From: Candidatus Hydrothermus pacificus | Lineage (GTDB): Bacteria > Hydrothermota > Hydrothermia > Hydrothermales > Hydrothermaceae | NCBI GenBank assembly: GCA_002011615.1 | Contig: MTOH01000005.1 | Span: 1-47,197, forward strand | Length of the DNA: 47,197 nt | Direction: 5' to 3' | Shown: positions 1-47,197 of the stretch, piece after piece | How positions within the stretch are numbered: the stretch's first letter is position 1 | Layout: each line of letters opens with the position of its first letter | Made by a program: the position numbers and the translations under genes | Notes under the pieces: model-generated | The model's input: the letters and a program-made list of their open reading frames with translations, nothing else | Told to the model about the DNA's origin: nothing | Databases searched by the model: none

Positions 1-149
1 GTGGGAACACCCTTTTTATGCTTCCAGTTTGCAAGGGGAAGCACCTGGTTATAAAAATTATCAGCAGTAATTATAAGATATTTTGCACCATTTATCTGAG
101 CCATTAATGGCAATGCAAAAATCACACTTATGCCTATTTTACGCATCAT
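1..149 (-). CDS. C25-type (gingipain-like) peptidase, 5' part only
   Basis: This is the beginning of a minus-strand gene that leaves the window at its left edge; 49 codons are visible. They read as a short hydrophobic signal segment (residues 5-17) followed by YLIITADNF and a WKHKKGV segment. The latter matches the start of the C25-like domain in the upstream neighbour (EYLIITSSSF, then WKEKCGY), so it is probably a second member of the same family. I chose the ATG at 147-149, which is preceded by a GGGGTGA ribosome-binding site; an ATG one codon later is equally possible. It begins 17 nt after the previous peptidase gene, so the two are very likely co-transcribed. The catalytic region lies outside the window, so activity cannot be judged. 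Confidence 0.6.
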   Translation of the reverse strand, partial: MMRKIGISVIFALPLMAQINGAKYLIITADNFYNQVLPLANWKHKKGVP

Positions 150-166
150 TTCTGTCACCCCTTCTT

Positions 167-3100
167 TTATTTCAAATATATAATTTTTTTAATTATATTT
201 TTTTTCTGTTCTAAAATCAAATAGAAAACACCGTTTTTTCTAAAGACTTTTCTATCCAGTTTTAAAGATTTTGATTTTAATACATTCTGATATATTTTTC
301 TACCTGCTGCATCAACTATTGTAATTTTTGAATTTTTAAAGATTTCTGGAACATAAAGAATAAATGAGTTCCTTGTAATGGAAGGAATGAATATTTTGTC
401 CTGCATCCCCTTTTTACTTTCTTTTATACTTAGAGATGGGCTTTCAGGAGTTATAAGAAATGCTCTCCCACCTTCAATTGCTGGAATTCCATTTTCTTTT
501 GTTCCATTGAAACTGAGTTGTATTCCATCAGAGTTGTCCTGTGATTCAAACCCTGTTGTTGAGTAGTTGTGCCACTGGTCATCATCCTGAACATTTAAGA
601 ACTGAATCTTTATTATTCCATCTCCTGTAGATGTGGGGTAATAAGATGGGTCAAAAAGGATTGCTTCAAAGGTTGCAAGCTCTGATGGCACAGGGTTTTG
701 ATAGTTGTGTATATGTTGAACTCTGCTCCATTCAATTATGAAGAGATGATTTAAATTGTCGTAATATACATAAACATCCCTGCTGGAATCGGTTATTTCG
801 GGATTAAAATCGTCCCAGAAAACCGCAACAAATCCATCGGGTAATGTAACAGCAGGAACAGGCCAGTTGTAAGGGTCAGATACATTTGAATTTCCAAAGA
901 TAAAATAACCGTTATCAGAGATCGAAATACTCGTGTAATCTACCCCAAAGTATTTGAATGTAAAGGGTAGATTCACATTAACTGTTGAGTCGTTTGTTAG
1001 ATTTAAGGGATTTCCAGAACCCCCAAAACCGGGGTCTATTTCAATCCATGAAAAATCTGGCTTTTCGTTGAACAGGCTGTCAAGGTCATCAAGCACATAA
1101 TAGCCGTATTCAGAAGGACCTGTTGCATTTGAAGGGGATGGTGCCCCTATTTTTAAGGGAAAGGATATTCTTCCCTGTCCTTCTGCCTGTGTATTCCATC
1201 TTATTTGCATCGGGATTTCTTCGCCGGGAAAAGCATTGCCTGCTATATTTATAACAAAGGGGTTCTGCTGATTTGAGGATGTTGAGTCAATGCTGATATT
1301 TCCAAAGTTTGATATTGAATCAATGACCTGTATTTTGGAACTTAGAGATTTTAAAGTTCCTGTTACATTGTAACCTGAAAAATCACCTGTATTTTTAAAC
1401 ACAATTACAAGATTTTCAGTGTCTCCAGGGTCAGGATAACCATCTGCATCAATTACATAGATGCTATCAATTTCAAATTCAGGTGCATGGCAGTTTCTTT
1501 TTATATAGTGGGTCCAGTTACCCTGATTTGAAGTTATGCTCATGTTAAATTTTATTTCATGAGATGTTGTGCACTGAGGTAGAATTTCAAATTTGAAAGA
1601 GGTATTTTTAACCTGACCCGAAGAAAAATTGCCCATGGATTTTATACTATCTGTTATATTTATAAAAGGGTCAGAACTTGAAAGTTTTGCAGTTACATTA
1701 TTTATTGTCTGGGAACCGTAATTTCTGAGTGACGCACTTAACTTTACAATTTCTGATGGCGTTAAGAGTGTATCTCCGTGTCCAATAGAATCAGAAAATG
1801 AAATACTCTGAATTCCTATAAAATAAGATGCTCCGTATACAGGAATACCTGTGGTTTGAGGATACACATCAAACCCTCTTACAGTTACATAAAGTGTCCC
1901 TGCTGTTAAGGGGTTGAATTCCAGAAAGGCATCTCCATTTTCATCAGTTAATGAAAAATCCCTTGCCTGGTTTTCCTTAAACACACTCACCCATACATCT
2001 TTTAAGGAATTTCCATTCCTTTTAACATTTACACTTATTGAAGATGTTCCCAGTGCAAGGAAAGAAGGCAGTGTAAGGGTTACATTTTTGGGTGTTCCTT
2101 TGTATAAAATTAAAGAAGGGTCTCCAAGAATGTTATATGTATGGAAATAGAATCCCACTCCTGAATCAGGGTCAGGGTTGTTTGGAAGATGGGAAATCAA
2201 GTTTAACTTTGCATACAGAAGCAATGAAGAAAGTGAAGGAAAAGAGTCTTCCACATATCCTTTATAAAATACCTCGTCAAGGGCATTGTTTCCCCTTGTG
2301 TGAGTTCCACCTGACCCTGAGCCTATGAATGCAATTGCACCTTTCATATTTGTAGGTGTTCCCGCTCTTATCCATTTTTCACCAAGACACATGGGAGAAT
2401 TATCATCAAAGGCACCTGTCAGGCAAACGAAACTCGTTATAATTGGCAATTTGTATCCATTCGAGAGACCATCAACATCCTGATATGTGAATAAAGGATA
2501 AATCCATCTTTTTGATTCAGCATCACCCCCTCTGTAATTGATAAACAGTACACCGTTGTTTACAGAGGATGTAACAGGTGCGACTCCATTTGCAGTGGGT
2601 GGATAATAAACACTATCAACCTGATAAAACAAATTTGAATTCAATAAAAACTGCCTTATCCATTTTTTTGTTCTTAAAGGTGTCCATACATTTTGAGGAT
2701 AATGGGCTCCTATCATCAGGGAGCGGTGATACCATAAGGTATCGGATATTTCTGGATTTTTTTCATAATTCAAAACCTTTGCCAGATAGCTCAGAAGTTC
2801 ACCTGAATTTGAAACACTTATTCTTCCTATCAAGATTTCAGGAATGTAGTCAGAATTACCATCCATTGTCACAAACTTGTTATCACTTATTGACCATGGA
2901 TATCCGTAAAAAGTGGGAATTAAATCAACGTCTCCAACAAGCAGAACATATTCGGGTTTTGGTGCGTCATTTTGGTAGTGCGAGATGATTATATTTTTTA
3001 TAACTTCAGGCGGTTCACTGCCTGTTACAATCTCTGTAACAACTTTATAACCACATTTTTCCTTCCAGGAGATGAATTCATCCATTAAAGATAAAAATGA

Positions 3101-3349
3101 GGAACTCGTTATTATTAAATATTCACCGGGCTCCGGTTGGGCATTTATAAATCCTGCTTCTCTGTAAAAAGGATATAATGATAAAGGGACTTTTATCTTT
3201 TCCAGATTTTTTTGTTTTTCACTTTTATTCTGAACAAAAACACGAATATCTCTTAATTTTCCGAAAAATTTGCCTCCTGAAACAGAATCCTTTTTAAGAG
3301 ATAAAAAATAGGGTCCTGATAAAAAAAGTATGGTCAACAGAATGTTCAT
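167..3349 (-). CDS. Secreted C25-family (gingipain-like) peptidase homologue with T9SS-like tail
   Basis: This 1060-residue protein has a weak signal sequence (residues 1-17) and a C25-like caspase-fold region at about 75-420. That region shows YLLVGD-type and DYIPEILIGRISV motifs, NYRGGD at 271-276, the probable nucleophile Cys309 in TSFVCLTGAF, and a second conserved block to about 420. Ig-like and CARDB-like beta domains follow to about 970. The C-terminus (about 1000-1060) has the VDAAGRKIY and GVFYLIL pattern of type A T9SS sorting domains. In gingipains the catalytic His lies in a GHG motif; here that place reads GGD (Gly275), so canonical activity is uncertain. The start is ATG with GGAGATAG upstream, overlapping the LVIVD gene by 4 nt, so translation is likely coupled. 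It is probably exported to the cell surface. The family call is firm; substrate and activity are unknown. Confidence 0.8.
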   Translation of the reverse strand: MNILLTILFLSGPYFLSLKKDSVSGGKFFGKLRDIRVFVQNKSEKQKNLEKIKVPLSLYPFYREAGFINAQPEPGEYLIITSSSFLSLMDEFISWKEKCGYKVVTEIVTGSEPPEVIKNIIISHYQNDAPKPEYVLLVGDVDLIPTFYGYPWSISDNKFVTMDGNSDYIPEILIGRISVSNSGELLSYLAKVLNYEKNPEISDTLWYHRSLMIGAHYPQNVWTPLRTKKWIRQFLLNSNLFYQVDSVYYPPTANGVAPVTSSVNNGVLFINYRGGDAESKRWIYPLFTYQDVDGLSNGYKLPIITSFVCLTGAFDDNSPMCLGEKWIRAGTPTNMKGAIAFIGSGSGGTHTRGNNALDEVFYKGYVEDSFPSLSSLLLYAKLNLISHLPNNPDPDSGVGFYFHTYNILGDPSLILYKGTPKNVTLTLPSFLALGTSSISVNVKRNGNSLKDVWVSVFKENQARDFSLTDENGDAFLEFNPLTAGTLYVTVRGFDVYPQTTGIPVYGASYFIGIQSISFSDSIGHGDTLLTPSEIVKLSASLRNYGSQTINNVTAKLSSSDPFINITDSIKSMGNFSSGQVKNTSFKFEILPQCTTSHEIKFNMSITSNQGNWTHYIKRNCHAPEFEIDSIYVIDADGYPDPGDTENLVIVFKNTGDFSGYNVTGTLKSLSSKIQVIDSISNFGNISIDSTSSNQQNPFVINIAGNAFPGEEIPMQIRWNTQAEGQGRISFPLKIGAPSPSNATGPSEYGYYVLDDLDSLFNEKPDFSWIEIDPGFGGSGNPLNLTNDSTVNVNLPFTFKYFGVDYTSISISDNGYFIFGNSNVSDPYNWPVPAVTLPDGFVAVFWDDFNPEITDSSRDVYVYYDNLNHLFIIEWSRVQHIHNYQNPVPSELATFEAILFDPSYYPTSTGDGIIKIQFLNVQDDDQWHNYSTTGFESQDNSDGIQLSFNGTKENGIPAIEGGRAFLITPESPSLSIKESKKGMQDKIFIPSITRNSFILYVPEIFKNSKITIVDAAGRKIYQNVLKSKSLKLDRKVFRKNGVFYLILEQKKNIIKKIIYLK

Positions 3350-4335
3350 TCTATCTCCTTTGATAAAACTATTATTCCCCTATCCCTGTCAGCAACAAAA
3401 ATGTAATCTTCATTTACTTTCACATCATAGATATAAGATGCTTTAAAAACCGCAAAAATTTCAGGATTATAGACATCAGATAGGTCAATTCCAAAAACTC
3501 CCTCATTCCCACAGGCAATATAAACTTTATTGCCATCTACTTCAAGTTTCTGAGCATAGCCGGACAGGTCAATACTTGATATAATGAAGGGATTTTCAAT
3601 ATCAATTATATCAATTATCACAAGCCCTCCATAACCATCAGCAACAAAGATTTTATTATTTTTAACAACCAGGTCCCTCGCATTGTTGGGTGTATCCATC
3701 CAGGAAACTATTGCCTCTGAGTCAGGAACTTCCGGAACAAGGGCAGGATATATAACAACCCCCATCTGCTCACAGGCTAAATAAACATAATTACTATCAG
3801 CAAAAATTCCCCTTGCTTTTCCGGGTGGATGATATCTCTTTGCAAAGGATAAATAATAGGGGAGTCCTGAAAGGTCTTCTATGTAATACCAGTACCCTGA
3901 GGCAATATAGAGGTAGTTTGTATCCTGTGAGGGAAGCCATACATCATAGGCGTAGGCAAGGCCTTCATCTCCTGTAATCCATTCCGGATTTGATAAATCA
4001 CTTATTTTATACACCCATATCCCTTTTCTGTTCACATCATTGAACCCGATAAAGGCAAAACTATCTTTCACACATACACTTACCGCATTGTATCCTGTCT
4101 CTTTCTGAGAAATAAATTTCATTGAATCAGGAAGATAGGAGATGTCAAGAATTACAAGTCCTCCCTGACCGTCTGCTACAAAGAGCAGAGAATCCTCTAA
4201 AAAAAGTCCCTGTGCATAACCAGAAAGATGATACTCTGTTATAAGTTTAAATTCCCTTTCTTTTTGGGGTTCTGAAGGGGTTTTACAACTTGCAAGGAAA
4301 AGAATTATAAAAATTGTTATTTTGAAATATTTCAT
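3346..4335 (-). CDS. LVIVD-repeat beta-propeller lipoprotein
   Basis: The N-terminus is a lipoprotein signal with a textbook lipobox (LASC, Cys17), so the mature protein is lipid-anchored in the periplasm or on the outer membrane. The rest, about 310 residues, is a series of repeats with GLVILDIS, GVVIYP, GLVIIDI, GVFGIDLSD and GIIVLSKE signatures. These are typical of LVIVD repeats, which fold as a beta-propeller and are usually surface binding modules. The gene precedes and overlaps the C25-like peptidase by 4 nt, so it may tether or present that protein; this is inference. There is no Shine-Dalgarno sequence before the ATG, and a promoter sits about 11 nt upstream, so the mRNA may be almost leaderless. 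Confidence 0.8.
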   Translation of the reverse strand: MKYFKITIFIILFLASCKTPSEPQKEREFKLITEYHLSGYAQGLFLEDSLLFVADGQGGLVILDISYLPDSMKFISQKETGYNAVSVCVKDSFAFIGFNDVNRKGIWVYKISDLSNPEWITGDEGLAYAYDVWLPSQDTNYLYIASGYWYYIEDLSGLPYYLSFAKRYHPPGKARGIFADSNYVYLACEQMGVVIYPALVPEVPDSEAIVSWMDTPNNARDLVVKNNKIFVADGYGGLVIIDIIDIENPFIISSIDLSGYAQKLEVDGNKVYIACGNEGVFGIDLSDVYNPEIFAVFKASYIYDVKVNEDYIFVADRDRGIIVLSKEIE

Positions 4336-4346
4336 TAGAATAAGTT

Positions 4347-4376
4347 ATTATAAAGCATCATAAATCTTAGAGACAA
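4347..4376 (-). promoter_or_regulatory. Predicted sigma-70 promoter of the LVIVD-peptidase operon
   Basis: On the minus strand TTGTCT (4376-4371) and a perfect TATAAT (4352-4347) are separated by 18 nt. The expected start of transcription is about 4340, only some 5 nt before the ATG at 4335, and no ribosome-binding site fits between. Confidence 0.5.
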
Positions 4377-4492
4377 TTACACGAGTTGCCTCATCAAAAA
4401 TTTAACCAAAATAAAAAATTAGATTTTTATATGAACCTGCAGGGTCAAATTGAAATCTTATTGAAGAATCATTCAAAATAAAAAACTTAAAA

Positions 4493-5122
4493 ATGAAACC
4501 AGAGGAAAGGTATAAAAAAATTTACAAAATATACGATTACTTTAACTCCTTTGCAAGTTTTTCTCTTGACAGGTGGTGGAGATTCAGGGCAGGAAAACTT
4601 GTAAAGGGCTTTGTTCTGGATGCAGGATGCGGCAAGGGTGAGTTTACAGAGTTTCTTTTAAAAAACAGAGAAGTTAAAAAGGTTATTGGAATTGATGTTG
4701 CAAGAGAGATGGTTAAAGAGAAGAAAAAATACTTAAGTGCAATCTTTATGCTTGGTGATGTCCATAAGATGCCTTTTAAAGAGAATAAATTTGACTTTGT
4801 TGTTTCTGCTTTTTTATACAGGAATATAGAGCCCGATAAATTTTTTAAAGAGTGCAGAAGAGTTCTAAAAGGAGATGGTAGAATTTTAATTCTTGAAATG
4901 GGTCTACCCGATTTCTTTATAATAAGGTTTTTTTATCTGATTTATTTGAAATTGCTGGAAGTGTTAACTTCTTTGATTTTTCCGAAAGATCTGGGGCAGG
5001 AGTATAAATTTCTTTTTAATTCAATCAGAGAATTTAATAAAGGAGAAAGCATAAAAAAGCGTTTTAAAAAATTAAAGATTTTAAAAATAAATTTTGGTTT
5101 TGCCTATGTATTTATAATTTAA
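4493..5122 (+). CDS. UbiE/MenG-like class I methyltransferase
   Basis: This is a 209-residue SAM-dependent methyltransferase. Motif I is VLDAGCGKGEF (about residues 41-51), the acidic loop is IGIDVAREM, and motif VSAFLYRNIEPDKFF is followed by RVLKGDGRILILEMGLP. The N-terminus (YDYFNSFASFSLDRWWR) and the RN...E..RVLK...LE..P pattern match the UbiE/MenG family, which C-methylates demethylmenaquinone or polyprenyl benzoquinols. The protein is a little shorter than typical MenG (about 230-250 residues), and no other quinone gene is nearby, so the substrate is an inference. It is divergent from the LVIVD operon across a 157-bp gap. No convincing ribosome-binding site precedes the ATG. Confidence 0.7.
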   Translation: MKPEERYKKIYKIYDYFNSFASFSLDRWWRFRAGKLVKGFVLDAGCGKGEFTEFLLKNREVKKVIGIDVAREMVKEKKKYLSAIFMLGDVHKMPFKENKFDFVVSAFLYRNIEPDKFFKECRRVLKGDGRILILEMGLPDFFIIRFFYLIYLKLLEVLTSLIFPKDLGQEYKFLFNSIREFNKGESIKKRFKKLKILKINFGFAYVFII

Positions 5123-5139
5123 ATTTTTTTTAATTTTCC

Positions 5140-5148
5140 TGGTATAAT
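5140..5148 (+). promoter_or_regulatory. Extended -10 promoter element before the aminotransferase gene
   Basis: TGGTATAAT (TG-N-TATAAT extended -10) lies in the 46-bp gap after the methyltransferase gene, 20 nt before the next ATG. No good -35 box is visible. The predicted leader would be about 14 nt and contains no Shine-Dalgarno sequence. Confidence 0.4.
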
Positions 5149-5168
5149 CTTTATAATAATAATCTTTT

Positions 5169-6272
5169 ATGAAAAAAATTAAACTTGTTGACCTTATATC
5201 TCCCTATCTTGAGATTAAAGAGGAGTTATTTAAGGAGTGGGAAAAGATTTTCCAGAAGATGTGGCTTTTTCTGGGTGAAAATGTTCAGAAATTTGAAAGG
5301 GATTTTGCAGAATACTGCGGAGTAAAATACTGTGTGGGGCTTTCATCCGGAACAGAGGCTCTTCACCTTGCTTTAAGAGCACTGGGAATAGGCAAAGGAG
5401 ATGAAGTAATCCTGCCTTCCTTTACCTTTATTGCCACCTTTGAAGCGGTATGGATGGTGGGAGCAGAACCTGTTTTTGCTGATATAGAAGAGGATACCCT
5501 GTGCATCTCCCCCTCTGATGTAGAAAAGAAAATAACCTCAAAAACAAAAGCAGTTATTCCTGTACATCTTTTTGGAAATGTCTGTGATATGGAGCCAATT
5601 TATGAATTAAAGAAAATTCATGGTTTTTATATAGTAGAAGACTCTGCACAGGCTCACGGTGCAGAATACAGAGGAAAAAAGGTCGGGAGTCTGGGTGATG
5701 TTTCTGCTTTCAGTTTTTACTATACAAAAAATCTTGGAGCACTCGGAGAGGCAGGAGGTATCACAACCGATAGTGATGAAATTTATGAGAATCTAAAACT
5801 TTTAAGAAATCACGGACAGATAAGTTCCTATGCGAGTATAAATCCCGGTTTTAATGCAAGACTTGACGAAATTCAGGCTGCTATTTTAAATTTGAAATTA
5901 AAAAAACTTGATAGATGGAATACAAGGAGAAGGGAAATAGCGGAAATTTATAGAAGATTACTTTCCGGACTTCCATGCCAGTTCCAGAAAACAAAAGAGG
6001 ATGTAAAGCATGTGTATCACTATTTTGTCATAAGAGTCCCTGAAAGGGACAAACTGGTTGAATTTTTGAGAAAGAACGGTGTTGATGTGGGAATTCATTA
6101 TCCTATACCCTGTCATCTTCAAAAGGCTGCTGAAAATTATGGATTTAAAGAAGGTGACCTGCCTGTTACAGAAAAAGTTTCAAAGGAAATTCTTTCCCTG
6201 CCCTGTCATCCCCATTTAAAAGATGAGGATGTTGAATATATATGTTCTCTGATTAAGAAATTTTATTCTTAA
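5169..6272 (+). CDS. DegT/DnrJ/EryC1/StrS-type PLP aminotransferase
   Basis: This 367-residue protein has every hallmark of the DegT/StrS family, PLP enzymes that transaminate nucleotide-linked keto-sugars for surface polysaccharides. Seen are the GLSSGTEALHLAL phosphate-binding region (about 57-69), SFTFIATFEAV, IPVHLFGNVCDM, the VEDSAQAHGA segment with the PLP-nitrogen Asp, and the internal-aldimine Lys187 in SFYYTKNLGALGEAG. FNARLDEIQAAIL near residue 225 is also characteristic. Length is normal. The next gene lies 20 nt downstream and is probably co-transcribed. The sugar substrate cannot be deduced; QdtB/FdtB-, ArnB- or PseC-like roles are all possible. Confidence 0.88.
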   Translation: MKKIKLVDLISPYLEIKEELFKEWEKIFQKMWLFLGENVQKFERDFAEYCGVKYCVGLSSGTEALHLALRALGIGKGDEVILPSFTFIATFEAVWMVGAEPVFADIEEDTLCISPSDVEKKITSKTKAVIPVHLFGNVCDMEPIYELKKIHGFYIVEDSAQAHGAEYRGKKVGSLGDVSAFSFYYTKNLGALGEAGGITTDSDEIYENLKLLRNHGQISSYASINPGFNARLDEIQAAILNLKLKKLDRWNTRRREIAEIYRRLLSGLPCQFQKTKEDVKHVYHYFVIRVPERDKLVEFLRKNGVDVGIHYPIPCHLQKAAENYGFKEGDLPVTEKVSKEILSLPCHPHLKDEDVEYICSLIKKFYS

Positions 6273-6292
6273 TTTAAAAAGGAGAAGTTTTT

Positions 6293-7324
6293 ATGAAGGC
6301 AATTGCCAAAACAAAGTCCGAAAAGGGTTTTGAAATCATGGATGTTCCTGTCCCCACACCCGGGGAAGGTGAAGTTTTGATAAAGGTAAAAGCGTCAGCA
6401 ATATGCGGAACAGACCTTCACATATACAAATGGGATGAATGGTCATCTCAGAGAATAAAAATTCCAAGGATTGTGGGACACGAAATGAGTGGTGAGGTTG
6501 TTGAAATCGGTAAAAATGTTAAAGATGTAAAACCCGGTGATTTTGTGTCTGTTGAAACTCATATTGTATGCTGGAAGTGCTATGCATGCAGGAATAATCG
6601 GCAGGAAGTGTGTATGAATATGAAAATCCTGGGTATTGACACTGACGGTTCTTATGCAGAGTATGTTGTTGTTCCAGAGGAAAATTGCTGGAAAAACGAT
6701 AAAAGTTTGCCTCCCGAGATTGCCTCTTTAAAAGAGCCCCTTGGAAATGCGGTAGATACAGTTTTATCAGAGGATATTTCAGGCAAAAGCATTTTAATTA
6801 CAGGATGCGGTCCGCTCGGACTTCTATCCATAGGAGTTGCAAAAGTTTCTGGTGCGTATCCCATAATCGCAACAGAGATAAATGAGTACCGAATTAATAA
6901 GGCAAAGGAGATGGGTGTCCATTATGTTTTAAATCCTTTAAAGGAAAATGTATATGAGGCAGTGATGGATATAACTCATGGAAACGGAGCCGAAGTTTTC
7001 TGTGAGGTTTCAGGCAATCAGGATGCTCTAATAGAGGGTTTAAAAGCCACTGCCTCTGGTGGAAGGGTATCTCTCCTGGGTCTTTTTAAATCCGATGTTA
7101 AATTTGATATAAACGACCTTGTGGTATTAAAGGGTCTTAAAATTTACGGAATAACAGGAAGAAAAATATATTCAACCTGGTATAAAACATCCGCCCTTGT
7201 AGAATCAGGATTGCTTGATATTTCTCCTGTTTTAACCCATAAGTTTAAACTTGAAGAGTTTGATAAAGCCTTTGAACTCATGGAAACAGGTAATTGCGGT
7301 AAGGTTGCCTTTATTATAGGATAA
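6293..7324 (+). CDS. tdh: L-threonine 3-dehydrogenase-like zinc alcohol dehydrogenase
   Basis: This is a 343-residue medium-chain dehydrogenase. Catalytic zinc ligands are Cys38 (ICGTDLHIYKWDEW), His63 and Glu64 (VGHE). The structural zinc site has Cys93, Cys96, Cys99 and Cys107. The Rossmann fold shows ITGCGPLGLLSIGVAK. The DLHIYKWDEW segment and overall length are characteristic of threonine 3-dehydrogenase, which oxidises L-threonine to 2-amino-3-ketobutyrate with NAD+. No glycine C-acetyltransferase gene (kbl) accompanies it here, and related polyol dehydrogenases share the fold, so substrate assignment is less sure than family. AAAAGGAGAAG is a good ribosome-binding site. The gene ends in the convergent repeat-bearing gap. 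Confidence 0.78.
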   Translation: MKAIAKTKSEKGFEIMDVPVPTPGEGEVLIKVKASAICGTDLHIYKWDEWSSQRIKIPRIVGHEMSGEVVEIGKNVKDVKPGDFVSVETHIVCWKCYACRNNRQEVCMNMKILGIDTDGSYAEYVVVPEENCWKNDKSLPPEIASLKEPLGNAVDTVLSEDISGKSILITGCGPLGLLSIGVAKVSGAYPIIATEINEYRINKAKEMGVHYVLNPLKENVYEAVMDITHGNGAEVFCEVSGNQDALIEGLKATASGGRVSLLGLFKSDVKFDINDLVVLKGLKIYGITGRKIYSTWYKTSALVESGLLDISPVLTHKFKLEEFDKAFELMETGNCGKVAFIIG

Positions 7325-7352
7325 TAATCTCGTTTTTTGAGTTTGTTTTAAG

Positions 7353-7391
7353 AAGTAAAAACTTAAAAGTAAAATCTAAAAGGTAAAAAGT
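7353..7391. repeat. Degenerate 7-bp tandem repeat, A-rich tract
   Basis: In the 184-bp gap between convergent genes a GT or CT dinucleotide recurs exactly every 7 bases, at 7355, 7362, 7369, 7376, 7383 and 7390, embedded in A-runs. The units look like AAGTAAA, AACTTAA, AAGTAAA, ATCTAAA and AGGTAAA. This resembles the short tandemly repeated repetitive (STRR) heptamers of cyanobacteria in form. Confidence 0.7.
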
Positions 7392-7406
7392 TTTTATTTT
7401 CTCTCT

Positions 7407-7441
7407 ATAAGCCATCAGCTATACGCCATAAGCCAGGGCCG
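7407..7441. repeat. Degenerate 7-bp tandem repeat, ATAAGCC tract
   Basis: Five in-phase heptamers: ATAAGCC, ATCAGCT, ATACGCC, ATAAGCC and a decayed AGGGCCG. The first GC recurs at 7411, 7418, 7425 and 7432. The ATAAGCC unit is identical to units inside the nearby RNase P RNA gene. Confidence 0.75.
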
Positions 7442-7472
7442 AAGGAGCTTAATAATTTTGACTTTCTTTTTA

Positions 7473-7507
7473 CCCCAATCCCTGACTCCTAATCCCTGAA
7501 TTTCAGC
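7473..7507. repeat. Degenerate 7-bp tandem repeat, CCCCAAT tract
   Basis: Units CCCCAAT, CCCTGAC, TCCTAAT and CCCTGAA occupy 7473-7500, with a weaker TTTCAGC to 7507, ending just before the stop codon of the convergent regulator gene (7509-7511). Period is exactly 7 but the unit differs from the two tracts to the left. Confidence 0.7.
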
Positions 7508-7508
7508 T

Positions 7509-8063
7509 TTATTTAATCAACACGTCTTTATAAGGAGGGCAGACTATATTTATAAAGGAAAGGGCATGGTCGGTGTCATTTTTGAAGTAGTGGGTTTTAT
7601 TACATTTAAAGGAATAACTTTCGCCCCTTTTTACTTTTATTTCCCTTCCACCGAGTTTGATGGTTAGTTCACCTTTTAAAACATAACCTCCCTCTTCTCC
7701 GGGATGCGGGTCCTCGGTTGATGTTTTTATGCCTGATTGAAGTTCAACATAGTAAATGTCAAAATTTCTTTCCCTTACAGGGGTTAAGAGTATCACCTTT
7801 ATCCTGGTGGAACGGGGAGTGAAATCTATAAAGTCTCTCCATGTAAAATGAATGTTTTTTTCCAGAGTTTCAGAAAAAAAATCAATTATTGAAACCCCCA
7901 GAGCGTCAAGAACTTTTTTCAATGTATCTATTTTGGGAATAATTAATCCTTTTTCAAGTTGCGAAATATAACTCTTGCTCACGCCTGCTCTTTGTGCGAG
8001 TTCTGTTATTTTTAATCCTCTTTGTTTTCTGATGTTTTTTATTTTTTCAGAAATATATTCCAT
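7509..8063 (-). CDS. XRE-family regulator with C-terminal cupin domain
   Basis: This is a 184-residue protein. Residues 1-60 are a lambda-repressor-type helix-turn-helix (ITELAQRAGVSKSYISQLEKG) and about 105-180 form a small cupin barrel (HPGEEGGYVLKGEL ... GESYSFKCNKTHYFKN). This XRE-cupin architecture is a common ligand-sensing transcriptional regulator design, as in PuuR-like proteins. The ligand is unknown. The ATG at 8061-8063 is only 9 nt beyond the 3' end of RNase P RNA and has no Shine-Dalgarno sequence or room for its own promoter, so the gene is probably expressed by read-through of rnpB. The N-terminus fits the fold without extension, so a different start is unlikely. Confidence 0.85.
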   Translation of the reverse strand: MEYISEKIKNIRKQRGLKITELAQRAGVSKSYISQLEKGLIIPKIDTLKKVLDALGVSIIDFFSETLEKNIHFTWRDFIDFTPRSTRIKVILLTPVRERNFDIYYVELQSGIKTSTEDPHPGEEGGYVLKGELTIKLGGREIKVKRGESYSFKCNKTHYFKNDTDHALSFINIVCPPYKDVLIK

Positions 8064-8072
8064 TTTGATTAG

Positions 8073-8447
8073 AGGACCGGGTCCCGTAAGCCGGATTCTG
8101 TTCTAAGCGGTCATCTATCTATGCGACTACCCGGGGGTTCATGGGTGCGGGCAACACCCTTTACCCCCCTTATTTGTCTTGCTCCGGGTGGGGGTTGCCA
8201 TGCATGCGGTTGCCCGCATGCATCGTGGGTTCTTACCCCACGGTTTCACCCTTACCCCGACAGAGTCGGAGCGGTCTGGTTTCTGTGGCCCTTTCCGTCT
8301 ATCCTGCCTCGCGACAGAATAGCCTCCCTTTTTCAGGGAGCACCCTGCCCTTCAGAGTCCGGACTTTCCTCAGGTAACTCATAAGCCACTGGCTATAAGC
8401 CATTTGTGTAACCTATGGGTCACCTGCGACCGCTCGAACCCGGTCCT
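8073..8447 (-). ncRNA. rnpB: RNase P RNA, bacterial class A
   Basis: The catalytic RNA of RNase P, which matures tRNA 5' ends. The minus strand carries the universal GAGGAAAGUCCGGAC block, ACAGAAA, and the 3' block AGAACAGAAUCCGGCUUAC. P1 pairs AGGACCGGG at the 5' end with CCCGGUCCU at the 3' end; P2 pairs AGCGGUC with GACCGCU; P3 pairs AGGUGAC with GUUACCU. These pairings set the ends at 8447 and 8073, giving about 375 nt. Helix P18 seems absent, since the CGGGUAG segment runs almost directly into AUAGAUGACCGC. The tip of the P3 arm contains heptamer repeats. Open reading frames on the opposite strand here are spurious. Confidence 0.95.
8381..8408. repeat. 7-bp repeat inside the P3 arm of rnpB
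   Basis: Plus-strand units ATAAGCC (8381-8387), ACTGGCT, ATAAGCC (8395-8401) and ATTTGTG are in exact 7-bp phase and share ATAAGCC with the tract at 7407-7441. In the RNA they can fold into a small hairpin (UGGCU, 3-nt loop, AGCCA) at the end of P3. Confidence 0.65.
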
Positions 8448-8454
8448 TTTTAAT

Positions 8455-8460
8455 ATTATA
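8455..8460 (-). promoter_or_regulatory. Predicted -10 element of the rnpB promoter
   Basis: A perfect minus-strand TATAAT ends 7 nt before the mapped 5' end of RNase P RNA (8447). TTGAAA occurs further upstream but 22 nt away, too far for a standard -35, so only the -10 is claimed. Confidence 0.5.
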
Positions 8461-8516
8461 TATTAAGGTTTTCTAACTTAATTTTCAAGTAGGTTTTTTC
8501 TGTTAACTTACAGTTA

Positions 8517-11060
8517 TCAGTAGATTACTATCTTTTTTGTTCGTTTTACTTTTTCTGAATCCAGTTTCAGAAAATAGACTCCCTTTGAAAAATCCTTTGA
8601 ACTTATGACAGTTTCAAACTCTTTACCTGTTTTATTTGTTTCCCATAACCTTCTTCCAATTATGTCATAGAGATTCAGTCTGAATAACTGAGAAGAAGGC
8701 AGTATAAGTTTTATCCTGTATCCCTCTTTATCAGGTGTTATGGCAAAAGATAAAATGTTTTCCTTTTTGTCCCTTTCCTTTATTCCTATGTTTACATTTG
8801 TAACCTCTATCTTTCCATAATAAGAAGGGTCGTTAAAGTTATAAGGTGATGCGTCCTGGGGCCAGTTTGCAATGTTATCACTCCTTGAGCCATCCCTTAC
8901 CAGAATATAGGTGCCAAATGTGTCTGTTGGAGAAGATACACCAATTTCTTCATCAAGGGCATAATTGTGATGCACAAGTGGAACCGCAAGTTCATAACTT
9001 CTGTTACCATTTGTAAAATTCGCCCCAAAAGGTAAAGAGATGGCTTGGGGTGGTCCTGCCTGTCCTGAAGAATAATAAGGTCTATATGTGATGTTAAATC
9101 CGCTTGTTGTCTGGTGGATTCGGATTTCGCCTTCAGTGGACTCAGGATAAGGCGGAAATGAACCATCTGCGTTATCATCAAAGAATATCCTGAACATATC
9201 AATTCCAGAGGTTGTGTCTTCAAGAATTATTCCTATATAGAATACAGAATCTGAATTTTTCACGAAAGCTGTTGCCTCTGCGACATTTATTTTACCATCC
9301 TTAGCCAAAAAGTCTGACACATCAAATGCATAAGCATCAGCCCATTCTGAACTCTGGATTACTCCATCGATACTGGGCAGATTTGTGGAATAAGTGGCAT
9401 TTACAAATCTCTTTATTACATAGGAATACAGGTCATACTTTATTGTATCGTTTCTGTGAAGTTGGTCATTTCCTGATGTTATGTAAGTTGTTAAATTATA
9501 AAATCCATTCTCCCAGTGCACTGTGAATGGAGAAAACTGGGCTGAATCCTTTTCACCTGGTGCAAGATAAAGGCCGGATAGAGTTTCCTGATGAAGATTT
9601 GTTCCTGCAGAGTCTATCTTCAGTGTTATTGAGAAATTCTGTCCATAAAAACCTCTGTTAGAAAAATAGATTTTAGATACAAAAGAGCTGTCTTTGGGAA
9701 CTACAGGAGGTACAACCAGGCTGTCCAGAGCAAGGTTGTAAACGGGTATTACAGCGAGGTCTGCATACATTGTATCGCCAAAATCAGATATTCCTGTTAT
9801 AGAAACATAAGTTGTTGAGAAGTTATAATCCTTTGAATCCGGTATTGAGTAGTCATCAAAATTTCTGTTATTGGTTGCTCCTGGATAGGGGTCTCCAGGG
9901 TCACCCCTGTTAATTCCTTTTTCCAGGTCCCAATCTCCATCAGCCTGTTCAAGGGCAACCTTGTAATGACCGTAATTTGTGTGACCGGGATACCATTCAT
10001 TGTTGTTGTTTTGCTGATTTTCATCAACATGAAAAACCAGAAGTCCGCCTTCAGGTAATGATTTATCAAATCCTTTCTGGTCACTTCTAAATTCAGCAAG
10101 AAAATACTGAGGCGAAGAGTTTCCATAACTCCATAGTCTGTAAGCGACAGGAAATTCTTCAACTGGAGGAAAAACTGCATTCTCTATGATTCCTGTTACA
10201 TTTGTTGGTGTTAAAAAGCCGAGCTCTTTTTTACACCATGCATCAAAGTGAACAGGCACTCTTCCGTTTCCTCCCCATGAACCACCTGCCATCATTGACC
10301 AGTTACCAAGTCCTTCTGATGAATAATCGGTGTCGTATAAATCAGGTAAACCCAGAACATGACCAAGTTCGTGTCCAAAAACTCCCATTCTTCCGTTTTC
10401 TGGTTCCATTGAATATCTATAAACTATTACTCCATCAACCTGAACTCCACCGGGTATATACCACGCATGAGACCATATATCGTTTGGATTTCCTGTTTCC
10501 TCTGCACCAGGTCCTGCATGAACTACAAATATTGCATCCACATAGCCGTTGTTGTCCCTGTCAAACTGAGAGAAGTCCACATAGGGGTCAGCAGCAAGAA
10601 CAGCATCCCTTGCAAGTCCCTGTGCATTCTGGGGATACTGACCGAACCCATACTGACCATCCACATAATAGGCATAGTTATGGGGCATCATGAGCCAGTC
10701 AGAGACCCATCCGTTGATAAAGAAATCTCCATAGGAGTTTTCAAGATAATAATCTGTTAGAGAACCTGTTGGATAAGTTCCTACACTAAAAAGCATTTCT
10801 TCATAATGGGTTTTTGATGACTCTGCAAGGTTGTCGGTAAATTCAACAAGTATCACAGGGATGCTTAAAGTATCGCTCTGCCTTTCAAGCATTCTTATTC
10901 TGAATTTTTTCAGGTTTTCAAAATCAGGGGCATCAACACCTCTTTGTTTTGCCTGAATAAGAACATTTTTCACATCATTCCATTTTCCTTCTCTTACAAG
11001 TCTTTCTTTTAATTCTGGATGGGGTGGCATTAAAAGGAATGCACATATTAAAATGTTCAT
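8517..11060 (-). CDS. Secreted M6-family metallopeptidase with T9SS-like tail
   Basis: An 847-residue zinc protease related to immune inhibitor A. It has a short N-terminal hydrophobic segment (residues 1-12), then the M6 catalytic domain. The active site is FGHELGHVLGLPDLYD with His230, Glu231 and His234 (HExxH) and Asp240 downstream; SMMAGGSWGG follows as in M6 enzymes. A CARDB-like region (about 430-540) and a DOMON-like beta domain (about 550-750) come next. The last 75 residues show LNLYDIIGRRLWE and GVYFLKL, the pattern of T9SS type A sorting domains also seen on the C25 protein at 167-3349. It is transcribed alone from its own consensus promoter with a strong AAAGGAGGTGA ribosome-binding site. 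It is probably a surface or secreted protease. Confidence 0.88.
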   Translation of the reverse strand: MNILICAFLLMPPHPELKERLVREGKWNDVKNVLIQAKQRGVDAPDFENLKKFRIRMLERQSDTLSIPVILVEFTDNLAESSKTHYEEMLFSVGTYPTGSLTDYYLENSYGDFFINGWVSDWLMMPHNYAYYVDGQYGFGQYPQNAQGLARDAVLAADPYVDFSQFDRDNNGYVDAIFVVHAGPGAEETGNPNDIWSHAWYIPGGVQVDGVIVYRYSMEPENGRMGVFGHELGHVLGLPDLYDTDYSSEGLGNWSMMAGGSWGGNGRVPVHFDAWCKKELGFLTPTNVTGIIENAVFPPVEEFPVAYRLWSYGNSSPQYFLAEFRSDQKGFDKSLPEGGLLVFHVDENQQNNNNEWYPGHTNYGHYKVALEQADGDWDLEKGINRGDPGDPYPGATNNRNFDDYSIPDSKDYNFSTTYVSITGISDFGDTMYADLAVIPVYNLALDSLVVPPVVPKDSSFVSKIYFSNRGFYGQNFSITLKIDSAGTNLHQETLSGLYLAPGEKDSAQFSPFTVHWENGFYNLTTYITSGNDQLHRNDTIKYDLYSYVIKRFVNATYSTNLPSIDGVIQSSEWADAYAFDVSDFLAKDGKINVAEATAFVKNSDSVFYIGIILEDTTSGIDMFRIFFDDNADGSFPPYPESTEGEIRIHQTTSGFNITYRPYYSSGQAGPPQAISLPFGANFTNGNRSYELAVPLVHHNYALDEEIGVSSPTDTFGTYILVRDGSRSDNIANWPQDASPYNFNDPSYYGKIEVTNVNIGIKERDKKENILSFAITPDKEGYRIKLILPSSQLFRLNLYDIIGRRLWETNKTGKEFETVISSKDFSKGVYFLKLDSEKVKRTKKIVIY

Positions 11061-11104
11061 CTTAACTCACCTCCTTTAAATTTTAATTTTATAAATATAA
11101 CTTA

Positions 11105-11133
11105 ATTATATGTATCTTGATAACTTTTTTCAA
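11105..11133 (-). promoter_or_regulatory. Consensus sigma-70 promoter of the M6 peptidase gene
   Basis: Minus-strand TTGAAA (11133-11128) and TATAAT (11110-11105) are separated by exactly 17 nt. Transcription should start near 11098, giving a leader of about 37 nt with AAAGGAGGTGA before the ATG at 11060. Confidence 0.7.
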
Positions 11134-11149
11134 ATAAAGTAAAAGTTTT

Positions 11150-12487
11150 CTAAGTTGAAAAAACATCAGGTAAGAAGGATACAAAATTTCTTCCCGGACA
11201 TTTTGTGTATGGATTGTAGTGGTGATGTACTTTAATTTCTTTTATCTTAAAGAATTTTTTGAGGATTTTGATTAAAACTTTTAAGGCTTTTATCTGCTTT
11301 TTCAGAGGTTTTTCCTCTTCAAAATTTCCTATCAGTGTAATTCCTGTGCTTCCTTTATTTTTACTCTTTGTATGAGCACCTTCATAAAATATGTTTCTTC
11401 CCTCTACAATATTTCCTTCAGGAGTAATTATAAAATGATAGCCTATATCATTAAATCCCCTTTTTAAATGTTCTTTCTGTATTTTTTTTATTGTTTTAAA
11501 ACCCTTGTATTCTTTTCTTGAAGGTATTGCAGTGTGATGAAGTATTATTCTCTCAGGTATATGCAGGTTGAATTTTTCATTTTTTACTTTATAAGGCTTC
11601 CAGCTGATTCTCGGGACTATTTTTTTAACCTCTGCTATCCTTTCTATTTTTTTAATTCCTTTTATGATTTTTTCTTCTGAATATTTTTTGTGAATTTCTA
11701 ACACAATATAAATATTTTTAAGGTTTTTAATGGCTTTTTTAAAAAAATTTTGAAAATCAAATTCTCCATACCCTGGTGGTTTGTGTTCGTCTGTTCCCTT
11801 TATATCGTGCACGTGGACTCCTGTTAATTTGTTTTTAAAATTTTCAAAATAAGAAAGGTCCTTAACTATTTTTTCTTTGACCCATGCATGGCCTGTATCG
11901 TGCCAGTATCCTAAATATTCTGAATCCATCTCCTCAAATATTTTTTTTAATTCAAAAAAATCAGGAAATTCTCCTGGATAGTATCTTACCTCAAGTGCTA
12001 TTTTTATTTTTAATTTTTCACATAAGTTCAGGATTTTCTCAAAATTCTTAAAAAATCTTTCAAGATATATTTTTCTTTTTTTCTTTCTCTGCTTTAAAAA
12101 TTCTTTTATATATTCCTGATTTACTTTTTCCTTTACGATTTCTGTTCCGATATTCTCATGACCGCCCGCATGCAGGATAACATATTTCATCCCATTTTTA
12201 TAAGCAAATTTTATAGAATTTCGTAGATATTTTAAAGAGTCCCTTATAACTTCTTTCTCCCCGCTAACAAGGTCAATTAATCTTGAAGCATTTTTAACAG
12301 GTTTTTCAAGAGGTGCAGGTGCATGAAGACCAAGAAACGGAATCTGGTATTTATCAAAAATTTTTTTGCTTTTATAAAAGTCTTTTATAGTGTCTCTATA
12401 ATTTAATTCTGCAAAAAATATTTTTGTTTCTTTAAGGATTTTATCAAGTTTTTTATGATTGCCTGCAGAGGTTGAAATTCCTATCAT
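11150..12487 (-). CDS. TIM-barrel sugar isomerase-like / PGRP-type amidase fusion
   Basis: A 445-residue two-domain protein. Residues 1-285 are a xylose-isomerase-like TIM barrel (AP endonuclease 2 superfamily) with candidate metal ligands Glu166 (ALEVRYYPGEF), Asp197 and His200 (WHDTGHA), His225/His227 (GVHVHD) and Glu264 (VLEIH). Residues 310-445 are an N-acetylmuramoyl-L-alanine amidase (amidase_2/PGRP) domain: ILHHTA (His317/318), FNDIGYHFIITPEG (Tyr350), GAHT, GITLIGNF, His421-423 and Cys430 in KCPG. Both active sites look intact. No signal peptide is evident, which suggests cytoplasmic work such as muropeptide recycling; this is inference. It overlaps lptD by 4 nt and is last in the tRNA-Cys-mtaD-accD-lptD series. 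I do not know this combination as a standard architecture. Confidence 0.82.
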   Translation of the reverse strand: MIGISTSAGNHKKLDKILKETKIFFAELNYRDTIKDFYKSKKIFDKYQIPFLGLHAPAPLEKPVKNASRLIDLVSGEKEVIRDSLKYLRNSIKFAYKNGMKYVILHAGGHENIGTEIVKEKVNQEYIKEFLKQRKKKRKIYLERFFKNFEKILNLCEKLKIKIALEVRYYPGEFPDFFELKKIFEEMDSEYLGYWHDTGHAWVKEKIVKDLSYFENFKNKLTGVHVHDIKGTDEHKPPGYGEFDFQNFFKKAIKNLKNIYIVLEIHKKYSEEKIIKGIKKIERIAEVKKIVPRISWKPYKVKNEKFNLHIPERIILHHTAIPSRKEYKGFKTIKKIQKEHLKRGFNDIGYHFIITPEGNIVEGRNIFYEGAHTKSKNKGSTGITLIGNFEEEKPLKKQIKALKVLIKILKKFFKIKEIKVHHHYNPYTKCPGRNFVSFLPDVFST

Positions 12488-14583
12488 TCTTGAATCGCAG
12501 GAAGTATCGTTTCAAAAAGGCCTCTTTCAAATTTAAGGTCAGGAAGTTTGGTTATCCATATCTTAAACTGGTAATCCCAGGCACTGCCTGTTTTGCTCCA
12601 TGTAACCCTTGCTGAAAAGCAGTGTAAATCCCTTGTTAAACTGAGTCCTCTTTCAATAAATATTTTTTTCTGGGTATCAAAAGTTGTATGGAAACTGAAT
12701 TTCCATTTAGGTGTTATGCCACCTGAAAGACGAAAGTTTAAAAATCCTGATACCCCGCCTATATTTCTATATGTATATGTGAGACTCGTATTCCACGAAG
12801 ATGTTCTTAATTCTTTTTCCTGTTTTAGTGTGTCTTGCTCCAGGCTGTCTTTTTGCTCCTCTGCTTTTTCAAATAAAAGAGAGGACAGAGATTTCAGAGA
12901 AAGTGCTCCTGCAAGCTGGAATGTAAGGTTTTTCCACTTTTTATCCTGAGTAAAATATGTTAATGAAAAGGAACCGTTTACAGGTGAATTCTGCAGAAAA
13001 TTACCTGTCAGACTTATATCGCTCCATTTTTTATCTATCAGGTCATAGGCTCTATTAAGCGTGAAGGATAGAAAATTTACTTTTTTCTTTTGTTCATCTT
13101 TCACAATTTTGCCTTCATAGTCGTTTCTTATGGTGAAGGATATCCTGCTGGACCTTTGTTGAGGACCGAGTCCTGCAAAACTTTTTACAGGCGGATTTTT
13201 GATATAAGGAGAATAAGAATAACCCGATGAAAGGGTTATGGTGTGAAGAAATCTTTGAAAGGGCGGTATTCCGAAGAGAGAAAGCCCATAAAGTTTGGTT
13301 GTTAAAGATGCATTTGTGCTTAAATTTTTTAAAAAGGGATAATCATTCCCGAGAGTATCTTTATTTAAAACACCTGCTTTTGTATTCACACCTGCTGAAA
13401 AACTTAATATATCAAACAGGATTTTCTGAATCCCTGTTGAATTGGATATTGAAAAACCGCTTTTTTCATCTTTTTTAAGAGTGTCTTTATATATTTCTCT
13501 TGAATATAAGAAGTTGAAAGATGTTCTGAAAATAGAAAGATTTTTCTGAAAAAGAATAAAGTTGACACTCGGTGCTGTAAGAACTTCTATTTTGTTTATA
13601 AAGTCTTTTTTATACCTGGTGTGAGCAACAAAGCTTCCAATTGTAAATCTCTTTGAAATGGACGCATGGCTTTCTGATTCACTTTTCACCCTACCAACTC
13701 TTATATCAGAGTATTCAAGAATATATTTTTCATCAGATATAAAATCACTATGGGCATTTAAACTAAATCCAAAAGGTAAATTCTGTTTGTGATCCCCTAC
13801 CAGACTCCATCTTTTTGTGCCTGTATCTATCTCCCTTGTATAGGTTGCTTTGAAGTTACCTGTGAGTTTTTTATAAATTAAATATACGAAATTAAAACCC
13901 AGGAGTGGACCTTTTCTCTCGTAAATATCCATTGTAAGTGTTAAGTCCATATAGTTGTTTATTGCCCAGTAATAGCTTAAATTCTTTAAGTAAAGACCGA
14001 GAGTGGAATTTCTTCCCGGTCTCGGAATCAAGAATCCCGATTTTCTCTTTGGTGATATTGGAAACACCCAGAAAGGTGCCCATAGAACGGGTATTTCCTT
14101 TATCTCCATTATAACAGGTGATGCAACTGCTACATCTCCTATTAATACCTTCATCCTATTTGACCTGAAGTAATAATGGGGCTCTTCAAGCTCACATGTT
14201 GTAAAAAATCCTGTAAAGCCCTTGATCACCTTTTTATCAGTTCTGTAAATTTTTTCTCCCCAGACAAACCCCTTTTCAACCTTTGATTTTCCCTCGTATG
14301 CATATCCCTTCTGAGTTTTTATGTTGAATTTCATAAAATCTCCCCTAAGGGTATCCTTTCCTGAAATAAGATAAGGGTTTCCATAAGCCAGGAGAAGGTT
14401 TTCTTTTCTCAAAAAAATACATGAATCAGAAATCAATTCTATATTTTTATACTTTATGTATGCATTTCCCTTTAAAACGACTTTTTCCTCTGCGGGATGA
14501 TAGAATATGGAATCTCCTTTAAAATAGATTGTATCCTTGTATTCAGGGATCTGGATAACAAGAAGAACAAGCAGTTTTAACAC
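12484..14583 (-). CDS. lptD: LptD-like LPS-assembly outer-membrane protein
   Basis: A 699-residue protein. An N-terminal OstA/LptA-like beta-jellyroll (about 15-120: VVLKGNAYIKYKNIELISD, GDFMKFNIKTQKGYAYEG) precedes the LptD signature GFTGFFTTCELEEPHYYF, with Cys130. Then comes IPVLWAPFWVFPISPKRKSGFLIPRPG, the conserved entry to the barrel, and about 500 residues of alternating beta strands. LptD forms the outer-membrane pore that inserts lipopolysaccharide, so this cell probably makes LPS. It is shorter than the E. coli protein (784) and has few Cys (55, 130 and one near 675), so the classical four-Cys disulfide arrangement is not fully present. The signal sequence is short. It overlaps accD by 7 nt and the fusion gene by 4 nt. 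Confidence 0.85.
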   Translation of the reverse strand: MLKLLVLLVIQIPEYKDTIYFKGDSIFYHPAEEKVVLKGNAYIKYKNIELISDSCIFLRKENLLLAYGNPYLISGKDTLRGDFMKFNIKTQKGYAYEGKSKVEKGFVWGEKIYRTDKKVIKGFTGFFTTCELEEPHYYFRSNRMKVLIGDVAVASPVIMEIKEIPVLWAPFWVFPISPKRKSGFLIPRPGRNSTLGLYLKNLSYYWAINNYMDLTLTMDIYERKGPLLGFNFVYLIYKKLTGNFKATYTREIDTGTKRWSLVGDHKQNLPFGFSLNAHSDFISDEKYILEYSDIRVGRVKSESESHASISKRFTIGSFVAHTRYKKDFINKIEVLTAPSVNFILFQKNLSIFRTSFNFLYSREIYKDTLKKDEKSGFSISNSTGIQKILFDILSFSAGVNTKAGVLNKDTLGNDYPFLKNLSTNASLTTKLYGLSLFGIPPFQRFLHTITLSSGYSYSPYIKNPPVKSFAGLGPQQRSSRISFTIRNDYEGKIVKDEQKKKVNFLSFTLNRAYDLIDKKWSDISLTGNFLQNSPVNGSFSLTYFTQDKKWKNLTFQLAGALSLKSLSSLLFEKAEEQKDSLEQDTLKQEKELRTSSWNTSLTYTYRNIGGVSGFLNFRLSGGITPKWKFSFHTTFDTQKKIFIERGLSLTRDLHCFSARVTWSKTGSAWDYQFKIWITKLPDLKFERGLFETILPAIQE

Positions 14584-15395
14584 AGAATCTTTAGAATTTT
14601 TATTATTGTTTCTCTTAAATTTCTTCTGTCAATAACCGTGTCTATCATACCGTGTTTTAACTGAAACTCTGACCTCTGGAAACCTTCAGGCAGTTTTTCA
14701 CCTATTGTTTGTTGAATAACTCTTGGACCTGTGAATCCGAGCAATGCCCCGGGTTCTGCAATTGAGATATCTCCAAGTGCTGCAAAAGATGCCATAACTC
14801 CTGCCATTGTAGGGTCACAGAGAATAGTTATGTAGGGAATTCTGTTTTCATAAAGGTTCAAAACACCCTCAACGGTCTTTACCATTTGCATCAACGATAT
14901 TATTCCTTCCTGCATTCTTGCCCCGCCTCCTGATGATGTAATAGCTATAAGAGGAATTTTTTTCTCACAAACCTCATCGGCTATTAATTTAAATTTTTCT
15001 CCCACAACCGAGCCCATGCTTCCCGCCATAAAAAAGAAATCAGTTAAAAAAAGACCTGTTTTTATTCCTCCAATTTCGCCTGTTCCACATATCGCTGCGT
15101 CCTTTAATCTGGACATTTTCATTGACTTTTTAATCTTTTCTCTGTATTCAGGAAAACCAAGGGGGTCCTTTGAGGTGTAATTGGTAAAGAGTTCCTCAAA
15201 TTTCTCCTGATCAACAAGTATTTCTATATAATTTCTTGCATTTATCCTGAAATGGAATGAGCATGAAGGACATACCCAGAAATTTTTTTTCAACTGAACA
15301 ACATGAAGAATCTCTCCACATTTATCACATTTTCTCCATATTCCATCGGGCACCTCTTTTTTATCTTTCCCAAAAAATATTTTTTTAAATAGCAT
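14577..15395 (-). CDS. accD: Acetyl-CoA carboxylase carboxyltransferase beta subunit
   Basis: AccD, with AccA, transfers the carboxyl group from biotin to acetyl-CoA to make malonyl-CoA for fatty acids. The 272-residue sequence begins with the diagnostic zinc ribbon (Cys23, Cys26, Cys42, Cys45; CDKC ... CPSC), followed by ARNYIEILVD, the conserved IKTGLFLTDFFFMAGSMGSVVGEKF block, SSGGGARMQEG and the crotonase-fold region ending GFTGPRVIQQTIGEKLPEGFQ. Length is normal. No accA is present beside it. It lies between mtaD and lptD, overlapping both (11 and 7 nt), which indicates one transcript with translational coupling. Confidence 0.95.
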   Translation of the reverse strand: MLFKKIFFGKDKKEVPDGIWRKCDKCGEILHVVQLKKNFWVCPSCSFHFRINARNYIEILVDQEKFEELFTNYTSKDPLGFPEYREKIKKSMKMSRLKDAAICGTGEIGGIKTGLFLTDFFFMAGSMGSVVGEKFKLIADEVCEKKIPLIAITSSGGGARMQEGIISLMQMVKTVEGVLNLYENRIPYITILCDPTMAGVMASFAALGDISIAEPGALLGFTGPRVIQQTIGEKLPEGFQRSEFQLKHGMIDTVIDRRNLRETIIKILKILC

Positions 15396-16677
15396 TTTTT
15401 ATCCTCTCCCTGTACTCTTTTGCTATTTTTTTTAATTTCTCTATATCTACAGTCTTTATTTCTCCTTTTTCAACCACCAGTTTACCATTTACAATTACAT
15501 ATTTTACCTGGCGTGAATTTAGTGAATAAATTATAGCGGAACAGGGGTCGTAAAATGGAATAGTAGATATATCTTCAATATCAATTATAATTATATCCGC
15601 TCGTTTACCTTCCTCAAGAGTTCCTATTTCCCTGAAATTTAAACACTCTGCCCCATATAGAGTGGCCATTTTTAGAACTTCTCTGGCATTTAAAACAGAT
15701 GGGTCAAGATTTATACCTTTGTGTAAGAGTGCGGTTATTCTCATAGCTTCAAACATGTCAAGGTTGTTATTGGATGCTACGCCATCAGTTCCTATGGAAA
15801 CCCTGACCTTCTGTTCAAGAAGTTTTTTAACAGGTGATATACCTGAACCAAGTTTCAGGTTACTCTCAGGATTATGGGATATCTTAGCCTTTTTCTGACT
15901 TATAAGTTCAATATCTTCATCGTCAAGCCATACAGAATGAACCGCAAGTGTGTTTTCATAAAGAAGGTTATTATTATGGAGGTATTTAACAGGTGATACA
16001 CCATGCTTTTTCAGGGATTCCTCATACTCTTTTTTTGTTTCTGATACATGGATATGGAATATTGTATTATATTTTTCTGAGATTTCCTTGCATTTTTTAA
16101 GGGTGTCAAGGGAGCAGGTGTATGTTGAATGGGGTGCTATCCCCGGGTGAATAATGGGATGTTTCATGTAGTTTTTTATAAAATTTTCAGCCTTAGCAAT
16201 TGCGTCCCGGGGTGTTTTAAAAGAGGATGTGGGAAAGTCAAGCACGCCCGGTGTGATAAATCCTCTTATTCCTGCGTCCTCACATGCCCTTGCTATTTCA
16301 TTTTCAAAAAAGTACATGTCACAGAAGGAAGTTGTTCCTGAAACCAGCATTTCTGTGATACCACACAGGGATGAGTAATATACAAAATCAGGCTTTATAA
16401 ATTTTGCTTCTAATGGCCATATATATTCCTTGAGCCATATTTCAAGGGGCAGGTCGTCTGCAATTCCTCTGAAAAAAGTCATGGGGATATGGGTGTGGGT
16501 GTTTATAAGACCAGGCATAATAATATGATTTTTAGCATCTATAAATGTTTTATAATCCTTACCCTGGTATTTACCTCTGTCTATTTTTTTGATTTTTGAA
16601 CCTTCGATCAGGATATAGCCTTCTTCCACAGGTGGAGAGACCACCGGGACTATTGTTCCACCCTGAATTAGTATCAT
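15385..16677 (-). CDS. mtaD: MtaD-like amidohydrolase (5'-methylthioadenosine/SAH deaminase family)
   Basis: A 430-residue amidohydrolase of the TRZ/ATZ/MtaD group. Metal ligands are His61 and His63 (NTHTHIP), His in FHIHVSE, His in LAVHSVW and the Asp in GTDGVASNN. MTFFRGIADDLPLEIWLKEYIWPLEAKF is the signature of SAH/MTA deaminases, which convert S-adenosylhomocysteine or methylthioadenosine to the inosyl products. Related guanine or chlorohydrolase functions cannot be excluded. The ATG at 16675-16677 is only 11 nt after the tRNA-Cys gene, without a Shine-Dalgarno sequence; the N-terminus MILIQGGTIV is normal for the family, so the start is secure. It leads the overlapping set mtaD-accD-lptD-fusion. 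Confidence 0.87.
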   Translation of the reverse strand: MILIQGGTIVPVVSPPVEEGYILIEGSKIKKIDRGKYQGKDYKTFIDAKNHIIMPGLINTHTHIPMTFFRGIADDLPLEIWLKEYIWPLEAKFIKPDFVYYSSLCGITEMLVSGTTSFCDMYFFENEIARACEDAGIRGFITPGVLDFPTSSFKTPRDAIAKAENFIKNYMKHPIIHPGIAPHSTYTCSLDTLKKCKEISEKYNTIFHIHVSETKKEYEESLKKHGVSPVKYLHNNNLLYENTLAVHSVWLDDEDIELISQKKAKISHNPESNLKLGSGISPVKKLLEQKVRVSIGTDGVASNNNLDMFEAMRITALLHKGINLDPSVLNAREVLKMATLYGAECLNFREIGTLEEGKRADIIIIDIEDISTIPFYDPCSAIIYSLNSRQVKYVIVNGKLVVEKGEIKTVDIEKLKKIAKEYRERIKNAI

Positions 16678-16688
16678 TTAAAATAAAT

Positions 16689-16760
16689 AGGCGGCGCCCG
16701 GAATCGAACCGAGGTAAGCGGTTTTGCAAACCGCTGCCTGAGCCACTCGGCCACGCCGCC
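16689..16760 (-). tRNA. tRNA-Cys (anticodon GCA)
   Basis: The minus strand folds into a full cloverleaf. The acceptor GGCGGCG (16760-16754) pairs with CGCCGCC (16696-16690), the D arm is GCC/GGC, the anticodon stem GCGGT/ACCGC encloses loop TTGCAAA with anticodon GCA, and the T arm has TTCGATT. The unpaired base at 16689 is U, the discriminator expected of tRNA-Cys. CCA is not encoded. The mtaD-like gene starts 11 nt downstream on the same strand. Confidence 0.95.
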
Positions 16761-16776
16761 ATAGTTTAAGTTTATA

Positions 16777-16806
16777 ATTTTACCTCTAATTTTGAAAATT
16801 TGTCAA
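16777..16806 (-). promoter_or_regulatory. Predicted sigma-70 promoter of the tRNA-Cys-led operon
   Basis: Minus-strand TTGACA (16806-16801) and TAAAAT (16782-16777) are separated by 18 nt. Transcription should start near 16770, about 10 nt before the tRNA. No other promoter fits before the mtaD-like gene. Confidence 0.6.
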
Positions 16807-16853
16807 GTAACCCTTTAAAATATAAAACAAAAAATAAAATATAAAGGATATAA

Positions 16854-17939
16854 ATGGACGAATTTATAGAAAAAAAAGAAAAAGACTTGTATTTACCCTA
16901 TTTTATCTCCCTTGCTGAATTTGCCGCAGGTATAGCTCATGAGATAAATAACCCTTTATCCTCCCTTATGGCAGCAATAGAATACATCTCTTCTAACAAA
17001 GATGCTGAGATTTTTTCAGATGAAATAAACCTGATAAAAAACTCTGCTAAAAGAATATCCAGTATAATAAAAGATGTAATTTTGTTTGCAGATACCCAGA
17101 AAGACTCTATAAAAGAAATCTTTGAAGTAAAAGAAGCGGTTAAATCAATTGTGGGAATAGTAAAGAATCATTACAGGTCAGAGGGTATTGAGGTTTCTGA
17201 AAAATACGACACGGATAAACTGTTTATTATGGGGAGGAGAGGGGTGTTTCAAAATTCGATTTTTAACCTGCTTAAAAACAGCTATGATGCCATAAAAAGT
17301 GTAAAGACTAAAGGACAGATTCAAATAAAAGTTTTAAATAAAACAGACTATGTTTTGATAGAAATTCATGATGATGGTAGAGGTATACCAGAAGAATATA
17401 AGGACAAGATTTTATTGCCCTTTTTTACCACCAAATCACATACACAGGGTATAGGCTTTGGTCTGAGTTTTGTAAAAAAAGCTGTGGATGAATTTGGAGG
17501 GAACATACACTTTATAAGTAAAGAAGGTGTGGGAACATCTTTCTTCGTAGAAATACCTGTGTATAATGTCAAGGAAATAGAAGAGAATGAAAATCAGGCA
17601 ATTATCTTTACAAAAAGAAATGAGATAGAGTTTCAGATAAAGAATGTTATGAGTAAACTTGGCTGGAATGTTCAAAGAATTGAGGATTTAAATCGGATGA
17701 TTCACACATGCTCTATATGTGAGGCGAATAGATGTCTGGGATTTGTTGATATGAAAAATATTGAAATCCCGTATCAGGAAGTTATAGAAAGAATAGAAAG
17801 GAGTAATGATGCAATGATAAGAAGACTTATATTTATTACAGATTTACTTGAGCCAGACTGGCTAAGGATGTTGAAATATAAGGGCATAAGATTTATTTTA
17901 GAGCCTTTTACTGTCGGGGAAATTTTGCAGGTGATTTAA
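16854..17939 (+). CDS. Cytosolic sensor histidine kinase with degenerate C-terminal receiver
   Basis: A 361-residue kinase with no sensor or membrane segment. The DHp domain has an intact H-box, AAGIAHEINNPLSSL, with phospho-acceptor His29. The HATPase domain (about 120-235) has the N-box FNLLKNSYDAI, G1 DDGRGIPEEY, F-box LPFFTTK and G2 GIGFGLSFVKK. Residues about 245-361 look like a receiver fold in layout (IIFTKRN..., LGFVDMKN, LIFITD, KGIRFILEPF), but the usual acidic pair is missing and the KP motif reads EP, so it is probably a pseudo-receiver. It is followed 13 nt later by a second kinase-like gene with a good Shine-Dalgarno sequence, so both should be made together. The signal is unknown. 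Confidence 0.85.
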   Translation: MDEFIEKKEKDLYLPYFISLAEFAAGIAHEINNPLSSLMAAIEYISSNKDAEIFSDEINLIKNSAKRISSIIKDVILFADTQKDSIKEIFEVKEAVKSIVGIVKNHYRSEGIEVSEKYDTDKLFIMGRRGVFQNSIFNLLKNSYDAIKSVKTKGQIQIKVLNKTDYVLIEIHDDGRGIPEEYKDKILLPFFTTKSHTQGIGFGLSFVKKAVDEFGGNIHFISKEGVGTSFFVEIPVYNVKEIEENENQAIIFTKRNEIEFQIKNVMSKLGWNVQRIEDLNRMIHTCSICEANRCLGFVDMKNIEIPYQEVIERIERSNDAMIRRLIFITDLLEPDWLRMLKYKGIRFILEPFTVGEILQVI

Positions 17940-17952
17940 AAGGAGATTTTTT

Positions 17953-19437
17953 ATGAGAAAGATACTTATAGTGGATGATGATGAGAATATAAGAGTTATA
18001 TTTAAAAAAGTGCTTGAAAACGCGGGTTACGATGTTGATACCGCTTCTAATGGATTGGTTGCTCTTGAGATTCTTGAAAACAAACAATTTGACATCTACC
18101 TTCTTGATTTAAAAATGCCTGAAATGGATGGGCTCACTCTTCTTGAGGAAATAAAAAAACGAGGGCATGAGGGTATTCCAATAATTTTGACTGCCTATGG
18201 AGATAAAGAAAGTGCAATAACCGCTTTGAAGCTGGGAGCCTATGACTTTGTTGAAAAGCCTGTGAGTATAAACGATATGAGGTTCGCAATCCAGAGAGCT
18301 CTTGAAAAAAAGATACTTCTTGAAGAGAATGTAAAATTAAAGGAAGTTGAAAAACTGCATAAAGCAGTGGTTGAAATGCTTAAATCCGATAGTGAGGAAG
18401 AGTTTTTAAAAAATTTTCCCAGAATATTAATTGATTCGCTGAATTTTGAAAGTGCAATGCTATATATATATAGCCCGGAAGAAAAAACCTTTTTTTATCC
18501 AAAATTCATTCCAGAGATTGAGAATTATATACAGGATGCCAGAAAAAGTGAATTTTCTATCAAAGATACCTACATGTTACATAAAATCTCGCCTTCAGAA
18601 GAGATAGAAGGAATTATGATTGTTAAATCCTTTTTCCCCTTTATAGACAGGGAAATAGAGACTTTTAAATTGATATGCAAACAGGGAGAGATATTGTGGA
18701 AAGAACTTGTTTCAAAAAGGAAACTTGAAGAAGCTCTTGAAAAATTAAAGGCCTATCATCTTACAGCATTAAGAACCGGCAGGGTCTCAGTACTCGGTGA
18801 AATAAGCAATACTCTTATAAAGGAGATAGAAAATCCTTTAAACAATGTGGAAATGGGGTTATCTTACTTTTTTAACCGTGAAGACCTTGTAGATTTAAAA
18901 GAAACTAAGGGGTTGCAGAAACAATGGGAAGAACTGAAAAAAGTTTTTAATAATTTTAAAGAAATAATGAGTTCTATTAAACCGACCAGAAAGAAAGTTA
19001 AACTTGGCGAAGTTATAAATATGTGTTATGAAATACTTTTACCCCAGTTTGTGGAGAGCAGGGTCTCTTTCTGGCGAGGAGGTGTTGAGGATGTTGAGAT
19101 AGACGGTTATCCTGGATTAATTGAACAGATATTTATAAACCTTTTTATCAACTCTCTTGACATAATGAAAGAAGGAGGCAGGATAGAAGTCAGGATTGAC
19201 GAAGAAGAAGATTTGGTGAGAGTGGAGGTTCGGGATACAGGTCCTGGGATTCCTGCAGATATTAAAAACAGGATATTTGAGCCTTTTTTCACAACAAAGA
19301 AAGAAGGAACAGGTATGGGACTCACACTTGTTAAGCATGGTGTTGAAATGCACGGAGGTAAGATTGATCTGGAAAGTGAAGAAGGTGTGGGAACCGCTTT
19401 TTACATAACTCTTCCAAAAAGATGGGAAGGCTATTAG
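17953..19437 (+). CDS. Receiver/GAF-like/kinase protein lacking the phospho-accepting histidine
   Basis: A 494-residue protein starting with a complete receiver domain (1-120): Asp9/Asp10, phospho-acceptor Asp52 in LLDLKMPEMDG, Thr80 and Lys102 in EKPV. A GAF-like region spans about 130-270. The next segment, LGEISNTLIKEIENPLNNV, aligns position by position with the H-box of the upstream kinase (AAGIAHEINNPLSSL), but the His is Lys290. The HATPase domain is intact: N-box INLFINSLDIM, DTGPGIPADI, FEPFFTTK, GTGMGLTLVK. It may bind ATP and phosphorylate a partner in trans, or act as a pseudo-kinase; that is inference. The AAAAGGAG ribosome-binding site is strong. It overlaps the sugar transferase gene by 16 nt. 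Confidence 0.88.
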   Translation: MRKILIVDDDENIRVIFKKVLENAGYDVDTASNGLVALEILENKQFDIYLLDLKMPEMDGLTLLEEIKKRGHEGIPIILTAYGDKESAITALKLGAYDFVEKPVSINDMRFAIQRALEKKILLEENVKLKEVEKLHKAVVEMLKSDSEEEFLKNFPRILIDSLNFESAMLYIYSPEEKTFFYPKFIPEIENYIQDARKSEFSIKDTYMLHKISPSEEIEGIMIVKSFFPFIDREIETFKLICKQGEILWKELVSKRKLEEALEKLKAYHLTALRTGRVSVLGEISNTLIKEIENPLNNVEMGLSYFFNREDLVDLKETKGLQKQWEELKKVFNNFKEIMSSIKPTRKKVKLGEVINMCYEILLPQFVESRVSFWRGGVEDVEIDGYPGLIEQIFINLFINSLDIMKEGGRIEVRIDEEEDLVRVEVRDTGPGIPADIKNRIFEPFFTTKKEGTGMGLTLVKHGVEMHGGKIDLESEEGVGTAFYITLPKRWEGY

Positions 19438-20021
19438 AAATAATAATAACGATTTTCATTCTAATTCTCACCTTTCCGCTATGGATAGCAATTGCTTTAT
19501 TGATAAAAATGGAAAACAGAGGACCGGTATTTTTTGTTCAGGAGAGAGTGGGTAGAAATCAGAAGATTTTTAAAATTTATAAATTCAGAACAATGTATAA
19601 AGACCAGGATAAGAGACTTGCGAAATATTTGAATGATAATCACATTGCGAAAAAAGAATGGGAAGATTACAGGAAATTGAAAACCTTTGACCCGAGGGTT
19701 ACAAAGGTGGGAAAATTTTTAAGAAAATTCAGTCTGGATGAAATTCCGCAAATTTTGAATGTATTAAAGGGTGATATGAGTCTTGTGGGTCCCAGACCCT
19801 ATTTAAAGGAGGAGTTTCATAATATACCTGAAAGCGCTTATGATATTTTTAGTGTAAGGCCTGGTATTACAGGACCATGGCAAACATGTGGTAGAAATAA
19901 AATCCCATTTTATCAGAGAATAAGAATTGAAAAAGAATATGCAAAATCAAAAAATCTTATAAAAGATTTGGGATATCTTTTCAAAACAGTAAACTCTATC
20001 ATTAACGGAGAGGGTATTTGA
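19422..20021 (+). CDS. Bacterial sugar transferase (polyprenyl-phosphate phosphoglycosyl transferase)
   Basis: A 199-residue enzyme of the WcaJ/WbaP C-terminal family (monotopic phosphoglycosyl transferases), which starts polysaccharide repeat-unit synthesis by moving a sugar-1-phosphate from a nucleotide sugar to undecaprenyl phosphate. Seen are an N-terminal re-entrant membrane helix (about 5-30), RGPVFFVQERVGRNQKIFKIYKFRTM, the RKFSLDEIPQILNVLKGDMSLVGPRP block containing the catalytic Asp-Glu pair, and RPGITGPWQTCGRN. It is the minimal catalytic form without the large N-terminal region of WcaJ. The ATG lies inside the end of the kinase gene, suggesting coupled translation and perhaps regulation with that signalling pair. 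Confidence 0.9.
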   Translation: MGRLLEIIITIFILILTFPLWIAIALLIKMENRGPVFFVQERVGRNQKIFKIYKFRTMYKDQDKRLAKYLNDNHIAKKEWEDYRKLKTFDPRVTKVGKFLRKFSLDEIPQILNVLKGDMSLVGPRPYLKEEFHNIPESAYDIFSVRPGITGPWQTCGRNKIPFYQRIRIEKEYAKSKNLIKDLGYLFKTVNSIINGEGI

Positions 20022-20032
20022 AAGGAGGAAAA

Positions 20033-22678
20033 ATGACTGCAAGGACAAGGAGAAAGAAATATGTATATGCCTTTGGCAAAGGCAAAGCAGAAGGCAGTGC
20101 AAAGATGAAAAATCTGTTAGGTGGAAAGGGTGCAAATCTACATGAAATGACCCGACTTGGTATAAATGTGCCTCTAGGTTTTACAATAACTACAGAGGTT
20201 TGCACCTATTACTACCAGAAAAGGAGATTTCCCGGTGATTTGAAGTTACAGGTTAAGAAAGGAATAAGGTTTCTTGAGAAAGCAACAGGTAAAAGATTTG
20301 GAGACCCATCAAATCCGTTGCTTGTTTCTGTGAGAAGTGGTGCAAGAGTATCAATGCCTGGTATGATGGATACTGTTCTTAATCTTGGAATCAATGATGA
20401 AGTGGCTGAAGGACTTGCAAACCTTACAGGTAACAGAAGATTTTCTCTTGATGCCTACAGGAGATTTATCCAGATGTTTGGTAATGTGGTTAAAAATGTT
20501 CCTCATGAAAGTTTTGAGGCTGTGCTTGAAGAGTTGAAAGAGGAGAAAGGGGTTCATCTTGACACAGAGCTGGACGAAAAAGACCTTGAAGAGTTAATAA
20601 AAAGGTATCGAAAGGTCTATAAAAAGTATACCGATGAAGAATTTCCACAAAGCCCTGAGGAGCAGTTGTGGATGGCTATAAAAGCAGTTTTTGAATCCTG
20701 GAACAATAAGAGAGCAATAGAATATAGAAAATTACATAACATACCTGATACATGGGGCACTGCATGTAATGTTCAGGTCATGGTTTTTGGCAATATGGGT
20801 AATGACAGTGCTACAGGTGTTGCGTTCAGCAGGAATCCTTCTAACGGTGAAAAGGAAATCTTTGGAGAATATCTTTTAAATGCACAGGGTGAAGATGTTG
20901 TTGCGGGTATCAGGACTCCTAAGCCCATTTCTGAATTAAGAAAAGAAATGCCAAAAGCTTATGATGAACTTGTGAATATATTTAGGAAGCTTGAGAAACA
21001 CTATAAAGAGATGCAGGATATGGAATTTACAATAGAACGCGGGAAAGTTTATATGCTTCAAACAAGAGTTGGCAAGAGAACTCCCAGAGCGAAAGTTAAG
21101 ATAGCTGTTGATATGGTAAGGGAAAGACTTATAAAAAAGGAAGAGGCCATAAAAAGGGTTTCCCCTGAGGATATAGACCATTTACTCCACCCTCAAATTC
21201 CTGATTCCTTTGAGGGAGAAGCTCTTGCAAAAGGTCTTCCTGCATCGCCTGGTGCAGCAAAAGGTAAAGTTGTTTTTGATGCTGACAGAGCAGCTGAACT
21301 CGGCTCTCAGGGTGAAAGTGTTATACTTGTGAGAGTTGAAACCTCGCCGGATGATATTCACGGTATGGCAAGGTCAAAAGGGATACTTACTGCGAGAGGT
21401 GGAATGACCTCTCATGCAGCGGTTGTTGCAAGAGGGATGGGGATTCCCTGTGTTGTGGGATGTGAGTCTTTGAACATAAATTATTCTGGAGAACTTTTTG
21501 AAATTAATGGTAAAGTGGTGAAGGAAGGTGACTTAATTACCATAGATGGAACCACAGGAAAGGTTTATTTAGGCGATGTTCCTGTGGAAGCCCCTGGGAT
21601 TTTTCCTGAACTCAATGAACTTTTAAAATTTGCTGATAAAATAAGAAAACTTGGTGTCAGGACAAATGCAGATACACCGAGGGATGCCAGAAAGGCTCTT
21701 GAGTTTGGGGCAGAAGGCATAGGATTATGCCGAACAGAACATATGTTCTTTGAGGGGGAAAGAATATATGCAATGCAGGAAATGATTCTCGCTGAAAATG
21801 AGGAAGAACGAAAAAAAGCTTTAAACAAACTTCTTCCTTTTCAAAGAAAAGATTTTTATGAGATATTCAAAGTAATGGACGGGCATCCGGTTACCATAAG
21901 GACACTCGACCCTCCTCTTCATGAATTTTTACCAAAAGAAGAAGAGAGCATAAAGGAACTTGCTGAAAGAACAGGTAAAAGTATTGAGGAGGTGAAAAAG
22001 AAAATAGAGGCACTCTCAGAACTCAATCCTATGCTCGGACACAGGGGATGCAGACTCGGGATAACATATCCTGAAATCACTGAAATGCAGGCAAAGGCAA
22101 TATTTGAAGCAGCGGTCAAAGCAACAAAGGAAGGTGTTAAAGCAATCCCTGAAATTATGATTCCCCTTGTTGGCATAGATAAAGAGCTGAAGATGCAGAA
22201 AGAGGTTGTTGACAGGGTTGCAAAAGAAATTATGGAAAAAGAGGGTATAAAAATAAAGTACAGTGTAGGAACGATGATAGAAATCCCCCGTGCCTGTATA
22301 GTTGCTCACAGAATAGCAAAGATTGCTTCTTTCTTCTCATTTGGAACCAATGATTTAACCCAGACAACCTTTGGTTTTTCAAGAGATGACATTGGCAAAT
22401 TTTTACATGATTATATAGATAGGAGTATTTTATCAAAGGACCCCTTTGCTGTTCTCGACCAGGAAGGTGTTGGGGAACTCATGAAGACAGGTATACAGAA
22501 GGGAAGAAAAGCAAATCCCAAGTTAAAAATAGGCATATGTGGTGAACATGGTGGAGAACCCGCATCTGTGGATTTTTGCCACCGGATAGGCCTTGACTAT
22601 GTGAGTTGTTCTCCCTACAGGGTTCCCATAGCGAGGCTTGCTGCTGCCCATGCCGCATTAGAGGAAAAAAGAAAATGA
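20033..22678 (+). CDS. ppdK: Pyruvate, phosphate dikinase
   Basis: An 881-residue enzyme that interconverts pyruvate + ATP + Pi with PEP + AMP + PPi. The nucleotide-binding domain opens with YVYAFGKGKAEG and LLGGKGANLHEMTRLG. The swivelling phosphohistidine domain carries GGMTSHAAVVARGMGIPCV with His461 as phospho-acceptor. The C-terminal TIM barrel has GLCRTEHMFFEGER, NPMLGHRGCRLG, FSFGTNDLTQTTFGFSRDD and the catalytic Cys in GICGEHGGEP. I chose the ATG at 20033 with AAAGGAGG in front; an in-frame TTG five codons earlier lies in the ribosome-binding site region and is unlikely. The enzyme is typical of anaerobes using PPi-linked glycolysis or gluconeogenesis. It overlaps the next gene by 4 nt. 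Confidence 0.97.
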   Translation: MTARTRRKKYVYAFGKGKAEGSAKMKNLLGGKGANLHEMTRLGINVPLGFTITTEVCTYYYQKRRFPGDLKLQVKKGIRFLEKATGKRFGDPSNPLLVSVRSGARVSMPGMMDTVLNLGINDEVAEGLANLTGNRRFSLDAYRRFIQMFGNVVKNVPHESFEAVLEELKEEKGVHLDTELDEKDLEELIKRYRKVYKKYTDEEFPQSPEEQLWMAIKAVFESWNNKRAIEYRKLHNIPDTWGTACNVQVMVFGNMGNDSATGVAFSRNPSNGEKEIFGEYLLNAQGEDVVAGIRTPKPISELRKEMPKAYDELVNIFRKLEKHYKEMQDMEFTIERGKVYMLQTRVGKRTPRAKVKIAVDMVRERLIKKEEAIKRVSPEDIDHLLHPQIPDSFEGEALAKGLPASPGAAKGKVVFDADRAAELGSQGESVILVRVETSPDDIHGMARSKGILTARGGMTSHAAVVARGMGIPCVVGCESLNINYSGELFEINGKVVKEGDLITIDGTTGKVYLGDVPVEAPGIFPELNELLKFADKIRKLGVRTNADTPRDARKALEFGAEGIGLCRTEHMFFEGERIYAMQEMILAENEEERKKALNKLLPFQRKDFYEIFKVMDGHPVTIRTLDPPLHEFLPKEEESIKELAERTGKSIEEVKKKIEALSELNPMLGHRGCRLGITYPEITEMQAKAIFEAAVKATKEGVKAIPEIMIPLVGIDKELKMQKEVVDRVAKEIMEKEGIKIKYSVGTMIEIPRACIVAHRIAKIASFFSFGTNDLTQTTFGFSRDDIGKFLHDYIDRSILSKDPFAVLDQEGVGELMKTGIQKGRKANPKLKIGICGEHGGEPASVDFCHRIGLDYVSCSPYRVPIARLAAAHAALEEKRK

Positions 22679-25413
22679 ATGTTAAGATTAAAGAAAAACA
22701 TTTAAGATGGATTTTTTTCTCTTCTGTTGTATTTTTTACCTTTATAATCTATATGCTCACAACCGCTCCTACAATTGTTTTCTGGGATGTTGGAGAATTT
22801 CTTGCCACCTCCTATATTCTCGGTATACCCCATCCTCCGGGAACACCACTTTATGTTATTCTGGGTAGATTTTTTGCATTGCTTCCTCTTCCATTGAATA
22901 CAATAAAGAAAATAACGCTTATATCAATACTTTCAGGAGCTTTTTCTGCAGGCTTTGTATACCTTATAACCGTTAAGGTTATAGATTTTTTTAAAGGAGA
23001 AAATATTTCAAAGTGGATACAGCATCTATCAGGTCTTCTTGGAGGATTTATAGCTCCCTTTGCCTATACAACATGGTGGTCCAGTATAGAAGCTGAAACC
23101 TATGCACCTTCCAATTTCTTTATGTTTCTGGCGACATATCTTGCTCTTATATGGTGGGAAAAAAGACAAAGAAAAGATTCTGTTAAATATCTTATCCTGA
23201 TAATTTATCTTCTTGCTCTTGGTTCAGGAATTCATCTTTCTGCACCCTTTATCTTTCCTGCAATTTTAATATTTGTTCTTGTTGTGAAACCCAGAATGGT
23301 TCTTGACTGGGAATCTCTTGGAGTTTTCTCTATTTTCTTTATTGTAATTTCGGGCATTTTTGGGAGTTTTACTCCGCCTTCATGGGGTAAAGCATTAGGG
23401 TTCTATTTTATCGGAACAGCAGGAACAGGACTATTCCTGTATTTAAAAAAACACTTCAAAGGGCTGGGTCTTAAAGAAGGAATTTTCTTTGTCTCTGTTA
23501 TAATAACATTTGCAGGGCTTTATCTGAAATCTCCCGTAGCTTTCATAATAGGTGTTCTTCTCACCGCTATAACTGCCTTTGTCTCCGGGAAACTTTACAT
23601 AGAATGTAAAGGTGTTGCTCTTATTCTTGTTTTTATTGCTGTTTCAGCAGGACTTTATTTGATTATAAGGGCTCATCATAATCCTACAATTAACGAAGCA
23701 GACCCTAAAACCTGGCAGGCTTTCTGGGATGTTCTATTAAGAAAACAATATCCTCCGGCTGACTTTTTCCCGAGAAGAATTCCCTTTATTGAACAGTTGA
23801 AGCTTTTCTGGACATACTTTGCAGGCAGACAGGGTGATGTGGCTATGCCTCCTCAATATGTGCCTCTTATATTTATTCTTGGATTTATCGGGTTCGCATT
23901 GCACATTGCCTATGACAGGAAGAGTTTTGCTCTTGTTGGAAGTTCGCTAATTCTGGCAACACTCGGTCTTATTTTTGTCCTCAATCTCAAATACTCCGCA
24001 ACAGACCCCAGAGCTTATATACCTCAGGAAATGCGAGAGGTGAGAGATAGAGATTATTTCTTTATCCCGGGATATTTTTACTTTGCAATTTATACGGGTT
24101 TAGGATTTTTCGGTGTTTTTAAATTGGCCATAGAGAACCTTAAGTTTTTCAAAAAAATAGCCCTTTATGTTGCTTTACCCGTTGCAATTCTTATTCCCGT
24201 ATGGCAACTTTCAGCTTACTACAAAATGGTTGACAGGTCAAAAAACTATGTTGCAGAGGATTATGCTTATAATCTTTTGCACTGTGTGGATGATGGGGGG
24301 ATTGTCTTTACAAACGGTGATAACGATACATTTCCCCTCTGGTGTGCCCAGGAGGTTCTCGGTATAAAAAAATCTGTTACGATTGCAAATCTCTCTCTCC
24401 TGAATACAAACTGGTATAACAAACAGCTGAAGTCATGGGGTGTTCCTCTTTATTTTAAAGAAGAGGATATAGATAAGCTTACCCCATTTATTGGACCTGA
24501 TAACAAGGTGGTTCTGGTAAGAGACTTAATTATAAGAGATATGCTCGCTGCAAACTTTGGATATCAGCTTCCCAAAGACCCAAAGGAATATATTGCCCTT
24601 CCCAGAAGCAATTTGAGATTTCCGAAAATTTATCTTGCACCACCTGAAGAGTTTGCCAGAAAAGTTATAGAAGGCAGACAACCTAAAAAGCCGATATTTT
24701 TCTCAATCACCTGTGAGACAAGGGTTTATAAGGGGTTTTCAGATTATCTTATTCTTGAAGGGATGGCCTACCGGATTGTCCCATACAAAGTGGACAAAAA
24801 AACGCCTCTTGGTTATGCAGTAAATATGGAAAAGACCGACTCTCTTTTTCACAAAGTTTTCAGATTCAGAGGTTTTGTGGACAACAATAAATTCTTTATA
24901 GACAGAACTCATCAGAGATTACTTTCAAATTACAGAGCGCCTCTAATGGTTCTTGCAATTGAATATTTCAACAGGGGCGAAGTTGACAAAGCAATAGAAA
25001 ACATAGAGTTTGCATTGAATTTTGAAGGTAACAGAGATTTGATGGATAAAGATGATAAAAGAATAGTCTATTTTATGAAATTACAGCTTGCCCAGTTCTC
25101 AATTGCAGATGGAAAATACGATAAAGCAATTTCAGTTTGTAAAGAACTTATTAAGGAGGAAAAAAACAGTGTGGTTTACACTTTGATGGGCGATGCTTAT
25201 AGAGGAGAAGGAAAAAAAGAACTTGCAAAGAAGTATTATAAACTTGCTCTTGAACTTCCCCCTGCTTTTATAAAAACTTATGAATCACTTATAGAAATAT
25301 ATATGCAGGAAAATCACACAGATAGTGCAAAACAGATTTTTAAACTTGCGAAAAAAAGATTTGGAACCGTTCCTGGTCTGGATTCATTGAAAAAGAAGTA
25401 TAAAATTGATTGA
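22675..25413 (+). CDS. DUF2723 (GT117/TMEM260-like) membrane glycosyltransferase with TPR tail
   Basis: A 912-residue polytopic membrane protein. The first loop carries TIVFWDVGEFLATSYILGIPHPPGTPLY, the diagnostic DUF2723 motif with acidic Asp-Glu residues, followed by about a dozen hydrophobic helices up to residue 510 and a soluble part. The last 150 residues contain TPR-like helices (ALEYFNRGEVDKAIENIEFAL, GKYDKAISVCKELI). The family is related to O-mannosyltransferases and is thought to glycosylate exported proteins from lipid-linked sugar; the exact reaction here is inferred. The ATG at 22675 overlaps the ppdK stop codon (ATGA); an upstream TTG in frame is rejected because the extra 23 residues come from ppdK coding sequence. 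It may work with the nearby sugar transferase. Confidence 0.82.
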   Translation: MNVKIKEKHLRWIFFSSVVFFTFIIYMLTTAPTIVFWDVGEFLATSYILGIPHPPGTPLYVILGRFFALLPLPLNTIKKITLISILSGAFSAGFVYLITVKVIDFFKGENISKWIQHLSGLLGGFIAPFAYTTWWSSIEAETYAPSNFFMFLATYLALIWWEKRQRKDSVKYLILIIYLLALGSGIHLSAPFIFPAILIFVLVVKPRMVLDWESLGVFSIFFIVISGIFGSFTPPSWGKALGFYFIGTAGTGLFLYLKKHFKGLGLKEGIFFVSVIITFAGLYLKSPVAFIIGVLLTAITAFVSGKLYIECKGVALILVFIAVSAGLYLIIRAHHNPTINEADPKTWQAFWDVLLRKQYPPADFFPRRIPFIEQLKLFWTYFAGRQGDVAMPPQYVPLIFILGFIGFALHIAYDRKSFALVGSSLILATLGLIFVLNLKYSATDPRAYIPQEMREVRDRDYFFIPGYFYFAIYTGLGFFGVFKLAIENLKFFKKIALYVALPVAILIPVWQLSAYYKMVDRSKNYVAEDYAYNLLHCVDDGGIVFTNGDNDTFPLWCAQEVLGIKKSVTIANLSLLNTNWYNKQLKSWGVPLYFKEEDIDKLTPFIGPDNKVVLVRDLIIRDMLAANFGYQLPKDPKEYIALPRSNLRFPKIYLAPPEEFARKVIEGRQPKKPIFFSITCETRVYKGFSDYLILEGMAYRIVPYKVDKKTPLGYAVNMEKTDSLFHKVFRFRGFVDNNKFFIDRTHQRLLSNYRAPLMVLAIEYFNRGEVDKAIENIEFALNFEGNRDLMDKDDKRIVYFMKLQLAQFSIADGKYDKAISVCKELIKEEKNSVVYTLMGDAYRGEGKKELAKKYYKLALELPPAFIKTYESLIEIYMQENHTDSAKQIFKLAKKRFGTVPGLDSLKKKYKID

Positions 25414-26428
25414 GATACTTAAAAATCTGTCAGAAATTTTTGGCCCCTCGGGCAAAGAAGACAGGGTAAGAGATTATCTAAAAAAATTACTTGAATCCCA
25501 TGTAGAAGAAGTGGAAGAGGACTTTCTCGGAAATCTCTACATGAGAAAGGGCACAGGTAGACCAGAAGTTTTACTCTGTGCTCATATGGATGAAGTGGGT
25601 TTTATAATTAAAGGGATTACAGAAGATGGTTTTCTGAAATTTACACCTGTTGGTGGCATTGACCCTGAAATTTTACCCGGAAAAAAAGTTGTTTTTGAAA
25701 ATGGTAAAAACGGAGTTATAGGTTACAAGCCTTTCCACCTGCAGAAAAAGGAAGAAAGAGGCAAAAAAATTTCCTTTAATGACCTTGTCATAGATGCAGG
25801 TATGCATGATAGAAAAGAAGCTGAGAGAAATTTTTCCCCCGGTGATTATGCAGTTTTTGATACTTCTTTTAAAGAGTCTGGCAAAAGGTTTATTAAAGGT
25901 AAAGCTTTTGATGATAGAGTGGGATGTGCTATAATTGCAGAGATACTCAGAAATTTTGATTTTGAGTTTAAGGTTACCGCACTTTTCTCTGTTCAGGAAG
26001 AACTGGGTTTAAGGGGAGCGAAGATAGGGGGAGAAAGAGTGAAACCCGATATTTCGCTTATTATTGAGGGAACTGCAGCAGGCGATTTTTATCAAAGAGA
26101 TGGTAAAGATTTCCCTTTTCTGGGTAAAGGTCCTGTTCTCACTGTGCTTGACAGGTCGTGTGTTGTGGATAAAGAGCTTTTGAATTATCTCGGGGAAATT
26201 TCTAAAAAAAATAAAATCCCCTACCAGTATAAGAAACCTCTTATAGGCGGTACTGACGCAGGAATGATTCAGTTATCAGGGGAAGGAGTCAGGGTCGGGA
26301 TAATCTCTGTTCCAATAAGATATATCCATTCTCCTGTCTCTTTAGCAGAAAATAAAGATGTAAGAATGACATTTTCACTTGCATTCAATTTTTTAAAGGA
26401 GGTAAAAAGAATATGGAAAAGATTTTAA
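25406..26428 (+). CDS. M42-family aminopeptidase
   Basis: A 340-residue M42 (FrvX/TET-type) metallo-aminopeptidase, normally a self-compartmentalised dodecamer that trims peptides in the cytoplasm. The two-metal site is intact: His60 and Asp62 (CAHMDEVGF), Asp169 (KAFDDRVG), catalytic Glu198 with Glu199 (VQEELGLRGA), an acidic Glu221 (IIEGT) and His308 (PIRYIHSP). GGTDAGMI is also typical. The only start that keeps the N-terminus (IEILKNLSEIFGPSG) is a TTG at 25406, inside the end of the preceding gene; no ATG is available before the conserved region. It is followed by a degenerate paralogue overlapping by 16 nt. Confidence 0.92.
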   Translation: MIEILKNLSEIFGPSGKEDRVRDYLKKLLESHVEEVEEDFLGNLYMRKGTGRPEVLLCAHMDEVGFIIKGITEDGFLKFTPVGGIDPEILPGKKVVFENGKNGVIGYKPFHLQKKEERGKKISFNDLVIDAGMHDRKEAERNFSPGDYAVFDTSFKESGKRFIKGKAFDDRVGCAIIAEILRNFDFEFKVTALFSVQEELGLRGAKIGGERVKPDISLIIEGTAAGDFYQRDGKDFPFLGKGPVLTVLDRSCVVDKELLNYLGEISKKNKIPYQYKKPLIGGTDAGMIQLSGEGVRVGIISVPIRYIHSPVSLAENKDVRMTFSLAFNFLKEVKRIWKRF

Positions 26429-27333
26429 AAGAAATTACATACAAATTTGGAGCACTAGGGGATGAAAATGAAATAATAGAGTATATTAAAAATAAGGTGG
26501 TCAAAAACTTCAGAATCACTGATGATGTGCTTGGCAATCTGTATGTTTATAAAAATAAGAGTGCCAGGATATCAGTCCTTACACCCGTTGATGAAGCAAG
26601 CTTTTTTATCGCTGGTGAGCAAAAAGGTTTTTTTAGATTTAAAATAATAGGAGATTATTCTGCAATTCAATTGGTGGATAGAATAGTTTTATTTAAGGAC
26701 AGGAAACGAGGTATAATAAGAAATATAAGTGAAAAGGATTCTCCTGAGCTGAGCGACCTGGGTGTTGAGATGCTTGATTCAAAAAAGCCTGGTATAGGTG
26801 AGCCTTTTATTATAGAACCTTCTTTCTACAAAAGAAAAGATTTATTCTTATCCACGAATCTTGATTCAAGAGCAGGAGTTGCCTTCGCTCTAAACTTTTT
26901 ATTGAAAAATAAACTTTCCCACTCTCTGAAATTTATTTTTCTTTGCCAGACCAGAATGAGAGAAAAGAGTTATTATATTGCTGGCAGAGAGGAAAAGTCT
27001 GAGATTTACATTATTCTAAGGACTTCTCCGTGCAAAGATGGGATAGAAATAGGTAGAGGACCTGTTATAAATATTTTCAGTAGGAATTATGTTCTTCCTG
27101 TAGATTTTAAAAATAAAATTTTGGAGATATTAAAAAAATCGCGCCTGAAGTTTCAACTCAAAGCTGAAGAAGATTTTTCCTACTTTCCTGTTTATCTTAA
27201 ATCTTCAGGGACAAAAAAAGTTCTTGAAATTTCTATACCTTTAAAATATCACAAAAATATTTATAAAAAAATAAGCAAGAAGGACATTCTAATTTTAAAT
27301 AGTCTGTTTGAAAATTTTATAAAAAAGCTTTAA
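26413..27333 (+). CDS. Degenerate M42 peptidase paralogue, probably inactive
   Basis: A 306-residue protein that aligns along its length with the M42 peptidase just upstream (MEKILKEITYKFGALG against MIEILKNLSEIFGPSG; DDVLGNLYVYKN against EDFLGNLYMRKG). Metal and catalytic residues have changed: the His of AHMDE is Pro58 (LTPVDEA), the catalytic Glu pair is Thr180-Arg181, the later acidic ligand is in an ILRTS context, and the C-terminal His of RYIHSP is replaced in LKYHKN. The reading frame is intact and has a strong AGGAGG ribosome-binding site in the end of the upstream gene, so it is made rather than decaying. It could be a regulatory or structural partner in a mixed oligomer; that is inference. 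Confidence 0.82.
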   Translation: MEKILKEITYKFGALGDENEIIEYIKNKVVKNFRITDDVLGNLYVYKNKSARISVLTPVDEASFFIAGEQKGFFRFKIIGDYSAIQLVDRIVLFKDRKRGIIRNISEKDSPELSDLGVEMLDSKKPGIGEPFIIEPSFYKRKDLFLSTNLDSRAGVAFALNFLLKNKLSHSLKFIFLCQTRMREKSYYIAGREEKSEIYIILRTSPCKDGIEIGRGPVINIFSRNYVLPVDFKNKILEILKKSRLKFQLKAEEDFSYFPVYLKSSGTKKVLEISIPLKYHKNIYKKISKKDILILNSLFENFIKKL

Positions 27334-27347
27334 ACTATTAATGTTAT

Positions 27348-28079
27348 ATGAAAAAAGAAGGTTACTATATTGTGATTTCACCTTTAAAGGGTGATAAAAG
27401 AAGGGATGTTTTTCTTTCTGGTTTCAGACTCAAACTGATTAAAGTGTTTCTATTTTTATCAATTTTAATGATACCTCTATTAATTTATTCTGTATATTAT
27501 CTTTATAGTAATATTGCAAATTACATTTATCTAAAAAAGAAGGTGGCAGAATATGAATCAAAAATGAAGAAACTGGGAGTGCTTGAGGAAAGACTGGATA
27601 AGATTACAGAGTATACTAAAAAGATAAATTACATGCTCGGAGTAAAAAAAACATCAAAAAATGTGGTTGCAGGAACAGAAGAAAATTTTAACAGACCAGG
27701 GAATCTGCAAGATGATAATTTTATATTACCTGTGGAGGGAATTATAAGCAGGTCTTTTTCTAAGGAGCATCCCGCAATTGATATTGTTGTTCCTGCAGGT
27801 ACACCTGTTGTTGCCTGCATGGATGGTACTGTAGTGGAAGCGGGATTCTCAAATTATCTGGGTTTTTATATAAAGTTGAAGCACAATGGTGGTTTTCATT
27901 CCCTTTACGGACACCTTAGAAGAATATTTGTTAAAAATGGAGAAAGTGTGAATAAAGGTGAGATTATAGGAGAAGTGGGGTCAACCGGTAAAAGCACAGG
28001 ACCTCACCTGCATTTTGAAATGTTAAAAAATGGAAAACCTTTTAACCCTGCATTTATTTATTTTGCAAAAATTTTTTAA
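27348..28079 (+). CDS. Membrane-anchored M23 peptidoglycan endopeptidase
   Basis: A 243-residue protein with one N-terminal transmembrane helix (about 31-53), a short coiled coil (about 60-90) and a LytM/M23 domain (about 128-240). The zinc site shows His and Asp in HPAIDI, then SLYGHL and HLHFE; GTPVVACMDGTVVEAG and VGSTGKSTGPHLHFE are typical. Such proteins cleave peptidoglycan cross-links in the periplasm during growth or division. The N-terminus (KxGYYIxI ... F..GFRLKL) resembles that of the second M23 protein at 35051-35944, so the two are probably paralogues. It sits between the M42 pair and the binding-protein/TonB fusion gene. Confidence 0.9.
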   Translation: MKKEGYYIVISPLKGDKRRDVFLSGFRLKLIKVFLFLSILMIPLLIYSVYYLYSNIANYIYLKKKVAEYESKMKKLGVLEERLDKITEYTKKINYMLGVKKTSKNVVAGTEENFNRPGNLQDDNFILPVEGIISRSFSKEHPAIDIVVPAGTPVVACMDGTVVEAGFSNYLGFYIKLKHNGGFHSLYGHLRRIFVKNGESVNKGEIIGEVGSTGKSTGPHLHFEMLKNGKPFNPAFIYFAKIF

Positions 28080-28094
28080 AAAGGGGGTGATGCT

Positions 28095-30224
28095 ATGAAA
28101 TTTTTCAGGGTTTCAGGATTTGTTCTCATATCCACCCTTTTCCTTTTATGTATTAAGGTGGAAAGAAAACCCTCCTCCCTTGCTGAAAAAGGAGGGATTC
28201 TCAGAATCGGTATGCTTAAAGAACCGTTGAATCTGAATCCTCTTTTTCCATCTCTTGCTGAACCCAATCCCTTCTATGATCTGATTTTTCAACCTCTGTT
28301 CCGCATTGAAAAGGAAAAAGTGATCCCTGTTCTTGCTGAATCATGGGAATTTTCAGAGGACCTCAAATCAATAACATTTTATTTAAGAAAAGGAGTTAAA
28401 TGGCATGATGGAAAAGAATTTACCTCTGAAGATGTTGTTTTTACTTATAACATGATAAAAGACCCTGAGATGAACTCTCCCCTCAAAGCACAATTGCGTT
28501 TCATAAAATCAGTTGTTCCTCTTGGAAAATATAAAGTTAAATATAACTTTTCAGGTGTTTATCTCTATGAACTTTTTGACTGTAACCTTTATCCATTGCC
28601 TTCTCATATTTTGAAGGGTAATAAGGATATGAGCAAATTTTCGGAAAATCCTGTTGGCCTGGGTCCTTATAAGGTTAAAAACTGGATAAAAGGAAATTTA
28701 CTCGAGCTTGAATCAAATGAGAACTATTTTCTATTTACTCCTCTTGTAAAAACTATTTATTTTAAATTTTATGATTCTCCTAAAACTGTTGCTCTTGCCT
28801 ATGAACAGGGAAGAATAGATATTGCTCTGGACCTCACTCCAGAGGAAATCTTATATCTTAAAGAGAAAAATTTGACCTTCAATGCTGTTACAGGGAACAG
28901 GGTGTTTTTTATAGGTTTTAACCTGGAAAAGTTCCCATACAATGAGCTTAACTTCAGAAAGGCAATTTCATCCCTTATAAACAAAGATGAGCTCATTTCA
29001 AGGGCTGTGGGTGGTTATGCAGAAAAAACTTTTTCTCCTTTACCACCTCATCATTGGGCTTATGACCCCTCATTAAAGGACGTTCCCTTTAATCCTGATG
29101 AGGCAGAGAAACTCCTTTCATCTCTGGGGTTTGAAAATAGAGATAGGGACCCCTATCTTGAATTGAATAGAAAGAAGTTTACCATGAAAATCCTGACTGA
29201 AAATGAACCTTTTAAAAAGAAGGTTGCAGAAATAATAAAAGAGTATATTGAGAAATCTGGAATAAGGTGTGAGGTTGACTCGGTTCCTGCGCTGGATTTT
29301 GTCAGGAGGCTTAGAGATAAAGATTTTGATGTATATCTTTTCTCCTGGAGCATGAGTGAAAAAGTTGACCTTATACCTCTCTGGCATTCCAAATACGGGA
29401 TATTTAACTTTACCGGATTTAAAAATAGCGAACTTGACAGGTATCTTGAGAATTCAATACTCACTATAAATCAGGAGAAGAGTAAACAAAATTTTTCCAT
29501 GAGTCAAAAGATTCTTCTTGAAAAGCTTCCTTCTATTTATCTTTTTGTAAACAAAAATCTGGTGGCTTTTTCAGACAGGGTTAAAGGCCTTGACCAATAC
29601 CTTGCATCTCCTATATCAAACCTTGATTTAGCATGGGTGCCAAAGAATATGCAGGAGATCGCGGTTGATTTTGAATTAAAAACCGAAGAGGAAAAACCAG
29701 AAGAAGAAATAAAAGAAGAAAAACCTGCAAAGCCTGTGGAAAAACCTGCAACACCTCCTCCAGCAGCAGAAGAAATTTTAAGAAAAGAACTGGCTAAGAA
29801 AACAGAAGAGGTTTTACCTGCGCCTGTTGAAGAAGAAACACCTCCCCCATCTAAAAAAGAAGTAACAGAGGCACCTCCTTTAGAAGAAAAGAAAGAGGAG
29901 GTAAAGGCAGAGGAGACACCGCCTCCATCCAAACCCAAACCCCGTGAGCCTCAACTTGTTGCACAGGCAAAGATATTGAAGATGGCAAGACCTGTATACC
30001 CTGAAGAAGCAAAGAAATTAAATTTGAGAGGAATGGCAATTGTAAGAGTTCTTGTAAACAAAAACGGAAGAGTGGTGAAGGCAGAAATACTTAAAAGCTC
30101 TAAATTTCCTATTCTTGATGAGTCTGCTCTTGAAGCTGCAAAACAATTTGTTTTTGAACCTGTGAAAGATGAAGAAGGTGAACCAGTTGAATTTTTCACA
30201 AATATACCCTTCAGATTCCCGTAA
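28095..30224 (+). CDS. Family 5 substrate-binding protein fused to a TonB C-terminal domain
   Basis: A single 709-residue open frame with three parts. Residues about 7-20 form a hydrophobic export segment ending FLLC; the lipobox is poor (Leu before Cys), so it may be a lipoprotein signal or an uncleaved anchor. Residues about 33-520 are an SBP_bac_5 (oligopeptide/dipeptide) binding domain: LRIGMLKEPLNLNPLF, LAESWEFSEDLKSITFYLRKGVKWHDG, NPVGLGPYKV. Residues about 525-630 are a Glu/Lys/Pro linker with repeated ETPPPSK. Residues 631-709 are a TonB_C domain (PVYPEEAKKLNLRGMAIVRV, NGRVVKAEILKSS, LDESALEAAKQFVFEPV). Known TonB proteins carry this domain behind a simple inner-membrane helix. No permease, ATPase or ExbBD genes are near. 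The GGGGTGATG ribosome-binding site supports the start. Confidence 0.88.
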   Translation: MKFFRVSGFVLISTLFLLCIKVERKPSSLAEKGGILRIGMLKEPLNLNPLFPSLAEPNPFYDLIFQPLFRIEKEKVIPVLAESWEFSEDLKSITFYLRKGVKWHDGKEFTSEDVVFTYNMIKDPEMNSPLKAQLRFIKSVVPLGKYKVKYNFSGVYLYELFDCNLYPLPSHILKGNKDMSKFSENPVGLGPYKVKNWIKGNLLELESNENYFLFTPLVKTIYFKFYDSPKTVALAYEQGRIDIALDLTPEEILYLKEKNLTFNAVTGNRVFFIGFNLEKFPYNELNFRKAISSLINKDELISRAVGGYAEKTFSPLPPHHWAYDPSLKDVPFNPDEAEKLLSSLGFENRDRDPYLELNRKKFTMKILTENEPFKKKVAEIIKEYIEKSGIRCEVDSVPALDFVRRLRDKDFDVYLFSWSMSEKVDLIPLWHSKYGIFNFTGFKNSELDRYLENSILTINQEKSKQNFSMSQKILLEKLPSIYLFVNKNLVAFSDRVKGLDQYLASPISNLDLAWVPKNMQEIAVDFELKTEEEKPEEEIKEEKPAKPVEKPATPPPAAEEILRKELAKKTEEVLPAPVEEETPPPSKKEVTEAPPLEEKKEEVKAEETPPPSKPKPREPQLVAQAKILKMARPVYPEEAKKLNLRGMAIVRVLVNKNGRVVKAEILKSSKFPILDESALEAAKQFVFEPVKDEEGEPVEFFTNIPFRFP

Positions 30225-31275
30225 AAAAGAAGAGTATTTTATAAAATTATGTCTTGAGCTTGCGAGTCTGGGAAAGGGAAGTGTATCGCCAAATCCGCTG
30301 GTGGGGGCAGTAGTTGTAAAGAACAACAGAATTGTTGGCATAGGATATCATAAAAGACCGGGATTATCGCATGCAGAAAAAATAGCAATTGATGATGCAG
30401 GAAAAGATGCCAGAGGTGCAGACCTTTATGTCAATCTTGAACCCTGCGTTCACTACGGGAGAACCCCTCCCTGTGTTGATTACATAATAAAAAAAGGAAT
30501 AAAAAGAGTTTATATAGGAACTGTGGACCCGAATCCCGTGGTTAAAGGGAAGGGGCTGAGAAAGCTTAAAAGGGCAGGTTTGGATGCGAAATCTGGTATC
30601 CTTGAGCAAGAATGCAGAGATTTGAACAGAAAATATTTTACCTTTTATGAAAAAAACAAAATCTTTGTGGCACTTAAACTTGCCATTTCTCTTGATGGCA
30701 AGATAGCAACTGAGAAAGGAGAATCAAAATGGATTTCTTCTGAAAGTTCAAGAGTATATGCCCACAAACTAAGAGGAGAATTTGATTTAATAGCAGTAGG
30801 CAGAAATACACTGTTAAAGGATGATTCTTCTCTTGTGCCGTATCTTTGTTATTCGCCATCACCCCCTGTGCCGGTGATAATTTGTTCCAGAAAGATCAAT
30901 TTTAATAGAAAGGTTTTTAAACTGCATAAAAGAGTTATTCTTGCTACACCGGTCTCTTATAAAAATCTGCCTGAAAATGTTGAAATTTTAAAAACAAAAG
31001 TCAAAGATAAAAAAGTTGATCTAAAAAATATGTTAAAAAGACTGCACGAAAAAGGTTTTCAGAGTATACTTTTTGAAGGTGGTGCTGAATTGGTTTCCTC
31101 TTTACTTAAAAACAACCTTATAGATGAATATCATATATTTATTACACCTTTTATAATTGGTAGTGGAATTTCTGCATTCAAATCCTTTAAACTGAAATCA
31201 CTTTCTCAAAAAAGAATTTTAGACATAAAGGAGATGAAAACCTTTGATGGGACAATTTACTTGAGACTTTCATGA
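30169..31275 (+). CDS. ribD: Riboflavin biosynthesis protein RibD (deaminase/reductase)
   Basis: A bifunctional enzyme of about 360 residues for two early riboflavin steps. The deaminase domain has PNPLVGAVVV, zinc ligands His68, Cys93 and Cys102 with Glu70 (HAE; PCVHYGRTPPC). The reductase domain starts near residue 160 (VALKLAISLDGKIATEKGESKWISS) and includes AVGRNTLLKDD, ILFEGGAELVSSLL and the C-terminal strand. The available ATG at 30169 overlaps the preceding gene by 56 nt and gives about 15 extra residues; a TTG at 30187 is an alternative, as the family normally begins near residue 20. No other rib genes are adjacent. It overlaps aspS by 4 nt. Confidence 0.93.
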   Translation: MKKVNQLNFSQIYPSDSRKKEEYFIKLCLELASLGKGSVSPNPLVGAVVVKNNRIVGIGYHKRPGLSHAEKIAIDDAGKDARGADLYVNLEPCVHYGRTPPCVDYIIKKGIKRVYIGTVDPNPVVKGKGLRKLKRAGLDAKSGILEQECRDLNRKYFTFYEKNKIFVALKLAISLDGKIATEKGESKWISSESSRVYAHKLRGEFDLIAVGRNTLLKDDSSLVPYLCYSPSPPVPVIICSRKINFNRKVFKLHKRVILATPVSYKNLPENVEILKTKVKDKKVDLKNMLKRLHEKGFQSILFEGGAELVSSLLKNNLIDEYHIFITPFIIGSGISAFKSFKLKSLSQKRILDIKEMKTFDGTIYLRLS

Positions 31276-32984
31276 AAACGAGTTTCAGAGATATTTACTG
31301 CGGTGAAGTGAGTGATAGGTTCATAGGTAAAGAGTTAAAGCTTTGCGGATGGATAAAAAGGGTAAGAGATCTCGGTGGAATGATATTTTTTGATTTAAAA
31401 GATAGGGAAGGTTATATCCAGTGTTTTGTTGAAAAGGCAAATACAAAAGTATACAATATTGTTAAAGATATTAGAATGGAAGATTGTGTATGGATAAAGG
31501 GTATGGTGAGAGAGAGAAAAGATAAGAACCCAAATATAAAAACAGGTAATGTTGAGATTGAGGTTTTTGAAATCAAACTTTTTAACAGGTCTTCTGAATT
31601 ACCCTTTTTAGTAGAGGATGACATCAATGTATTTGAGGAAACCAGGCTTAAATACAGGTTTCTTGACCTTAAAAGACCTTTGATGCAAAATAATATTATT
31701 CTTAAACACAGATTTGTTCAGATTGTAAGAGACAATCTGAATAAAAAAGGTTTTATTGAAGTGGAAACCCCTTATCTTTCAAAAAGCACTCCTGAAGGTG
31801 CAAGAGATTTTCTGGTTCCATCAAGATTGGCTCCTGGCAAATTTTATGCCCTTCCCCAGTCTCCTCAACTTTATAAACAAATTTTAATGGTTAGCGGTTT
31901 TGACAGGTATTATCAATTCGCAAGATGTTTTAGAGATGAGGATTTGAGAAAGGATAGACAGCCTGAATTTACCCAACTTGACATAGAAATGAGCTTTGTA
32001 GAAGAAGAGGATGTTTTTCAGATGATTGAAGAACTGTTTGAGGATATCTTTAACAGACTTTTTATGAAAACTTTAAATTGCCCTTTTCCCCGTTTGACTT
32101 ATTTTACATCTCTTAATAAGTATGGAAGTGATAAACCAGACTTAAGAGTTAACTGGGAAATAAAAGATTTTACAAACCTTTTAAAAGATAAAGGTATAAA
32201 AATTTTTGAAGGATGTGAGGCAATCCTATCTCTGGAAATAGATGTTGACATAACGAGAAAAAAAGTAGAGGAACTGAATGAATTTGTTAAATCACAGGGA
32301 GGAAAGGGTGTTACTTATGTAAAATATACTGATTCTTTGAGTGGTCCTTTATCCAGATTCATAAGTGCTGATTACTTAAAAAAGGGAAATGTTTATCTAT
32401 TTGTTGCAGATAAAAAGGAAAAAGCCATTTTTATACTTGGGAGGTTGAGAGAAAAGTGTATTAAACTACTGGAACCAGAGTTGAAAGAAGATTTTTCCTT
32501 TGTGTGGATTACTGAATTTCCATTATATGTATGGGATGAAGAAGAGAAAAGATGGGAACCTGCACATCATCCCTTTACAATGCCGAGGAATCCTGGTGAC
32601 ATTGATAAATCCCCCCGAGAGGTCATAGGAAGGCAGTATGACCTTGTTTTAAATGGAGTTGAAATAGGCTCAGGAAGCATAAGAAACCATGACCCTGAGT
32701 TGCAGAGGAAGATTTTGAAAAAAATGGGATACTCTGATGAAGATATAGAAAAAAGGTTTGGGTTCTTTTTAAGTGCTTTAAGTTATGGTGCTCCTCCTCA
32801 TGGTGGTATTGCTCTGGGGCTTGACAGAATAATTGTGACCCTTCTGGGGCTTGGTTCAATCAGGGATGTAATTCCCTTTCCTAAGACAGCAAAGGGATAT
32901 GCCCTTTTTGAAGGGGCACCTTCTGAAGTTGGAAAAGAACAACTTAAAGATTTAAAATTAGAGTTGAAAAATGAAAACGATTAA
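31272..32984 (+). CDS. aspS: Aspartyl-tRNA synthetase
   Basis: A 570-residue bacterial-type class IIb synthetase that attaches aspartate to tRNA-Asp. The N-terminal OB fold is WIKRVRDLGGMIFFDLKDREGYIQ. Motif 1 lies in RFVQIVRDNLNKKGFIEVETPYLSKSTPEGARDFLVPSR; motif 2 is YQFARCFRDEDLRKDRQPEFTQLDIEMSF; motif 3 is GGIALGLDRIIV. A GAD-type insertion region is present between motifs 2 and 3. Length is near normal for the family. Whether it also charges tRNA-Asn cannot be told from what I see. It starts ATGA over the ribD stop and overlaps pyrR by 14 nt; no T-box or other leader is possible at this packed position. Confidence 0.97.
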   Translation: MKTSFRDIYCGEVSDRFIGKELKLCGWIKRVRDLGGMIFFDLKDREGYIQCFVEKANTKVYNIVKDIRMEDCVWIKGMVRERKDKNPNIKTGNVEIEVFEIKLFNRSSELPFLVEDDINVFEETRLKYRFLDLKRPLMQNNIILKHRFVQIVRDNLNKKGFIEVETPYLSKSTPEGARDFLVPSRLAPGKFYALPQSPQLYKQILMVSGFDRYYQFARCFRDEDLRKDRQPEFTQLDIEMSFVEEEDVFQMIEELFEDIFNRLFMKTLNCPFPRLTYFTSLNKYGSDKPDLRVNWEIKDFTNLLKDKGIKIFEGCEAILSLEIDVDITRKKVEELNEFVKSQGGKGVTYVKYTDSLSGPLSRFISADYLKKGNVYLFVADKKEKAIFILGRLREKCIKLLEPELKEDFSFVWITEFPLYVWDEEEKRWEPAHHPFTMPRNPGDIDKSPREVIGRQYDLVLNGVEIGSGSIRNHDPELQRKILKKMGYSDEDIEKRFGFFLSALSYGAPPHGGIALGLDRIIVTLLGLGSIRDVIPFPKTAKGYALFEGAPSEVGKEQLKDLKLELKNEND

Positions 32985-33519
32985 AAAAAGAAAAATAATG
33001 GATGAAGTTGACATAGGAAGAACCGTAGAGAGACTTTCTTCTGAGATTCTTGAAAGGCATAAGAAATATGAGAAAATCGCGCTTATAGGAATAAGAACAA
33101 GAGGGGCTCCACTTGCGAGAAGGATTAAGGAAATACTTGATAAAAAAACAGGAATTGAAATACCTCTTGGTATACTTGATATAACCTTTTATAGAGATGA
33201 CCTTCAAAAAGTATCAGAAAGCCCGGAGGTCAAAAGCACACTTCTTGATTTTAATGTTAATGATAAGGAAATAATCCTTATAGATGATGTTCTCTATACA
33301 GGCAGGACTATTCGCAGTGCTCTTGATGCGGTTGTGGATTTTGGAAGACCTGATAAAATAGAACTTCTTGTTCTTATTGACAGAGGGCATAGGGAGTTGC
33401 CAATTCACCCTGATTATTTAGGAAGAAAAGTTGCAACTTCTAAGAAAGAGAATGTAGAGGTAAGGCTTAAAGAAGTAGATGGTAAAGATGAGGTTGTTAT
33501 AACTGAAATAAAAACATGA
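32971..33519 (+). CDS. pyrR: PyrR-type regulator / uracil phosphoribosyltransferase
   Basis: A 182-residue phosphoribosyltransferase with the PRPP-binding motif IILIDDVLYTGRTIRSAL, the IALIGIRTRGAPLARRI segment, LGILDITFYRDDL and DRGHRELPIHPDYLGR, all typical of PyrR. PyrR binds pyr mRNA in response to UMP and also makes UMP from uracil. No pyrimidine biosynthesis gene is nearby, so its regulatory target must be elsewhere, or it serves mainly as the enzyme. The first ATG (32971) overlaps aspS by 14 nt; a second ATG nine codons later would also fit the family, and no strong ribosome-binding site distinguishes them. Confidence 0.92.
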   Translation: MKTIKKRKIMDEVDIGRTVERLSSEILERHKKYEKIALIGIRTRGAPLARRIKEILDKKTGIEIPLGILDITFYRDDLQKVSESPEVKSTLLDFNVNDKEIILIDDVLYTGRTIRSALDAVVDFGRPDKIELLVLIDRGHRELPIHPDYLGRKVATSKKENVEVRLKEVDGKDEVVITEIKT

Positions 33520-33536
33520 TTTAGAAAGGAGGCTAT

Positions 33537-34403
33537 ATGGCAATTCTTCTCTCTGAGAACACCAGAGTGGTGGTGCAGGGCATTACAGGAAGGGATGGCT
33601 CTTTTCACACCAAACAGATGCTTGAATACGGAACAAAAATTGTTGCGGGAGTGACACCGGGAAAAAGGGGAGAGGTGGTTCACGGAGTCCCTGTATTCAA
33701 TTCTGTGCATGAGGCAGTAAATGAAACAGGTGCGAATACTTCCATTATATTTGTTCCTGCGAAATTTGCACAGGATGCCATATACGAATCAATAGATGCG
33801 GGTATAAAGTTGATAGTTGCTATAACAGAAGGCATACCTGCTCTGTATATGGCAGAGGTTATGAGCTACATCAAGGGCAGGGATGTTAGAATAATAGGAC
33901 CAAATTGTCCCGGTATAATTGCCCCGGACATTGCAAAGGTTGGAATCATGCCTGGTCAGATATTTAAAAAAGGACCTGTAGGTGTGGTTTCCAGAAGTGG
34001 AACTCTTACTTATGAGGTGGTGTCTCATCTTACAAATAAAGGATTGGGACAATCTACTGCAATAGGCATTGGAGGTGACCCGATTATAGGGACGAGATTT
34101 GTAGATGTTCTGGAGCTCTTTGAACAGGATAAGGAAACAAAGGGGATTGTTCTCATAGGTGAGATTGGAGGCACTGATGAAGAGGAATCTGCACATTACA
34201 TAAAGAAACATGTTTCAAAACCTGTTGTGGGTTTCATCGCAGGAAGAACTGCTCCACCTGAGAAGAGAATGGGACATGCAGGAGCAATAATTTCAGGTGG
34301 TAAGGGAACTGCAGAGAGCAAAATAAAGGCTCTTGAAGATGCAGGTGTGAGAGTTGCCGCAGAACCTCAGGAAATCGCAGAAATTATGGAGAAACTCCTT
34401 TGA
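33537..34403 (+). CDS. sucD: Succinyl-CoA synthetase alpha subunit
   Basis: A 288-residue alpha subunit of succinate-CoA ligase. It has [34 protein letters not shown] (CoA-binding fold), [33 protein letters not shown] and phospho-acceptor His247 in [10 protein letters not shown]. Length and motifs are normal. The beta subunit gene sucC, usually just upstream, is not here; its place is taken by pyrR. The enzyme needs SucC, so that must lie elsewhere. An AAAGGAGG ribosome-binding site precedes the ATG. Confidence 0.96.
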
Positions 34404-34409
34404 TTTGAT

Positions 34410-34994
34410 ATGATAAATCTCTTAATGTTTTTTTTATCTCTTTCATGGCAGAATGTAAAGGAACATTATAAAGATGTAGAGACAGTGTATGCTGAGTTTA
34501 AAGAAATTATTTTTTCTGATGATATTCCTGTGGATACCCTTGAAGGTAAACTCTATGTAAAAAGGCAAGAGCTTTTAAAAATGGTCGTGGAAAAACCCGA
34601 AACTCAGGTCATATATTCTAATCCCGAAAGCACCCTTGTGTATTTACCTTCATGGAATCAGATTCAGGTTTTTACAACCCCACGATTCATACCTGATTTC
34701 TTTCTACTCAATATCCAGGACTATGTTGATTCAAGCCACAGTTCATCTGGTGAAGGGTATGAAAAGTGGGAATTTTTTCTAAAAAAAGAGTTAAAATTAC
34801 CCTATCTTAAAATACATCTTGTTCTTAATAAGACAAACAAGGTTCTGAGGATACTTTCTCTCATTGAAAAAGAAGTGCGTTTTGAGTTTGTATTTAATAA
34901 ATTTCAGATAAATCCTGTGTTCGGAAAAAAAGTTTTTGAGATTCGTTTGCCTGAAAATATACAGAGAATAAAGATCAACACCCTTGACAAATAG
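34410..34994 (+). CDS. LolA-like periplasmic lipoprotein carrier
   Basis: A 194-residue protein with a short signal sequence (INLLMFFLSLSW, about 2-14) and an all-beta LolA/LolB-like layout: VKEHYKDVETVYAEFKEI, then LEGKLYVKRQELLKMVVEKPETQVIYSNPESTLVYLPSWNQIQVF, later strands with LKIHLVLNKTNKVLRILSL and the end LPENIQRIKI. The pattern of a first helix, then F.Q/E......GKLY..RP-like strand and Y.P..NQ matches LolA, which carries lipoproteins across the periplasm. It is divergent, so the gene name is not assigned. It starts 6 nt after sucD and ends the long operon; the following promoter overlaps its stop codon. Confidence 0.72.
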   Translation: MINLLMFFLSLSWQNVKEHYKDVETVYAEFKEIIFSDDIPVDTLEGKLYVKRQELLKMVVEKPETQVIYSNPESTLVYLPSWNQIQVFTTPRFIPDFFLLNIQDYVDSSHSSSGEGYEKWEFFLKKELKLPYLKIHLVLNKTNKVLRILSLIEKEVRFEFVFNKFQINPVFGKKVFEIRLPENIQRIKINTLDK

Positions 34995-35013
34995 GTAAGT
35001 TTGAACTTATAAT
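34984..35013 (+). promoter_or_regulatory. Consensus sigma-70 promoter before the second M23 gene
   Basis: A perfect TTGACA (34984-34989) and perfect TATAAT (35008-35013) are 18 nt apart, overlapping the last codons of the LolA-like gene. A second TATAAT at 35035-35040 lies 10 nt before the ATG at 35051. Confidence 0.7.
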
Positions 35014-35050
35014 TTAATTTAAAATTTAAAAGAGTATAATTGATGTAAAA

Positions 35051-35944
35051 ATGAGGAAAGGATTTTATATAAATATATATAAAACTGATGGATTGACCAA
35101 AGAGAGAAATTTTTTTATTCCTTCCTTTCTGATTAAATTATTCATAATTTTGTCGGGATTTGTATTTATATGGGTTATTTTTACTACCTATTTTCTCTTT
35201 AAAAAATTTCATGGGCAGAGAAAGTTAGCCTATTATACTTATGAAAATGAAAGGCTCAGAAATAAGATAGAGAAACTTGAAAAAAAGACAGATCAGATGA
35301 AAGAAAAGATGGCAATTTTATTGAGGGAACAGAATAAGTTCAGAAAATATTTGGATTTTAAACCCATAGATGAAGAAATTCTTAGTATGCCCATTGGTGG
35401 TTTTCCTGATGAGGAGAAAAAAACATCTTTACTTGAGCAAAAATTAGATTACCTTTTGAATATTGCCGAAAAACAAGAAAAAGAGACCAGAGAACTTAAA
35501 TATTTCCTTGAGAGGGATGAAGTTTTGAGGAGGAGAACACCCAGCATCAGCCCGGTTAATGGTGGTTACATAACATCAAAGTTTGAATGGAGAATAGACC
35601 CTTTTACAGGAAGAAAAAAATTTCATAAAGGAGTTGATATAGCAGGAGCTAAGGGGACCCCTGTTTTTGCAACTGCTGATGGTGTTGTTAAATACAGTGG
35701 ATGGAGAAAAGGGTATGGTTTAACAGTTGAAGTTGACCATGGAAACGGATTTGTTACAATTTATGCACACAATGAAAAAAATCTGGTCAGAACAGGGGAT
35801 AGAATCAAAAGAGGAGATATGGTGGCTTTAATGGGAAGAACTGGCAAGACAACAGGTGTTCATGTTCATTACGAAATTAGACTCTTTGGAAAAGCAGTTA
35901 ATCCACTTCTTTATGTAATACCGGATACAGAATATTTTGATTAA
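35051..35944 (+). CDS. Membrane-anchored M23 peptidoglycan endopeptidase (second copy)
   Basis: A 297-residue protein: a transmembrane helix (about 26-50), a coiled coil (about 65-100 with ENERLRNKIEKLEKK), another helical stretch near 130-160, and an M23/LytM domain (about 170-290). Zinc and catalytic residues appear in FHKGVDIAGAKGTPV, IYAHNE and GVHVHYEIRLFGKAVNP. It is probably an inner-membrane-attached cell-wall hydrolase or amidase activator. The N-terminal layout resembles the M23 protein at 27348-28079. A consensus promoter precedes it, so this gene begins the next transcription unit. No Shine-Dalgarno sequence is visible before the ATG. Confidence 0.9.
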   Translation: MRKGFYINIYKTDGLTKERNFFIPSFLIKLFIILSGFVFIWVIFTTYFLFKKFHGQRKLAYYTYENERLRNKIEKLEKKTDQMKEKMAILLREQNKFRKYLDFKPIDEEILSMPIGGFPDEEKKTSLLEQKLDYLLNIAEKQEKETRELKYFLERDEVLRRRTPSISPVNGGYITSKFEWRIDPFTGRKKFHKGVDIAGAKGTPVFATADGVVKYSGWRKGYGLTVEVDHGNGFVTIYAHNEKNLVRTGDRIKRGDMVALMGRTGKTTGVHVHYEIRLFGKAVNPLLYVIPDTEYFD

Positions 35945-35955
35945 AAAAGTGTCTT

Positions 35956-38733
35956 ATGGTTAATATCCTTGTATCTTTGCTTTTAACTTTTGGTCAGAAC
36001 AAGGTCCAATACAGGGACCTTTCATGGGAAACCGCAGAAACCAATCACTTTATGATATATTTTACAAAAGGAGGAGAGGGTCTTGTTGATTTTGCCTCTC
36101 CAATTCTTGAAAATACCTATGAGAGACTCTCAAGACTCTTTTCCATAGAATTCAAGGAAAAGGTTCCGGTGATTATCTATGCCTCTCCCAATGATTTCAG
36201 GGAGACCAATATTGTGCTTGACCTCATAGAGGAAGGAGTAGGTGGATTTACCGAGTTTTATAAGAGCAGGGTGGTTGTTCCTTTTGACGGTTCTTACGAG
36301 TCCTTCAGGCATGTTCTTGAACATGAACTTACCCATGTATTTGAATACAGGTTATTTTATAGTGGTATTCAGGGTTTGGCTCAAGAACCATTTTTTAACA
36401 TTCCTCTTTATATTATGGAAGGACTTTCTGAATACATTTCTGTTGGATGGGATTCTGAAACCGAAGGTTTTGTGAAGGACCTTCTTATAAACGATATGTT
36501 TCCTTCTTTAAAAGAACTTGAGTATTATGGCGGATATATAGTATACAAAGTAGGACAGGCCTTTTACTATTTTATATACGAGACTTACGGAGAAGAAAAA
36601 ATATCAGAATTTCTTTACGCTCTGAAGTTTAAAAAATCATTGAATAAAGCTTGTTTAAAGGTCTTTGGAGTTTCTTATGAGAGTCTTTCTGAAAAGTTTT
36701 CCTATTATTTAAAGAAGAAGGTATACAGAGAATTTGAAACTTATAAATATCCTCCTGACGTAGGTAAACAAATTACAGACCATGTGAAAGAAGGTGGATT
36801 TATGAATGTTGGAGGAGCACCAAGTGACGATGGCACAAAAATTGCCTTTTTATCAGACAGAAAAGGATATACAGACCTTTATCTAACTTCAATATATACA
36901 CAACATAAAGTTAAGAAAGTTGTCTCAGGAGAAAAATTTCCTTCCCTTGAAAACCTGCATCTTTTAAGACCGGGTATATGTTTCTCTCCTGATGGCAGGT
37001 ATATTGTTTTTACCTCTTATGGAAAGGGCGAAGAAATAATAAATTTTTATGATACAGAGAAAAATAGAATAATAAAATCCTATTCTTTTAAAAACTTTGA
37101 TGGAATATACACACCTGAGTTTTCTTCTGACGGAGATAAGATTGTATTCGCCGGAGTCAAAGATGGTAAAACAGATCTTTACATACTTAATGTTTCAACA
37201 GGTGAGATAGAGGAACGATTAACCGATGACTGGTTTGAGGATAAAGACCCTGTTTTTATTGACAACGATAGAATAGTATTTGTTTCTGATAGAAACAATG
37301 AGAACAGGTATGGTAGCTATGCAATCTTTTTATACTATCTAAAAGATGGAACTGTAAGACGTATAACTCCTTATCTTGGTAGCATTTCTTATCCATTTGT
37401 TTTAGAAGATAGTTTATACATTTTTCTCTACAAAGAAAGAGGTATATCCAATCTTATGGCTTATGATATATCCGTAAATAAGTTTTATCAGATTACATCT
37501 TTCCCTACAGGAATAAGAGAAGTAAAATTCGCAAGAGAGACAAAAGATGCGGTTCTCAGTATTCTCTGGAAAGGGGGTTATGAAATATTCTACATAGATT
37601 CTAAAGATATTCTGGACAGAAAGGAATGGAAGGAAATAGATTTAGAGGAAAAATCCGGACATGAAAGATTGAAACTTGAAGATATTGAATGGAAGGAGTA
37701 TGTGAGTCCTTTTACAATTGACTGGTTAGGTGGTGCTGTTGAGTATGCACCTGAATACGGTTATTTTGGTAGTGTTGTGTTTCAGGCTTCTGATATGCTT
37801 GGAAATCTCAGGGTGCAGTTTTTCAGTGATATGACAGGAGGAGACCTCACAGTATCAAACTGGGCACTCGGCATTTACTATCTACCTAAAAGAATTGATT
37901 ATTTTGTACAGTTCTATCAATATTTCCCTTTTTACCCTTATGATTCTTTGTTATATTCTTATGAAAGAAATCTCGGTTTTAACCTTATATCACTTATTCC
38001 ATTAAATAGATTTTTTAGAATAGAGGTGGGTACAGGATTTAATTATATAGAAAGATACATACTTTATGAATATTTTGCTGACTACTATACTTACAGTAAA
38101 GATTATTTTATTCAGCTGCCTTTTTATTCTGTTTTTGTCTGGGATAGAAGTTTTAATTTTTATTACTTCGGGGTAAGAGATGGTGAAAGAGCATATCTTG
38201 GTCTTGAAACAGGAGTTTTGCCTGAACTTTATCTTAAATACAGTTTTGATGCCAGAAAGTATTTCAGAATAACACCCCGTTCAAATTTTGCCATGCGTTT
38301 CGTTTTTGCGGGTAAAGAAGGTTCTGGAAGGATACTGCCGTTCTGGCTTGGGGGACCTACTACATTGAGAGGATATGATTTATTTGAATTCGTTTACCCC
38401 TATATATTTTTAAGCAGTTTGGAACTGAGAGTCCCTTTCCTTGATAATTTAAAACTCTCATTCCCTTTACCTTTACAACTTGGAAATATAAGAGGTGTTC
38501 TTTTTATAGATGCCGGTGCAGGGTTTAATACAGTAGAAAGTATGAAAAAATTTAGACCAATAGAGGAAAAAGACGGAAGTTACAAGCTAAAGGATTTGCT
38601 TTTTGATTATGGGTTTGGTTTTAGATGGAACTTGGGTTACTTTGATTTGAAACTGGATTTTGCTTACAAAACAGATTTCACAGGACTTGGAGGCAGGCCA
38701 TTTATATGGTTGACCTTCGGAAGAGATTTTTAA
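35956..38733 (+). CDS. Gluzincin protease-like / beta-propeller / Omp85-type barrel chimera
   Basis: A 925-residue protein with a short signal sequence (1-13). Residues about 25-260 are a gluzincin-like region with HExxH (His123, Glu124, His127 in LEHELTHVFEY) and IMEGLSEY (third ligand Glu155), as in the peptidase MA-like group. Residues about 265-560 hold TolB/WD40-like propeller blades (GTKIAFLSDRKGYTDLYL, GRYIVFTSYG, GDKIVFAGVKDGKTDLYIL, NDRIVFVSDRNN). From about 590 the chain is strand-rich with many Tyr/Phe and includes WLGGPTTLRGYDLFEF, matching the conserved RGY/RGF loop of Omp85 (BamA/TamA) barrels, and it ends in Phe. It is probably an outer-membrane protein with periplasmic protease and propeller domains. 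It lies 12 nt after the M23 gene and 10 nt before yajC. Confidence 0.82.
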   Translation: MVNILVSLLLTFGQNKVQYRDLSWETAETNHFMIYFTKGGEGLVDFASPILENTYERLSRLFSIEFKEKVPVIIYASPNDFRETNIVLDLIEEGVGGFTEFYKSRVVVPFDGSYESFRHVLEHELTHVFEYRLFYSGIQGLAQEPFFNIPLYIMEGLSEYISVGWDSETEGFVKDLLINDMFPSLKELEYYGGYIVYKVGQAFYYFIYETYGEEKISEFLYALKFKKSLNKACLKVFGVSYESLSEKFSYYLKKKVYREFETYKYPPDVGKQITDHVKEGGFMNVGGAPSDDGTKIAFLSDRKGYTDLYLTSIYTQHKVKKVVSGEKFPSLENLHLLRPGICFSPDGRYIVFTSYGKGEEIINFYDTEKNRIIKSYSFKNFDGIYTPEFSSDGDKIVFAGVKDGKTDLYILNVSTGEIEERLTDDWFEDKDPVFIDNDRIVFVSDRNNENRYGSYAIFLYYLKDGTVRRITPYLGSISYPFVLEDSLYIFLYKERGISNLMAYDISVNKFYQITSFPTGIREVKFARETKDAVLSILWKGGYEIFYIDSKDILDRKEWKEIDLEEKSGHERLKLEDIEWKEYVSPFTIDWLGGAVEYAPEYGYFGSVVFQASDMLGNLRVQFFSDMTGGDLTVSNWALGIYYLPKRIDYFVQFYQYFPFYPYDSLLYSYERNLGFNLISLIPLNRFFRIEVGTGFNYIERYILYEYFADYYTYSKDYFIQLPFYSVFVWDRSFNFYYFGVRDGERAYLGLETGVLPELYLKYSFDARKYFRITPRSNFAMRFVFAGKEGSGRILPFWLGGPTTLRGYDLFEFVYPYIFLSSLELRVPFLDNLKLSFPLPLQLGNIRGVLFIDAGAGFNTVESMKKFRPIEEKDGSYKLKDLLFDYGFGFRWNLGYFDLKLDFAYKTDFTGLGGRPFIWLTFGRDF

Positions 38734-38743
38734 AGGAGGAAAA

Positions 38744-39070
38744 ATGTTAAATCTATTAAACCTTATAATTTCACAGGATGGTTCTACTGCAGGAGGTGGG
38801 TCACTCCTGGGGTTGCTCTTACCCTTTATTTTACTCTTTGCCTTTTTCTATTTCTTTATAATTCTTCCACAGCAGAGAAGAGATAAAAAACATAAAGAAA
38901 TGCTCAAGACCCTGAAAAAGGGAGACTATGTTGTAACATCAGCTGGAATTTATGGCACTGTTTCAAAGGTAGAAGAAAACACAGTTGTGCTAAAATTAAA
39001 TGAAAATGTTCTTGTTAAGTTTGACAAGTCTGCAATTCAGTCAATACTCAGGAAAAAAGAAGAAAAATAA
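38744..39070 (+). CDS. yajC: Sec translocon accessory protein YajC
   Basis: A 108-residue protein with one transmembrane helix (about 19-42) followed by LPQQRRDKKHKEMLKTLKKGDYVVTSAGIYGTV and EENTVVLKLNENVLVKFDKSAI, the full YajC signature. YajC joins SecDF and YidC in the inner membrane during protein export. No secD or secF follows, unlike in many genomes. The AAAGGAGG ribosome-binding site is strong. It follows the outer-membrane chimera gene by 10 nt. Confidence 0.95.
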   Translation: MLNLLNLIISQDGSTAGGGSLLGLLLPFILLFAFFYFFIILPQQRRDKKHKEMLKTLKKGDYVVTSAGIYGTVSKVEENTVVLKLNENVLVKFDKSAIQSILRKKEEK

Positions 39071-39076
39071 AAAATT

Positions 39077-39595
39077 ATGAACAATAAGATAAGAATATAT
39101 GGAGACAGGGTGTTAGGTATAAAAGCGAGAGAGGTGGGAAATCCCGATGAGGTTAAAGGGTTTATTCCAGAGATGGTGTCTATTATGAAGGAACTAAAAG
39201 GACTTGGTCTTGCAGCTCCTCAAATAGGAAAAGCCTTTCAGGTTTTTATCGTGGACCTTGAATTACTTGAGAAGGGTAAGGGAGTTAAAGAGTTTATAAA
39301 TCCCAGGCTTATTTATTACGAGGGTGAAGAAATTTTTGAGGAAGGATGCCTTTCAATGCCAGGACTTTATCTTGAAATTCCAAGGCCTTCAAAAGTTGTT
39401 ATAGAATATTTTGATATGGATATGAAAATCAACAGGATGGAGGCAGAAGGTCTTTTTGCAAGAGTTCTTTTACATGAATATGACCATGTGAATGGCATTT
39501 TGATTGTTGATAGATTACCTGAAAAAGAGAAAAAAATAATGATAGCAAAATGGAGAAAACTATGGAGGGAGATGCAGAAAGAAAATTCAGGATAG
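39077..39595 (+). CDS. def: Peptide deformylase
   Basis: A 172-residue metalloenzyme that removes the formyl group from nascent proteins. All three family motifs are present: GLGLAAPQIG (43-51), EEGCLSMPG with metal ligand Cys91, and HEYDHVNG with His133, catalytic Glu134 and His137. It overlaps fmt by 46 nt, and the def-fmt pair is common because one enzyme reverses the modification made through the other. Confidence 0.97.
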   Translation: MNNKIRIYGDRVLGIKAREVGNPDEVKGFIPEMVSIMKELKGLGLAAPQIGKAFQVFIVDLELLEKGKGVKEFINPRLIYYEGEEIFEEGCLSMPGLYLEIPRPSKVVIEYFDMDMKINRMEAEGLFARVLLHEYDHVNGILIVDRLPEKEKKIMIAKWRKLWREMQKENSG

Positions 39596-40494
39596 CTTTT
39601 TTTGGGTCAGGAAATTTTGCACACAGAGTTCTTTTAAACCTTATTGAGAATAATGTAATTCCTGATATTGTTGTTACATCACCTGATGCGCCCTCAGGTA
39701 GAGGAAGACAGCTCAGAGCAACAAAGGTTAAAGAAGTTGCACTGCAAAAAGGTATACCCTGTTTACAACCTTATGACCCGAACAATCCGGGATTTATAGA
39801 GGAGGTTAAAAACAGAGAAATAGAGTATATTCTCCTTACTGATTATGGAAAAATATTAAAAAAAGAACTTTTTGATATTCCTAAAATTGCACCTTTAAAT
39901 TTACACCCTTCTTTACTACCAAAATACAGAGGAGCTTCACCTCTTGAACGAGCAATAATGAATGGTGAGAAGTATACCGGTTTTACAATATTTATAATGG
40001 ATGAAAAAGTGGATACAGGAGATATATTATACCAGAAAAAAGTTGAAATAGATGATAAGACGAGAGGAGAACTGGAAGAAGAAATTGCCTCTCTTGCAGG
40101 TAAAATTATGTATGATGTAATGCTAAAAAAAGCTGATAATAAGATAAAACCCAAGCCTCAAAAGGGCAAATCCACCTATGCGAAGAAGATTAAAGAAGAC
40201 GAATTATGGATAGACTGGAAAAAAGATGCAGAGGAAGTCAAGAATAAAATTCACGCGCTTTCTCCTTTACCAGGTGCAAGAACCCATTTTGATGGCAAAT
40301 ATACTAAAATTTTTAAAGTGAAAGTTCATAAAGACAAAAATGGTTCTGCGGGTAGAATAAAGATCGAGAATGGGGTTCTTTATGTTTTTTGTGGAAAGGG
40401 GGCGATTGAAATAATTGAGTTGCAACCTGCTGGAAAAAAGATCATGGAAGCAAAAGAATATATTCTTGGCTATCATCCTCTATGGGCGGAATAA
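39550..40494 (+). CDS. fmt: Methionyl-tRNA formyltransferase
   Basis: A 314-residue enzyme that formylates initiator Met-tRNA. The N-terminal Rossmann-like domain begins near residue 13 (FRIAFFGSGNFAHRVLLNL). Catalytic residues are Asn117 and His119 in LNLHPSLLPKYRGASP and Asp155 in DEKVDTGDIL. The C-terminal OB-like domain starts near 210. The ATG at 39550, or one four codons later, lies well inside def; the extra residues before the conserved fold are few, so both are plausible. It overlaps the next small membrane gene by 13 nt. Confidence 0.95.
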   Translation: MEKTMEGDAERKFRIAFFGSGNFAHRVLLNLIENNVIPDIVVTSPDAPSGRGRQLRATKVKEVALQKGIPCLQPYDPNNPGFIEEVKNREIEYILLTDYGKILKKELFDIPKIAPLNLHPSLLPKYRGASPLERAIMNGEKYTGFTIFIMDEKVDTGDILYQKKVEIDDKTRGELEEEIASLAGKIMYDVMLKKADNKIKPKPQKGKSTYAKKIKEDELWIDWKKDAEEVKNKIHALSPLPGARTHFDGKYTKIFKVKVHKDKNGSAGRIKIENGVLYVFCGKGAIEIIELQPAGKKIMEAKEYILGYHPLWAE

Positions 40495-40715
40495 GCTGGC
40501 TGGGGAGGCTTCTGATTTTCTCAGGGATTTTCCTGATTATATTTGGTCTGTTATTCGTTTTTATGGGCAGGATAAAATTTCCAGGATTGCCCCTAGATAT
40601 TTATATAAAAAGGGAAAACTTTCAGGTTTTTATTCCTATTGGTAGCTCTATAATAATATCTATTATTTTAACCATTATATTAAATCTGATTATCCTGCTA
40701 TTTTTAAGAAAATAA
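40482..40715 (+). CDS. DUF2905 small membrane protein
   Basis: A 77-residue protein with two transmembrane helices (about 7-29 and 50-75) separated by a loop reading IKFPGLPLDIYIKRENFQVFIPIGSSIIISI. The pattern of GR.L...G and LP.DI.I.R.NF..F.P is characteristic of DUF2905, a widespread small membrane family of unknown function. It overlaps fmt by 13 nt and is the last gene before an internal promoter. Another frame covering this region is spurious. Confidence 0.85.
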   Translation: MGGISWLGRLLIFSGIFLIIFGLLFVFMGRIKFPGLPLDIYIKRENFQVFIPIGSSIIISIILTIILNLIILLFLRK

Positions 40716-40717
40716 AA

Positions 40718-40746
40718 TTGAAAAATTTTACTGTTTACTTTATAAT
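40718..40746 (+). promoter_or_regulatory. Consensus sigma-70 promoter placed for a leaderless transcript
   Basis: TTGAAA (40718-40723) and TATAAT (40741-40746) are 17 nt apart. The downstream ATG (40753) is only 6 nt after the -10, so transcription should start at or next to the A of ATG. There is no ribosome-binding site. Confidence 0.6.
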
Positions 40747-40752
40747 TTATTT

Positions 40753-41202
40753 ATGAATTTGATAATTTTGGTAATTTTGAGTTCTTTCTCATTAAAAAGC
40801 GGGTTGTATTTCCCCCTTAAAGAGTCTTCTGCCAGTTTAAACCCTGGTTTTGAGATAGAACTTTCAAAAAATTTCAATATTGATTTAAATAAATGGGGGA
40901 TTATCTTTGGTTTTAAAAACATGCCTTTTAAACAGGGTTCAAATGCGAATTTCAGAGTTCTTTCTTCAGGTCCCTTTTTTTCTTTTTCAGTGTTTAAAAA
41001 TTTTTACTGCGGCTTTAAACTTTTCTATTCGTTGTTGAGCCTTCAGAAAAAAGGGTGGCATGAGGAGGGGCTGGCCCCGGGAACAGGCTTGTTTTTTAAA
41101 TTTTTACTCGGAGAATCTCCTTTCTTTATTCAGACTGATTTTGATTTTATAAAGGGTTATAAAAAGGACCTGTGGACCTTTTCTTTTTCTATAGGAATTT
41201 AA
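40753..41202 (+). CDS. Small predicted outer-membrane beta-barrel protein, unknown
   Basis: I do not recognise a family. The 149-residue product has a short hydrophobic N-terminus (2-15) compatible with a signal peptide. The remainder is rich in Phe, Gly and Ser with alternating strand patterns (GFEIELSKNFNIDLNKWGIIFGF, PFFSFSVFKNFYCGFKLFYSL, SPFFIQTDFDFIKGYKKDLWTFSFSIGI). It resembles the 8-strand porin-like proteins whose last strand ends in an aromatic-hydrophobic pattern, but it ends in Ile. Upstream is a consensus promoter that would give leaderless mRNA. The next gene starts directly after its stop codon, so the two are co-transcribed. Confidence 0.6.
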   Translation: MNLIILVILSSFSLKSGLYFPLKESSASLNPGFEIELSKNFNIDLNKWGIIFGFKNMPFKQGSNANFRVLSSGPFFSFSVFKNFYCGFKLFYSLLSLQKKGWHEEGLAPGTGLFFKFLLGESPFFIQTDFDFIKGYKKDLWTFSFSIGI

Positions 41203-41904
41203 ATGAAATTACATTTTTTTGACAGGTTAAGATTGAAAATTAAGTTTTTAAGATTTGCAAATTATAACTATCGATTGCATTTTCCAGTAAAGATAGAGAC
41301 CTTTAAAAGATGGATAATTTTGTTACCCCTCAAAGAAGATAAAGTCGTTGAATTAATTCCTTTTATTTATAAAACCAGGAAAATTTATGCTCCACAGATT
41401 TTAATTTTAGTTCCAGAAAAAATTTTATTTATGTTCAGGTCCTTTGAAAACGCAATTCCCTATGAACTTGTTGATTATAAAATATTAGAGAGTTTAAATT
41501 CCGATATTCTCAGAGAAAAAACAATGTTGATTGATTTTCTGGAAGAGGACATTTTAAAAAGTTACATTATCAAAAAGTGTTTGTGGGTCTCTACTGATAA
41601 CTATGGAAATTTTATAATAAAAGGTGGTATAAATGAGTTATACAGATTTCTAGGCCTGGAACTTAATCAGAAAACAGATTATTTTAAAATAATGGGAATC
41701 AGGAGAAGAAGAACCAAGAAGTATGTGCTTGTTGATGAAAAAAAAGGGTATTTTGGTTCTTATTCTCCTGTTATACCGGCAGAATTAAACATTGAAGATA
41801 TGGGTTTTATTAAAGAAATAGTCTGTTCTGGAAACAATAAGTTACTTATTAAACTGGGAGAGGCTTTTAATATACCTGTAAAGTTAAGGGATGAAGAAAA
41901 TTAA
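41203..41904 (+). CDS. Hypothetical protein, possibly a reduced GT9-like protein
   Basis: No family is recognised with confidence. The 233-residue sequence is basic with no signal or membrane helix. Residues about 30-110 (RWIILLPLKEDKVVELIPFIYKTRKIYAPQILILVPEKILFMF) faintly recall the N-terminal Rossmann half of glycosyltransferase family 9 (heptosyltransferases), where an LP...DVV...P motif is followed by a second strand. The C-terminal half and usual donor-binding motifs are not visible. It begins at the nucleotide after the preceding stop codon and overlaps smpB by 14 nt, so translation appears coupled. A cytoplasmic role is likely but undefined. Confidence 0.6.
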   Translation: MKLHFFDRLRLKIKFLRFANYNYRLHFPVKIETFKRWIILLPLKEDKVVELIPFIYKTRKIYAPQILILVPEKILFMFRSFENAIPYELVDYKILESLNSDILREKTMLIDFLEEDILKSYIIKKCLWVSTDNYGNFIIKGGINELYRFLGLELNQKTDYFKIMGIRRRRTKKYVLVDEKKGYFGSYSPVIPAELNIEDMGFIKEIVCSGNNKLLIKLGEAFNIPVKLRDEEN

Positions 41905-42346
41905 AGTTTATGCTGAGAATAGAAAGGCTTACAGGGACTATGAGATTCTGGAAGAAATAGAGGTGGGTATACAGCTGGAAGGAGCAGAGGTTAAATCTGT
42001 AAAGAATGGAGCAATTTCTTTGAAAGATTCTTTTGTAAAATTTGAAAATAGCGAAGCTTTCCTTTTAAATACCTATATAGCACCTTATAAATATGCAGGT
42101 AAAATGAATCCTGAACCTGAAAGAAAACGTAAATTATTGTTAAAAAGAAGAGAATTAAAAAGACTGATTGGGAAAGTGAAGGAAAAGGGGCTTACTGTTA
42201 TTCCTCTTAAAGTTTACTCCAAGGGCAGATGGATAAAAGTTCTAATAGCACTTGTGAAAGGAAGAAAAAAATATGAGAAGAGGCAGATCATTAAAGAAAA
42301 AGAAATAAAAAGAGAAATTGAAAGGGAATTAAAAAGAGCAAGATGA
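41891..42346 (+). CDS. smpB: SsrA-binding protein SmpB
   Basis: A 151-residue protein that delivers tmRNA to stalled ribosomes. It matches the family through EVGIQLEGAEVKSVKNGAISLKDSFVKF, AFLLNTYIAPYKYA, PERKRKLLLKRRELKRLIGKVKEKGLTVIPLKVYSKGRWIKV and KGRKKYEKRQIIKEKE. The lysine/arginine-rich tail is normal. It overlaps both neighbours by a few nucleotides (14 and 4). The tmRNA gene itself is not in the window. Confidence 0.97.
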   Translation: MKKIKVYAENRKAYRDYEILEEIEVGIQLEGAEVKSVKNGAISLKDSFVKFENSEAFLLNTYIAPYKYAGKMNPEPERKRKLLLKRRELKRLIGKVKEKGLTVIPLKVYSKGRWIKVLIALVKGRKKYEKRQIIKEKEIKREIERELKRAR

Positions 42347-43470
42347 TTAATTTTTTACTGCTATTTATAAACTTATCACTTTTCTCACCTGAAATATATA
42401 ACTTCGGTGATAGTGTTAAAATCGTTATAAGAAAAAAAGGTAATTTAGCCAGTATACAGAAAAAAGTGGAAGACGGTCATTTTAAACTTATTTTGCCTTT
42501 CACTCAAATACCACCACCTTATTCCTATAAGATTCAAACTGACTATGTGCTTGGATTTGAAATTTATAAAAGCATACAAAACCTTGTTTTTGATTTTAAA
42601 TTCACCAGTATAGCAGAAAAGTATCGTATTGTTAAAAGAAAAAACAGTGTAGAAGTGACATTTATCAAAAAAAGATATAAGGAAACAAAAAGGAAACAGT
42701 TATTGAAAGAAGAACACCAGGAAGAGCCTTTAGAAGAAGAGGTTTATCAACCAACTCCTCAATTAACCGAGCCCTCATTAGAGAAGAAGGAAAGAAAAAT
42801 AAAAAAGATTGTAATAGACCCGGGTCATGGAGGTAGAGATTCAGGGGCAGTGGGCAGAAAAGGAACAAAGGAGAAAGATATAAATCTACAGGTTGCGAAA
42901 ATTTTAAAACAGATGATAGAAAAAGAACTCGGACTACAGGTAATTCTCACAAGAGAAAGAGATACTTTTATTTCTCTGAAAGAAAGAAGTGTGATTGCAA
43001 ATATGGAAAAGGCGGACCTTTTTATCTCCCTTCATTGTAATGCATCAAGAAAATTAACCTCAAAGGGAGTGGAAGTTTATTTTCTTTCAGAAGCAAAAAC
43101 TGACTGGGAAAGGGCAGTGGAAGCTCTTGAGAATGCTTCTTTAAAATTTGAATTGCCTGAAAAAGAGGCTCAAAATGTTCTTGATGCAATTTTGCTTGAC
43201 CTTGCACAGACGGAATTTTTAAAAGAATCACAAAAACTGGCAGAGTGCCTTCAAAAAAAACTTGTCAATAATAGTATAGAAATAGATAGAGGTGTTAAGC
43301 AGGCAGGATTTTATGTTTTGTATGGGGTTTATATGCCTGCTGTTCTTATTGAACTCGGGTTTATAACCAACCCTAAGGAGGAAAAACTTCTTAAAAATAA
43401 AAAATATCAGAAAAAAATGTGCGCAAGGATAGTCAGAGGTATCAGGGAATTTATAAAGTGGTATGAGTAG
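42343..43470 (+). CDS. N-acetylmuramoyl-L-alanine amidase (amidase_3, AmiC-like)
   Basis: A 375-residue cell-wall amidase. A short signal sequence (1-14) leads to a beta-rich AMIN-like region (about 17-110), an acidic Glu/Pro linker (about 115-150), then the amidase_3 domain (153-375): KIVIDPGHGGRDSGAVG, Glu in KEKDINL, DLFISLHCNAS and VLIELGFITNPKEEKLL, which carry the zinc ligands and catalytic Glu. A lid-like helical insertion near 250-300 may be a regulatory helix. The enzyme cuts the MurNAc-L-Ala bond, often to separate daughter cells, and could be activated by one of the M23/LytM proteins nearby; that is inference. It overlaps smpB by 4 nt. Confidence 0.92.
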   Translation: MINFLLLFINLSLFSPEIYNFGDSVKIVIRKKGNLASIQKKVEDGHFKLILPFTQIPPPYSYKIQTDYVLGFEIYKSIQNLVFDFKFTSIAEKYRIVKRKNSVEVTFIKKRYKETKRKQLLKEEHQEEPLEEEVYQPTPQLTEPSLEKKERKIKKIVIDPGHGGRDSGAVGRKGTKEKDINLQVAKILKQMIEKELGLQVILTRERDTFISLKERSVIANMEKADLFISLHCNASRKLTSKGVEVYFLSEAKTDWERAVEALENASLKFELPEKEAQNVLDAILLDLAQTEFLKESQKLAECLQKKLVNNSIEIDRGVKQAGFYVLYGVYMPAVLIELGFITNPKEEKLLKNKKYQKKMCARIVRGIREFIKWYE

Positions 43471-43476
43471 TAAAGC

Positions 43477-43498
43477 AATGTTGCAAAAATGCAACATT
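43477..43498. terminator. Perfect inverted repeat after the amidase gene; terminator or operator
   Basis: AATGTTGCA, a 4-nt loop of A, and TGCAACATT form a perfect 9-bp stem 6 nt after the amidase stop codon. A short T-run (CTTTTT) follows three bases later. The modest GC content and weak T tract make it a possible intrinsic terminator, or a binding site ahead of the MalT-like gene at 43606. Confidence 0.4.
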
Positions 43499-43605
43499 AA
43501 ACTTTTTGGATTTTTATTCAGAATATTAATTCCATTCATTTAGAATAAAAAACTTAGATTTATAAATTTGGCATAGAAATTTCATATGATAAAGAGGAGG
43601 TTAAA

Positions 43606-45963
43606 ATGAGAAAGATTGAGCTAAAATTACCTGAAAGTTATATCCCTGTCTTCAAAAATACAATAGAGGAGCTCAAGAAAACCTCCTCAAAGATTATTTA
43701 TCTTTATTCACCTCCGGGTTATGGAAAAACTACCACTCTTTTAAAGTTTTTCCAAGAAACAGGATACAATCCTGTTTTTTTACAGCTTGAAGAGAGAGAT
43801 AAGAATATGGATGTGTTTAAAGATTCCTTTCTGGAAATACTCTCAGAATTCTCGGGTCGTTTAAAGGAGATTATCTCTCTTACCAATGGCAAAACCCTGA
43901 GTGCATCTTTTTCCCGGATTATTGAACAGGAATGTAACAATATAGTTTTGCCTGATAATACCTATTTTATATTCCTTGATACTTATCATCTAATGGAAAA
44001 CTTTTCAAAAGTAATGCAGGAAATAATAATTCCTCTTTTTGGTAGTATGGGTAAATTTAATGCAAATGTTGTGATTGAAGCCAATCTTCCCTATGAATTT
44101 GAAACAACAGATGCCATAATTATGGGAACAGAATTTTTCAGCCTGACTCCTGTAGAAATAGTGAAAATTGGTGACCTCTATGGAGAACAATTGCATATTG
44201 AGACAGCTTCTTTGATAGCAGAAAAGACAGAAGGGTGGTTGTTGCCCGTAATTCTATTCTTTAAAGATAAAAGGGATATAGAGGTCAAGTTGAGAACGCT
44301 TAAAGAGTGGCCTGAGTTGCTTCAATCTCTACTTGAGGATAATTTTAAAAACATGAATGATGAAGAAAAGTTGATTCTTCTCGCTCTTGGGCAATTAAAA
44401 GAGTTTAGTTATGGGGCTATAAAATGGATACTGGGGTATGATTTTCCTGAGAGGATAATAAACAGTATAAAAGACAAGGGTTTTGTTGTTATAGAGGAGA
44501 AAAAGAAAGGTGTTTTAAATTTTCGTTTTCACAGACTTTTAAAATCTTGGCTGGAAAAAAAGATGCAAAAATTGCCCATGGGTATGGAAATTTCATTAAG
44601 AATTCATGCGGGAGGTGTGGAATATTTTGAAAGCGTGGGTGATTTTGAGAATGCATTATATCATGCAATCAGGCTCAGGGATTATGTAAGAGTGGGTAAA
44701 TACTTCAAAGCTGTGGTGATTGACCTTTTCAATGAAGGTAGAATATCTGAAATTGAAACATTTTTTGAAGAAATAGGACTTGAAAACATTTCCCTGAGTT
44801 ATGACCTCACTCTCTGCTACGGGATGTGTCTTATCCTTATAGAAAAATATCAGGACGGTTTAAAACATATAGAAAAAGTTCTTGAAAATCTTGATATTGA
44901 AGACAGATTGCAGGCTGAATACTATCTCTTGTTATCAAAACAGGGTCTTGGAGTTGAAGATGATATTTTAATAAAAGAGGCTGATAGTTTGCTGAACAGG
45001 TTAAAAAAATATGAAGAGAGTCCACCTGAGAAACTTGATTTTGAAAAAGACCCCTGGAGAATAGTAAAGAGAAAAGTAATTAAATCTCCCGAATATTTTA
45101 TATCTCTCATGTATGGAAGAGTTTACAATATGCTTGGAAATCTTTACTTTTCAAAAAGAAAAATGACTGAGGCAAGGGATTTTTTTGAAAAATCAGTGGA
45201 GTGTTTAAAAAAAATAGGAGATGACAGAAGAATGCTTACAAGCATTCATAACATAGGTAATATTGAACTTTTCTATGGAAATAAAGAAGCAATGGAGTAC
45301 TACAACGATGTGGTAAATTATCCTGTTGATTTCCCGGCTAAGGCGATCTCCCTTAACAATATCGGTGTTTGTTATGAGATATTTGAAGGAAACCTTGATA
45401 AAGCTGAGGAGTATTATAAGAAAGCACTGGAGCTTAATAAAATATTTTCAAGAAAAGATAGAATAATTACGAATATTGCAAATCTTCTTTATATATATGC
45501 TAAAAAGAAGGAAGAAGAAAAAGTGAATGAGTATCTTGGAAAACTGGAGAGTTTGATTAAAGAAACGCAAAATCCAAGACTTATAAATTCATACTATATA
45601 GGTGAAACAGAAGTGCTTATAGAACTCGGAAGATTTGATAAAGCAAAAGAATCTTTTAATAAAATAAATGAAATAGAAATTCTAAAACACGAACAGGATA
45701 AATACTACAAAATTTATATTGAAGGTAAGCTTAAATACGTACTCGGTTATCCTGAAGAAGGAAAAGAATTGATTGAAGAATCCCTTAAATGGGCCATGAA
45801 AAACAGCAGTTTTACCGATAAGATAGAAAAACTTTATTTCATTTACAAATTGTATAAAAGATTTGATGATAAAGATATGTATATAATTAGAGATATGGCT
45901 GACAAACTTGTAAGAAACAAAGGGTACCTAAAAAGACTGAAAGACTTTGATATTAAAGACTAA
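43606..45963 (+). CDS. MalT-like STAND ATPase with TPR repeats, lacking a DNA-binding domain
   Basis: A 785-residue protein. Walker A is YSPPGYGKTT (Lys41) and Walker B is YFIFLDTYHL (Asp125), in a frame resembling MalT/LuxR-type STAND regulators (PVFLQLEERDKNMDVFKDSFLEIL). A winged-helix-like segment occupies about 240-340 (LLALGQLKEFSYGAIKWILGYD, FRFHRLLKSWLEKKM). TPR-type helices fill about 340-780, with clear units near 505-620 (GRVYNMLGNLYFSKRKMTEARDFFEKSVECLKKIG; KAISLNNIGVCYEIF). The LuxR helix-turn-helix expected at the MalT C-terminus is absent; the chain ends in LKRLKDFDIKD. Its output must therefore go through a partner. The ribosome-binding site AAAGAGGAGG is strong. Confidence 0.83.
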   Translation: MRKIELKLPESYIPVFKNTIEELKKTSSKIIYLYSPPGYGKTTTLLKFFQETGYNPVFLQLEERDKNMDVFKDSFLEILSEFSGRLKEIISLTNGKTLSASFSRIIEQECNNIVLPDNTYFIFLDTYHLMENFSKVMQEIIIPLFGSMGKFNANVVIEANLPYEFETTDAIIMGTEFFSLTPVEIVKIGDLYGEQLHIETASLIAEKTEGWLLPVILFFKDKRDIEVKLRTLKEWPELLQSLLEDNFKNMNDEEKLILLALGQLKEFSYGAIKWILGYDFPERIINSIKDKGFVVIEEKKKGVLNFRFHRLLKSWLEKKMQKLPMGMEISLRIHAGGVEYFESVGDFENALYHAIRLRDYVRVGKYFKAVVIDLFNEGRISEIETFFEEIGLENISLSYDLTLCYGMCLILIEKYQDGLKHIEKVLENLDIEDRLQAEYYLLLSKQGLGVEDDILIKEADSLLNRLKKYEESPPEKLDFEKDPWRIVKRKVIKSPEYFISLMYGRVYNMLGNLYFSKRKMTEARDFFEKSVECLKKIGDDRRMLTSIHNIGNIELFYGNKEAMEYYNDVVNYPVDFPAKAISLNNIGVCYEIFEGNLDKAEEYYKKALELNKIFSRKDRIITNIANLLYIYAKKKEEEKVNEYLGKLESLIKETQNPRLINSYYIGETEVLIELGRFDKAKESFNKINEIEILKHEQDKYYKIYIEGKLKYVLGYPEEGKELIEESLKWAMKNSSFTDKIEKLYFIYKLYKRFDDKDMYIIRDMADKLVRNKGYLKRLKDFDIKD

Positions 45964-46009
45964 ACGATTTGACTTAAAGGAGGGGTTTATATTATTTTAA
46001 AAACTCTAT

Positions 46010-46687
46010 ATGATAATTTTATATTTAGTGGTGTCACTGCAGATTATTGGTGTTTCAAGAGGTGATATATATATATTTAATTCAGAAAAGGATTATCTTA
46101 TAAAAAATACCTCCTCCAGAATATTTCTTGAGAAAACTTTTTATAATGCTTATGATGCGGAATTTGATTTTCTCTGGCTGTACATACTGGATGAAAGTGG
46201 TCTTTACACAATAAATCCTTTGACAGGCAGAATTATTTCCTTTTACCCCTTTAAAAAGAATTTTTATAGATTTACCAGAGACAAAAATGGTAATTTTTAT
46301 CTTCTTGAAAGAACAAAAAATAAGATTAAAGTTATAAATTTTACTCAAAAAGATTCTTTCTATTTAGAGTTTTCACCAACCAGTACAGTAAAAAAGATGC
46401 ATTTTAAAGGAAAGTGTATATATTTTCTTTATCCTGATGAGTTGATATCATTGAGTTTGGAAAATAAAGAGATAAAAAGGATTTTAAAGGGTAATTATAA
46501 CAGCTTCAAAATTTTTGACTCATTGAAAATCTTATGGAGAGAAGATTGTATTTTAATAAAAAACAAAACAGAAAAGGAGTTATGTTTGAATTTACAGATT
46601 TTTGATTTGACCCTTTTTAAAGATACCCTTTTAATTATTGACGCTGATTCAATTTACAGAATTCCATTTAAAGAAATCTACAAATGA
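46010..46687 (+). CDS. Secreted propeller-like protein of unknown function
   Basis: I do not recognise a family. The 225-residue product has a short hydrophobic start (MIILYLVVSLQIIGVSRG, about 1-18) consistent with export. The rest has repeated four-strand units (DAEFDFLWLYILDESGLYTINPLTGRII, RDKNGNFYLLERTKNKIKVINFT, FKGKCIYFLYPDELISLSLENKEI, FKDTLLIIDADSIYRIPF) reminiscent of a partial beta-propeller. The start is not well supported: AGGAGGGG lies 31 nt upstream, too far for a normal Shine-Dalgarno sequence, and an in-frame TAA at 45998-46000 rules out an upstream start. It overlaps the following truncated gene by 4 nt, so the two likely act together. Confidence 0.6.
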   Translation: MIILYLVVSLQIIGVSRGDIYIFNSEKDYLIKNTSSRIFLEKTFYNAYDAEFDFLWLYILDESGLYTINPLTGRIISFYPFKKNFYRFTRDKNGNFYLLERTKNKIKVINFTQKDSFYLEFSPTSTVKKMHFKGKCIYFLYPDELISLSLENKEIKRILKGNYNSFKIFDSLKILWREDCILIKNKTEKELCLNLQIFDLTLFKDTLLIIDADSIYRIPFKEIYK

Positions 46688-47197
46688 ACTTACTTTTTGT
46701 CCTGATAATAACGAAAGTGCTGAAGGATACGATTTTGCCTTCTATACCATGGGCTGTAATGAAAAATCCTATTATCAATACTTTAAAAATTTATCCTGAT
46801 AAAAATATAACTTACGAGATAAGGGGAGATACTCTTTTTATAAAAAGCCCTCTTGAGGAAAAAGATACACTATATCTGGAGTATGAGAGTTTTGAAACTC
46901 CTTCTGAATACAGGATTAATGAGATATTAATCGGAAAAGAACTGAAGCCCGATAAGGTAAAAAAAACAGAAAAGAAGGATACAGGACGGTCCCGAGAAAT
47001 TCATTTAAGTGGACTCAAAGAAGTGGGTTTTAAAGTGGAGGAAGGCAATTTTTCAATAGTGCAGAGCACAAATCTTAGTGTGAGTGGCATGATAGGTAAG
47101 GGAGTAAAAGTTGAAGGTGTATTTCAGGACCAGGGACTTCCCGATGAAGGCACAGTGGCACTTTCAGAGCTTGAAGAAGCCTATTTTAAGATTAAAT
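46684..47197 (+). CDS. Envelope protein of unknown function, 3' end missing
   Basis: The gene starts with ATGA over the preceding stop and runs off the right edge after 171 codons. The visible part has a hydrophobic N-terminus, a region with short beta strands (TYEIRGDTLFIKSP, KDTLYLEYESF), a Lys-rich stretch near residue 95, and the segment LSVSGMIGKGVKVEGVFQDQGLPDEGT followed by LSELEEAYFKIK. I associate the pattern ...L..SG.I...V.V.GV..DQ.LP..GT..L.EL...... with large outer-membrane proteins of FCB-type bacteria, where it recalls a plug region before a barrel. That association is from memory and needs a search. Confidence 0.55.
   Translation, partial: MNLLFVLIITKVLKDTILPSIPWAVMKNPIINTLKIYPDKNITYEIRGDTLFIKSPLEEKDTLYLEYESFETPSEYRINEILIGKELKPDKVKKTEKKDTGRSREIHLSGLKEVGFKVEEGNFSIVQSTNLSVSGMIGKGVKVEGVFQDQGLPDEGTVALSELEEAYFKIK

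What the first reader, a model, noticed from the sequence alone, without database searches (positions are those of the whole stretch)
8381..8408. Heptamer repeat embedded in the P3 arm of RNase P RNA
Seen: units ATAAGCC, ACTGGCT, ATAAGCC, ATTTGTG lie in perfect 7-bp phase inside the mapped rnpB gene, at the end of P3 (stem AGGUGAC/GUUACCU). The same ATAAGCC unit forms a tract 950 bp away. Known: heptamer STRR repeats occur inside the RNase P RNA of some heterocyst-forming cyanobacteria. Inference: an independent case of a mobile or expanding short repeat invading a tolerated loop of an essential ribozyme; it can fold into its own small hairpin.
Basis: partly seen in the sequence, partly recalled or inferred. 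Interest (0 to 1): 0.7.

Follow-up and report, generated by a model that had tools for sequence, protein, structure and literature searches.

The report
Short repeats inside RNase P RNA
The RNA enzyme that trims transfer RNAs carries, in the tip of one side arm, a piece of the short repeated DNA that litters the gaps between genes in this bacterium, and some relatives show the same thing with their own repeats.

Summary
rnpB (class A, minus strand, 8071-8445) has an insertion in the P3 arm with two exact ATAAGCC units 14 bp apart. The heptamer belongs to a degenerate (YATAAGC)n family in this genome's spacers: 55 windows match three units with up to 3 mismatches, reversed-pattern control 0; the four nearest genomes give 0, 0, 0 and 1. 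Removing 34 bp (8374-8407), bounded by a GTAAC duplication, leaves a 9-bp P3 hairpin of 20 nt; P3 in those relatives is 20-29 nt. The insert is predicted to extend P3 (z about -5.5), not to fold alone. One paralogous spacer pair differs by exactly one unit. Four other rnpB genes of the phylum hold short-unit tracts found elsewhere in their own genomes (one with an uninformative control, one weak); in two, same-genus relatives lack the insert. Most likely a lineage-specific repeat family grows by unit slippage, sometimes lands in hairpin loops, and is tolerated where it lengthens a peripheral stem. Mobility is not shown; Y1 transposase genes were not detected. This widens a known cyanobacterial phenomenon (STRR in rnpB; heptamers in the Nostoc trnL intron).

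The parts
8071..8445 (-). rnpB, class A RNase P RNA; the only match in the genome
   Evidence: RF00010, 224.4 bits, model 1-367; 1 match in G000, genome about 95% complete
8371..8426 (-). extended P3 arm
   Evidence: 54 nt between GGTCGC and GAGG, against 20, 20, 25 and 29 in four order-mates; predicted fold -25.5 kcal/mol, z about -5.5
8374..8407 (-). inferred 34-bp insertion (one GTAAC copy plus the heptamer tract)
   Evidence: Its removal leaves CAGGTGACC-CATA-GGTTACCTG, a 9-bp P3 (fold of the 24-nt joined form). The exact end points are inferred; the Rfam alignment places 32 nt of insertion in the loop
8380..8400 (+). heptamer units CATAAGC-CACTGGC-TATAAGC
   Evidence: matrix score 19.6 bits, unit scores 11.5 and 10.0 for the two good units; pattern match with 3 mismatches
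8374..8378 (+). GTAAC, first copy of the 5-bp direct duplication
8408..8412 (+). GTAAC, second copy of the 5-bp direct duplication
7406..7433 (+). intergenic (YATAAGC)4 tract of the same family

Best explanation
This genome carries a lineage-specific family of degenerate heptamer tracts, (YATAAGC)n, in its spacers. Shown: tract copy number can differ by one whole 7-bp unit (one paralogous pair), tracts tend to abut short hairpins, and a copy of the family sits in P3 of rnpB. Inferred: after the split from its order-mates, about 34 bp of tract was added to the 3' arm of a 9-bp P3 hairpin, leaving a GTAAC duplication, by slippage or microhomology-driven template switching at a hairpin during replication. 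Inferred from predictions: it was kept because the P3 tip lies outside the catalytic core and the added sequence co-folds as a longer P3. The most likely effect on RNase P is none or slight. The same process has probably acted independently in other members of the phylum, with each genome's own 7- or 8-mer family.
For: Insertion in P3 and otherwise complete class A fold. Family in the own genome: 55 windows against 0 for the reversed pattern (rnpB is 1 of the 55; overlapping windows of one tract count separately); order-mates G001-G004 0, 0, 0, 1. Noncoding self-identity peaks at lags 7 and 21 (0.318, 0.317; lag 14 0.310; other lags 0.284-0.307), not in coding DNA. rnpB site just below true tracts in a matrix scan. 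One-unit difference between paralogous spacers. Excised P3 is a 9-bp hairpin of 20 nt. Tracts followed within a few bases by a hairpin of at least 6 bp: 10 of 22 against 5.4% of noncoding points, P about 7e-8. Parallel cases: G125 P3 insert absent from four of five congeners (the fifth unclear), G118 3'-loop insert absent from both congeners examined; G119 octamer in P3; G111 heptamer.
Against: Only two units in rnpB are good matches; the middle unit matches 4 of 7, and the 5' arm of the extended stem (CATAGGT) scores 1.1 bits, so it is not clearly a tract. No same-genus relative of the own genome is held, so the empty site is inferred. 34 is not a multiple of 7. Plain lag-7 identity in the own rnpB is not above threshold. 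In G125 the reversed-pattern control is as high as the count (81 against 87). The parallel cases were picked because they looked repetitive, and the enrichment over 114 rnpB genes is small (periods 7 and 8 at 14 of 18 or better: 3 genes, about 0.75 expected).
Confidence: 0.7

Rival explanations
1. Ordinary P3 length variation: the arm grew as a stem, and its likeness to the genome's heptamer is a coincidence, helped by the partly palindromic unit (GGCT-ATA-AGCC).
For: P3 length varies among the rnpB genes; the arm folds well, z about -5.5; only two units match closely.
Against: Two exact heptamers of the genome's own family in phase; six such places in 2.06 Mb, control 0; matrix rank 9 of merged sites in 893,554 windows; parallel cases with each genome's own unit.
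Confidence: 0.14
2. The extension is selected for function: a longer P3 that stabilises RNase P RNA or binds a partner, with the heptamer as raw material.
For: All four tested inserts fold as an extension of a native stem (z -3.8 to -8.7), as in the Nostoc trnL intron P6b stem (PMC3488679, PMC4476775, passages seen).
Against: Inserts differ in sequence, length and place between lineages, and congeners do without them. No test of function was possible. Retention of only harmless inserts explains the folding as well.
Confidence: 0.1
3. Transposition of a miniature element (REP-like, moved by a Y1 transposase) that contains the tract and its neighbouring hairpin.
For: Tracts abut hairpins, a 5-bp duplication flanks the insert, and composite A-rich plus YATAAGC arrangements recur.
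Against: No Y1_Tnp (PF01797) match in G000, G118 or G119, which have the inserts; hairpin stems differ from place to place; tracts have no fixed ends. Other transposase families were not searched.
Confidence: 0.05
4. Assembly artefact in a metagenome-derived contig.
For: Short repeats can mislead assembly; reads are not available.
Against: The insert is shorter than a usual read and flanked by unique rnpB sequence; similar inserts occur in other assemblies.
Confidence: 0.01

Closest known systems
STRR sequences in RNase P RNA of heterocyst-forming cyanobacteria (Vioque 1997, NAR 25:3471)
   Same: Short tandem repeats of the genome inside rnpB (title seen in reference lists; the paper itself is not held)
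   Different: Here the units are degenerate, the unit sequence is the genome's own, P3 is the site, and the host is probably not a cyanobacterium
Degenerate heptanucleotide repeats in the P6b stem of the Nostoc trnL (UAA) group I intron
   Same: Degenerate 7-mers inside a structured RNA; the repeats base-pair and lengthen a peripheral stem; length varies by repeat copies (PMC3488679, PMC4476775, passages seen)
   Different: Another RNA (RNase P) and another unit; in the own genome only one arm is clearly of the repeat family
TAACTGA direct repeats of marine Beggiatoaceae
   Same: Abundant intergenic heptamers near gene starts (PMC4679880, passages seen)
   Different: Those are exact repeats, with related heptamers rarely repeated; here the tracts are degenerate, and one lies in rnpB
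GGGAATC / GGGGA(C/T)T heptamers of Xanthomonas and Nostoc
   Same: Heptameric repeats over-represented in intergenic DNA, lengths differ between close relatives (PMC4692102, passages seen)
   Different: G-rich, quadruplex-forming; no RNase P case in the passages seen

Membership tests
Bacterial RNase P RNA, class A (RF00010) | score over the curated cut-off with the whole model matched | tested here: met
   224.4 bits against 100, positions 1-367
STRR in rnpB | short tandem repeat, unit 7, inside rnpB | tested here: met
   two exact units and degenerate neighbours at 8380-8408
STRR in rnpB | the same repeat is dispersed in the genome | tested here: met
   55 windows, control 0
STRR in rnpB | host is a heterocyst-forming cyanobacterium | tested here: inconclusive
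STRR in rnpB | one of the unit sequences described for cyanobacteria | not tested
   Vioque 1997 is not held
Nostoc P6b-type paired heptamer stem | both arms of the stem built of degenerate heptamers that pair | tested here: inconclusive
   own: only the 3' arm of the RNA scores as tract; G118: both arms are tracts
REP/RAYT elements | Y1 transposase gene in the genome | tested here: not met
   PF01797: 0 matches in G000, G118, G119

The most novel reading that the evidence does not exclude
Many bacteria of this phylum have an active, lineage-specific process that writes degenerate 7- or 8-mers at DNA hairpins, perhaps templated rather than simple slippage, since the unit sequence is shared across a genome and differs between genomes of one family; RNase P RNA loops are recurrent, readable landing sites.
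Probability: 0.12. Interest if true: 0.85.

Novelty: new variant of a known kind. Interest (0 to 1): 0.55.

Why it matters
It suggests that repeat invasion of an essential ribozyme is not a cyanobacterial oddity but can recur where a genome has an abundant heptamer family. The congeners with and without an insert (G125, G118) give a natural before-and-after comparison for how such repeats arise and what RNase P RNA tolerates.

Tried and rejected
Single-word enrichment in the window was rejected as evidence. A first period scan with strict thresholds found almost nothing. A scan of named genomes for GCTTATRGC before the conserved GAGGAAAGTCCGG gave 26 stretches. By eye, the P3 arms printed show GCTTATRGC once each, as part of a hairpin, and no phased tract; the tool says records of the window's own genome may be left out. 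The crude P3 parser skipped 30 of 114 genes and found no arm in 25 more; its lengths are only a rough guide. Y1 transposition was tested and not supported. The AACGCCR control in G125 was uninformative. I first took the insert for a hairpin of its own; folding showed an extended P3.

Full report
What is there. The finding lies in rnpB, which runs on the minus strand from 8445 to 8071 and matches bacterial RNase P class A over the whole model (224.4 bits). It is the only RF00010 match in the genome. The alignment shows 32 nt of insertion in the loop of P3. On the plus strand the insert reads CATAAGC CACTGGC TATAAGC CATTTGT. Two units are exact family members; the other two match loosely.

Is it more than chance? 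The word ATAAGCC alone is not enriched in the window (8 seen, 6.1 expected). Two copies within 14 bp are rare: six places in the 2.06-Mb genome, none for the reversed pattern, and the places other than rnpB are phased heptamer tracts in spacers. In a 447-kb sample (window), 19,393 bases fell outside my ORF mask. There, self-identity peaks at lags 7 and 21 (0.318, 0.317), with lag 14 at 0.310 and other lags 0.284-0.307; coding DNA shows only the period of three. Three of the twenty stretches (L057, L058, L061) were chosen because they hold tracts. A matrix built from 109 units with rnpB left out ranks the rnpB site ninth among merged sites, at 19.6 bits; the best site below it has 17.5.

The family in relatives. 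Over 60 genomes, three units with up to 3 mismatches match 55 windows in the own genome, 0, 0, 0 and 1 in the four order-mates, and up to 12 in more distant members (17 of 60 genomes, the own included, have any match). In some distant members the reversed control is higher than the count (G043: 12 against 36; G054: 0 against 45), which would fit heptamer tracts of other sequence there but was not followed up.

Anatomy of the tracts. In the own genome, 22 tracts besides rnpB were delimited in the held loci. In 10 of 22 a perfect hairpin of at least 6 bp begins within a few bases of the tract's 3' side; 1,451 of 26,930 noncoding points do (5.4%; P about 7e-8). In at least two of the misses the tract border ran into the hairpin. 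On the other side 4 of 22 have one. A looser count gave 13 of 22 downstream and 10 of 22 upstream against 31% of noncoding stretches. The hairpins have different stems and often sit against a Shine-Dalgarno-like AGGAGG or a tRNA end. Two paralogous leaders at C2:107.9 kb and C2:117.2 kb are otherwise nearly identical and differ by exactly 7 bp, one unit.

The P3 arm. P3 measures 54 nt here against 20, 20, 25 and 29 in the four order-mates. Taking out 34 bp (8374-8407), bounded by GTAAC copies, leaves CAGGTGACC-CATA-GGTTACCTG, a 9-bp hairpin of the relatives' size. This reconstruction is an inference: the end points are not unique and 34 is not a multiple of 7. With the insert, P3 is predicted to fold as one long arm (-29.4 kcal/mol with flanks, z -6.0; -25.5, z about -5.5).

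Other rnpB genes. Of 147 genomes of the phylum, 121 have an RF00010 match. I examined 114 genes for tandem periodicity: at 14 of 18 or better, periods 7 and 8 have 2 and 1 genes (0.5 and 0.25 expected) and the other periods from 5 to 12 none. I then tested four candidates against their genomes. G118: AACYATN units in both arms of an extended hairpin near the 3' end; 78 windows in the genome (five of them rnpB's own), control 3; congeners G117 0 and G116 3. G119: an 8-mer, TKGAACCC, in P3; 28 windows (2 in rnpB), control 0. G125: AACGCCR in P3; 81 windows, but control 87, so the count is uninformative. G111: CACCAGN in the P16-P17 region (helix names recalled); 7 windows (2 in rnpB), control 0. 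The G125 insert is absent from four of the five congeners aligned; the fifth (L206) has no recognisable P3. The G118 insert is absent from both congeners. The inserts of G118, G119 and G125 also fold as extensions of the native stem, z -8.7, -4.2 and -3.8. These cases were picked for looking repetitive, so they show recurrence, not its rate.

Mechanism. Y1 transposase (PF01797) is not detected in G000, G118 or G119, so REP-type transposition is not needed. Growth by slippage in units of 7 fits the paralogous pair; how the family reaches new sites such as P3 is not shown. I favour template switching or slippage at hairpins, with selection removing inserts that disturb the core.

What is known. 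[quoted passage not shown] paper not held). Degenerate heptanucleotide repeats pair to form the P6b stem of the Nostoc trnL intron (PMC3488679, PMC4476775; passages). Heptamers were the most abundant class of 5-11-nt repeats in most genomes surveyed, and slippage linked to the stretch held by the polymerase has been proposed (PMC4679880, PMC4692102; passages). The literature searches (open-licence papers only; listings read) showed no report of such inserts in rnpB outside cyanobacteria; that is no proof of absence.

Noticed in passing
window 8064-8071: The rnpB 3' end lies about 7 nt upstream of the ATG of an HTH_3/Cupin_2 regulator gene (7509-8063, minus), on the same strand and without an obvious ribosome-binding site.
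   Followed up: no
L118 859-1066: A heptamer tract lies between a TPP riboswitch aptamer and the hairpin next to the start of the following gene.
   Followed up: no
window 7347-7500; L049; L121: A second, A-rich heptamer-like array (AAAAGTA type) sits just upstream of the YATAAGC tract in three spacers; the window spacer also has CCCTGAC/TCCTAAT units.
   Followed up: no
L188, L190, L204: Very long RNase P RNAs (743-791 nt) with insertions of up to about 200 nt in several loops, in one family of the phylum.
   Followed up: no
own genome, places: Short hairpins with varied stems repeatedly abut Shine-Dalgarno-like sites and tRNA ends; they may be RNA-stability or processing signals.
   Followed up: partly

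Follow-up and report, generated by a model that had tools for sequence, protein, structure and literature searches.

The window, i.e., the whole stretch of 47,197 nucleotides analysed from Candidatus Hydrothermus pacificus, carries two adjacent kinase genes, both on the plus strand and separated by a gap of 13 bases. The first (K1; 16854..17939), delimited by ORF, Pfam and AlphaFold analysis, would encode a soluble histidine kinase of 361 aa with a DHp domain bearing His29, an intact HATPase domain and a C-terminal pseudo-receiver, and the second (K2; 17953..19437), read from ORF, Pfam and alignment, would encode 494 aa that comprise a receiver (REC), a linker, a DHp domain without His and an intact HATPase domain, the layout of a putative Rec-controlled pseudo-histidine kinase. 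As the original prediction had it, the end of K2 overlaps with the ORF of a bacterial sugar transferase (19422..20021, plus strand), the overlap measuring 16 bases, downstream of which lies a pyruvate phosphate dikinase gene (window 20018-22678); given that this ORF overlaps the end of the sugar transferase by four bases, the transcription unit may run on. Upstream of K1, on the opposite strand, there is a tRNA-Cys, and the codon immediately 5' of the K1 ATG is TAA, which leaves K1 without a readable N-terminal sensor in that frame. Neither sigma-70-like promoters nor terminators rose above the level of shuffles here.

The output of the kinase pair had been proposed to affect the sugar transferase. 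This idea was dropped, given that its adjacency to K2 is not conserved in the four related genomes of the same order (G001, G002, G003 and G004, the window genome being G000): the gene belongs to a separate cluster in G001-G003 and, in G004, lies on a different contig from K2. It is probably a bystander.

The kinase core of K1 was recognised above the Pfam cut-offs in both of its parts (HisKA, 49.8 bits; HATPase_c, 72.9 bits), and all its boxes are complete, that is, the H-box H29-E30, the N box, G1 (DDGRG), F (LPFFTTK) and G2 (GIGFGL), with the codon of the phospho-acceptor His29 at 16938..16940 of the plus strand (computed as 16854+28x3). The intact H-box that had been claimed for K1 is thus present, and K1 is apparently a working histidine kinase.

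The C-terminal domain of K1 (residues about 248-361; 17595..17936, plus strand, from the alignment and the AlphaFold model) presents a different picture, with no Response_reg match by Pfam in K1. In an alignment of 15 sequences, the metal-binding DD pair is replaced by T253-K254 and the conserved Lys by E350, so that E350-P351-F352 stands where K-P-F is expected, as first described. The claim that the acidic residues had been lost holds for the DD pair but not for the acceptor, as D299 occupies the phospho-acceptor Asp column, which is invariant in 15/15 rows, and T329 fills the Thr column. An initial three-sequence alignment had suggested that the acceptor Asp was also gone, a reading rejected once the deeper alignment and the model placed D299 there. 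The AlphaFold model (mean pLDDT of 79) shows the last ~115 residues as a (beta-alpha)5 receiver, in which beta-3 ends with D299 and beta-4 with T329. A pseudo-receiver being a receiver fold that lacks at least one of the five catalytic residues, the K1 C-terminus belongs in this class by its predicted fold, with DD and K lost and D and T kept; such partial loss is common, and the D is retained by about 65% of pseudo-receivers (PMC12632262). The K1 receiver therefore looks catalytically broken, and its role, by analogy with ShkA or CikA, is most likely one of regulation or of ligand binding.

The closest parallel for this arrangement is offered by ShkA of Caulobacter, which has a c-di-GMP-binding pseudo-receiver and, like K1, passes directly from the kinase core into it; the full-length protein (6qrj) is the second structure match of K1, over 359 aligned columns, and GGDEF proteins are encoded in the window genome. 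The ShkA family has the architecture DHp-CA-pseudo-REC-REC, with a working C-terminal receiver, whereas K1 ends after its pseudo-receiver and has no second, working one.

In K2, the defect falls elsewhere. The receiver domain (17953..18306, plus strand, Pfam and alignment; Response_reg, 107.6 bits) has Asp52, Thr80 and Lys102 intact, and the HATPase domain (19105..19422, plus strand, Pfam and alignment; HATPase_c, 97.3 bits) keeps its N, G1, F and G2 boxes in 3/3 orthologues, so that both domains are as sound as had been stated. HisKA found no Pfam match in K2 at E<=0.1, nor was any Pfam domain found in the linker, and the structure model of the DHp domain and the linker is of low confidence. 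The H-box reads LIKEIENPL, with Lys290 (codon 18820..18822, plus strand, by alignment) at the canonical His position, which confirms the most striking element of the original prediction and means that the canonical His cannot be used by K2. K2 thus shares with Rec-controlled histidine kinases of the LvrB type the order REC-DHp-CA and, in its N-terminal receiver, the residues DD, D, T and K, but not the H-box His and the autokinase capability of that class, since K290, or N and K in the orthologues, takes its place; by its residues it fits the definition of a pseudo-histidine kinase, a kinase homologue without the phospho-acceptor His.

This loss goes beyond chance. HisKA domains without His made up 0.9% in a published survey (PMC12632262), and of all the HisKA-type cores read across the window genome and its relatives those of the three K2 proteins alone are without the H-box His, K2 being the sole such case in the window genome itself. 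Full-length REC-x-HK proteins of the same layout in other phyla keep the H-box His in all cases, and two apparent His-less REC-kinases in Bacteroidetes proved to be misalignments.

The two K2 orthologues are found in G003 (G003:C1:8234-9754, 506 aa) and G004 (G004:C7:21381-22898, 505 aa), with 37% and 35% identity, respectively, to K2 over the full length, and form with it a supported clade (99/98). A search of the phylum recovered K2 clearly over its full length in 3/147 genomes, two further weak matches at about 1e-46 being other kinases and not K2, and a wider contig scan gave no K2 orthologue among the matches listed, which included generic receivers. The identity of the two relatives to the window protein reaches 46-50% in the REC and HATPase domains, against 19-26% in the linker and 29-33% in the DHp domain, and the active-site residues of the receiver and the ATP domain are invariant across the three proteins. 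The orthologous H-boxes read LFNAIKNPI and FFKNIISPL, which makes the critical site K/N/K: His was retained in none of the three, as the prediction needed, and the Lys which had been expected to be fixed is not.

If the H-box site is free to vary, the acceptor may have moved. Across the three K2 proteins a single His is invariant, His269 (codon 18757..18759, plus strand, by alignment), which lies 21 residues N-terminal of K290 and inside an HLx4TG motif that is specific to the K2 clade and does not appear in the other kinases aligned, so that phosphorylation of His269 in place of the canonical residue can be envisaged. This displacement would amount to about 30 angstroms along the helix, which would presumably demand an unusual geometry of the ATP domain, and the invariance is read from three sequences in a region modelled at low confidence; we regard a displaced acceptor as very improbable.

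One other way to account for a His-less core is that K2 is a dedicated response-regulator phosphatase, set by the phosphorylation of Asp52 and by the nucleotide in its ATP domain. An acid-x-x-amide pattern after the His is characteristic of phosphatase-competent HisKA proteins, and the window K2 retains it as E291xxN294. The His itself is not strictly needed for the phosphatase activity of HisKA proteins (PMC12632262). Both the acidic neighbour and the later amide vary among the three K2 proteins, though, the orthologues having AxxN and NxxS even where an NtrC-type regulator, the natural substrate, is encoded next to them, and this function is rather unlikely.

K1 takes a different form in the relatives. 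Its orthologues in G003 and G004 (99/95 support), 620 and 601 aa long, have the domain order PAS-HisKA-HATPase-REC, and their receivers are recognised by Pfam and have DD, D, T and K intact. The K1 receiver shares only 19% identity with these receivers, and the K1 branch has a length of 1.45, against about 0.3 for the orthologues. Such divergence, together with the two related genomes that lack the genes, would fit partial decay, in which drift erodes the K1 receiver and the K2 DHp domain and the pair does little. On the other hand, the ORFs of K1 and K2 are both intact, K1 keeps every kinase box, and the REC and HATPase active sites are preserved in 3/3 K2 proteins although none has the H-box His, which makes decay unlikely. 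A doubtful but conceivable alternative is a receiver swap where K1 adjoins K2: the K1 receiver, intact in the orthologues, would have lost catalysis and that of K2 would have taken over, with K2 reading Asp phosphorylation while forming no phospho-His itself, or forming one at the displaced site His269.

The adjacency of K1 and K2 is exclusive to the window genome, as the K1 orthologue and K2 occupy separate loci in G003 and G004, both of which carry the two genes. There, an NtrC-type sigma-54 activator gene directly follows K2, with stop and start overlapping. These facts bear on the proposal of an obligate heterodimer, in which the two DHp domains would pair, the ATP domain of K2 would phosphorylate His29 of K1 in trans and the K2 receiver would take the phosphate. 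This proposal has one kinase core modulate a second through contact of their DHp domains, as in the HrrS-ChrS and RetS-GacS kinase heterodimers. The adjacency in the window genome and the conservation of the K2 ATP-binding boxes despite the loss of its own acceptor would suit such a dimer, and kinase heterodimers do exist, native HrrS and ChrS having heterodimerised in two-hybrid assays (PMC9491836). A heterodimer would be possible without being needed, given that the ATP site of K1 looks complete, which removes the supposed dependence of His29 on the partner's ATP domain and makes phosphorylation in trans unnecessary. The separation of the pair genes, which the original prediction had itself counted as refuting, is seen in both relatives that carry them, and the notion of an obligate pair across the group fails with it, since the partner of K2 there is the NtrC-type regulator, while the K1 orthologue comes with a sensor and an intact receiver of its own. 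An obligate heterodimer is accordingly quite improbable.

What survives of the predicted association is the co-occurrence of the genes, though not their adjacency outside the window genome: K1 and K2 are both present in G000, G003 and G004 and, at the profile thresholds used, both absent from G001 and G002, five genomes of the order in all. The co-absence could come from general gene loss, given that the G001 and G002 genomes have 1.8 Mb, against 2.06-2.3 Mb in those with both genes. In G001, whose genes next to this site have about 95% identity to those of G003, nothing of the K2-NtrC pair lies between rsmD and the Cache gene, a clean absence that leaves the shared intergenic sequence in place, and the pair is found at the same place, between the same neighbours, in G004, which points to loss; G001 also lacks the K1 orthologue at the corresponding locus.

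The best solved-structure match of K2 is LvrB (E 8e-21; low TM-score), the kinase core of which is controlled by Rec phosphorylation (PMC13269768). The LvrA-LvrB system resembles the pair in its adjacent genes, in a second protein of REC-DHp-CA type without a DNA-binding domain and in an upstream kinase that is the likely Asp donor. It differs in that LvrB is a real kinase with a working His161 and a shorter linker than that of K2, and in that K1 lacks both the PAS domain and the working receiver of LvrA; the NCBIfam LvrB cut-off was reached by neither K1 nor K2. In the defect, the resemblance of K2 is to DivL of Caulobacter, which has Tyr for the H-box His, keeps the DHp-CA fold and plays a role in a two-component network, its core, without the His, having been turned to the sensing of DivK~P, although its ATP binding is weak (PMC4211667) whereas K2 has unbroken ATP motifs and an intact N-terminal receiver.

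Our main reading, held at a probability of about one half, is that K1 and K2 make up a pair of histidine kinase and Rec-controlled pseudo-kinase, in which Asp52 of K2 would be phosphorylated in trans and K2 would act through binding or allostery. K1, soluble and without an N-terminal sensor, would autophosphorylate His29 using its own ATP site, gated by its pseudo-receiver in a manner similar to that of ShkA (PMC7010744), and the phosphoryl group would then pass in trans to Asp52 of K2, as from LvrA to LvrB (PMC5863495, PMC13269768). Given that the acceptor His is lost throughout the K2 clade, phosphorylation of Asp52 has no canonical autokinase to activate; instead, it may rearrange the ATP-bound K2 dimer, which would control another two-component protein by binding or allostery in the manner of DivL (PMC4211667), phosphorylating nothing. 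K2 would then probably be a phosphorylation-controlled switch rather than a kinase. The sequence supports the components rather than the reactions, and the steps modelled on LvrA-LvrB, DivL and ShkA are analogies. K1 is a plausible phosphodonor for K2 on the strength of their adjacency, which is confined to the window genome, and of the presence pattern in five genomes.

Pseudo-receivers have been described before, and so have His-less kinases. K2 retains both its input receiver and its ATP site, the acceptor alone being lost. The relatives offer a contrast, with K2 paired to an NtrC-type regulator and K1, at another locus, carrying a sensor and a receiver of its own. Together these provide a natural test of what an ATP domain is for once autophosphorylation has been lost. 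With three K2 sequences, from five genomes of the order, it is a case for specialists.

No orthologue of the K2-linked NtrC-type activator was found in the window genome, nor was a DNA-binding partner of K2 identified there. An orphan NtrC-type regulator (G000:C6:41853-43160; L189:5806-7176) lies in this genome at the site where G001-G003 carry the sugar transferase; its candidacy as the missing partner was discarded, as its grouping with the NtrC proteins of the relatives was rejected (AU p 0.017).

Finally, other genes flank the loci of the relatives. The K1 orthologues of both relatives lie divergent from a gene for a Peptidase_C25 protein that bears a Por secretion-tail domain (L035:7276-11337 in G004; in G003, pieces at the ends of two contigs); close matches were limited to these two genomes, with none in G001 or G002 and weak ones in the window genome. 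Upstream of K2 in G003 and G004, and divergent from it, is a gene whose product has a Cache domain and a coiled-coil tail but no kinase domain (G003:C1:7220-8185, L031; G004:C7:20366-21331, L032; in G001, G001:C1:31508-32473), a possible sensor partner that every one of the five genomes of the order carries.
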